Source of the DNA: a bacterium
GTDB taxonomy: Bacteria; Patescibacteriota; Minisyncoccia; Phycocordibacterales; Zambryskibacteraceae
Direction of reading: 5' to 3'
DNA: 35,250 nucleotides
Assembly: GCA_023266935.1 (NCBI GenBank)
Contig: JAHFOF010000005.1
Span: 1-35,250 of the forward strand
Notes under the pieces: generated by a model
The model's database searches: none
Told to the model about the DNA's origin: nothing
Seen by the model: only the letters and a program-made list of their open reading frames with translations
Part shown: positions 1-35,250 of the stretch, in pieces
Layout of the letters: each line of letters begins with the position of its first letter
How positions within the stretch are numbered: the stretch's first letter is position 1
Program-made: the position numbers and the translations under genes

Positions 1-686
1 ACACATCAGTCACTCTCACCATCATTCGTGCTTCAAAAAAACAAGCCTTTGATATAAAGGTTATTCGTGGAGTAATTAATATTCCGACCACAGAAACCAA
101 AAGCGTTGGCCCGGGAATTTTCAAAATTGATTTATACAGCTTTACGGCTGAATCTCCCAATCTCTTTCGTTCGGCCCTAAGACAATTCGTTGAATCTGGA
201 GATAATAAACTTATTTTGGACCTTCGAGGCAACCCAGGAGGATATCTTGAGGCGGCTATAGATATGGCCAGTTGGTTTCTCCCAAGCGGAAAGGTAGTGG
301 TCAGAGAGAGTTTTGGAAAAAACAAAGAAGAAACTATCTACAGAAGCAAGGGGTACAACGTTTTTACAGACAAACTAAAATTTGTCATCCTCGTCGATGG
401 TGGTTCGGCTTCAGCCGCAGAAATTCTTGCTGGTGCTCTTTCTGAACAAGGAAAGGCAACTTTGGTTGGAACAAAAACTTTCGGCAAAGGTTCTGTCCAA
501 GAATTAGTTGGCATCACCCCCAATACTTCACTAAAAGTAACTGTGGCTCGTTGGTTCACCCCAAACGGCGTATCTATTTCTAAACAAGGCATCACTCCTT
601 CAGTCGTGGTTCAACGCACTCAAGCAGACTTCGAGGCAGGTAAAGATCCTCAGCTCGATAAAGCTATCGAGATTCTAAATAAATAA
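1..686 (+). CDS. S41 family C-terminal processing peptidase (3' part)
   Basis: This is the end of a carboxy-terminal processing serine protease of the CtpA/Prc family, which trims proteins in the cell envelope. The frame is open from base 3, so the start lies outside the window. The first visible residues look like the end of a PDZ domain. The S41 core follows, with LRGNPGG (around bases 226-246), GGSASAAEILAGAL carrying the presumed nucleophile serine, and KTFGKGSVQ carrying the presumed catalytic lysine. The visible part is 227 residues. The stop codon overlaps the start of rplI by one base (TAATG), so the two are probably translationally coupled. The family call is firm; the substrate is unknown. 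Confidence 0.92.
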   Translation, partial: TSVTLTIIRASKKQAFDIKVIRGVINIPTTETKSVGPGIFKIDLYSFTAESPNLFRSALRQFVESGDNKLILDLRGNPGGYLEAAIDMASWFLPSGKVVVRESFGKNKEETIYRSKGYNVFTDKLKFVILVDGGSASAAEILAGALSEQGKATLVGTKTFGKGSVQELVGITPNTSLKVTVARWFTPNGVSISKQGITPSVVVQRTQADFEAGKDPQLDKAIEILNK

Positions 687-1123
687 TGAAAGTAATTTTA
701 TTAAAAGATATTAAAGGAGTAGGGAAGAGATTTGAAGAGAAAAATGTTTCAGATGGATATGCGATGAATCAACTCATTCCGAAAAAATTCGCTGTACCCG
801 CAAATGACGCAGGAACGGTGAAAACTTTGATAGCCAACAAAGTTGCTCAAGATTCTATAGAAAGACAACGACTCGAACAAACTATCCAGAAATTAAGCTC
901 AACCGAAATCAAACTCAAACTAAAGGCCAACGATCAAAATCATCTGTTCGCTTCTCTGAATGCTCAAAAAATTTCAGATTTATTAAAAAAAGAAAAAGAA
1001 ATAGAGATCTCTCCAGATTTAATCGAATTAAAAAACCCAATTAAGGAAATTGGAGTTTTCGAAGTTCCTGTGCGAGTAGGGGAGAAGGAAACTAGGTTTA
1101 TGCTTGTGGTAGAACGTGCATAA
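686..1123 (+). CDS. rplI: Ribosomal protein bL9
   Basis: This is large-subunit protein L9, which binds 23S rRNA through its N-terminal domain and reaches out along the ribosome surface. The start [17 protein letters not shown] and the stretch up to [15 protein letters not shown] are typical of the RNA-binding N domain. A charged helix follows (residues 50-80) and then a C-terminal domain; 145 residues is normal. Translation starts inside the stop of the S41 protease gene (TAATG). Its 3' end runs 26 bases into the end of the convergent rpmA. Some CPR lineages lack bL9, so its presence helps place this genome outside them. Confidence 0.95.
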
Positions 1124-1379
1124 TTTTCTTCACTACAACCTTGTTGTCAAAATGCATCTTTCGTTTGTAGCCGAGTTTTACTTCGCCGTCCTTGAGAGCG
1201 AATAGAGTATGGTCTGTTCCTATTCCTACGTTTTTACCAGGCAATACATCTGTACCTCTCTGACGAACTAAAACAGCACCCATTCGAGCGAATGAGCCGT
1301 GGTTAGCCTTAATCCCAAGATATTTTGGATTAGAATCTCGGCCGTTTTTTGTTGTTCCTGCGGATTTCTTATGTGCCAT
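1098..1379 (-). CDS. rpmA: Ribosomal protein bL27
   Basis: This is large-subunit protein L27, whose N-terminal tail reaches the peptidyl transferase centre. The protein starts [19 protein letters not shown], the mature-type L27 N-terminus without the cleaved leader known from Firmicutes, and continues with LGIKANHG and [17 protein letters not shown]. It has 93 residues, normal for the family. It stands apart from rplU, its usual partner. The 3' end overlaps rplI on the other strand. Upstream it carries one copy of the 21-base motif described at 1382-1402 and faces the divergent gene at 1420. Confidence 0.96.
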
Positions 1380-1381
1380 GG

Positions 1382-1402
1382 TATTTACGGTGAGTTAATC
1401 GA
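1382..1402 (-). repeat. 21-base start-proximal motif, copy 1 (before rpmA)
   Basis: The plus strand reads ATTTACGGTGAG TTAATCGAG-like here (starting TATTTACGGTGAG at 1382). It aligns with copies before gltX (5675-5695), rpsK (20583-20603) and mnmA (28055-28075). This is the most diverged copy and the only one with no upstream same-strand gene. It lies between the rpmA start codon and the divergent promoter of the gene at 1420, which it overlaps. Confidence 0.5.
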
Positions 1403-1412
1403 GCCGTATAAT
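1384..1412 (+). promoter_or_regulatory. Promoter of the gene at 1420 (leaderless type)
   Basis: TTTACG (1384-1389), a 17-base spacer and a perfect TATAAT (1407-1412) lie directly before the ATG at 1420, leaving only seven bases. A start site about seven bases after the -10 box falls on or next to the ATG, so the mRNA would have no leader. No Shine-Dalgarno sequence is present. Confidence 0.6.
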
Positions 1413-1419
1413 TGACCGA

Positions 1420-1800
1420 ATGAGTGTATCAGAAACCGTTGATTTTGACAAGAATGGGGAAGTAGTACGCTTCTCTCCATTTCGCCGATTATTTCTAGCT
1501 TTGATTATCATCCTTGTGGCCTTATTGTCTTTTGGTTTGGGAAAACTAAGTGAACAGAATGGTTCAACTATAAGCATAGAATCAGGTTCTGTCTTGAATC
1601 GATCAGCTTCTGAAGCCCAAACATCCTCTGCTGTACTATCCGTGCCTACAGGAGGCGTATATGCCTCGAGCAAGGGGACTAAATACTATTATTCTTGGTG
1701 TAAAAGTACTGTTTCTGAAGCCAATAAAGTAACTTTCGTTGATTCAAAGACTGCCGAATCAGCTGGGTACACGCTTGCTTCAAACTGCAAGCCCAAATAG
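1420..1800 (+). CDS. Single-pass membrane protein with Ada-like C-terminal domain
   Basis: This is a 126-residue protein of unknown function. Residues 1-22 are charged and cytoplasmic, residues 23-41 form one hydrophobic membrane segment (LFLALIIILVALLSFGLG), and a Ser-rich linker runs to about 77. The C-terminal part (VYASSKGTKYYYSWC to SAGYTLASNC, residues 80-123) resembles the small metal-binding fold of Ada and nuclease-attached domains, whose pattern is S-x-K-x-Y-H...C, then NxxxF, then AGYxPCxxC. Here only two cysteines remain (C94, C123), so zinc binding is doubtful. The start follows TATAAT by seven bases. It has no operon partner. Confidence 0.75.
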   Translation: MSVSETVDFDKNGEVVRFSPFRRLFLALIIILVALLSFGLGKLSEQNGSTISIESGSVLNRSASEAQTSSAVLSVPTGGVYASSKGTKYYYSWCKSTVSEANKVTFVDSKTAESAGYTLASNCKPK

Positions 1801-1878
1801 ATTGAATAATGATCTGGGGATATGTGGAATATATGGCTAGTTAGAGCCGTTATTAGACCATTAAAATCATTAAATGTC

Positions 1879-1907
1879 TTGACTTTTTTGTTGAAAGGTG
1901 CTAGTAT
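1879..1907 (+). promoter_or_regulatory. Sigma-70-type promoter upstream of the lysozyme-like gene
   Basis: TTGACT (1879-1884), 17 bases, TAGTAT (1902-1907, continuing into TATAAA at 1905-1910). The predicted start is near 1913-1914. Unlike most promoters here it is far from an obvious long reading frame: the intact lysozyme frame begins at 2081. Confidence 0.6.
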
Positions 1908-1914
1908 AAAGGGG

Positions 1915-1937
1915 AATCAGCTAGGGCTGATTTTTCG
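1915..1937 (+). terminator. Stem-loop with T-rich tail just after the promoter
   Basis: AATCAGC (1915-1921) pairs perfectly with GCTGATT (1926-1932) around a four-base loop, followed by TTTCGTTT. In shape it is an intrinsic terminator and could end the transcript of the 1420-1800 gene. However, it begins only one or two bases after the predicted start site of the promoter at 1879, so on that transcript it would be a 5' hairpin and may instead stabilise the mRNA. Confidence 0.4.
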
Positions 1938-1957
1938 TTTAGTGAGATACGACGGTT

Positions 1958-2080
1958 ATGGCATCTAAAGTTAAAAGTTTATCCCATTGTTATTTTACAG
2001 CTTACGACTCTTAGTCTCTTGCAGCTGTCGTTCCTGCCATAGTAGCGGGTGACCAGGTCACTTATACCAAGGTAGAGAAG
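1958..2080 (+). pseudogene. Possible disrupted export leader of the lysozyme-like gene
   Basis: An ATG at 1958 is in frame with the ATG at 2081 but meets a TAG at 2012 after 18 codons. After that stop the frame is open and reads SLAAVVPAIVAG, which looks like the end of a signal peptide. A neighbouring frame between 1975 and 2019 reads KFIPLLFYSLRLLVS, a good hydrophobic core. MASKVK plus that core plus SLAAVVPAIVAG would make a complete signal peptide, but two opposite one-base shifts would be needed. Causes could be mutation, sequencing error or recoding. The ATG at 1958 may instead open a short leader peptide. Confidence 0.4.
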
Positions 2081-2464
2081 ATGGAGATAGCGCAGCCCAA
2101 AGAAGTGAAATCTATAGACTATGCGCCGATTACCGATCCAAAGAATGTCAAAGAGTTTGTTGGTGATTATTTTGCCGACATTCCAATACTAGCAAGGATT
2201 GCGGGATGTGAATCTCATAATCGTCAATATGATTCAAATGGAAACGTATTGAGAGGAGAGAAGAACAAATTTGATATCGGTGTGATGCAGATCAATGAAC
2301 TGTACCACTCTGATGATTCAAAAGACCTCGGTTTGAACATTTATACTATCGATGGGAATGTGGCATTTGCCAAGCACCTGTATGAGAAGTATGGAACCAA
2401 GCCTTGGGCGTCTTCATCCGCTTGTTGGGGACATTCTAGCGCATCGGAAATCGCAAGGAAATAA
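2081..2464 (+). CDS. Lysozyme-like/SLT-type transglycosylase domain protein
   Basis: This 127-residue protein is built like the lysozyme-fold transglycosylases that cleave peptidoglycan. After about 40 linker residues comes IPILARIAGCESHNRQYD, with the presumed catalytic glutamate in CES, then FDIGVMQINELYH (the G-x-MQIN motif) and LNIYTIDGNVAFAKHLYEKYGTKPWASSSACW near the end. The ATG at 2081 is the first usable start in the intact frame, but a protein starting there has no export signal, odd for a wall enzyme (see the disrupted leader at 1958-2080). A strong hairpin terminator follows the stop. The fold call is fairly firm; whether the gene is functional is open. Confidence 0.75.
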   Translation: MEIAQPKEVKSIDYAPITDPKNVKEFVGDYFADIPILARIAGCESHNRQYDSNGNVLRGEKNKFDIGVMQINELYHSDDSKDLGLNIYTIDGNVAFAKHLYEKYGTKPWASSSACWGHSSASEIARK

Positions 2465-2482
2465 TCTCCTAATATGATTAAC

Positions 2483-2518
2483 AAAAACTCCACCGAGCAA
2501 TCGTGTGGAGTTTTTGTT
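2483..2518. terminator. Bidirectional intrinsic terminator
   Basis: AAAAACTCCAC (2483-2493) pairs with GTGGAGTTTTT (2505-2515) across an 11-base loop. T runs flank the stem on both strands, so it can end the plus-strand lysozyme-like gene and also the long minus-strand series that finishes at 2638. Confidence 0.8.
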
Positions 2519-2637
2519 TAAACAGAGTTTTTTGTAGTGGGGAAGTGAGGTTATTAGATATAGAAGCGTGTCGCACAATATATCTTTATACCCATATATC
2601 TATAAACAAACCCTCCCCCATTATCAAAAAATAAAAA

Positions 2638-2745
2638 TTAGTCGAGAAGCGTTTCCCACCACTTAAAAGTGTAATGCATGAATGCATAAAGAGGTCCATA
2701 GATTGGGAGTAAGAGAAAAAATAATACTGTTTTTAAGATCTTCAT
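2638..2745 (-). CDS. Small hydrophobic protein (35 residues)
   Basis: A short frame starting ATG AAG ATC (2745) encodes MKILKTVLFFLLLPIYGPLY, then AFMHYTFKWWETLLD. It has a basic start, one hydrophobic segment of about 16 residues and an aromatic amphipathic tail with a Trp pair. It begins 24 bases after the stop of the 96-residue membrane protein and runs in the same direction; an AGGG about ten bases before the ATG may be a ribosome binding site. No family is recognised. It is probably the last gene of the minus-strand series before the shared terminator. Confidence 0.5.
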   Translation of the reverse strand: MKILKTVLFFLLLPIYGPLYAFMHYTFKWWETLLD

Positions 2746-2769
2746 AGACCATTACCCTATCAAAGTTGA

Positions 2770-3060
2770 CTACTTAATTCCAGCTGCAGCGTTCTGTTGA
2801 CCCCATTGTAAAAACGATTGAAAATTAGCCCAAATAACACCAACCAAAGGAAAGAAAATTTGATTTTGAACAAATGTAACTGAAGGGCCAATTACTGACC
2901 ATATCGTTCCAAAAACTTGTTGAGTGTAGTTAATAGTGCTTTGACCTTGGGGTGTCCCTGCGGCTTCGAAAACAGAAAAATTATATAAATATTTGAGGAC
3001 AATAAGCGCGATGATGATTAAAATTATCAAACCGATGAATCCTCCTTTTTTAGATTTCAT
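2770..3060 (-). CDS. Small membrane protein, function unknown
   Basis: A 96-residue protein with a Lys-rich start (MKSKKGG) and a strong membrane helix (residues 8-24, FIGLIILIIIALIVLKY). A second, weaker hydrophobic part (residues 50-85) is rich in aromatic residues and Gln and may lie along or in the membrane. It follows the M23 peptidase gene in the same direction after about 34 bases and is followed by the 35-residue protein. A TATAAA box lies eight bases before the ATG (3069-3074). No family is recognised; a role beside the envelope peptidase is a guess from position. Confidence 0.7.
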   Translation of the reverse strand: MKSKKGGFIGLIILIIIALIVLKYLYNFSVFEAAGTPQGQSTINYTQQVFGTIWSVIGPSVTFVQNQIFFPLVGVIWANFQSFLQWGQQNAAAGIK

Positions 3061-3094
3061 TTTATTTTTTTATATCGTCCATATTGCATTAATT

Positions 3095-4375
3095 CTAATT
3101 CAAGGGTGGCAAGTAAGCAAGTGGATCAAGATAAGCCTGAAGTGGGGCAGCAACAGTTTTTATTCCTGTACAGTTAGACGAACCAAGAGTCGAAGCATCT
3201 ACAATTCTCACACCCGCCGTCGCATACAATCCAAAGTGTAAATGCGGGCCAGTTGCATAACCAGTGTTACCACTATAGCCAATAATCTGTCCAGTTTGAA
3301 CTGTTTGTCCTGGATTAACTAAAACACTAGAAAAGTGACCATAAATTGTTGAAAGACCGTTATCATGTTTAATCAAAACCCATTTGCCATACTGGCATCC
3401 TTTTTTAGTTTTATAATTTTCTGTATCAGTTACAGTTCCAGCAAGAGCAGCAAATACGGGCGTTCCTATACTAGCTCTAAAATCCATCCCTCCATGTCTG
3501 GCTGTTGTTTTATAGAGTTTGGCTGCTTCGGGGGTATAACCAAAGTATTGGGTGATGGTGATACTAGAAAGTGGCCACACAAGTACTCCCCTTTTTGAAG
3601 ATGGAATGGCTGATGGGTCTAAAGTAACCTTGAGTTGAGATTCATAAAGATATTGTTGTTCTTCAAATTTTTTTTCTAACGCGATGTTGTCGGCCAACAT
3701 TTTCTGATAAATTGTTTCTTGACCCTGAGTTTGAACAAGGAGTTTAGTTTTTTCTGCTTGGGTGGTTTCTACTACGGTTTTTTGTCCTCCGAGCTCTGTT
3801 TTAAGTCCAACTAGTTGTTCTTTTGCCTTTTCTTTTTCTTCTTTTTTCTGTTTCAACATTTCTTGTGCCTGTTGAAGTTTAGATATTTCACTTAGTAGAT
3901 TATTTTGGAGCCCTTCTAATGTATCCCTCTCGGTCCACATTTCACTAATATTTTTATCGTTTAACATATTCATAACGATTGAATCAGAATCATACCCAGC
4001 TAATTGTTTTATGGCTGTAGAAATTGCTTTTTCATGAATACTTACTTGATTTTGTTTGTCGTTTACAGAATTTTGCAATGACTGAATACTTAGGTTGGCC
4101 GTTGTTATTTTAGATTGAGTAATTTTTATATCATTAGTGAGTTTGGTTTTTGTAGTATCCAAAGCTTTTATATTGGTTTGGAGAGTATCCTTGTGTTGAC
4201 CTATGGCTTCTAATTCGGCTTGAAGTTTTTTTTGTTGTTCTAATAAGGCGTCTCGTTGTTTTTGAGTATCAACAATCATTTGTTGAAGGTCATTAGCACT
4301 TTGAGCAAAATTCACTTTTGGTGCAAAAGTAAAGGTTAATAAACATATTAAAAAAAGAACAAAAAACTTTTTCAT
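3095..4375 (-). CDS. Secreted M23 (LytM-type) peptidase with long coiled coil
   Basis: A 426-residue exported protein of the EnvC/LytM layout. Residues 1-24 are a signal peptide ending near FAQS. Residues 27-245 are a long Gln/Lys/Glu-rich coiled coil. Residues 263-390 are the M23 domain, with the zinc ligands HGGMD (H294, D298) and HLH (H378, H380) plus YGHF (H347), all present. Active family members cut peptide crosslinks in peptidoglycan; EnvC-type members with lost ligands only activate amidases, so intact ligands favour an active enzyme. The start ATG directly follows the gltX stop (TAA ATG, no gap). The tail beyond residue 390 carries a Cys pair partner (C327, C402). Confidence 0.92.
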   Translation of the reverse strand: MKKFFVLFLICLLTFTFAPKVNFAQSANDLQQMIVDTQKQRDALLEQQKKLQAELEAIGQHKDTLQTNIKALDTTKTKLTNDIKITQSKITTANLSIQSLQNSVNDKQNQVSIHEKAISTAIKQLAGYDSDSIVMNMLNDKNISEMWTERDTLEGLQNNLLSEISKLQQAQEMLKQKKEEKEKAKEQLVGLKTELGGQKTVVETTQAEKTKLLVQTQGQETIYQKMLADNIALEKKFEEQQYLYESQLKVTLDPSAIPSSKRGVLVWPLSSITITQYFGYTPEAAKLYKTTARHGGMDFRASIGTPVFAALAGTVTDTENYKTKKGCQYGKWVLIKHDNGLSTIYGHFSSVLVNPGQTVQTGQIIGYSGNTGYATGPHLHFGLYATAGVRIVDASTLGSSNCTGIKTVAAPLQAYLDPLAYLPPLN

Positions 4376-5671
4376 TTATTTTAATAGCCCGATGGCCTTG
4401 TTTACTCTTTCAGTAGATTTTTCTTTCCCTAGTATTTCTAAAAGAGTAAACGGATCGGGAGATTTATCTTTACCGGATAGGGCATAGCGCAAGGGCCAAA
4501 GAACGTTACCCTTCCCTACCAGCTCGGCATAACTCATTATAGCTTCATTATCGTCTAAAACATCCAAGATTTTAGTTAAATGTTTTTTGGCTTCAATAGA
4601 ATTTGAATCTTTCCAAGCAATTTTCTCTGAATCAAGTTCCGGTTCATTAAAATAATAGTCTAACTCCCCCACTTCAATAAGTTTATCTACATCCGAATAA
4701 ACCTCGATACGCTCAAATATTAAATTAACTATTTTTGAATTTATATCAGTGTTAGCAAATTTATTTTTTATTCTTTTTTCAATTTCTTTTTTACTATTTT
4801 CTTCATATAGTCTTAGGTGTTCTTTGTTAATCCAGCGAAGTTTTTTTTCATCGAAGATAGCACCACTTTTTTGAACTTTTTCTATATCGAAAGTTTTTTC
4901 TAATTCTACCAAAGAGAATATTTCTTGTTCTGTACCTGGATTCCAACCCAAGAGAGCATAAAAATTGAGTAGTGCTTCTGGTAAATACCCTTGTTTTTTA
5001 TAAAAATCTATCCAAACTGCTTCACCATGATTACGTTTGGAAAGTTTTTTTCTATCATTATCTAAGATAAGGGGAAGGTGGGCATAAATAGGTCTGGTTG
5101 CTCCAATTGCTTCTTGAATCAAAATTTGTCTGGGAGTATTAGAGATATGATCTTCTCCTCGAATAATATGCGTTATCCCCATTTCGAAGTCATCTATTAC
5201 TACGGCGAGATGATAGAGAGGTTCTTCTAAGGATTTAGCTATAACAAAGTCTTTTAATTCTGTTGTATCGAATTCGACTTGACCTCGAATCAAATCATCA
5301 AAAACAATTTTTTTGTTTGGATTTTTAAATCTCACCACTTCGTTTCTTTGTCCTTCTTCGGTAGGTGTTTCTTGCGAAATATAGGCGAAGCCATCGTCTA
5401 TCATTTTTTTTAAATATTTTCTGTATATTTCAGTTCTTTCTGATTGCTTAAAAAACTCATCGTATTTTAAACCAAGCCACTCTAAACCATCTAAAATATT
5501 TTTTTCAAACTCAGCCGTGGAACGTTCTTTGTCGGTGTCTTCAATGCGTAGAATAAATTTTCCTCCATATTTTTTAGCAAAGAGATAGTTAAAAAGCGTC
5601 GTGCGAGCTGTTCCAATATGAAGATTCCCAGTAGGAGAAGGGGCCATCCTGACTATTATTTTTTTATCCAT
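4376..5671 (-). CDS. gltX: Glutamyl-tRNA synthetase
   Basis: A class I synthetase that charges tRNA-Glu. The HIGH-type motif is HIGT (residues 18-21, within PSPTGNLHIGTART) and the KMSKS-type motif is KLSKR (209-213). At 431 residues it is shorter than the usual 460-500, with the shortening in the C-terminal anticodon-binding part. In organisms without GlnRS this enzyme also charges tRNA-Gln for later amidation; whether that holds here cannot be seen. It lies between murG and the M23 gene. Only the 21-base motif at 5675-5695 separates it from the murG stop, and the TATAAA inside that motif sits four bases before the ATG. Confidence 0.96.
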   Translation of the reverse strand: MDKKIIVRMAPSPTGNLHIGTARTTLFNYLFAKKYGGKFILRIEDTDKERSTAEFEKNILDGLEWLGLKYDEFFKQSERTEIYRKYLKKMIDDGFAYISQETPTEEGQRNEVVRFKNPNKKIVFDDLIRGQVEFDTTELKDFVIAKSLEEPLYHLAVVIDDFEMGITHIIRGEDHISNTPRQILIQEAIGATRPIYAHLPLILDNDRKKLSKRNHGEAVWIDFYKKQGYLPEALLNFYALLGWNPGTEQEIFSLVELEKTFDIEKVQKSGAIFDEKKLRWINKEHLRLYEENSKKEIEKRIKNKFANTDINSKIVNLIFERIEVYSDVDKLIEVGELDYYFNEPELDSEKIAWKDSNSIEAKKHLTKILDVLDDNEAIMSYAELVGKGNVLWPLRYALSGKDKSPDPFTLLEILGKEKSTERVNKAIGLLK

Positions 5672-5674
5672 TTT

Positions 5675-5695
5675 ATTTATAGTGAGTTTGTCGAA
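5675..5695 (-). repeat. 21-base start-proximal motif, copy 2 (murG-gltX)
   Basis: In the gene direction it runs TTCGACAAACTCAC then TATAAAT. It begins directly after the murG stop TAA and ends three bases before the gltX ATG, so it makes up nearly the whole gap. Confidence 0.65.
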
Positions 5696-6838
5696 TTATT
5701 TTTCTATTTCGTGACTTAAGGCAATTTTGAGTATTTCTTCAGCCACCAACTTGGCTGCGTCTGGCTTATAAAATTCTCTTGCTGCTTTTTGCATTTTACT
5801 TCGTTCAGGTAAATTATTGATTAATCGATCTATTTCTGCTCCTAAAATATTCGCGGTGAGATTGTCTTGTTCTATTACTTCACATGCCCCAGCACGAGCA
5901 TAGGCAAAGGCATTTGAACGTTGGTCATGACTAACCGGTTCTGGTATAGGAACAATGATAGAAGGCAATCCCCAACTAGCTATTTCAAAGATGGTTGACC
6001 CAGCTCTAGAAACTACAACCGAAGCAACACCGGCGGACATTCTCATGGCTAACGCATTTAAATAATCAAATGGTTTATATCTATCAGCATGTTGAGAACC
6101 ATGGAGAACTGCCTCAGCTGTTTCTTTTACCTCAGCGAATTTTTCTTTGCCGGTTTGATGAATAATGGCATATTTTTCTACAAGCTTAGACAAATCTTCT
6201 ATCAAAATATTATTAATGTGTTCAGAACCGAGAGAACCACCGAGAACAAGAACAATGGGGATATTCTCTTCAATCTTTAAAAATTCTCTTGCACCAATAG
6301 AAATGGGGTCGGCAATATCTTTTCTAACTGGATTGCCTGTGTGAGCCACTCTGTCTTGTCTATCTTTAGGAAAATATTGAGCCGCATCAGCATATGAGAC
6401 TGCAATTTTGTCTGCAAATTTACTGGCCCATAAACTTACTCGTCCAGGTACACTATCTGATTCGTGTATAACTACAGGAATGTGTAAAAGCTTGGCGGCC
6501 AAGAGTGTTGGAAAACTCGCATATCCCCCTTTCCCAAATACTACATCTGGATAAATAGAATAAACTTGATAAATAGACACAAGAACTCCCCAACCAGTTT
6601 TAAACAAGTCAAAAAAATTTAAAATAGAAAAATATCTTCGAATTTTCCCCGCCGTGTTTTTTTTATAGATGACACCGTTTTCAAAAAGTAACCCAGAGTT
6701 ATATGGGTTGGGAGACATATAATACAACTCTGGGGTAAGAAGGTGTTTATCTTTAACTAATTTATTTAGTTCTTCTACAACAGCAATGATGGGATAAAAA
6801 TGACCACCTGTTCCTCCTCCAGTAAAAAGAATTCTCAT
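5696..6838 (-). CDS. murG: UDP-GlcNAc:lipid I N-acetylglucosaminyltransferase MurG
   Basis: This enzyme adds GlcNAc to lipid I to make lipid II, the membrane-bound peptidoglycan building block, on the inner face of the membrane. The N-terminal motif TGGGTGGHFYP (residues 6-16) and the C-terminal UDP-GlcNAc-binding region SRAGSTIFEIASWGLPSI are typical of MurG. At 380 residues it is about the usual size. The start overlaps the ftsW end by four bases (ATGA), and with mraY and ftsW it forms a remnant of the division and cell-wall cluster. The call is firm. Confidence 0.95.
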   Translation of the reverse strand: MRILFTGGGTGGHFYPIIAVVEELNKLVKDKHLLTPELYYMSPNPYNSGLLFENGVIYKKNTAGKIRRYFSILNFFDLFKTGWGVLVSIYQVYSIYPDVVFGKGGYASFPTLLAAKLLHIPVVIHESDSVPGRVSLWASKFADKIAVSYADAAQYFPKDRQDRVAHTGNPVRKDIADPISIGAREFLKIEENIPIVLVLGGSLGSEHINNILIEDLSKLVEKYAIIHQTGKEKFAEVKETAEAVLHGSQHADRYKPFDYLNALAMRMSAGVASVVVSRAGSTIFEIASWGLPSIIVPIPEPVSHDQRSNAFAYARAGACEVIEQDNLTANILGAEIDRLINNLPERSKMQKAAREFYKPDAAKLVAEEILKIALSHEIEK

Positions 6839-7941
6839 CTTGTTTGTTTTTGTGATTTGGAAATTGAAAGGATAATACCTACTTCTAGAAGAGTAATGAA
6901 GAGTGATGTACCTCCGTGGCTAACAAACGGCAAGGTAATACCAGAAAGAGGTAAGACTCCTAACATGGCTCCAATGTTAACGAAAGCTTGGGCTACAATC
7001 ATTATAACAATTCCCACGACTAGTAGTCTACCGAAAGAATCCGGCACTTTCGAAGCAATTTTTAAGCCTCGAATAGCAAAAACCACATATAAAAGAACAA
7101 GTAGACTGGCACCCAGAAAACCAAATTCTTCGGCTTCTACAGCAAAAATAGAATCTCCAATAGGTTCGGGAAGAAAATTAAATTTTTGTACACTTTGTCC
7201 AAATCCCCGACCGAACATACCCCCAGAACCAATAGCTATTAATGATTGTTGAATTTGATAACCAGAACCTTGAGCATTCTGATTTGGATTAAAAAAGGTT
7301 GTAATCCTTTGCATCACGTATGGACGAGAAACGGCCAAACTTCCAACGGCAATTATTGCTGTAGCTAAAACAATAAAAATATATTTCCATCTACCACCTG
7401 CAGATAAAAAAATTGCCATACCAGAACAAACAATCATCATAAAATTATCTGTATCCGGTTGCTTAAGAAGTAAACCACCAAGAATAATAAACAAAATAAC
7501 TAGGGGCAAAAAGCCGTATTTAAAAGTTTTTATCTTTTCTTTTATACCTGAAACAAAAGCTGAAAAATAAACTACAAAAGCTAGTTTTAATATTTCTGCT
7601 GGTTGGATAGATACCCCGCCAAACACAAACCAACGACGAGCTCCACCGTGCTCGAATCCAATATGAGGAATAAGAACAAGAATATTAAGGATAATGGCTA
7701 CAGCCAAAAACCAAAAAGCTGTTTTTTTCCAAATTTTATAGTCTAAATTTGAAGTGATTATTAAGGCGATAGTTCCTAGAAAAAGACCTAGAATGGTTTG
7801 AGAGAAGGTGACAGAAGAATACTGAGAACCGCTTCTGGCCAAAAGCCCGAGCGAAGCCGAGCTAAAAATAAAAAATCCTGCGACCATCAAAGTCACAGTC
7901 CAAAATAAAAACACCTTGTCAATTTTCCACTTAGAAAACAT
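6835..7941 (-). CDS. ftsW: SEDS peptidoglycan polymerase FtsW
   Basis: A multi-pass membrane protein of the SEDS family, the glycan-chain polymerases of the septum (FtsW) or side wall (RodA). About ten membrane segments are visible, with typical motifs such as PAEILKLA, the Lys-Gln-Pro-Asp loop (LLLKQPDTD) and GGTSLF near the end. Its place between mraY and murG favours FtsW over RodA. I take the ATG at 7941 (368 residues) over a TTG two codons upstream because TGTTATAAT, an extended -10 box, ends seven bases before that ATG. It overlaps murG by four bases. Confidence 0.92.
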   Translation of the reverse strand: MFSKWKIDKVFLFWTVTLMVAGFFIFSSASLGLLARSGSQYSSVTFSQTILGLFLGTIALIITSNLDYKIWKKTAFWFLAVAIILNILVLIPHIGFEHGGARRWFVFGGVSIQPAEILKLAFVVYFSAFVSGIKEKIKTFKYGFLPLVILFIILGGLLLKQPDTDNFMMIVCSGMAIFLSAGGRWKYIFIVLATAIIAVGSLAVSRPYVMQRITTFFNPNQNAQGSGYQIQQSLIAIGSGGMFGRGFGQSVQKFNFLPEPIGDSIFAVEAEEFGFLGASLLVLLYVVFAIRGLKIASKVPDSFGRLLVVGIVIMIVAQAFVNIGAMLGVLPLSGITLPFVSHGGTSLFITLLEVGIILSISKSQKQTR

Positions 7942-7948
7942 TAACAAA

Positions 7949-7957
7949 ATTATAACA
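7949..7957 (-). promoter_or_regulatory. Extended -10 box before ftsW
   Basis: TGTTATAAT (gene direction) lies in the mraY-ftsW gap and ends seven bases before the ATG at 7941. An extended -10 (TGnTATAAT) can work without a -35 box. The predicted transcript would be leaderless or nearly so. Confidence 0.5.
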
Positions 7958-7965
7958 TTAAAATC

Positions 7966-9018
7966 CTAACCCAGAAGGGCAATCACTACTCCGATCATAG
8001 CGCACATCATTCCGATAACCCAGTATCGCATTACTACCTTTGTTGCGGGCCAGCCGAGAGCTTGAAAATGGTGATGGATGGGAGCCACTTTGAATATTTT
8101 TTTCCCATTTCTAAATTTTTTGGATAAAAGTTGCAGAGAACTTGAAGCAGAGGAAATAACTAATGGAAAAGCGATGATTGGAAGGAGAATGACTTCTTGA
8201 GTAAGAAAAGCCACTACCGCAAGAGTCAGAGTGAGCGCCATAATTCCCGTTTCAGACATAAAAAATCGTGCAGGTGGAATATTAAACCACAAAAATGCTA
8301 GCAAACTTCCTACTATGACAAAACAAAACGTTGCGAGGTCAATTTGACCATGAAGAAAGGCGATTATCCCATAAGCACTAAAAATAGTAGCGAACACTCC
8401 CCCACTTAATCCATCTAATCCATCTATCACCCCTCCTGAATAAGTACCCAGCATTACCAAGACAAAGAATGGTATAAACAACCAACCGATATTCAAAGAA
8501 CCATAAAATGGAATGAGGATGTTCGTCATTTCAAGTTTGGCATAAAACCACCACGCTCCAATAAATCCAACGATCAGAACGACCAAAAGTCTCTTTTTAA
8601 ATGAAAGTCCACCCGCTTTTTGATCATAGCGTTCTGTCACAGACCAATAATCATCGACCAAACCAATCAAAGCACCAATTATTAAAGTGAAAACCGTTAG
8701 CCAAGTTTGATTTCGACTAAAAAAATTTAATTTATCTAAAGTTTGTCCATCAAAATAACTAGCAAACCAAAAAAAACCGACCGTTAACAAAGTGCTGGCC
8801 CATACTACAATGCCTCCCATCCTCGGTGTCTGCCTAATCTCATCTTTATGTAAAGCTTGAGTAATGGGAGCAGCTCCTCCGTCTGTGGCCACAATAACAC
8901 TTTTCTTTTTCCAAAGTTTGTTTTTATATAAATAATCAGCGACAACCGGTGTAATTATTATCCCAAGAACAAAAGAGACAATAGTGGGAATAAAAATTTT
9001 GATTACATCTAGTGTCAT
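7966..9018 (-). CDS. mraY: Phospho-MurNAc-pentapeptide transferase MraY
   Basis: This integral membrane enzyme moves phospho-MurNAc-pentapeptide from UDP to the undecaprenyl carrier, making lipid I. About ten membrane segments are visible. The key motifs are present: GLVDDYWSV with the paired aspartates (around residue 120), GVIDGLDGLSGG (around residue 197) and the HHHFQALGW motif near the C-terminus. The length of 350 residues is normal. The gene sits directly after the D,D-carboxypeptidase gene, whose stop TAG touches a TATAAT box located six bases before this ATG. Confidence 0.96.
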   Translation of the reverse strand: MTLDVIKIFIPTIVSFVLGIIITPVVADYLYKNKLWKKKSVIVATDGGAAPITQALHKDEIRQTPRMGGIVVWASTLLTVGFFWFASYFDGQTLDKLNFFSRNQTWLTVFTLIIGALIGLVDDYWSVTERYDQKAGGLSFKKRLLVVLIVGFIGAWWFYAKLEMTNILIPFYGSLNIGWLFIPFFVLVMLGTYSGGVIDGLDGLSGGVFATIFSAYGIIAFLHGQIDLATFCFVIVGSLLAFLWFNIPPARFFMSETGIMALTLTLAVVAFLTQEVILLPIIAFPLVISSASSSLQLLSKKFRNGKKIFKVAPIHHHFQALGWPATKVVMRYWVIGMMCAMIGVVIALLG

Positions 9019-9024
9019 ATGAAC

Positions 9025-9030
9025 ATTATA
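9025..9030 (-). promoter_or_regulatory. -10-like box before mraY
   Basis: A perfect TATAAT directly follows the stop codon TAG of the carboxypeptidase gene and lies six bases before the mraY ATG. I see no good -35 box. It belongs to the recurrent TATAAT-N6-ATG pattern. Confidence 0.45.
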
Positions 9031-9951
9031 CTAGTTTATTGAATTTTGAATGTCTACAAGCGTTGCTTCAACAAGTTTCTCTACATCATTGAAGCGTTCT
9101 TTTGCGGTTGATCCAAGGACGGCGATGATAATCGGTCTTCCAATCTCAGGATCAAATGCTATGACCAGGTTGCCCCCGGCCAAATCGGTAAAACCTGTTT
9201 TTGAGCCCTTAATACCAGGAATATTTTCTGCAATTAAATCTGTATTTTTGGCTGTATGAATAATTTTATCTAATGAAGCAATCTTTATTTCTGCTTTAGT
9301 AGTAGCGGGGAGCAAATCTGGATAATTTTTTAATATATAAGCAAATAGAATTCCAACATCTTTAGCTGTACCATATGCTCCTCCAGATTGAGTTGATTCA
9401 TCGATTCCTGTTTCATTAAAATAATATGTATTTTTCATACCCAATTCATCAGCTTTAGAATTCATGAGAGTAACAAATTTTTTTTCTCCACCAAAAGCTA
9501 GCGCAACGGCTGTTGCCCCATCATTTGAAGAAGAGGTCAAAAGAAAATCAATAAGGTTTTTTAAAGTCCATTTTTCTCCCACTCTCAAACCACTGTCTCC
9601 TTCGGCTTTAATAGCCAAGTTTGAAATGACTATAGGTGTTTCTTCGTTTGAAATGCTAATAGCTGTTAATGCTGTCATTAATTTTGTTAGTGAAGCCAAA
9701 GGTAATCTTTCATCCGAATTTTTACTAAATAAAACTTTATTCGTCCTAACATCAAATATATAAACTGATTTGGCTACAAGATTTAATCTTTCGTATGAAG
9801 TAACGAGTACCTTTTTTGTTGAGGAGATATTTTTTTGCTCGATTTTCAGGCCCCAAAATACAGTAGTGATAATCAATCCTATCAAAATCGCTCCGAGTAT
9901 AGAAAAAAATTTGATCTCCGTAGAAGTGGCTAAAAGTTTTTTATTCTCCAT
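9031..9951 (-). CDS. D-alanyl-D-alanine carboxypeptidase (S11, PBP5-like)
   Basis: A penicillin-binding protein that trims the terminal D-Ala from peptidoglycan stem peptides outside the membrane. With the ATG at 9951 it has 306 residues: a short cytoplasmic tail, a membrane anchor (about residues 13-35) and the S11 domain with SLTK (S87-K90), SSN (S141-N143) and KTG (251-253). A longer frame reaches back to 10002, but it would overlap scpB by 62 bases and add a poor leader, so I prefer 9951, which overlaps scpB by 11 bases. The usual C-terminal amphipathic anchor of PBP5 is missing, which fits the N-terminal anchor. Confidence 0.9.
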   Translation of the reverse strand: MENKKLLATSTEIKFFSILGAILIGLIITTVFWGLKIEQKNISSTKKVLVTSYERLNLVAKSVYIFDVRTNKVLFSKNSDERLPLASLTKLMTALTAISISNEETPIVISNLAIKAEGDSGLRVGEKWTLKNLIDFLLTSSSNDGATAVALAFGGEKKFVTLMNSKADELGMKNTYYFNETGIDESTQSGGAYGTAKDVGILFAYILKNYPDLLPATTKAEIKIASLDKIIHTAKNTDLIAENIPGIKGSKTGFTDLAGGNLVIAFDPEIGRPIIIAVLGSTAKERFNDVEKLVEATLVDIQNSIN

Positions 9952-10483
9952 CGACTTGAGGTGAATTTTCAAATTCTTCGATTTTTTGTAAAGCAGTAGC
10001 AAATTCTGGTAAATCTTCTTTTTTGGTGACGCCCAAAAATCTCAATAACTCCATGGTGGCTTTGTAGCTATAACTCCTTTCTCCGACCTCACTTTCACTT
10101 CTTTCTATAAGCCCCCTTATAAGCAGATTTCGTAGAATAAAGCCTGAATTAACCCCTCGGATATAGTCTATCTCCCTACGCGAAATTGGGCCTTTATAGA
10201 GGATTATAGACAGGGTTTCGAGCCCTGCTCGACCCAAATCTTTGCTGTATTCGTCTTTTTGAATCTGTTCTATAAGGGGCGCTGAATCTGGACTCGTACC
10301 GAAACTGATATTTTCTCCATCATTTATAATGACCAATCCCCTATCTCTATAAAAATTTTGTAAATTTTCTGTTGCTATTTTCACCTCTGAGGTTGTCGCA
10401 GATAAAATTTTCCCAAGTTCCTTAAACGAAACCGGTTCATTTTTGAATAACAATATGGCTTCTATTTTGTTTTCTAAATTCAT
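9941..10483 (-). CDS. scpB: Segregation and condensation protein B
   Basis: ScpB is the winged-helix (kite) partner of the SMC-ScpA condensin complex, which folds and segregates the chromosome. The 180 residues show the two winged-helix halves, with typical stretches EAILLFKNEPVSFKELGKIL and the conserved middle LSIILYKGPISRREIDYIRGVNSG, which matches the family signature closely. It lies seven bases after scpA, as in many genomes. Its stop TAA is embedded in the first codons of the carboxypeptidase gene (11-base overlap). Confidence 0.94.
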   Translation of the reverse strand: MNLENKIEAILLFKNEPVSFKELGKILSATTSEVKIATENLQNFYRDRGLVIINDGENISFGTSPDSAPLIEQIQKDEYSKDLGRAGLETLSIILYKGPISRREIDYIRGVNSGFILRNLLIRGLIERSESEVGERSYSYKATMELLRFLGVTKKEDLPEFATALQKIEEFENSPQVDGE

Positions 10484-10490
10484 GTTGTTT

Positions 10491-11222
10491 TTAGCCTGTG
10501 GTCATTTCAATTTCTCCCTTACCCTCTTGTTTAACCATGAGTACTCCTCGTTTGACGAGTTCTAGCATAGCAAGAAAACCCACAATAATCATCACTTTCT
10601 TTTCATACGTTATTTCTCCTTTCACTCCCAAATCTTGGCCATAAAAATCTTTGAAATTCATTTTCATACCCGCAGTAATTCTTTCAGCAAGTTTATTAAT
10701 TGTTTCTTCGAGATTAATCACTTTTTTGACCGTCGCTTTTGAAAGTTGTTCTTTTTTGGGCAAAGCTTGAATCACTCGCATCAAGGCTGAATGTAGTTCT
10801 TCTTTGTTTGTTTTTGAATCGGGAGAAAAGATTATATAAAAATTCTTGGATGGATTTTTCTCATAGATAATGTTTTTACCAAATATCTTTTTTATTTCTA
10901 GAGATAACTCTTTCATTCGAGCATACAAAGCCAGTCTCTTCTCAAGATCATCAATCGATGCTTCTTCTTCATCCGTCAACTCGAGCATAGGCAAAAGCGA
11001 ACGAGATTTAACCAGCATCAGAGTTGAAGCCACCACTATAAACTCCGCAGACTCTCCAATGGGAAATTCTTCGTGGGTTTCAATATATTTAATAAAATCA
11101 TCCGTTACTTGAGCAAGAGAAACATCATTTACAAACAATTTTCTCTTTTCTACCAAATCTAAAAGAAGGTCCAAAGGGCCTTCAAAAACATCTGTTTTTA
11201 CTTTGTAAACTTTATTTTCCAA
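10491..11222 (-). CDS. scpA: Segregation and condensation protein A (kleisin)
   Basis: ScpA is the kleisin that closes the SMC ring and carries ScpB. The N-terminal signature VFEGPLDLLLDLVEKRK (residues 12-28) is typical, as are ESAEFIVVASTLMLVKSRSLLP and the C-terminal winged helix with FLAMLELVKRGVL. The 243 residues are normal. The start codon appears to be TTG at 11222, inside the last codons of aspS, which it overlaps by 11 bases; no in-frame ATG lies near the conserved start. This mirrors the scpB/carboxypeptidase overlap, where the next gene also begins Met-Glu-Asn-Lys. Confidence 0.93.
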   Translation of the reverse strand: MENKVYKVKTDVFEGPLDLLLDLVEKRKLFVNDVSLAQVTDDFIKYIETHEEFPIGESAEFIVVASTLMLVKSRSLLPMLELTDEEEASIDDLEKRLALYARMKELSLEIKKIFGKNIIYEKNPSKNFYIIFSPDSKTNKEELHSALMRVIQALPKKEQLSKATVKKVINLEETINKLAERITAGMKMNFKDFYGQDLGVKGEITYEKKVMIIVGFLAMLELVKRGVLMVKQEGKGEIEMTTG

Positions 11223-12624
11223 GTTTTATACCTAATTCTTTAAGTTGCTTTTCGGATACTTCTGATGGAGAATCCATCATTAAATCTTTACCCTCACCGT
11301 TTTTTGGAAAAGCCATCACTTCTCTGATGTTGGGCTCATTTTCAAGAAGCATCACTAGTCGATCAAGACCCCAAGCGATACCACCGTGTGGAGGTGTTCC
11401 AGAGCGAAAAGCTTCGAGCATGTAAAATAAATTTTTCTCTGCTTCTGTTTTAGATACACCCATGATTTCATAAACCGCAAGCAATGCTTCTGGCTTGTGA
11501 TTACGAATACTGCCTCCTCCTATCTCAGAACCATTGAGCACGATGTCGTATTGGTTAGTGAGAATATTCGGGATGTTTTCTTTGTTCAGTAAATCTTTTT
11601 CGTATTCTGGTTGTGCACCAGAAAATGGATTATGCGTAAACGTCCATTCTCCCGTGGCATTTGGATTTGTTTTTTTGTCAGTTTTCTCAAAGAAAGGAAA
11701 ATCTACAATCCAACAAAATGCCAGAAGGTTTGGGTCTTCTTTATTTTCTCTTATATCTGGTCTATCTGTCTCATATTTTTCTATAGCTTCTTTATAAGAA
11801 ATTCTAGGAAATGGGATTTGTTGGATTTTCTTTTCAGGATAAAGTTCTGTTACTAGAGCAATTAAAAGTTTTTCATTAAGTTCCATCACATCTTCTCTTC
11901 CCACAAAGCTCATCTCTAAATCTAGTTGAGTGAACTCCGGCTGTCTGTCACCTCGGAGATCTTCGTCGCGCATACATTTTGCCATTTGAAAATATCTTTC
12001 CATACCTGAAGCCATGAATAATTGTTTGTACTGTTGGGGAGCTTGAGGTAGGGCATAAAATTTACCTTTTTCGAGTCTTGAAGGCACTATAAAATCTCGG
12101 GCTCCTTCTGCTGTTGATTTAGAAAGAATAGGTGTCTCTATTTCTATAAAATTTTCTTTATCTAAATAATCTCTAATAAATTTCACTAATTTATGTCTAT
12201 GCCTGATATTCTTCTGCATCCTCGGTCTGCGTAAATCAAGGTAGCGATAAGTTAATCGGTTCACTTCTCCAATCTCTTTACCATCGCTCGTCACATCAAA
12301 TACCGGAGTAATGGCTTCGTTTAGTATTTCAATATTATTTACTTCTAGCTCAACATCACCATTCTGAACTTCTGTGTTTATGTTCTTTTCTGGTCTTTTA
12401 TTTACTTTGCCTGTGATTTGGAGAACCCATTCTGGTCTCATCATCTTGGCATTTTCTATCGCTTCTATTTTTGTGGGGAGGACAACGCACTGAACAGTAC
12501 CTGTCATATCTCTCATATCAAAGAAAACCATTTTACCCTGATCACGACGAATATTTACCCAGCCCGAAATGGAAACCTCTTCTCCTGTATGAGTTACTAG
12601 ATCTTTAATATAAGTTCGTTTCAT
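11212..12624 (-). CDS. aspS: Aspartyl-tRNA synthetase, bacterial type without GAD domain
   Basis: A class II synthetase that charges tRNA-Asp. The OB-fold anticodon domain (residues 15-105) is followed by a catalytic core with bacterial-type stretches: LPQAPQQYKQLFMASGMER (192-210) and the motif 2 region AKCMRDEDLRGDRQPEFTQ. Motif 3 is GGIAWGLDRL (414-423). Bacterial AspRS is normally close to 590 residues because of the GAD insertion; here the core passes from YETDRPDIR (284-292) almost directly to FCWIVDFPFFE (303-313), so the insertion is gone and the enzyme has 470 residues. It overlaps trpS by one base (TAATG) and scpA by eleven. Confidence 0.95.
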   Translation of the reverse strand: MKRTYIKDLVTHTGEEVSISGWVNIRRDQGKMVFFDMRDMTGTVQCVVLPTKIEAIENAKMMRPEWVLQITGKVNKRPEKNINTEVQNGDVELEVNNIEILNEAITPVFDVTSDGKEIGEVNRLTYRYLDLRRPRMQKNIRHRHKLVKFIRDYLDKENFIEIETPILSKSTAEGARDFIVPSRLEKGKFYALPQAPQQYKQLFMASGMERYFQMAKCMRDEDLRGDRQPEFTQLDLEMSFVGREDVMELNEKLLIALVTELYPEKKIQQIPFPRISYKEAIEKYETDRPDIRENKEDPNLLAFCWIVDFPFFEKTDKKTNPNATGEWTFTHNPFSGAQPEYEKDLLNKENIPNILTNQYDIVLNGSEIGGGSIRNHKPEALLAVYEIMGVSKTEAEKNLFYMLEAFRSGTPPHGGIAWGLDRLVMLLENEPNIREVMAFPKNGEGKDLMMDSPSEVSEKQLKELGIKLGK

Positions 12625-13580
12625 TATTCGTGGTGAATTAAACCTACTTTTTTTCTCACTTCTACCATCTTTTCATGAACTATTTTTCTCATTTTCATCC
12701 CTCCTTCTTTAATAATCCGCTCTACTTCTTCTGGTTTATTCTCCCACTCTTTTCTCCTTTCTCTCATCGGTCCAATAAAGGCTTTTAAATCTTTTATCAA
12801 TTCTTCTTTGAGTTCTTTGTATTTTCCCTTTTTATCTTCATATAATGCATCCAAACTTTTTTTATCTCTTAGGAGTGAATGAACCGCATAAACATTTGTT
12901 GGTACTCCTGATTCTGAGTCCGTTATAATACTCATTACCGCTTTTTCTATTTCTTCATCTGTGGCAAATAGAGAAATAACATTGTTGTAGCTCTTACTCA
13001 TCTTTTGACCATCGGTACCCAAAACGGTCTGCATATTTTCAATAATCAATTCCTTGGGTAGTTTAAAAGTTTCCCCAAAAGCATTATTAAATTTTAGAGC
13101 TGTATCTCGAGTGATTTCGACATGTTGTTTTTGGTCTTTACCAACAGGCACTACATCTGCATCGTGTATGAGAATGTCCGCAGCCATAAGGAGTGGATAA
13201 TTAAACACCCCAGCATTGATTTCTTTGTTTTTAGCTTCTGAGTCTTTAAAGGCATGGGCTCGCATCAAATACGGCATGGTGGTTAAACATCCGAATATCC
13301 ACGCAAGTTCAGCCACGTGTGGAACGTCGGATTGTAAATATAAAGTAGTTTTTTCTGAATCAAGCCCAATACCCAAATAGTCTAGAATTACTTCTCTTGA
13401 GTTTTTTTCTAGTTCTTCTTTGTTTTGAAGAGAAGTGAGGGCGTGTAGATTAGCAACAAAAATTCGTGCATCATATTCGTTTTGCAAATCCACGAACTGC
13501 TTCATCGCACCAAAATAGTTGCCGATGTGTGGACGACCAGTAGGCTTTACACCAGAAACCAGTATTTTCTTATCTGACAT
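12624..13580 (-). CDS. trpS: Tryptophanyl-tRNA synthetase
   Basis: A class I synthetase that charges tRNA-Trp. It has the motif KPTGRPHIGNYFGAM, with the HIGH-type HIGN at residues 18-21, and a clean KMSKS within GTDGQKMSKSYNN. It also shows the typical dimer-core stretch MAADILIHDADVVPVGKDQKQH. The length of 318 residues is in the usual range (325-335). The stop overlaps the aspS start by one base. A TATTAT box ends six bases before the ATG. No tryptophan-responsive leader is visible upstream, where there are only 37 bases to the previous gene. Confidence 0.95.
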   Translation of the reverse strand: MSDKKILVSGVKPTGRPHIGNYFGAMKQFVDLQNEYDARIFVANLHALTSLQNKEELEKNSREVILDYLGIGLDSEKTTLYLQSDVPHVAELAWIFGCLTTMPYLMRAHAFKDSEAKNKEINAGVFNYPLLMAADILIHDADVVPVGKDQKQHVEITRDTALKFNNAFGETFKLPKELIIENMQTVLGTDGQKMSKSYNNVISLFATDEEIEKAVMSIITDSESGVPTNVYAVHSLLRDKKSLDALYEDKKGKYKELKEELIKDLKAFIGPMRERRKEWENKPEEVERIIKEGGMKMRKIVHEKMVEVRKKVGLIHHE

Positions 13581-13586
13581 ATGAAA

Positions 13587-13592
13587 ATAATA
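13587..13592 (-). promoter_or_regulatory. -10-like box before trpS
   Basis: TATTAT lies six bases before the trpS ATG. A weak TTCCAA sits 17 bases further upstream (13610-13615). This fits the leaderless pattern seen elsewhere in the window, but the -35 match is poor. Confidence 0.35.
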
Positions 13593-13617
13593 TCAAAATA
13601 AGGCTTGTTTTGGAAGG

Positions 13618-14004
13618 CTAGAAAAGCAGAGCCACTACAGGGATAAATAGCCAAATAGTGAAAAACTGAGCAGGAACAAAAAATTGATCAACTATATTTG
13701 GGAAATGATACACCGAAGCTACAGGCACGATGTGATAAAGAATTGAACCTACGAGTCCTAAAATAGAAACTACGAGTAAAATGAGTTTCAATCCTCTCTT
13801 TAATCCCCCACTATAATCGGCTGAAACGTGTTTATTCACCACAAAAAATATTGGGATGAAGAATATAAATAGAATCATAATATGATTCCAAAAGAGTTGA
13901 TCCGAACCTTTGAGTACGGTCAAGGTTTTTACAAAAAAAGCTTGGGTGTACAGAAGTATTGAAATATAAAGTGCGATAACAATCGACACTAACTTGTTTT
14001 CCAT
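13618..14004 (-). CDS. Four-segment membrane protein, function unknown
   Basis: A 128-residue protein with about four hydrophobic segments: residues 5-28, 41-58, 74-92 and 106-128. It has short loops and a few charged residues between segments two and three (SADYSGGLKRGLK). It ends in a hydrophobic segment without a tail. It sits between dnaJ and trpS in the same direction. The dnaJ stop TAA lies inside a TATAAT box placed six bases before this ATG. I recognise no family or catalytic motif. Its membrane nature is clear; its function is not. Confidence 0.7.
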   Translation of the reverse strand: MENKLVSIVIALYISILLYTQAFFVKTLTVLKGSDQLFWNHIMILFIFFIPIFFVVNKHVSADYSGGLKRGLKLILLVVSILGLVGSILYHIVPVASVYHFPNIVDQFFVPAQFFTIWLFIPVVALLF

Positions 14005-14010
14005 AATTTA

Positions 14011-14016
14011 ATTATA
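14011..14016 (-). promoter_or_regulatory. -10-like box at the dnaJ stop
   Basis: A perfect TATAAT contains the dnaJ stop codon TAA (14012-14014) and ends six bases before the ATG of the membrane protein gene at 14004. It is part of the recurrent TATAAT-N6-ATG pattern. Confidence 0.45.
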
Positions 14017-14890
14017 TACCTTCTTTCTTTAAATCTTCAATTAATTTCTTTGCTTCTTTGGATAATTTCTCGGGTAATTTAACAGTAATACGAACATACA
14101 AATCTCCTCTTCGATTATTTCCTTGGGGCACACCCTTACCTTTCACTCTTAAAATAGTTCCAGAATTAGTACCAGTCGGGATTTTCAATTCAATTTCTCC
14201 ATCAAGAGTAGTGACATTTTTTATTGTACCCAAAAGTGCATCAGACAACTTTATAGAAATATCCATCACCAAGTTATAACCTTCTTTGCGAATATTAGGA
14301 TGATGCTTCACGTGTACTCGAACGTACAAATCTCCAGCCTGACCATTTTCGATTGTTTCTCCCAAACCACTCATTCTAACCGCTTGGCCATCTTCAATTC
14401 CTGAGGGGATAACGATGCTCACTTCTTTTTGTTTAACTAATTTGCTGTTTATACTAATCTTGCGTGTCACTCCAAAAATAGATTCATGAAAAGTTAGTTC
14501 GATGTCCACCTGTACATCTCGTCCTTTACGCATTCTTCGTCCTCCGAACATACTGCCTAAAATATCGCTTAAATCGATATCTTCAAATCCTTGACCGTTT
14601 GAAGTAAAGCCAGAAAAATCAAAACCTCCAAATCCGTTGGCTCCTCCAAAACCACTGAATCCATTTTGTCCTCCTGAAAAAGAAGAGTTCGAACCGAACG
14701 AGTCATATTGGGCTCGTTTATTTTTATCTCCTAAAACCGAATACGCCTCACTCACCTCTTTGAATTTGGCCTCATTTCCTCCTTTTTTGTCGGGATGATA
14801 TTCATGAGCCAGTTTTCTAAATGCTTTTTTTATTTCATCTTCAGACGCATTTTTAGAAACACCGAGGATTTTATAATAATCCTTGTTCAT
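14012..14890 (-). CDS. dnaJ: DnaJ-type co-chaperone without zinc finger
   Basis: An Hsp40 that hands unfolded proteins to DnaK and stimulates its ATPase. The J domain (residues 1-67) contains the HPD motif (32-34), followed by a Gly/Phe/Ser-rich linker (about 66-108) and two beta-sandwich client-binding domains (about 115-285). The cysteine-rich zinc module (four CxxCxGxG) of classical DnaJ is absent, so the layout is that of class B/CbpA proteins, at 292 residues against about 375 for DnaJ. Because it directly follows grpE and dnaK, it is probably the main DnaJ here. Its ATG comes one base after the dnaK stop. Confidence 0.92.
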   Translation of the reverse strand: MNKDYYKILGVSKNASEDEIKKAFRKLAHEYHPDKKGGNEAKFKEVSEAYSVLGDKNKRAQYDSFGSNSSFSGGQNGFSGFGGANGFGGFDFSGFTSNGQGFEDIDLSDILGSMFGGRRMRKGRDVQVDIELTFHESIFGVTRKISINSKLVKQKEVSIVIPSGIEDGQAVRMSGLGETIENGQAGDLYVRVHVKHHPNIRKEGYNLVMDISIKLSDALLGTIKNVTTLDGEIELKIPTGTNSGTILRVKGKGVPQGNNRRGDLYVRITVKLPEKLSKEAKKLIEDLKKEGI

Positions 14891-14891
14891 T

Positions 14892-16784
14892 TTAACTTGT
14901 GGCTTCAGGTCCCTTGTCTTTGAATTCAGCGTCCTTCACTTCTGGTTCTGTTTTTGGTTCTTCGCCACTTGGTTGAGCTTGGTTCTTCGAGAGATACTCG
15001 CCGATTTTTTGAAGTTCTGTAGACAAAGCATCTGTGGCAGATTTAATTGATTCTACGGAAGCCGTGGTAGATTCGCGCTCTTTCTTTAACACAGAAATCT
15101 TGTCGTTCACCAATGTTTTTATTTCTTCAGGAATATTCGTATTATCTTTGAGCGATTTTTCTGCTGTGTAAATAAGTTGTTCAGAAATATTCTTGGCATC
15201 TACTAGATCTTTTTTCTTCACATCTTCGCTCGCATTAGCTTCAGCATCCTTTTTCATTTTCTCTATCTCATCTTTTGAAAGTCCCGATGATGCTTCGATA
15301 CGAATGGATTGCTCTTTGCTTGTAGTTTTATCTTTCGCCTTTACACTTAAAATACCATTAGCATCAACATCAAACGAAACTTCAATTTGGGGCATTCCTC
15401 GAGGAGCTGGAGGAATTCCATCTAAAATAAATTGTCCGAGAGATTTGTTGTCAGAAGCCATGGTTCGATCTCCCTGAACAATATGAATCTCCACAGAAGT
15501 TTGATTATCTGCAGCGGTAGAAAAGACCTGAGATTTAGATGAAGGAATGGTAGTATTTCTTTCTATTAGTTTTGTAGCCACACCTCCCATTGTTTCTATC
15601 CCAAGCGAAAGAGGAATGACATCAAGAAGTAGAATATCTTTCACGTCTCCAGAAAGTATGCCTCCTTGAATGGCTGCACCAAGAGCAACGACTTCGTCTG
15701 GATTAATAGATTTGTTGGGTTCCTTTCCAAAAAATTTCTTTACTGCATCACTTATAGCGGGCATACGAGTTTGTCCTCCAACGAGAATCACTTCATTCAA
15801 GTCAGCAATTTTGAATGGAGAGGCTTCAACTGCTCGTTTAGTAATAGTCATTGCTCGATCAATAAATTCCGCGGTCAATTCTTCGAGCTTGGCTCGACTC
15901 ATTTTCATCAAGAGGTGTCTTGGTCCAGAAGCATCTGAAGTAATGAACGGGATGTTGATTTCTGATTCAACAGCCGTAGAAAGTTCAATCTTGGCTTTTT
16001 CTGCAGCTTCATCCAGTCGTTGAAGAGCAAGAGCATCTGTTCTGATGTCTATACCTGATTCTTTCTTGTATTCATCAGCAATCCAATTAATTATTTTTTG
16101 ATCTATATCCTTACCTCCTAGGTGGCTGTCCCCGTCTGTAGACTTAACTTCAACTACATCATCTCCCACTTCAAGAATTGAGATATCAAACGTCCCTCCT
16201 CCAAAATCAAATACAGCTACCTTTTCATTTTTCTTTTTATCAAACCCGTATGCTAGAGCAGCGGCCGTTGGTTCATTAATAATTCTCATCACTTCCAAAC
16301 CAGCGATTTGTCCTGCATCTTTGGTTGCTTTTCTTTGAGCATCATTAAAATACGCTGGGACAGTGATAACTGCTTGAGTTATTTTTTCTCCAAGTTTTGC
16401 TTCTGCATCAGTTTTTAATTTTTGAAGAATCATCGCAGAGATTTCTTCTGGACGAAGATTTTTGTCTCCCATCTTCACTAACACCCCACTTTCGGGCGAA
16501 GCCGAAATCTCGAAAGGCACTGTGACTTTATCTTTTTGTACAGCAGGATCAGAGAAAGCATGCCCGATAAAACGTTTAATACCGAACACTGTGTTTTTTG
16601 GATTTGTTACCGCTTGTCTACGAGCAAGGAGACCAACTAACCGTTCACCGGTTTTAGATATTGCGACTATAGAAGGGGTGGTTCGAGCACCTTCTGCGTT
16701 TTCTATAATTTTTGGAGCCCCCACTTCCATCACTGCGACAGCAGAGTTGGTGGTTCCTAGATCTATACCGATGATTTTAGCCAT
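14892..16784 (-). CDS. dnaK: Molecular chaperone DnaK (Hsp70)
   Basis: An ATP-dependent folding chaperone. The N-terminal signature [32 protein letters not shown] and [13 protein letters not shown] are the three classical Hsp70 motifs. The substrate-binding domain follows the linker [19 protein letters not shown], and the C-terminal lid ends in an acidic tail with [12 protein letters not shown]. The length of 630 residues is normal. It is not trimmed, unlike several neighbours. It lies between grpE and dnaJ. The 65-base gap upstream holds a sigma-70-type promoter and no CIRCE operator, so control by HrcA is not supported by the sequence. Confidence 0.98.
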
Positions 16785-16817
16785 ATGTTTGTGTGTTAGT
16801 TCTCAATAATAGCACAT

Positions 16818-16847
16818 ATTTTATGAAATGTATCTATTCTTTGTCAA
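16818..16847 (-). promoter_or_regulatory. dnaK promoter
   Basis: TTGACA (16842-16847), 18 bases, TAAAAT (16818-16823), in the grpE-dnaK gap. A second possible -10, TGCTATTAT, an extended box, lies at 16806-16814. Either gives a leader of about 15-27 bases before the dnaK ATG. This allows dnaK-dnaJ to be made separately from grpE. Confidence 0.55.
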
Positions 16848-16849
16848 AT

Positions 16850-17377
16850 CTACTCAAAATGCCCTATCTTCACTTTTGCGGGACGAAGAACTCGACCATT
16901 TAATATATATCCTTTTTGCATAACCTCAAGGATTTTGTGGTCTTCATCTTTGTTTTCAACTTTGGTCAAACCTATGGTTTCGTGTTCATTTGGGTCAAAA
17001 ATCTCCCCTATTGGGTTCGACTCTTCGAGCCCAATGGATTTCAGTATTCCGAATAGCTGATTATAAATTGCTTCTGCATCTTTGTTCCCATGATTAATAG
17101 CCAAAGAGAAACTATCCAAAACAGGAACAAGTTGATTAATAATTCCCGCACCAGCAAATTTAAGAAATTCGGTTTTCGCTTCTTCATCTTGTTTTCGAAG
17201 ATTAACAAAATCTGCTTGGGCACGTTGCCACTTATCTAAATATTCTTTAGCTTTTTCCTCGGCTTCTTTCAGTTTTCCCCGAAGTTTTTTTACTGTTTCT
17301 TGAGCTGATTCTTCTGCGACAACAGAATCGTCTAAATTATCAGCATCAAGGGTGATGTCGTCGTGTTCGTCTGTCAT
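16850..17377 (-). CDS. grpE: Nucleotide exchange factor GrpE
   Basis: GrpE releases ADP from DnaK. The 175 residues show an acidic disordered start (EHDDITLDADNLDD), a long helical coiled coil (about 25-75, with the typical KWQRAQADFVNLRKQ) and a beta domain ending in GYILNGRVLRPAKVKIG, the family signature. It is the first gene of the chaperone set, after rpsI. The rpsI stop TAG is directly followed by TATAAT (17387-17392), nine bases before the ATG; no convincing -35 box is visible. Under an SD-free start this again suggests a very short leader. Confidence 0.95.
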   Translation of the reverse strand: MTDEHDDITLDADNLDDSVVAEESAQETVKKLRGKLKEAEEKAKEYLDKWQRAQADFVNLRKQDEEAKTEFLKFAGAGIINQLVPVLDSFSLAINHGNKDAEAIYNQLFGILKSIGLEESNPIGEIFDPNEHETIGLTKVENKDEDHKILEVMQKGYILNGRVLRPAKVKIGHFE

Positions 17378-17386
17378 AATATAATT

Positions 17387-17392
17387 ATTATA
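17387..17392 (-). promoter_or_regulatory. -10-like box before grpE
   Basis: A perfect TATAAT abuts the rpsI stop TAG (17393-17395) and lies nine bases before the grpE ATG. I find no TTGACA-like box at 16-18 bases. The surrounding AT-richness lowers confidence. Confidence 0.35.
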
Positions 17393-17806
17393 CTATCTCT
17401 TTGACCACTGAGGAGCTTTACGAGCTTTTTTCAAACCGAACTTGCGTCTTTCTTTTGCTCTAGGATCTCGTTTAAGATATCCTGCTGATTTTAATTTACC
17501 TCTGAGACCTAGGTCGTGGATAATGAGAGCTCGAGCTATGCCGTGTCGAAGTGCATCGGCTTGAGAAGAAACCCCTCCTCCTTTAATGAGAGCTGAAACA
17601 GTAAATTTTTGATCCAAACTTAAAATATCAAAAGCAGATTTCACTACATTTCTTAATTCTGGAGTGGGAAAATAATTTTCGAATTCTCGATTGTTTATAG
17701 AAATGCTAAACTTCACTGAAGGTGTGAGGCGAACACGAGCGGTTGAAGTCTTTCTTCGACCGACTGCACCAATGTATTTATCTGTTGATATTTTTGTCGC
17801 GGTCAT
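17393..17806 (-). CDS. rpsI: Ribosomal protein uS9
   Basis: Small-subunit protein S9, whose C-terminal tail contacts the P-site tRNA. It has the family stretches IGAVGRRKTSTARVRL, KGGGVSSQADALRHGIARAL and the basic tail RDPRAKERRKFGLKKARKAPQWSKR-like, ending in Lys-Arg as expected. It has 137 residues, normal for the family. It is one base downstream of the rplM stop, the usual rplM-rpsI pair. Confidence 0.97.
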   Translation of the reverse strand: MTATKISTDKYIGAVGRRKTSTARVRLTPSVKFSISINNREFENYFPTPELRNVVKSAFDILSLDQKFTVSALIKGGGVSSQADALRHGIARALIIHDLGLRGKLKSAGYLKRDPRAKERRKFGLKKARKAPQWSKR

Positions 17807-17807
17807 A

Positions 17808-18152
17808 TTAATCTTTTATAGTTAAATTCTTTATCATCTGTGGTCGAAGTTTGTTTTTAGGAAGCATACCGAGAACAGCCATTCGCAGAACTTCTTTTTC
17901 TCCTTTCGCATCAATCACTTGTTGCATTGAACGGGTTTTCAAACTTCCAGGATAACCGGAGTGTGTAGCATATGTTTTATCTCGTTTCTTTCTTGCATCA
18001 ATCCAAAATTTAGAAGCATTAAGGACTTCGACTTTTACATCGGGAATTTTATTCTTGGCAAAATCTGTTCTATTTTTACCCATTAGAAGCACCGCTACTT
18101 CTGTAGCCACTCGCCCGATTCTTTTTCCTGTTGCATCAAGTGTGTGTTTCAT
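17808..18152 (-). CDS. rplM: Ribosomal protein uL13, shortened
   Basis: Large-subunit protein L13, an early assembly protein. The core is clear: DATGKRIGRVATEVAVLLMGK, VLNASKFWI and VLGMLPKNKLRPQM. At 114 residues it is shorter than the usual 140 or so. The N-terminal arm before DATGK is nearly absent (it starts MKHTLDATG) and the C-terminal tail after the KLRPQM helix is cut to a few residues. This kind of trimming of surface extensions fits a reduced CPR ribosome. It lies between rplQ and rpsI. Confidence 0.96.
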   Translation of the reverse strand: MKHTLDATGKRIGRVATEVAVLLMGKNRTDFAKNKIPDVKVEVLNASKFWIDARKKRDKTYATHSGYPGSLKTRSMQQVIDAKGEKEVLRMAVLGMLPKNKLRPQMIKNLTIKD

Positions 18153-18157
18153 TTTGA

Positions 18158-18505
18158 TTAGATAAATTCAATTATAGCCATCGGCGCTCCATCAGATGTT
18201 CGACGAATCATTTTTGTGATTCTTGTATATCCACCCTTGGTCGATTTGTACTTTGGAGAAAGAGTGAGAGCGATTTTCTTCGCAGCAATTTTACCCACTC
18301 GACTTTCAAGTTCACGACGACTAGCCAGGGTTGCCTTTTTTCCAAAAGTCACGAGCTTCTCTACAAACGGGCGAAGTTCTTTGGCCTTAGCCTCAGTAGT
18401 CTTAATTTTCTCTTTAACCACAAGTGAATAAGCCAAAGATGCGAGAAGAGCTTTGCGTTGCTTGGCTGGTCTTCCGAATTTTCTGTTTGTATTGTGGTGT
18501 CTCAT
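18158..18505 (-). CDS. rplQ: Ribosomal protein bL17
   Basis: Large-subunit protein L17, located near the peptide exit tunnel. It starts MRHHNTNRKFGRPAKQRKALL, cut here as MRHHNTNRKFGRPAKQRK, and contains KIKTTEAKAKELRPFVEKL and GGYTRITKM near the end, all typical. It has 115 residues, normal. It follows rpoA as in the classical alpha operon. An AAGG a few bases before the ATG can serve as a ribosome binding site, and a TATAAA box lies about 16 bases upstream. Confidence 0.97.
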   Translation of the reverse strand: MRHHNTNRKFGRPAKQRKALLASLAYSLVVKEKIKTTEAKAKELRPFVEKLVTFGKKATLASRRELESRVGKIAAKKIALTLSPKYKSTKGGYTRITKMIRRTSDGAPMAIIEFI

Positions 18506-18527
18506 AACCTTGGGCTAATACTTTATA

Positions 18528-19490
18528 CTATTTTAGAGTTATTCCAAACTCACCTAAAGCTTTTCTGATTTCTTGAATACCCTTTGAACCAAGACCTTCG
18601 ATCTCAAGCAAATCCTTCTCTTTTTTTCTAGCCAAACCACCCACGGTTCGAATATTGGCATTTGAAAGAGCGTTTTGTGTTCGAGCAGAAACATCAAGAG
18701 ATTCAATTCTGGTTTTTAGAACTTCCGGATCAATTTCCCCTCTTGAAGCTGCCTCTTTGCTCATGGTTTTTGAAGATACAACAATCTCTGGTTCTTCTTC
18801 TTTGAAACCAACAACAGCTTTTAGTTGGTTTATCATTACTTCGATTGATTTAGTCAGAGCATCTTTTGGAGAGATAGTACCATCTGTTTCAATAAAGATT
18901 TTAAGTTTATTAAAATCAGTTCTGTCTCCAACACGCATATTCTCCACTTCATAACTTGCTCGACGAATTGGGGTAAACACACCATCGAGAGCGATGGTTC
19001 CTATATCAACACGATTTTTTTCTAACATTTCTTTAGGAACAAACCCGAGACCTTTTTCTGCGTAAATTTCCATTTCAAGTTCTGAAGACTTAGTTGTAAG
19101 GGTAGCGATGATTTGTTCTGGATTGAGAACTTCTACTTGACCAGGAAGATCTAAATCGCCAGCTGTTATCACTTTCTCTCCTTTAATTTTTAGATTAATG
19201 GTTTGTGGTTCATCTGTAGAAAAACGCATTCGCACTTTCTTCAAATTAAGGAGAATAGTGATGACATCCTCTTTGATACCATCCATCACTGAAAATTCGT
19301 GACTCACTCCTGAAATCTTGACCGAGGTAATAGCTACACCCGGAAGAGATGAAAGAATTATTCTTCGAAGACTATTGCCCAAAGTGTGTCCATAACCTGG
19401 ATAAAGTCCTTCTATCTCGAAAACTCCACTTACCCCTTCTTCAGAGATAATTTTTGGTTTCGATGGAAGTAGGATTGTATAATCAGCCAT
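18528..19490 (-). CDS. rpoA: RNA polymerase alpha subunit
   Basis: Alpha forms the dimer on which RNA polymerase assembles. The N-terminal domain shows GYGHTLGNSLRRIILSSLPG and the linker follows after VVGFKEEEP. The C-terminal domain (about residues 260-320) has the helix-hairpin-helix stretch NIRTVGGLARKKEKDLLEIEGLGSKG, cut here as IRTVGGLARKKEKDLL, so promoter-element and activator contacts are possible. The frame is open back to 19613, but that would overlap rpsD by 104 bases and add an unrelated N-terminus. The ATG at 19490 (MADYTILLPSKP) gives 320 residues and a 19-base gap after rpsD. Confidence 0.97.
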   Translation of the reverse strand: MADYTILLPSKPKIISEEGVSGVFEIEGLYPGYGHTLGNSLRRIILSSLPGVAITSVKISGVSHEFSVMDGIKEDVITILLNLKKVRMRFSTDEPQTINLKIKGEKVITAGDLDLPGQVEVLNPEQIIATLTTKSSELEMEIYAEKGLGFVPKEMLEKNRVDIGTIALDGVFTPIRRASYEVENMRVGDRTDFNKLKIFIETDGTISPKDALTKSIEVMINQLKAVVGFKEEEPEIVVSSKTMSKEAASRGEIDPEVLKTRIESLDVSARTQNALSNANIRTVGGLARKKEKDLLEIEGLGSKGIQEIRKALGEFGITLK

Positions 19491-19509
19491 AAAAATATAA
19501 AAAGTTAAA

Positions 19510-20118
19510 TTATGATCTACTATAGAATTCAAGCACTGCACTAAGGTCAAAAACATTTTCTCCTGGTGCGTACACCGGAAAACCCACAACCTTGGCTTCT
19601 CTCTTTGCTCCATTGACCGTAATCCACGCTGGAACTGTAACCGTTTTCATTCGCTCCTCAACCTCTCCAAAAAGAGGACTTTGAGTACTCGCTGTTCTAA
19701 CCGCCAATTCCTTTCCAACAGCGAGTTTCATTGAAGGTATCGTGACTCGCTTGCCGTTGACCAAGGCATGACCGTGGGCGGCGATTTGCCGTCCTTGGGC
19801 ACGAGTCTTGGCAAACCCAGAGCGATAGAGAATATTATCTAAACGAAGTTCAAGTGATTGGTACAAAGCTTGGAGTGGTTCTGCTGAACGAATAGCTTCT
19901 TTAACATATTTAGCAAATTGTTTTTCTGTGATGCCGTACGAGAAGCGAGCTTTTTGTTTCTCTATTAATTGTCGACCGAATTCTGATTTTGGTCGTTGAG
20001 GAACTTTGCCGTTTTTTTCTTTTCGAGAAAGTGAAATAGCGTATTTTTGAGTTTGGGTTTTTTCAAATATTGGAGCTCCGAGTCTGCGAGCAATTTTGTA
20101 TTTTGGTCCGATTTTCAT
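19510..20118 (-). CDS. rpsD: Ribosomal protein uS4
   Basis: Small-subunit protein S4, a primary 16S rRNA binder with an S4 RNA-binding domain (about residues 90-155, with RLDNILYRSGFAKTRAQGRQ and HGHALVNGKRV). The N-terminal part lacks the zinc-binding cysteines found in some S4 proteins. It has 202 residues, normal. It lies in the conserved rpsM-rpsK-rpsD-rpoA order. S4 represses its own operon in some bacteria, but no leader long enough for that is visible before rpmJ. Confidence 0.97.
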   Translation of the reverse strand: MKIGPKYKIARRLGAPIFEKTQTQKYAISLSRKEKNGKVPQRPKSEFGRQLIEKQKARFSYGITEKQFAKYVKEAIRSAEPLQALYQSLELRLDNILYRSGFAKTRAQGRQIAAHGHALVNGKRVTIPSMKLAVGKELAVRTASTQSPLFGEVEERMKTVTVPAWITVNGAKREAKVVGFPVYAPGENVFDLSAVLEFYSRS

Positions 20119-20123
20119 AAAAT

Positions 20124-20579
20124 TTAAGCTCTTCGTGGTTTAGGAGGTTTGGGTCCATTATGAGGAACTGGAGTCATATCAGAGATGGTGGTGAGGTTAA
20201 TACCTTTTGAAATAAAACCTCGAATAGCCGATTCACGTCCAGACCCCACTCCTTTGACTATAACTTTCACATCTTTGATTCCAAATACAGCCGCGTTTTC
20301 TGCAATTTTTTCTCCAATTTTTGCAGCAGCAAATGGTGTTCCTTTCTTGGCACCTTTAAATCCCAACGCCCCAGAAGTTGACCAAGCTAAAGTATTACCT
20401 TTAGGATCAGTTAAAACTAATTTGGTATTGTTGTAAGTTGATTCAACATAAAGCACTCCGGATTCAAATCTTTTCTTTGAGCTCGAATTTGTTTTAGGTG
20501 TAGGAGCTGTTTCCACCACTTCTACTGGTGTTGGTGTTTCTTCTACTCCTTCAGCTTTTATAATTTTTTTCTTTCCCAT
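20124..20579 (-). CDS. rpsK: Ribosomal protein uS11 with N-terminal extension
   Basis: Small-subunit protein S11 of the platform. The core from about residue 36 on is typical: GVLYVESTYNNTKLVLTDP, GFKGAKKGTPFAAA, and the C-terminal TPVPHNGPKPPKPRRA. The first 35 residues (MGKKKIIKAEGVEE, then a Thr/Pro/Val-rich stretch) are an extra, probably disordered tail, making 151 residues instead of about 125-130. The gene is preceded by copy 3 of the 21-base motif, which fills the gap from the rpsM stop. Confidence 0.97.
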   Translation of the reverse strand: MGKKKIIKAEGVEETPTPVEVVETAPTPKTNSSSKKRFESGVLYVESTYNNTKLVLTDPKGNTLAWSTSGALGFKGAKKGTPFAAAKIGEKIAENAAVFGIKDVKVIVKGVGSGRESAIRGFISKGINLTTISDMTPVPHNGPKPPKPRRA

Positions 20580-20582
20580 TTT

Positions 20583-20603
20583 ATTTATAGTGAACTCATC
20601 GAA
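20583..20603 (-). repeat. 21-base start-proximal motif, copy 3 (rpsM-rpsK)
   Basis: In the gene direction it runs TTCGATGAGTTCAC then TATAAAT. It directly follows the rpsM stop TAG and ends three bases before the rpsK ATG, with the same spacing as the murG-gltX copy. Confidence 0.65.
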
Positions 20604-20984
20604 CTATTTCTTTTCAGCTATTTTGCGGCCAGTACCCATGGTCTTGCGAACATTTCCACGACGAGTGCGCGAATTTGTTTTAGTTCTCTGACCTCTGACG
20701 GGTAAACCGCGAGTGTGTCGAACTCCTCTATACGCCTTTATGTCCTTCAAGCGTTTAATATTTCCTGCCACTTCTCGCTTTAGATCTCCTTCAAGGGTCA
20801 GTGATTCAATTAAAGTTCTAATTTTGTTCTCGTCTACAGTAGAAATATCTTTTGGTCGTTTTTCCCTTGGAACTCCTGCGTCTTTTAGGATTTTCGCTGC
20901 TCGAGAACGACCAACACCAAAAAGCACAGTTAAACCGATGTCAATACGCTTGTCTTCTGGGATGGTAATTCCGAGGATTCTCAT
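20604..20984 (-). CDS. rpsM: Ribosomal protein uS13
   Basis: Small-subunit head protein S13, which contacts the P-site tRNA and L5. It begins MRILGITIPEDKRIDIGLT and has the signature YRGVRHTRGLPVRGQRTKTN, followed by a basic tail. It has 126 residues, normal. AAGG six bases before the ATG is one of the few clear Shine-Dalgarno-like sites in this window; it overlaps the end of rpmJ, two bases upstream. Confidence 0.97.
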   Translation of the reverse strand: MRILGITIPEDKRIDIGLTVLFGVGRSRAAKILKDAGVPREKRPKDISTVDENKIRTLIESLTLEGDLKREVAGNIKRLKDIKAYRGVRHTRGLPVRGQRTKTNSRTRRGNVRKTMGTGRKIAEKK

Positions 20985-20986
20985 TT

Positions 20987-21103
20987 TTAACCTTGTCGTT
21001 GTTTATGTCGTGCGTTTCCCTTGCAAATCACATATACATAGCCCTTTCTACGGACAATTTGGCACTTAGAGCACATTTTCTTGACCGAAGCTTTGACTTT
21101 CAT
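20987..21103 (-). CDS. rpmJ: Ribosomal protein bL36
   Basis: A 38-residue large-subunit protein of the zinc-ribbon type. It starts [20 protein letters not shown] and has C11, C14, C27 and H33 in the classical CxxC...C...H pattern, ending ARHKQRQG. It is the first gene of the rpmJ-rpsM-rpsK-rpsD-rpoA-rplQ-rplM-rpsI run. A near-consensus promoter ends 11 bases before its ATG. Confidence 0.97.
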
Positions 21104-21114
21104 AGTGAATTGGT

Positions 21115-21143
21115 ATTCTAGCTTATCTTAATTTTAGTGTCAA
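21115..21143 (-). promoter_or_regulatory. Promoter of the rpmJ-rpsM-rpsK-rpsD-rpoA run
   Basis: TTGACA (21138-21143), exactly 17 bases, TAGAAT (21115-21120). This is the best sigma-70-type promoter in the window. The predicted start is about four to six bases before the rpmJ ATG at 21103, so there is almost no leader and no space for an autoregulatory RNA structure. Confidence 0.75.
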
Positions 21144-21168
21144 CGGGGGGTGTGGGTAGGATGCTTAT

Positions 21169-21384
21169 TTATAGCCGTTTTATGATACGCGCTTTACCTC
21201 CGTATGGTTCTAACTCCAAAAGAACCCTATCACCAACAAGCACTCTAATACGATGCAATCTCATCTTTCCAGACAAATATGAAAGCATCTCTGCTTCATC
21301 TCCATCGATTTTCACTTTAAACATTATGTTTGGAAGAGCTTCTACGACTGTTCCCATTCTTTCTAGGGCTGTTTTGTCTGCCAT
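21169..21384 (-). CDS. infA: Translation initiation factor IF-1
   Basis: A 71-residue OB-fold protein that binds the ribosomal A site during initiation. It has GTVVEALPNIMFKVKI, GKMRLHRIRVLVGDRVLLEL and the ending GKARIIKRL, typical of IF-1. Its usual neighbour rpmJ follows, after a 65-base gap that carries the rpmJ promoter. The ATG directly follows the stop of the 443-residue membrane protein gene (TAA ATG). Confidence 0.96.
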   Translation of the reverse strand: MADKTALERMGTVVEALPNIMFKVKIDGDEAEMLSYLSGKMRLHRIRVLVGDRVLLELEPYGGKARIIKRL

Positions 21385-22716
21385 TTAGTTTGTTGAATTT
21401 TCTATTATTTTAATTTTTGTTGAATCAGAAGGGAAAACATTTTTCCAAAACGGCCGTACAACTGCATTCGCTTCGAGTATGCCAGGATAGCTTTTCTTTA
21501 GTATCGTGTCTAGTTCAGTTTTTTGTTTACCCACTAAATCTTTCTTAAGAGCATCCTCATCAGTGAGATATATTGCAGTCGCACTTCCAGCAACTTGGAA
21601 ACTGAGTTGATCGGTTTTTAACAAATCTCTGGCCGATTGACCGATGAAAGTTAGATCTAATTTAGAAAGATCTGGGACATCAACAGGAATTGACTCCGGA
21701 TTCGTGAGTTTCTTCATGGCCAGGAAATTTGCGAGGTCAACCTTCTTGAACATCACCCCATACAAATCAGCGTGAACATTGACTGTCACCCCCTTATCCG
21801 TAGGGTTAGTTTGAGGAAGATTATTATAAGTAATATAAACAAGATTGGGGAAGATAATAAAATCAGGAGGAACTTGTGCTTTGGCCTGACTCATCAATTC
21901 GGTTTTTAGTTGAGTTTGAAGAGTAGTATTCGCTGCCGAAAGGTCTGCATCACTCACTTTTTTTCTCATCCCCACAAATCCTCCAGTCATAGAAGTTTTA
22001 GAACGAGCAAAGATTGTGGTGAATTTTGGATCTCCTTTAAAACCAGGGATGGTAAAGTCTGATAAATCTATATTGTATTCAGCACCTGGTTGATCTGCCC
22101 AAACTATTGTTTCCACAGAACCTGGGATGAGAGAACCGTTGACCATTTTCTGTCCAGGGACAACAATTTCATTTGGAATTCTAAAAACTTTTCCATCTGG
22201 TGTTTGAAAACGAGTATTCTTTATTAATTTTTGTTCGGCTTTGCCTGAATTGTTATAAACTACGATTGAACCGCTGGCCTTTATAGAAACATTCTCTTCG
22301 CCCGAAGCAGGAGTCTTCACTCCCTTATCTTCAGAAAGTTTAACTACGCTAAACAACAAAACTTTATCCCCGCTTTTATAAGCGGTGTAGGTATCTTTTG
22401 TAAACGACAAGGCAGAGGTCTTTGGGGTATAAGTCACCGTTGCCCCAGAAAAAAGAGAAAAGATAGCAAAAGCCAAGATAAGAACCCCAACACTTGCTCC
22501 TATCCACAAAAACTTTTTTGAATATTTAGAACTTCCTCTCCCAAAAGAAGATCTAGGCCTCTGAATCGGTTCTTCATAATCAGAAACTTTGATTTTTGTC
22601 TTAGCTTTGGAATCTTCTTCGATTACATTTAAACGTCTGCGGTTTTCTGGGATAGGAATACTCCGAATTGATTTTCTTCCGTTTGGAGCGATGATGTCGT
22701 CAATGTTCTTCGGCAT
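21385..22716 (-). CDS. Single-pass membrane protein with baseplate-J-like domain
   Basis: A 443-residue protein. Residues 1-68 are a basic, Ser/Arg-rich cytoplasmic tail (including GRKSIRSIPIPENRRR). Residues 69-89 are one membrane helix (FLWIGASVGVLILAFAIFSLF). The rest is an extracytoplasmic, beta-rich part. The stretch NTRFQTPDGKVFRIPNEIVVP followed by VETIVWADQPGAEYNI (split here; residues 168-220) resembles the baseplate J/gp47-type fold, as in similar CPR proteins. A charged Ala/Gln-rich helix follows near 255-290. It directly follows the actin-fold gene, and the pair may form a PilM/PilN-like unit. No secretion or phage genes are nearby. Confidence 0.7.
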   Translation of the reverse strand: MPKNIDDIIAPNGRKSIRSIPIPENRRRLNVIEEDSKAKTKIKVSDYEEPIQRPRSSFGRGSSKYSKKFLWIGASVGVLILAFAIFSLFSGATVTYTPKTSALSFTKDTYTAYKSGDKVLLFSVVKLSEDKGVKTPASGEENVSIKASGSIVVYNNSGKAEQKLIKNTRFQTPDGKVFRIPNEIVVPGQKMVNGSLIPGSVETIVWADQPGAEYNIDLSDFTIPGFKGDPKFTTIFARSKTSMTGGFVGMRKKVSDADLSAANTTLQTQLKTELMSQAKAQVPPDFIIFPNLVYITYNNLPQTNPTDKGVTVNVHADLYGVMFKKVDLANFLAMKKLTNPESIPVDVPDLSKLDLTFIGQSARDLLKTDQLSFQVAGSATAIYLTDEDALKKDLVGKQKTELDTILKKSYPGILEANAVVRPFWKNVFPSDSTKIKIIENSTN

Positions 22717-22736
22717 AATTATAGATTAATTGTATA

Positions 22737-23570
22737 TTAAACTAACAAATTTGAAAATGCCCCGAGGATAGCCAACTTGTGGTTAACCGGTTCGTTTCGA
22801 GGTAACCTTATTAACTCTTTTATAAAATGATTATCAACTCCAAACGCGGTAATGTTTGTATCTGGGAGGATGCTTTCAATTAAAGTTTTGGCTATATTTT
22901 CAAACGGAGTTGGGGAAACTAGATAGACAACATATGGTGAATCAATTTTAAAATGCTCCGTTTTATCCCAAAGATCTTTGAATTCTTTTGTAGAAGATGA
23001 TACAGCTTCATTTATTATTCGAGTTGTCTTTGCATCTAAAGAATCGTTCACAAAAAGAGTGAGGTTTGGACCAGTCATCCTCTTCACATTATTTAATCCA
23101 AAAGGGATATTTAAAGATTGCCCATGTTTACCTAAATGTACGAACTGAAGGTTAGTATTCTCTCCATTCATAGTGATTAATAGAACCGATGGAGTATTTT
23201 GAAAAACTTGTCCGACAATTTTAGATAGAACATCAACAAATTTTAAAGTATGAATTCCTTTCTTTATTCCAAAATATTTGCAAACCTCGTCTTCTATATA
23301 ACGAATAAGGTGGTCGTGCGTAATTTGGTGAGTAATCTCTCCACTATGAGAAATGACTATTTTATCCACAGAAATATTTTTCTTGATTCTGGTTAAACAT
23401 ACCTTAACTTTACCCAACAGAGTCTCTGCCAACTCTGATTCGGTAGGCGTCTCTTCAAAGACAAGAGACATTTGGGCACTAGAGATAATTTCTGGAAGTT
23501 CTGTTTTGGAGTTTTTCACCACAGCCACACCCACAGCACTGGATGACAAATCTATAACCAAAGTGTTCAT
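22737..23570 (-). CDS. Actin-fold (PilM/FtsA-like) protein
   Basis: A 277-residue cytoplasmic protein that appears to belong to the actin/Hsp70 ATPase fold. It begins MNTLVIDLSSSAVGVAVVKN, the phosphate-1 loop pattern (D-x-S/G-S-x-x-x-x-V) of PilM and FtsA. The middle has SVLLITMNGENTNLQFVHLG, an equivalent of phosphate 2, though without the DxG expected of an active ATPase. The C-terminal ITAFGVDNHFIKELIR fits the end of such folds. It lies between alaS and the membrane protein at 21385. PilM binds the cytoplasmic tail of PilN; a like arrangement is inferred here. The family assignment is moderate; the role is unknown. Confidence 0.6.
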   Translation of the reverse strand: MNTLVIDLSSSAVGVAVVKNSKTELPEIISSAQMSLVFEETPTESELAETLLGKVKVCLTRIKKNISVDKIVISHSGEITHQITHDHLIRYIEDEVCKYFGIKKGIHTLKFVDVLSKIVGQVFQNTPSVLLITMNGENTNLQFVHLGKHGQSLNIPFGLNNVKRMTGPNLTLFVNDSLDAKTTRIINEAVSSSTKEFKDLWDKTEHFKIDSPYVVYLVSPTPFENIAKTLIESILPDTNITAFGVDNHFIKELIRLPRNEPVNHKLAILGAFSNLLV

Positions 23571-23576
23571 CCTTAT

Positions 23577-23582
23577 ATTCTA
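23577..23582 (-). promoter_or_regulatory. -10-like box before the actin-fold gene
   Basis: TAGAAT ends six bases before the ATG at 23570, in the 26-base gap after alaS. The intervening ATAAGG could also act as a weak, too-close ribosome binding site. It is part of the recurrent pattern. Confidence 0.4.
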
Positions 23583-23596
23583 CCTCGAAAAAAGAT

Positions 23597-25231
23597 TTAT
23601 TGAAGTACGGCTTTAATACGTCGCACCCCCGCAGAAACTGCTTCTTCTTTAAAGATTTTAAAATGCTTGGGTGCCCCATTGGGGTTAGTCGCCAGTTCAG
23701 AAGTATTAGACACGTGCGGTCCTCCACAGAATTCTTTAGAGATAATACTTCCCTTTCCATCTTCTATAAAATAAACAGATACCATATCTCCATATTTCGT
23801 TCCGAATTCCATTTCTGCTCCAAGTTTCTCCGCTTCTTCTTTATTCATTTCTTTGCGAACCACCTCTAAACCTTTCTTGATATATTCGTTCACTAACTCT
23901 TCGACTTTTTGTTTCTCTTCGTCAGTCATCTTGCGGTCAAATAGGAAATCTATACGAAGTCGTTCTTCGGTGATGTTTGAGCCCTTTTGCTTCACACCCT
24001 TACCCAACACTTCTTGGAGAGCAGAGAGGAGTAGATGGTGTGCGGTGTGAAGTTTGATTGTCTCTGGATTATGGTTAGCCAATCCTCCTTTGAACATGCC
24101 CGCAGAAGAAGTTTGAGAGAGTTTCTGGTGCTCAGCTAATTTTTTATTAAAATCTTCTAAATTAATAGCCCAACCTTTTTCTTTAGCCAATTCAACTGTA
24201 AGTTCTATAGGGAAACCATAAGTAGTAAAGAGAATAAACGGATCAGTTCCATTTTCAAATTCTTTCATCCCCCTGTCGAGTGTTTCCCTGAATTTATTTT
24301 CTTCTTTTTTAATTTCTTCCTTATCTTCTAAAACATAAACTCCTTCATAAATTTTTCTTATTTTGTCAGCCACTTCTTCCAATGGTTCTTTAGAAAATCT
24401 AACCGCTCGACGAATTAGTTTACGGAGAATATAGCCTGCGCCCGTGTTCGACGGCCTTACTCCATCAGAAACGAGAAAAAGTGCCGCCTTCACATGATCA
24501 GCCACAATACGTTCTTCTTTGGTTTTTTCACCGCTAAACAAATCTGTCTCATAGACACTTTTTGCTTCTTTGACCTGAACTAAAAGTCTTTCTAGCCCCA
24601 TGCCCGTATCCACCCCTTTTGTTTCTAGTGAAGTATATTTACCATCTCTAGATTTATAATATTCGTTGAAAACAATATTCCAAATTTCTACGCCATTGAT
24701 ATAAATTTCTGTAGTTGGTCCACAAGGACCTTCATCACCCGTCGGCCCCCAAAAGTTATCCGCTCTGTTGTGGTTTTTTATGATGATGTTCGAATCTATA
24801 GATTTCCAAATCTTTCTAGATTCTTCATCTGCTGGGGTTTCTGCATCCCCTTCGAATACAGAAACATAGTCAATCTTTAAACCAAGTTCCTTGGTAATAA
24901 ATTCATATCCATATTCTATGGCTTCCTTTTTCCAATATCCCCCAAACGAAAAGTTCCCAAGCATCTCGAAGAAAGTCAGGTGGGTGTCATCCCCAACATC
25001 ATCAATATCTCCGGTGCGTACGCATTTTTGAACAGTAACTATGTTTCTTGAACCAAAGTCTTTCTCGGCGTCTTTAGGATGAGTATAGTAAACTTTGAAT
25101 TGTTGCATGCCCGCACTTGTAAACAAAACTGACGGATCGTTCTCGGGTATAAGTGAAGCCGAAGGTCGAGGCACATGACCTTTTCTCTCAAAGAATTTTA
25201 AAAATTTTTCCCTTAATTCAGTTGAATTCAT
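23597..25231 (-). CDS. alaS: Alanyl-tRNA synthetase, minimal form
   Basis: A class II synthetase that charges tRNA-Ala and removes wrongly attached Ser or Gly. The catalytic domain is complete: FTSAGMQQFK, RTGDIDDVGDDTHLTFFEML, WGPTGDEGPCGPTTEIY and the DTGMGLERLL motif 3. The editing domain has the zinc set H395, H399, C502 and H506 (HTAHH and CGGPH). At 544 residues it lacks both the C-terminal C-Ala domain (the protein ends at GVRRIKAVLQ) and the beta-barrel that normally separates the two domains. Usual bacterial AlaRS has about 875 residues. An extended -10 (TGCTATATT) ends six bases before the ATG. Confidence 0.96.
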   Translation of the reverse strand: MNSTELREKFLKFFERKGHVPRPSASLIPENDPSVLFTSAGMQQFKVYYTHPKDAEKDFGSRNIVTVQKCVRTGDIDDVGDDTHLTFFEMLGNFSFGGYWKKEAIEYGYEFITKELGLKIDYVSVFEGDAETPADEESRKIWKSIDSNIIIKNHNRADNFWGPTGDEGPCGPTTEIYINGVEIWNIVFNEYYKSRDGKYTSLETKGVDTGMGLERLLVQVKEAKSVYETDLFSGEKTKEERIVADHVKAALFLVSDGVRPSNTGAGYILRKLIRRAVRFSKEPLEEVADKIRKIYEGVYVLEDKEEIKKEENKFRETLDRGMKEFENGTDPFILFTTYGFPIELTVELAKEKGWAINLEDFNKKLAEHQKLSQTSSAGMFKGGLANHNPETIKLHTAHHLLLSALQEVLGKGVKQKGSNITEERLRIDFLFDRKMTDEEKQKVEELVNEYIKKGLEVVRKEMNKEEAEKLGAEMEFGTKYGDMVSVYFIEDGKGSIISKEFCGGPHVSNTSELATNPNGAPKHFKIFKEEAVSAGVRRIKAVLQ

Positions 25232-25237
25232 AATAGA

Positions 25238-25246
25238 AATATAGCA
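25238..25246 (-). promoter_or_regulatory. Extended -10-like box before alaS
   Basis: TGCTATATT directly follows the stop TAG of the UDG gene and ends six bases before the alaS ATG. It has the TGn extension, one mismatch to TATAAT and no Shine-Dalgarno sequence downstream. Confidence 0.45.
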
Positions 25247-25843
25247 CTAAATAAAGGTTTTCAAAACTTGAAAATCTTCCATCAATGTCTCCTTGGAATG
25301 TTGATTATAAATAGCCACGGCGGGGTGATAGAGAGGTACAACTTTCACTTTTTCTCCCGCGATTTTTGTTTCAAACACTTTCCCATGTAAATCACTAATT
25401 GAACCAAGTTCTTTTTCTAGTCCATACCTATTCATAATATATTGCATTGAAAACCGTCCGAGAGTAACAACAACTTTTGGTTTAATTATTTCAATTTGTC
25501 TATCCAGAAACGGTGCGTAGATTTCTATTTCTTCTGGAAGCGGATCCCGATTCTTCGGTGGTCTATCTTTCACTATGTTTGTGATGTAAACAGATTCTCT
25601 AGGGATATTTATAGATTTTAAAAATTCATCGAGCAGTTTTCCTGAACGACCACAAAACGGTCTGCCTGTTTCGGCTTCATTTTTCCCCGGTGCTTCTCCA
25701 ATAAAAACAATTTTTGCAAAATGATTTCCTTCACCGATAACAGGAAAAACTTTATCTCTAATTCTGTCTGCGTAGAGTGGAGAACTTGAAAGGTGAAGTA
25801 TTTCGTCTTTTATCTCCTTGAGTTTCTTGGTGCGTTCATCCAT
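25247..25843 (-). CDS. Uracil-DNA glycosylase, family 4-like, without Fe-S cysteines
   Basis: A base-excision repair enzyme that removes uracil from DNA. The family-4 pattern is clear: FIGEAPGKNEAETGRPFCGRSG (split: GEAPG at 49-53, GRPF at 60-63), YITNIVKDRPPKNRDP and the C-terminal VPLYHPAVAIYN with H173. Family 4 enzymes normally hold a [4Fe-4S] cluster with four cysteines. Here the equivalent positions are L18 and S21 (in place of CxxCPL), D93 (in VKDRPP) and Y109 (in IYAPFL); the only cysteine in the 198 residues is C64. So the fold is kept but the cluster is gone. It lies between mgtC and alaS. Confidence 0.9.
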   Translation of the reverse strand: MDERTKKLKEIKDEILHLSSSPLYADRIRDKVFPVIGEGNHFAKIVFIGEAPGKNEAETGRPFCGRSGKLLDEFLKSINIPRESVYITNIVKDRPPKNRDPLPEEIEIYAPFLDRQIEIIKPKVVVTLGRFSMQYIMNRYGLEKELGSISDLHGKVFETKIAGEKVKVVPLYHPAVAIYNQHSKETLMEDFQVLKTFI

Positions 25844-25850
25844 TAAAAAT

Positions 25851-26309
25851 TTATTTCTTCAAACTTCCAGTGATTTTGTGTTCAATAAACCAAAGAGCAG
25901 TGAAGGCAAAGAGGGTAACTATGGTAGAAAAAACAGCCAAAGGGATGAATCCGTATCCCACTGCTGCTCCTATACCTGCGGTAATCCATAGACCTGCAGC
26001 TGTAGTAATGCCCGAAGCATGATCTTGATTATGATCATGATTATGAAGGATAGCTCCCCCTCCGATAAAACCAATACCCATAATGAGACCTTGGAGGACA
26101 TACATCAATCCAGGAGAACCTGGGTCGATGACCGGTGCAGCTAGCTTGCTAATAACAACAAAAAGACACGCACCTAAAGCTACTAACCCATAAGTTCTCA
26201 TTCCAGCGGTTTTCCCCGCAAATGAACGCTCTATACCTAAAAGTGCACCGAGGAACAAAGCTAGAATTGTTTGAAAATAAACCGAATGAACAAATATATT
26301 TAAAGTCAT
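25851..26309 (-). CDS. MgtC/SapB family membrane protein
   Basis: A 152-residue membrane protein with about four to five hydrophobic segments. The family signature is present: FLGALLGIERSFAGKTAGMRTYGLVALGA (split: LGALLGIERSFAGKTAG and MRTYGLVALGA), then GIGFIGGGAILH and GITTAAGLWITAGIGAAVGYG. MgtC proteins are linked to magnesium-limited growth and virulence through effects on the ATP synthase, but many members have unknown roles. It has only the membrane domain, without the C-terminal cytoplasmic domain of MgtC. A His/Asp-rich loop (HNHDHNQDHASG) is notable and might bind metal. Confidence 0.88.
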   Translation of the reverse strand: MTLNIFVHSVYFQTILALFLGALLGIERSFAGKTAGMRTYGLVALGACLFVVISKLAAPVIDPGSPGLMYVLQGLIMGIGFIGGGAILHNHDHNQDHASGITTAAGLWITAGIGAAVGYGFIPLAVFSTIVTLFAFTALWFIEHKITGSLKK

Positions 26310-26310
26310 A

Positions 26311-27015
26311 TTATATTTCTTTTATTTTTAAAATTTCCAAAAGTCGTGGACTGTTCTCGATCATATCATGAAGATTCCCTTTTTCTGGATAATTCCATCC
26401 TATCATAATCAGTTTCTGACACTCTCCATAATGAATGGCTGTGCTAGAAAATTTTGTGTTAGTAATGAGCCAACCTTCAGAAAGTTTCCTTTCTCTACCA
26501 CCATAATCAAAGGTGGTTTCTTTTAAATCATCGAATCTCGCTTTCACATACAGAACTACTTTCAAATCAGATTTAATGCCTAATTCATTGTGGAACTTGG
26601 CCTCAGCCATAATTAACTTCTCATCATTCCAAGCGACCACATCTACTTCATGAGGCACACAAGCACCTAAAACAGTCTGATCAGTCAGGGTTTGGAAACC
26701 TTTGTCTTTAAAATATTCTGCGATGAATTGTTCAAACGGAAATCCTGTTGGCCCGAGCTCCATAACCGCCCGTCGGATAGAATAACGCATAGCCACTGGT
26801 TTTTTCCATTTATGGAGTTGATCAAAGGCATGTTTGTAAATATCTGCTGTACTCATTCCCTCATGAAGTTCTGACTTTATATAAGCCAATACATCCTCCG
26901 TCGCCTCATCAGTTGCTCCAGAACGTTTTAAAGACGAACAAAGTTTTTCTTCATTAAAAAGTTCCCGCTGTCCAGTGGACTTTATGATATAAATCTCATT
27001 TTCCATAGAAGACAT
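26311..27015 (-). CDS. ATP-cone / PD-(D/E)XK endonuclease-like fusion
   Basis: A 234-residue two-domain protein. Residues 7-95 match an ATP-cone, the nucleotide-sensing domain of ribonucleotide reductases and NrdR: IIKSTGQRELFNEEKLCSSL opens it, and KPVAMRYSIRRAVMELGPTG closes it. Residues 96-215 look like a Mrr-type restriction endonuclease fold with HEVDVVAW (D125) and AEAK (E138, K140), the D...ExK triad. The frame is open to 27078, but that overlaps mnmA; the ATG at 27015 lies four bases after the mnmA stop, and TATACT is six bases upstream. No methylase is nearby, so it is not an ordinary restriction system. Its role may be repair or nucleotide-dependent DNA cleavage. Confidence 0.8.
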   Translation of the reverse strand: MSSMENEIYIIKSTGQRELFNEEKLCSSLKRSGATDEATEDVLAYIKSELHEGMSTADIYKHAFDQLHKWKKPVAMRYSIRRAVMELGPTGFPFEQFIAEYFKDKGFQTLTDQTVLGACVPHEVDVVAWNDEKLIMAEAKFHNELGIKSDLKVVLYVKARFDDLKETTFDYGGRERKLSEGWLITNTKFSSTAIHYGECQKLIMIGWNYPEKGNLHDMIENSPRLLEILKIKEI

Positions 27016-27019
27016 GGGT

Positions 27020-28051
27020 TTAGTATATCTCATCCACCACCCCTCCACCAAGGCATTCATCATCATTATAAAAAACAATAGATTGTCCTACAGCAAGACC
27101 TCTTTGAGGTCCGTCGAAGGTAACAGTTGATTCATTCAAATCAATAAAAACTTTTTCTCCTCTATATCTAATTCGTGCATGGGTTGGGGCACCTTGTAGA
27201 TTCATATCTCTTAATTTTATTTTTATTGGGGAAAGTTCTTTTATTTCTGTTTCGTCGTCTGAAACAGTAATAGTATTCATTTTCATATCTTTAGACACAA
27301 CATAAAATGCCTTCGAATCAGGAACATTGTGATTCACTTCAAATCCATGTCTTTCTCCAATGGTGTAATAAATTGCACCTCTGTGCTTGCCTATTATTTC
27401 TCCTTTTGTGTTTAAAACATTTCCAGATTGGATTTCAAGAAAGTGAGGAAGAAAGGTTTCCAAATCTACATCCCCGAGGAAACAAATTCCTTGACTATCC
27501 TTTTTAAAAGCCACAGGAATATCATTTTTTTTTGCTAACGAACGAACTTCTTTTTTTTCTAAATCACCCACAGGAAACAAGACATGCTTTAAATCATCCG
27601 GAGTCAAAGTCCAAAGAAAATAACTCTGGTCTTTCTCTTTATCTTGTCCTTCAAAGATTTGATTATTTTTGTTTTGAGCATAATGACCAGTGGCAATAAA
27701 ATCTGCTCCTAACTCTTTTGCTTTTTTCCAAAAGACACCAAACTTTATTTCTCTGTTGCATAAAATATCTGGATTGGGGGTTCGGCCAAGCTCGTATTCG
27801 GTAATCATCTTATCAGCCACAGATTTTTTATATTCTTCTTCAAAATCAAAAAATAAAAATGGGATATCAAGAGTTATAGCTACTCGCATCGCGTCTCTCC
27901 GTTCTTCTCTCCAAGTACAAGGAAGAAAATCTGGGCTCCAAACTTTAATAAAAACGCCAGTAACCTCAAACCCTTGTTGCTTCAAAAGAGCCGCCGAGAC
28001 AGCAGAATCAACCCCTCCTGAGAGTCCTACGAAAACTTTTTTGCCTTTCAT
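27020..28051 (-). CDS. mnmA: tRNA-specific 2-thiouridylase MnmA
   Basis: MnmA puts sulfur on U34 of Lys, Glu and Gln tRNAs, which sharpens decoding. The N-terminal PP-loop is VGLSGGVDSAVSAALL. C102-type and C199-type catalytic cysteines are visible in NPDILCNREIKFG and GICFLGDVD. The 343 residues are slightly short of the usual 360-370, but all three domains are there, ending in the beta-barrel GLAVGQSIVFYNDDECLGGG. The 21-base motif copy 4 fills the gap after mltG. The sulfur-relay partners cannot be seen in this window. Confidence 0.95.
   Translation of the reverse strand: MKGKKVFVGLSGGVDSAVSAALLKQQGFEVTGVFIKVWSPDFLPCTWREERRDAMRVAITLDIPFLFFDFEEEYKKSVADKMITEYELGRTPNPDILCNREIKFGVFWKKAKELGADFIATGHYAQNKNNQIFEGQDKEKDQSYFLWTLTPDDLKHVLFPVGDLEKKEVRSLAKKNDIPVAFKKDSQGICFLGDVDLETFLPHFLEIQSGNVLNTKGEIIGKHRGAIYYTIGERHGFEVNHNVPDSKAFYVVSKDMKMNTITVSDDETEIKELSPIKIKLRDMNLQGAPTHARIRYRGEKVFIDLNESTVTFDGPQRGLAVGQSIVFYNDDECLGGGVVDEIY
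27022..27027 (-). promoter_or_regulatory. -10-like box before the ATP-cone/endonuclease gene
   Basis: TATACT, which overlaps the first base of the mnmA stop codon (27020-27022), ends six bases before the ATG at 27015. One mismatch to TATAAT. The spacing supports the choice of this ATG over one three codons further on. Confidence 0.35.
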
Positions 28052-28054
28052 ATT

Positions 28055-28075
28055 ATTTATGGTGAGCCTGTTGAA
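28055..28075 (-). repeat. 21-base start-proximal motif, copy 4 (mltG-mnmA)
   Basis: In the gene direction it runs TTCAACAGGCTCAC then CATAAAT. It directly follows the mltG stop TGA and ends three bases before the mnmA ATG. Confidence 0.65.
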
Positions 28076-28966
28076 TCATTTATTCAAGTATAATTCCCTA
28101 TTTGTCTGATGTTCGTCAAATGTCTTTGCATAATACGCATTACCTTTTTTATCCGTTAAAAAATACAAATACGAAGAACTCGTTGGATGGATGGCAGCAA
28201 TGATACTTTCTAATCCAGGATTAGAAACTGGGATTTGAGGCAACCCTTTGGTTTTATAAGTTTCTGGCGCTGAATCAACTTGTAGAGCCATCCCTATCTT
28301 CAATCTTTTCCAAAGTATGCCCGAAACAATTTTTCTATCTTTATCCGTCCTTATTTCTGATTCTATGATTGCCGCCATATTTATTATTTCATCTAAACTA
28401 TGCCCAGAGACCTTGATTTCTTTATCTAATTTGGCTGTTTTTAATTCAAAATTATTTTTAAAAAGTTTAAGAATAGATGAAGCAGTGGCTCCTACTTCTA
28501 TAAAATAAGTATCTGGAAATAAATATCCCTGTTGAGCAAGAAATAAAAATTCGCGATGATCAAATTTTAAAAATCTCTCATCAAATAAATCAGAAATCTG
28601 CTTGTTAGTAAAACCTTCAGGAATCGTTATTTTCACTGTCTCTATATCATGTTCTGCTCTAGCAATACGCCACGCCAGAGTAAAAACATTTTCTTTGTCA
28701 GACAAATAATAATCTCCTGCTTTCATTCCTCGTTCACCCCCGACACTGATTGCAAAAATTCTGAACCATAATGGTGAACGAATTATATCCTTCGTTTCTA
28801 ACTGGTTTGCTAGTTGATCCAATCCTATCCCCTCTTGAACCGTGAAGATGCTGTTTTGAGGAAACTTTTCTGGTGGAGTGATTAAGAAAACATAAACAAA
28901 AACCAAAATGGCCACAAGGCCAAGAATTGAAATTTCCCAAATTTTCCTAATACGATTATCCTCCAT
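28076..28966 (-). CDS. mltG: Endolytic murein transglycosylase MltG
   Basis: MltG cuts new glycan strands near the membrane and so sets their length. Residues 11-30 are the N-terminal membrane anchor. A LysM-like stretch follows (FTVQEGIGLDQLANQLE and VKITIPEGFTNKQISDLF). The catalytic YceG region is MAAIIESEI, with the presumed glutamate E202, then ILWKRLKIGMALQVDSA and NPGLESIIAAIHP near the end. At 296 residues it is near the short end of the family range (about 320-350). It links the upstream half of the window with cell wall growth. Confidence 0.94.
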   Translation of the reverse strand: MEDNRIRKIWEISILGLVAILVFVYVFLITPPEKFPQNSIFTVQEGIGLDQLANQLETKDIIRSPLWFRIFAISVGGERGMKAGDYYLSDKENVFTLAWRIARAEHDIETVKITIPEGFTNKQISDLFDERFLKFDHREFLFLAQQGYLFPDTYFIEVGATASSILKLFKNNFELKTAKLDKEIKVSGHSLDEIINMAAIIESEIRTDKDRKIVSGILWKRLKIGMALQVDSAPETYKTKGLPQIPVSNPGLESIIAAIHPTSSSYLYFLTDKKGNAYYAKTFDEHQTNRELYLNK

Positions 28967-28968
28967 TT

Positions 28969-30204
28969 TTAAATCGGGAGATTAGAAGGAGCTTCTGCTT
29001 TCTTTGAAGGAATACGAGTGAGCGTAGGAGTGGCTGCAACAATCGAACTTGGGAAGTGAAAGAGTGTGGCTAACTCTTCGGTCGTAAGAATAAATGGCTT
29101 GCCATGGAAATGTTTAAAGGGAACATTAAAAAATGATCGACGTTTATAAGCTTCGAGGAGCTTGGTTTCATTTTGAGCTTTTTTCTTGCCTTTAAAATCT
29201 TGCCATGGATAATCATATCCAGCATTAAAATCTGGTTTGAAACCGTTCAAAGAAGATGAACTAAATTGAGCAAAACTTCCTATAAGACCGCCTATATTTG
29301 TAGCGTTAAAGGAATCTTTTTCTGCAAAGTAAGTGGCACGAATCATAGTATCAAAAGCCGGTTTAGCAGAAGCTCTTTCTATAGCAGCTATGACATCTTG
29401 TTGACCCTTGGAAGGCTGGGGAGAAGCTTTTTTGTCTTCAGTTTTGGGTGTTGCTTTTGTTAAAATTTCTTTTATTTCTTTCTCTATTCCCACTTTCCAA
29501 TCAGGTTTAATAAATACTCGACCATATTTTAATCCTTCTTTAGTATGACCTTGAATCAATATTTGAAACCAAGCATTTTCACCTTTCTTAAGAGAACCCA
29601 AAAATTCTAACATCGGCACTATAGGGTCATTTTTATATTCTTCTTTTTCAGTTTTATCTAATCCATAATCAATATAAGTTTTAATCGGATAAGCATCCGC
29701 TTTGGTTAAGGCATATTGACCAATCCAACCTATAGAAATTTTTTCTGGATCTCGATGAATACCAAGAGTATAATCTGAAACTTCGTGAACTTCTGCATTG
29801 GGAAACTGTGCATAAAGTTGGGATTCCACACGACCCTTAGATGCTTTCAAGCACCAAATATAAAAATGGACTTCACCTCCTTTAGATACCAGCTCAAGAG
29901 AAAACCATGTGCGAACTCGACCTTTGAGATAAACATCCAAAAGAGTGCCAACTCCAGTGTTATGAAGAGTGTTTAAGAAAATCTCCATAGCCAGTGGAGA
30001 TTTCACCATTTCTCGAGGAATTTTTATTTCCAACAAAACTGAACCTTGAGAAGCAATCCATTCGCGTCTTTTATAATTAAGCCAAAGGATAAACCAATAT
30101 CTAATCAATATTAAAGAGATCCAAACTGGAGAAGTTCTCCAAATCACATTCCAAACTTGTTGAACTATTGGATTTTGTACTAGAGATAAAATCTGTTCTA
30201 TCAT
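28969..30204 (-). CDS. Membrane-anchored protein resembling the N-terminal part of conjugation ATPases
   Basis: A 411-residue protein of uncertain role. A membrane segment lies near residues 23-45 (TSPVWISLILIRYWFILWLN). A mixed alpha/beta part follows, with VLLEIKIPREMVKSPLAME and GGEVHFYIWC. A charged Lys/Pro linker lies near 255-275. The C-terminal stretch FILTTEELATLFHFPSS, then TPTLTRIPSKKAEAPSNLP, resembles the segment that precedes the ATPase domain in HerA/VirB4/TraD-like transfer proteins. No Walker A motif is present and no ATPase gene follows. I recall such proteins as common in CPR genomes (DUF8128-like); the name is from memory and unchecked. The ATG at 30204 is preferred over a GTG just before it. 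Confidence 0.65.
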   Translation of the reverse strand: MIEQILSLVQNPIVQQVWNVIWRTSPVWISLILIRYWFILWLNYKRREWIASQGSVLLEIKIPREMVKSPLAMEIFLNTLHNTGVGTLLDVYLKGRVRTWFSLELVSKGGEVHFYIWCLKASKGRVESQLYAQFPNAEVHEVSDYTLGIHRDPEKISIGWIGQYALTKADAYPIKTYIDYGLDKTEKEEYKNDPIVPMLEFLGSLKKGENAWFQILIQGHTKEGLKYGRVFIKPDWKVGIEKEIKEILTKATPKTEDKKASPQPSKGQQDVIAAIERASAKPAFDTMIRATYFAEKDSFNATNIGGLIGSFAQFSSSSLNGFKPDFNAGYDYPWQDFKGKKKAQNETKLLEAYKRRSFFNVPFKHFHGKPFILTTEELATLFHFPSSIVAATPTLTRIPSKKAEAPSNLPI

Positions 30205-30210
30205 CACTAC

Positions 30211-30216
30211 ATTCTA
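30211..30216 (-). promoter_or_regulatory. -10-like box at the stop of the regulator gene
   Basis: TAGAAT, whose first three bases are the stop codon TAG of the sigma-4/HARE-like gene, ends six bases before the ATG at 30204. It is part of the recurrent pattern and supports that start over the GTG at 30207. Confidence 0.4.
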
Positions 30217-31251
30217 CACGATGTGGTATTTGTTGTCTTTGTCTTTTTTGAAATACTTGGAGTTTTGGAGGTTGACCATAATGGTGTTTTCTTTCACATA
30301 GCGTTCCTTCAAAACTTTGTCAATAATCTTGTCTTTTGAAAGAGGACCTTCTTTTTCAATGATTTTCTTTATCACATCCTTGACTACCCCAGACATATAG
30401 CCCCATTCAGCTAATGCATACAAACCTCGTCCTACAAGCACAAATCGAGGATCCTTGATGAGTTCGTTGTGAGTAGTGGCTACATGAGCCTTTTTGTCGA
30501 AATATTGGCTAATAGCTTTGGCTACTTCTTTAAAGTGGATTGGGGAGCCGTGTTTGCGGATAACAAGGAAAGCATAGTCTCTCATCCCCTTTGCATTCAC
30601 ATTGGCCGATGAAGATTTACCCCATTCACCGAGAGGGTTCTTCCCAATTTTGTGCGAGATGGCAAGCCAACGTTTAATAACCTCTTCATTTTTATATTTT
30701 TCATTCACATCCTTTATCTCTTCGAGAAAATTGTTAATCAAATCACCTTCAACAATCAATTCATCATCTGAAAGTTTAGAATAAAGTTTGCGAATCGCGT
30801 TTTGAATTTTCTTCGCCAATTCTGAATCTACATGCCATCGGTGTTTGAACTCTTCATCCTCCTTCTCTCGTTTGAATTCTTCTCCTACAACTAATAGAAA
30901 ATTAAGGTGATGCTGAGTTGTTGGATCTTTAGACAAATGTTTGAGTAAATCTTTTTCTTCAACTATTCCTCCGAGTTCGAGAACTAAGGCTTTGAGTTCA
31001 GAAAATATGTTTTGAGTATCTTTGTATTCTTTAGATTTTCTGATGGCAATGAGAGAATGGTTTTCAATCTGTCGAACACGTTCACGAGTAATGCCGTACT
31101 TTTTGCCTATCGCATCTAGAGTCATTCTGATTGATTTTGGACCGAGGCCGTATCGACTTTCGACAACATCCCTACCTCTTTTATTGAGAACAGAAAGCAA
31201 ATGTTTAGTAGCCTGCTTTGGTTTAAAACTTAGATTGATTTTTTCGCTCAT
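30214..31251 (-). CDS. Sigma-region-4 / HARE-HTH-like transcription regulator
   Basis: A 345-residue DNA-binding protein. Residues 15-75 match sigma-70 region 4: RDVVESRYGL, then TLDAIGKKYGITRERVRQIE, the helix-turn-helix that reads -35 boxes. There is no region 2 or 3, so it is not a complete sigma factor. A charged helical middle part follows (about 80-220). The C-terminal 120 residues (from DYAFLVIRKHGSPIHFKEVAKAI, split at 20) look like tandem winged helices of the HARE-HTH/RNA polymerase delta type. Such sigma-4/HARE combinations are known in CPR and other bacteria. The promoter upstream overlaps an inverted repeat that may allow self-control. Confidence 0.82.
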   Translation of the reverse strand: MSEKINLSFKPKQATKHLLSVLNKRGRDVVESRYGLGPKSIRMTLDAIGKKYGITRERVRQIENHSLIAIRKSKEYKDTQNIFSELKALVLELGGIVEEKDLLKHLSKDPTTQHHLNFLLVVGEEFKREKEDEEFKHRWHVDSELAKKIQNAIRKLYSKLSDDELIVEGDLINNFLEEIKDVNEKYKNEEVIKRWLAISHKIGKNPLGEWGKSSSANVNAKGMRDYAFLVIRKHGSPIHFKEVAKAISQYFDKKAHVATTHNELIKDPRFVLVGRGLYALAEWGYMSGVVKDVIKKIIEKEGPLSKDKIIDKVLKERYVKENTIMVNLQNSKYFKKDKDNKYHIV

Positions 31252-31267
31252 AAATGATTATGTCCTA

Positions 31268-31297
31268 TTTGTATCACTTGACTGTTTTGTTGTCAAG
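31268..31297 (-). promoter_or_regulatory. Promoter with overlapping inverted repeat before the regulator gene
   Basis: TTGACA (31291-31296), 17 bases, TACAAA (31268-31273). CTTGAC (31277-31282) and GTCAAG (31292-31297), in the plus orientation, form a 6-base inverted repeat with a 9-base loop covering the -35 box and part of the spacer, a possible operator. A second -10-like CATAAT (31257-31262) is five bases before the ATG at 31251. Confidence 0.5.
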
Positions 31298-31323
31298 CCA
31301 TACGTAAAACTTCAATTCTTGGA

Positions 31324-34152
31324 CTATACCACGATGTTGACAATTTTGCCAAGAACCACAATTACTTTCTTTGGAGTTTGTCCTTCGAGCCATTTTGCAA
31401 GTTCAGGGAGGGCCAAGGCCTTCAGTCTAGTCTCTTCTTCTCCACTATTCGAATCGAGCACAAGCGTGGCTCGGAGCTTGCCATTTATTTGCACTCCTAT
31501 AGTCACTTCGTTGTCTTCAAGTTTGTTTTCATCAAAGTCTGGCCATGATTCAAAACCGAGTAAAGTCACATGCCCAAGCTCGTGCCAAATTTCTTCGGTT
31601 ATATGCGGAGCGAATGGGTTCAAGAGTTTGAGTAATGCTTCATACTCATCTTGGAAAACTTTTTCTTGTTTTTCTAAAGCATTCACAAAAATCATCATAT
31701 TTGAAATCGCTGTATTAAAATTCATTAACTCAATGTCATTTGTCACCTTCTTTATTGTTTTGTGAAGATTTGGAGAGCCAAAAAATTCTTCTTTAGAATC
31801 AATAACTTTTTCCTTTAATTTCCAAACCTTTTCTATAAATCTTCTTGGCCCAACCAGAGAATCTTCGCTCCAGGCTATCGCCTGTTCGAACGGACCCATA
31901 AACATTTCATAAACACGTAGGGTGTCAGCACCAAATCTTTCAATAATATTATCTGGATTAACTACATTGCCCTTGGATTTGCTCATCTTCTCTCCACCTT
32001 CTGCCAAAATCAATCCATGTGATGTTCGCTTTTTATATGGTTCGCTTGTAGGAACTAAACCGATATCAAATAAAAATTTATTCCAAAAACGAGAATAAAG
32101 AAGGTGAAGAGTGGTGTGCTCCATGCCTCCGTTATACCAATCAACAGGCATCCAATCGTCAAGACTTTTCTTTGAAGCGAATTTATTGTCATTGAATGGG
32201 TCTGTGTAGCGGAGGAAATACCAACTGGATCCGGCCCAATTCGGCATAGTATCTGTCTCTCGCCTTGCTTCTCCACCACACTTTGGGCATTTAACATTTA
32301 CCCAATCACTGATAGTAGCTAGTGGGGATTCGCCATTGTCAGTTGGCTGATAATTTTTTACCTCCGGAAGCATCACTGGTAGATCCTTCTCTGGTACTGG
32401 CACTATTCCGCATTTCTCACAATGAATCACTGGTATGGGTTCTCCCCAATATCTTTGTCTGCTAAATACCCAGTCACGGAGTTTGAATCTGGTAACCATC
32501 TTACCTCCTACAAATTCTGAGATTTCTTTTTGAGCAAATCCTGAATCCATATCGTTGAATTTACCTGAATTGATCAAAATTCCTGAGCCTGGAATCGAAC
32601 TGCCTCCTGACATTTCAAAATTAAAAATGAAAAGATGGTTTTGAAGAGTAATGGTTTCTCTCATTTCTTCTTTAGTAAGCCAACTCAAATGATGAAGATC
32701 CATTTCTTCTTGAGATATTTCCCTTTTTTCTCCATCAGCTAATTGTATAAAAACATTTTTTTGAGTAACTATTCTGTTCACGCCCTTATGTGGTGCGTGA
32801 AATTTATCCACATGTTCTAATGGTATGTACCTAGCCTCCTTTATGTTTTGATATCCAGTTTCTTCTTGTATTTCTCTGACTGCTGATTCTAATGGGTTCT
32901 CGCCTTCCTCTATGCCGCCAGTAAATAGACACTTCCAGTTAAATTTTGGGGAATAATTTAAAAGATATTTTTCTTCAGACCAGTGTTTTACAAGAACAAT
33001 TACACCATTTCGTTCTGTGTTTTCTGCCCCCTCTATAGTTGGATTCACTTTGTCTACAAATATTGGAGCTATAACTTGTTTTATTAGTAAATTGTATTTC
33101 TGAGCAAATTCAAAATCTCTTTGGTCATGAGCCGGTACAGCCATAATGGCGCCGGTCCCATAATGAGGTAAAACATAGTCCGCAATCCAAACTGGGATCT
33201 CTTCTTTGGTAGCAGGATTAATCGCCTTGATTCCCACGAGTTCAACACCTGTTTTTTCTTTATCGCCTGTCCTATCTATCTCTGTTTTGCTTTTTGCTTT
33301 CTTAATATATTCACCAACCTCATCCCAATTTGAGATTTGAGATTTGAGTTTTTGAATCAAATCATGCTCTGGAGCTAAAACCATATAAGTCGCACCAAAA
33401 ATCGTGTCTGGACGAGTGGTGAAAACTTTTATTTTCTCTTTAGTAGTAGTTTCAAAATCAATTTCAGCTCCTTCTGACCTTCCTATCCAATTTCTTTGCT
33501 GTGTCTTCACTCGTTCAGGAAAATCCACCGTGTCTAAATCTTTGTCCAATCTATCTGCGTATTTGGTGATGGCGAGCATCCACTGCTCCTTCTCCCTCTT
33601 CTCCACTGGTGTACCACAACGTTCACAACAACCATTCACCACTTCTTCATTGGCTAAACCAATTTTATCTTTTGGGCACCAATTAATTGCTATCTTCGCC
33701 TTGTAAGCCAAATCATGTTCAAGGAATTTCAGAAATAACCATTGGGTCCATTTATAATATTTTGGGTCAGTAGTATTTATTTCTCGCGACCAATCAAACG
33801 ATATGCCGAGTGATTTTATTTGTTTTCTAAAGGTATCTGTATTTTCTATTGTTATTTCTCTCGGAGCTCGACCAGTCTTGATGGCATAGTTTTCTGTGGG
33901 CAGACCGAATGCGTCCCAACCTATCGGATAAAGCACATCAAACCCCTCCATTCGCCTCTTGCGGGCTATAACATCCATACCTATATACGGCCTAGGATGC
34001 CCAACATGAAGTCCGTCTCCAGATGGATAAGGAAATTCAATCAGTGCATAATATTTTGGTTTAGTAGATTCAGTTTCAGCGTTGTATAAATCTTTCTCCC
34101 AAACCTTCTGCCACTTTGATTCAATTTGTTTTGGATCGTATTCGCTAGACAT
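31324..34152 (-). CDS. leuS: Leucyl-tRNA synthetase with inserted Nudix domain
   Basis: A class I synthetase that charges tRNA-Leu, 942 residues against about 860 usual. HIGH-type HVGH is at 49-52 and KMSKS at 722-726. The CP1 editing domain (about 225-360) keeps the Thr-rich TTRPDTIFGATY and GTGAIMAVPAHDQRD with the tRNA-editing Asp (D345). Directly after the editing core, where other LeuRS have a loop of about 15 residues, about 145 residues of a Nudix domain are inserted (370-515). The LeuRS sequence then resumes at GSGILINSGKFNDMDS. Zinc modules (CEKCG, CPKCGG) and the C-terminal anticodon domains are present. The start overlaps the preceding gene by eight bases. Confidence 0.96.
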   Translation of the reverse strand: MSSEYDPKQIESKWQKVWEKDLYNAETESTKPKYYALIEFPYPSGDGLHVGHPRPYIGMDVIARKRRMEGFDVLYPIGWDAFGLPTENYAIKTGRAPREITIENTDTFRKQIKSLGISFDWSREINTTDPKYYKWTQWLFLKFLEHDLAYKAKIAINWCPKDKIGLANEEVVNGCCERCGTPVEKREKEQWMLAITKYADRLDKDLDTVDFPERVKTQQRNWIGRSEGAEIDFETTTKEKIKVFTTRPDTIFGATYMVLAPEHDLIQKLKSQISNWDEVGEYIKKAKSKTEIDRTGDKEKTGVELVGIKAINPATKEEIPVWIADYVLPHYGTGAIMAVPAHDQRDFEFAQKYNLLIKQVIAPIFVDKVNPTIEGAENTERNGVIVLVKHWSEEKYLLNYSPKFNWKCLFTGGIEEGENPLESAVREIQEETGYQNIKEARYIPLEHVDKFHAPHKGVNRIVTQKNVFIQLADGEKREISQEEMDLHHLSWLTKEEMRETITLQNHLFIFNFEMSGGSSIPGSGILINSGKFNDMDSGFAQKEISEFVGGKMVTRFKLRDWVFSRQRYWGEPIPVIHCEKCGIVPVPEKDLPVMLPEVKNYQPTDNGESPLATISDWVNVKCPKCGGEARRETDTMPNWAGSSWYFLRYTDPFNDNKFASKKSLDDWMPVDWYNGGMEHTTLHLLYSRFWNKFLFDIGLVPTSEPYKKRTSHGLILAEGGEKMSKSKGNVVNPDNIIERFGADTLRVYEMFMGPFEQAIAWSEDSLVGPRRFIEKVWKLKEKVIDSKEEFFGSPNLHKTIKKVTNDIELMNFNTAISNMMIFVNALEKQEKVFQDEYEALLKLLNPFAPHITEEIWHELGHVTLLGFESWPDFDENKLEDNEVTIGVQINGKLRATLVLDSNSGEEETRLKALALPELAKWLEGQTPKKVIVVLGKIVNIVV
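32608..33045 (-). other. Nudix hydrolase domain inserted in LeuRS
   Basis: Residues 370-515 of LeuRS form a complete Nudix-type domain. The Nudix box (412-434) starts GGIEEGENPLESAVREIQ and ends EETGY, matching G-x5-E-x7-R-E-U-x-E-E-x-G-U at every fixed position, so it should bind metal. Beta strands (GVIVLVKHW before the box, KNVFIQL after it) and HLSWLTKEEM are typical of MutT-like proteins. The reading frame is continuous on both sides. Confidence 0.9.
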
Positions 34153-34672
34153 TTTTAAATTTCTTTATTGCAATCCAAATTAAGATAATTAATGCTATGG
34201 CTAGAATGATAACCTTGAGTAAATTATCTGCATTCGACCAGTAACGCATGCTGGCGATGATGAAAGAGAAAACTCCTGCGATTGACAGAGCTTGTCCAAG
34301 AAGAAAATTACCTTTCAAATAATTTCCGAGAAGAACGCAGAGTGCTCCAAGAATGACCAGGGTGACGAAAACATTCCTTTCATAATTCTTGTTAGCAGAT
34401 TCAAACTCGTTTCGACAAGTAAATTGAAGGTCGCAGTATCCGTTGGTCTCTATTTTTTGTGGGGCATAAGCAGTATTTTCATTCCATTGGCCACCTTTTG
34501 AAACACATGATTCTTGGGTATTTGCTTGAATCACTTGGGCTGTATTTGGACAGTAAGTATTAAAATCCGGCTGTTTATAGACGAGTGAAAGTGTGTAATT
34601 GAAAAAAAGATTCAAAACGATGACAATACCTATAATAAGAGACCAACGGAGTACTTTTGATTGTGTGTTCAT
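34145..34672 (-). CDS. Membrane protein with four-Cys outer loop, function unknown
   Basis: A 175-residue protein. One membrane helix (residues 10-30) is followed by an outer loop (about 33-99) with four cysteines (C41, C56, C80, C86) that could form two disulfides, then three more helices (about 101-118, 124-142 and 152-170) and a short Lys-rich cytoplasmic tail. The loop contains CVSKGGQWNEN, a pattern seen in small Cys-rich surface repeats. It sits between ychF and leuS, overlapping leuS by eight bases. The ychF stop TAA lies inside a TATAAT box six bases before this ATG. I recognise no family. Confidence 0.75.
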   Translation of the reverse strand: MNTQSKVLRWSLIIGIVIVLNLFFNYTLSLVYKQPDFNTYCPNTAQVIQANTQESCVSKGGQWNENTAYAPQKIETNGYCDLQFTCRNEFESANKNYERNVFVTLVILGALCVLLGNYLKGNFLLGQALSIAGVFSFIIASMRYWSNADNLLKVIILAIALIILIWIAIKKFKNV

Positions 34673-34678
34673 TGTTTT

Positions 34679-34684
34679 ATTATA
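34679..34684 (-). promoter_or_regulatory. -10-like box at the ychF stop
   Basis: A perfect TATAAT contains the ychF stop codon TAA (34680-34682) and ends six bases before the ATG at 34672. It is one of the cleanest cases of the recurrent pattern. Confidence 0.45.
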
Positions 34685-35250
34685 TCAAAAATTCAATCAC
34701 GTCGCCGTCTTGAACAATATATTCCTTACCTTCCGTCCTGACCCATCCTTTTTCTCGTGCCTTGGCGAACGAACCGGCTTCAATCAGCTTGTCATACGCG
34801 ACTACTTCTGCTCGGATAAATTTTTCTTGAAAATCTGAATGAATGGAGCGTCCGGCCTCTGGTGCAGTTGAGTCTCTCTTGCAAGTCCACGCTCTAGATT
34901 CTTTTTCTCCAGTAGTGAAAAAAGTGATGAGGTTTAAAAGGTCGTATCCAGATTTAATCAAATGATCTAACCCCGTCCCAAAAATCGGATCGACTTTAAT
35001 AGACGGTCCCGGCAAGTCTATTACCCTGAGCTCTGTCGAAGGGCTGGCCTCTGACATGTTTAAAACATAGAGCGTCGGTTTTTTAATATCTGCAGCTTCC
35101 AATTCCAAATTTATAATGCCTATGTCAAACAACGGATCGACTTTGTCGTGAACATGAATAATGTTTGAATCTTCAAAAATTCTCACTACTTCGATGATTG
35201 CGTCCACTTCTCGAATGTGAGAAAGAAATTTATTTCCAAGCCCTTCACCA
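34680..35250 (-). CDS. ychF: YchF-type ATPase/GTPase (3' part), shortened
   Basis: The C-terminal part of YchF (OLA1), a ribosome-associated P-loop NTPase that prefers ATP. The frame runs past the window edge; the first visible residues GEGLGNKFLSHIREVDAI match the family, so the GTG at 35207 is not a start. The helical coiled-coil domain that normally follows ELALADL (about 60 residues) is missing: here LELEAADI joins directly to KKPTLYVLNMSE. The region with the G5 motif is also shortened and replaced by SPSTELRVIDLPGPS. The TGS domain is intact, from SRAWTC to EYIVQDGDVIEFLI. It heads the minus-strand series in this window. Confidence 0.92.
   Translation of the reverse strand, partial: GEGLGNKFLSHIREVDAIIEVVRIFEDSNIIHVHDKVDPLFDIGIINLELEAADIKKPTLYVLNMSEASPSTELRVIDLPGPSIKVDPIFGTGLDHLIKSGYDLLNLITFFTTGEKESRAWTCKRDSTAPEAGRSIHSDFQEKFIRAEVVAYDKLIEAGSFAKAREKGWVRTEGKEYIVQDGDVIEFLI
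35024..35043 (-). repeat. Palindromic dispersed-repeat-like element inside ychF
   Basis: CCCTGAGCTC TGTCGAAGGG is an imperfect palindrome (CCCT/AGGG ends). It closely resembles the CCCTTCGACAAGCTCAGGG element found scattered in many bacterial genomes, with one extra base. It is read in frame as Pro-Ser-Thr-Glu-Leu-Arg within YchF. The resemblance to a known element is from memory. Confidence 0.5.

Follow-up and report, generated by a model that had tools for sequence, protein, structure and literature searches.

An actin-like protein and its single-pass J-barrel partner as a candidate envelope module of Patescibacteria, present in reduced form in a Zambryskibacteraceae genome

The window analysed here is a whole stretch of 35,250 nucleotides, contig 3 of a CPR-type genome assembled into 12 contigs (543,574 bases, 94% complete). 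It carries, on the minus strand, the gene order alaS, ACT, BPJ, infA, rpsM, rpsK, rpsD and rpoA, in which ACT denotes an actin-like protein and BPJ the single-pass membrane protein encoded directly downstream of it. Both open reading frames lie exactly at the coordinates given below and are separated by 20 bp. The features of the two genes are as follows.

22737..23570, minus strand: ACT, actin-like protein of 277 aa, FtsA/PilM superfamily, shortened form (open reading frame, AlphaFold, Foldseek, tree).
23520..23561, minus strand: phosphate-1-like loop of ACT (LVIDLSSSAVGVAV), DIGT/DIGS in distant members and decayed here (alignment).
23322..23348, minus strand: site of the missing 1C (SHS2-like) subdomain of ACT, with 9 residues left (alignment).
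23151..23189, minus strand: phosphate-2-like segment of ACT (SVLLITMNGENTN), which reads DIGGGTTD in distant members and has lost the catalytic Asp in this copy (alignment).
21385..22716, minus strand: BPJ, single-pass membrane protein of 443 aa, outer part with a J barrel (open reading frame, alignments).
22510..22716, minus strand: basic cytoplasmic tail of BPJ, residues 1-69, standing in place of the ~85-aa N-domain and linker of distant members.
22633..22674, minus strand: conserved tail motif of BPJ, KSIRSIPIPENRRR, family form [RKT][ST]I[RK][DNS][IV][PS][ILV]P.
22447..22509, minus strand: transmembrane helix of BPJ (hydropathy peak at residue 70).
22030..22284, minus strand: baseplate-J/GlxA-like beta barrel of BPJ, residues ~145-229 (sequence and fold of a relative).
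21388..22029, minus strand: rest of the outer alpha/beta part of BPJ, with no family match (alignment; model L100 of the homologous region).

The window also encodes MurG, FtsW/RodA, MraY-like, S11, M23 and MltG. Several further observations were made along the same contig. A wall and division cluster at 3095-10002 (minus strand) comprises an M23 peptidase, MurG-type, FtsW/RodA, MraY-like and D-Ala-D-Ala carboxypeptidase-type genes, and a glutamyl-type tRNA synthetase sits inside it. At 26311-27078 (minus strand), an ATP-cone domain is fused to a Mrr-type nuclease domain, beside mnmA and udg across the family. The 412-aa open reading frame with a GTG start at 28969-30207 (minus strand) adjoins mltG and matched no Pfam family at the thresholds used. 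In addition, the 942-aa leucyl-tRNA synthetase at 31324-34152 (minus strand) has an internal NUDIX match (residues 382-500, 3.9e-12) that falls between the editing and C-terminal parts. In two genomes of the window's genus, a protein of ~160 aa, SET-domain methyltransferase-like by eye, lies between alaS and ACT (L061:4041-4532 and L067:6142-6624).

The first-pass annotation, made from the sequence alone, had assigned a PilM/FtsA-like actin fold to the 277-aa protein and named structure prediction as its check. The AlphaFold model bears this out (pLDDT 90.2, pTM 0.89): its best Foldseek matches include PilM, FtsA, ParM and Ppx (E about 1e-10, probability 1.0), and it shows an actin fold of two alpha/beta domains with the core intact. 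Taken alone, the window ACT matched no Pfam family. Most of its relatives within the genus measure 371-390 aa, the profile of these genus relatives touches FtsA and PilM, and a profile of the 42-sequence ACT family searched against the PDB matched PilM best (4.5e-24) and FtsA at 8e-23. Distant ACT proteins keep the motifs DIGT, DIGGGTTD and GGGS intact in the alignment, together with a 1C region of ~95 residues. The distant examples tested exceed the Pfam cut-off for FtsA (PF14450), and they reach about 59-114 bits against the FtsA family model TIGR01174, below its cut-off of 176 bits. True FtsA scored above that cut-off in 20 of 20 genomes checked, each time alongside an ACT below it. Furthermore, in a 66-sequence tree ACT, FtsA, PilM and MreB form separate groups; ACT does not group with PilM, and the ACT proteins of the window's order lie on a long branch (1.29).

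The window's genome (G000) encodes its own FtsA-FtsZ pair on contig 9, separate from ACT, and two MreB-like genes elsewhere. The absence of pilus and phage-tail genes nearby, as annotated at first, holds for the window. The suggested search for co-occurring type IV pilus genes gave a divided answer: there are none in the window, and a full operon lies on another contig (PilM, PilO, PilB, PilT, PilC, pilin and prepilin peptidase), where the gene at the PilN position matched no Pfam family. The separate paralogs and the tree rule out that ACT is the pilus PilM or FtsA itself. ACT is a third actin-like lineage of the FtsA/PilM type, encoded directly upstream of a single-pass J-barrel protein. As a separate observation, the true FtsA of G000 (contig 9:12838-13608) and of its order relatives scores 177-242 bits for the best piece, against 331-400 in other CPR, and in several genomes of the order FtsA is matched in two pieces.

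BPJ begins with a basic tail of 69 residues, close to the 68 or so first estimated, followed by one hydrophobic helix. The baseplate-J-like stretch proposed for its outer part is weak by sequence, with Baseplate_J at 1.5e-4 at best and in 6 of 20 relatives, and the GlxA barrel in 13 of 20. It is clear by fold in a full-length relative, L100, whose model (pLDDT 84) mostly exceeds 79 in the region homologous to the remaining outer part of BPJ; the fold evidence for the barrel in the window thus comes from the model of this relative, to which the outer part of BPJ is homologous. Foldseek matched about 110 residues of the L100 model to GlxA (1.5e-8) and to phage Mu gp47 and other J wedge proteins (1e-6 to 1e-5), and the J-like barrel measures ~85-110 residues. 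No PilN-type outer domain appeared for BPJ in the Pfam or Foldseek lists. A short BPJ paralog of ~380 aa, with its helix near residue 20 and neither N-domain nor ACT, was also seen (L234, L235 and L237; L239, L241 and L242); judged by eye, the adjoining gene resembles a pilB-type ATPase in part of the families, and in other families the genes beside it resemble dnaE or thrS.

Conservation of the pair was examined in 287 sampled genomes of the phylum, of which 202 were matched by the BPJ profile and 255 by the ACT profile, whose matches include paralogs. Among the matches listed, ACT lies directly upstream of BPJ on the same strand in 86 of the 91 genomes with both, and the five exceptions have the two matches on different contigs. 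The majority of distant BPJ proteins, which have about 530-700 aa, start with a conserved domain of ~85 residues, followed by a linker and the membrane helix. This N-domain (pattern xYLExDEEITSxxxKLxxxxxxxIxLVVPKxAxLLQSxVNLKLL...), for which no relatives were found in Pfam or the PDB, is matched in 177 of 287 genomes, once per genome among the matches listed, and adjoins ACT in 110 of 115 genomes, again among the matches listed. It was found in 0 of 12 sampled genomes of the window's order. Presumably, Chloroflexota proteins of the 'baseplate J/gp47 family' have a similar N-domain. A common distant setting is alaS-ACT-BPJ-ruvX-mltG; one distant genome has MurJ and the sugar-metabolism genes enolase and PfkB as neighbours instead. 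In one family (f37), BPJ has diverged so far that the first profile misses it, yet it is in place. A sequence scan with five distant BPJ proteins returned 14 loci, and all those with informative titles are from CPR; named genomes searched with the window ACT as query gave no match. In most of the phylum, ACT keeps its ATP motifs and 1C, and BPJ has a cytoplasmic domain of ~85 residues.

The two conserved elements also tend to occur together. Of the 67 BPJ loci compared, 28 had both the N-domain and an intact ATP motif and 34 had neither; the N-domain occurred alone in five, where ACT is decayed or missing, and the motif never occurred alone. This co-distribution fits an ACT that would act on the BPJ N-domain; since it rests on about 3 parsimony changes (2-3 independent pairs), it is suggestive only, and the five genomes that retain the N-domain beside a decayed or missing ACT count against it. 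No published description of the pair was found in the literature searched, which covered few subscription papers; the pair is old and apparently undescribed there.

The form found in the window is heavily reduced. Its 1C region comprises 9 residues, against 75-96 in nearly all relatives and 41 in G008, which also has an in-frame shortened 1C on another branch of the tree. In the alignment, the window ACT lacks the phosphate-2 aspartate and its ATP motifs have decayed; the adenosine (GG) motif is gone from all ACT proteins of the order that were looked at. Across the order, the ATP motifs and 1C decay stepwise, and 1C is still present in most members. Within the family, BPJ was found in 29 of 31 genomes, just before infA wherever that end is visible. 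The ACT gene is absent from 17 of these 29, namely the large sister genus g6 and G007, while eight of the nine genomes in the window's genus, the window counted, keep it. For instance, in G015 (genus g6, two contigs) the remaining actin-type matches are of the FtsA, MreB and PilM types, which were assigned by size, score and position. ACT is also missing between alaS and BPJ in several families of the class, and a degenerate ACT of 303 aa occurs in one; mapped on the BPJ tree, ACT presence needs seven changes. The expectation that the two genes stay together in relatives therefore stands across the phylum (86/91 and 110/115 among the matches listed) and fails within the family, where ACT is lost from 17/29 genomes. 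ACT has also diverged faster than the genes around it: relatives in the genus share 25-30% identity with the window's ACT, compared with 44-54% in BPJ and about 50% in alaS. The ACT frame is nevertheless open over 277 codons, and an AAGG resembling a ribosome site directly precedes the ATG. A pseudogene or an assembly artefact is ruled out by the intact frame, the confident fold and the in-frame 1C shortening seen also in G008. With this open frame and confidently predicted fold, the window ACT may retain a function.

PilM grips PilN through a peptide groove of which 1C forms one wall, and the binding motif of PilN is basic, short and near the N-terminus. A similar clamp was proposed by the first-pass annotation, with the window ACT gripping the tail motif IRSIPIPENRRR and acting as a switch. 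Several similarities speak for it: PilM is the best PDB match of the ACT family profile (4.5e-24), the gene order is that of pilM-pilN, the PilM:PilN1-12 complex 5eou is among the Foldseek matches of the window ACT, and the tail motif is PilN-like in being basic, short and near the N-terminus. However, 1C is deleted and the ATP motifs are decayed in the window ACT, and a real PilM occurs with PilO and other pilus genes elsewhere in the genome. Furthermore, a tail gripped by ACT should decay where ACT is lost, whereas all 17 family members that lack ACT retain the motif ([RK]SIR[DNS]IPIP-type), as do all 12 that have ACT (29/29 in total). With no 1C and a tail motif kept without ACT, a PilM-PilN-style clamp is unlikely in this organism, and the tail grip first put forward is not supported for the window copy. 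The same conservation would suit a tail that binds the cell's own FtsA, with BPJ as an FtsN-like adaptor, a divisome-linked wall protein, and FtsA replacing ACT in the order. FtsA is encoded in every family genome and paired with FtsZ in the window's own, wall and division genes lie nearby in the window, and FtsA recruits FtsN through its 1C domain (PMC8998562). The low FtsA score in the order (177-242 bits for the best piece, 331-400 elsewhere) implies that FtsA has changed there too, although this divergence has other possible causes; BPJ, moreover, carries neither SPOR nor any other domain known from division. We regard this reading as unlikely, if worth keeping in view.

ACT could also be a neutral remnant on its way out, with no role in this organism. 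The 1C deletion, the lost motifs, the branch of 1.29, the low identity within the genus and the losses in the sister genus and in G007 all point that way, but the 277-codon frame is intact behind its AAGG stretch, the model reaches pLDDT 90 with the core preserved, and the gene is kept in 8/9 genomes of the genus (window counted), so we hold this account to be improbable rather than far-fetched. Nearly refuted is descent from a phage or injection device, in which BPJ would be a domesticated baseplate wedge protein. Foldseek does match the L100 model to J/gp47 wedge proteins; only ~110 residues match, however, and secreted GlxA has the same barrel with a better score. The presence of this barrel in a secreted enzyme means that it is not a mark of phage. 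In addition, tblastn against 50,697 phage records gave no match, and the gene is kept beside housekeeping genes over the phylum with no tail genes nearby. A prophage or plasmid origin of the pair was likewise rejected, as searches of phage and plasmid records returned no match.

We tentatively prefer, at a probability of roughly 0.45, to read ACT and BPJ as a conserved, uncharacterised envelope module of CPR/Patescibacteria, consisting of a switch and an anchor, which is reduced here and, in this lineage, in the course of losing its switch. The envelope role is a putative one, read from topology and neighbouring genes, and in one genome those neighbours are sugar-metabolism genes and MurJ. A part in cell contact, as raised by the first-pass annotation, would be speculative. 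In the full form, ATP-bound ACT would bind the cytoplasmic N-domain of BPJ and set the position or assembly of its outer part, perhaps built as a ring or collar in the wall, by a logic like that of PilM-PilN or FtsA-FtsN. Members of the window's order have lost the N-domain, and their ATP binding has decayed; in the window's genome 1C is deleted as well. BPJ would then be the part retained, held by its membrane helix and the short conserved basic tail. This tail would have to bind a partner other than ACT, for which the cell's own FtsA or PilM are candidates, and the window ACT is probably a nucleotide-free remnant with a scaffold role at most.

Compared with known systems, the pair resembles PilM-PilN in that an actin-fold protein of the same superfamily is encoded ahead of a single-pass protein whose cytoplasmic part is short, and BPJ shares with PilN a single pass and a short basic N-terminus. 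It differs in that the ACT clade is separate from the genome's PilM and has no PilO, PilB or PilC neighbours, its partner is of the J-barrel type and not PilN, the window ACT lacks 1C and ATP motifs, and the widespread form of BPJ has a cytoplasmic domain of ~85 aa instead of a peptide. The likeness to FtsA lies in the best domain match of distant ACT (PF14450, above cut-off) and a 1C-type insert, and that to FtsA/FtsN in the link from the cytoplasm to a wall-side single-pass protein; unlike FtsA, however, ACT is not next to ftsZ and scores below the FtsA family cut-off. With baseplate J/gp47 and GlxA, BPJ has in common one beta barrel of ~85-110 residues in its outer part, whereas it is membrane-anchored and cellular, lies outside any phage or contractile tail cluster, and has no match for the rest of its outer part.

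Apart from type IV pili, few surface machines are known from the host-dependent Patescibacteria, whose genomes are tiny. Because most of the phylum retains this two-gene module beside wall or housekeeping genes, it is a strong candidate for a core component of the envelope or division apparatus, and the series from an intact to a lost motor is a natural experiment on which half matters. The window copy is unsuitable as a model form; the module would be testable in culturable Saccharibacteria, if they carry the pair. Altogether, it is conceivable, though we would not yet call it probable, that CPR share a phylum-wide actin-powered envelope machine, in which a third ATPase of the FtsA/PilM type would act on a J-barrel surface protein by way of a novel cytoplasmic domain, and that one class may have given up the motor several times, so that its surface protein would function by itself.
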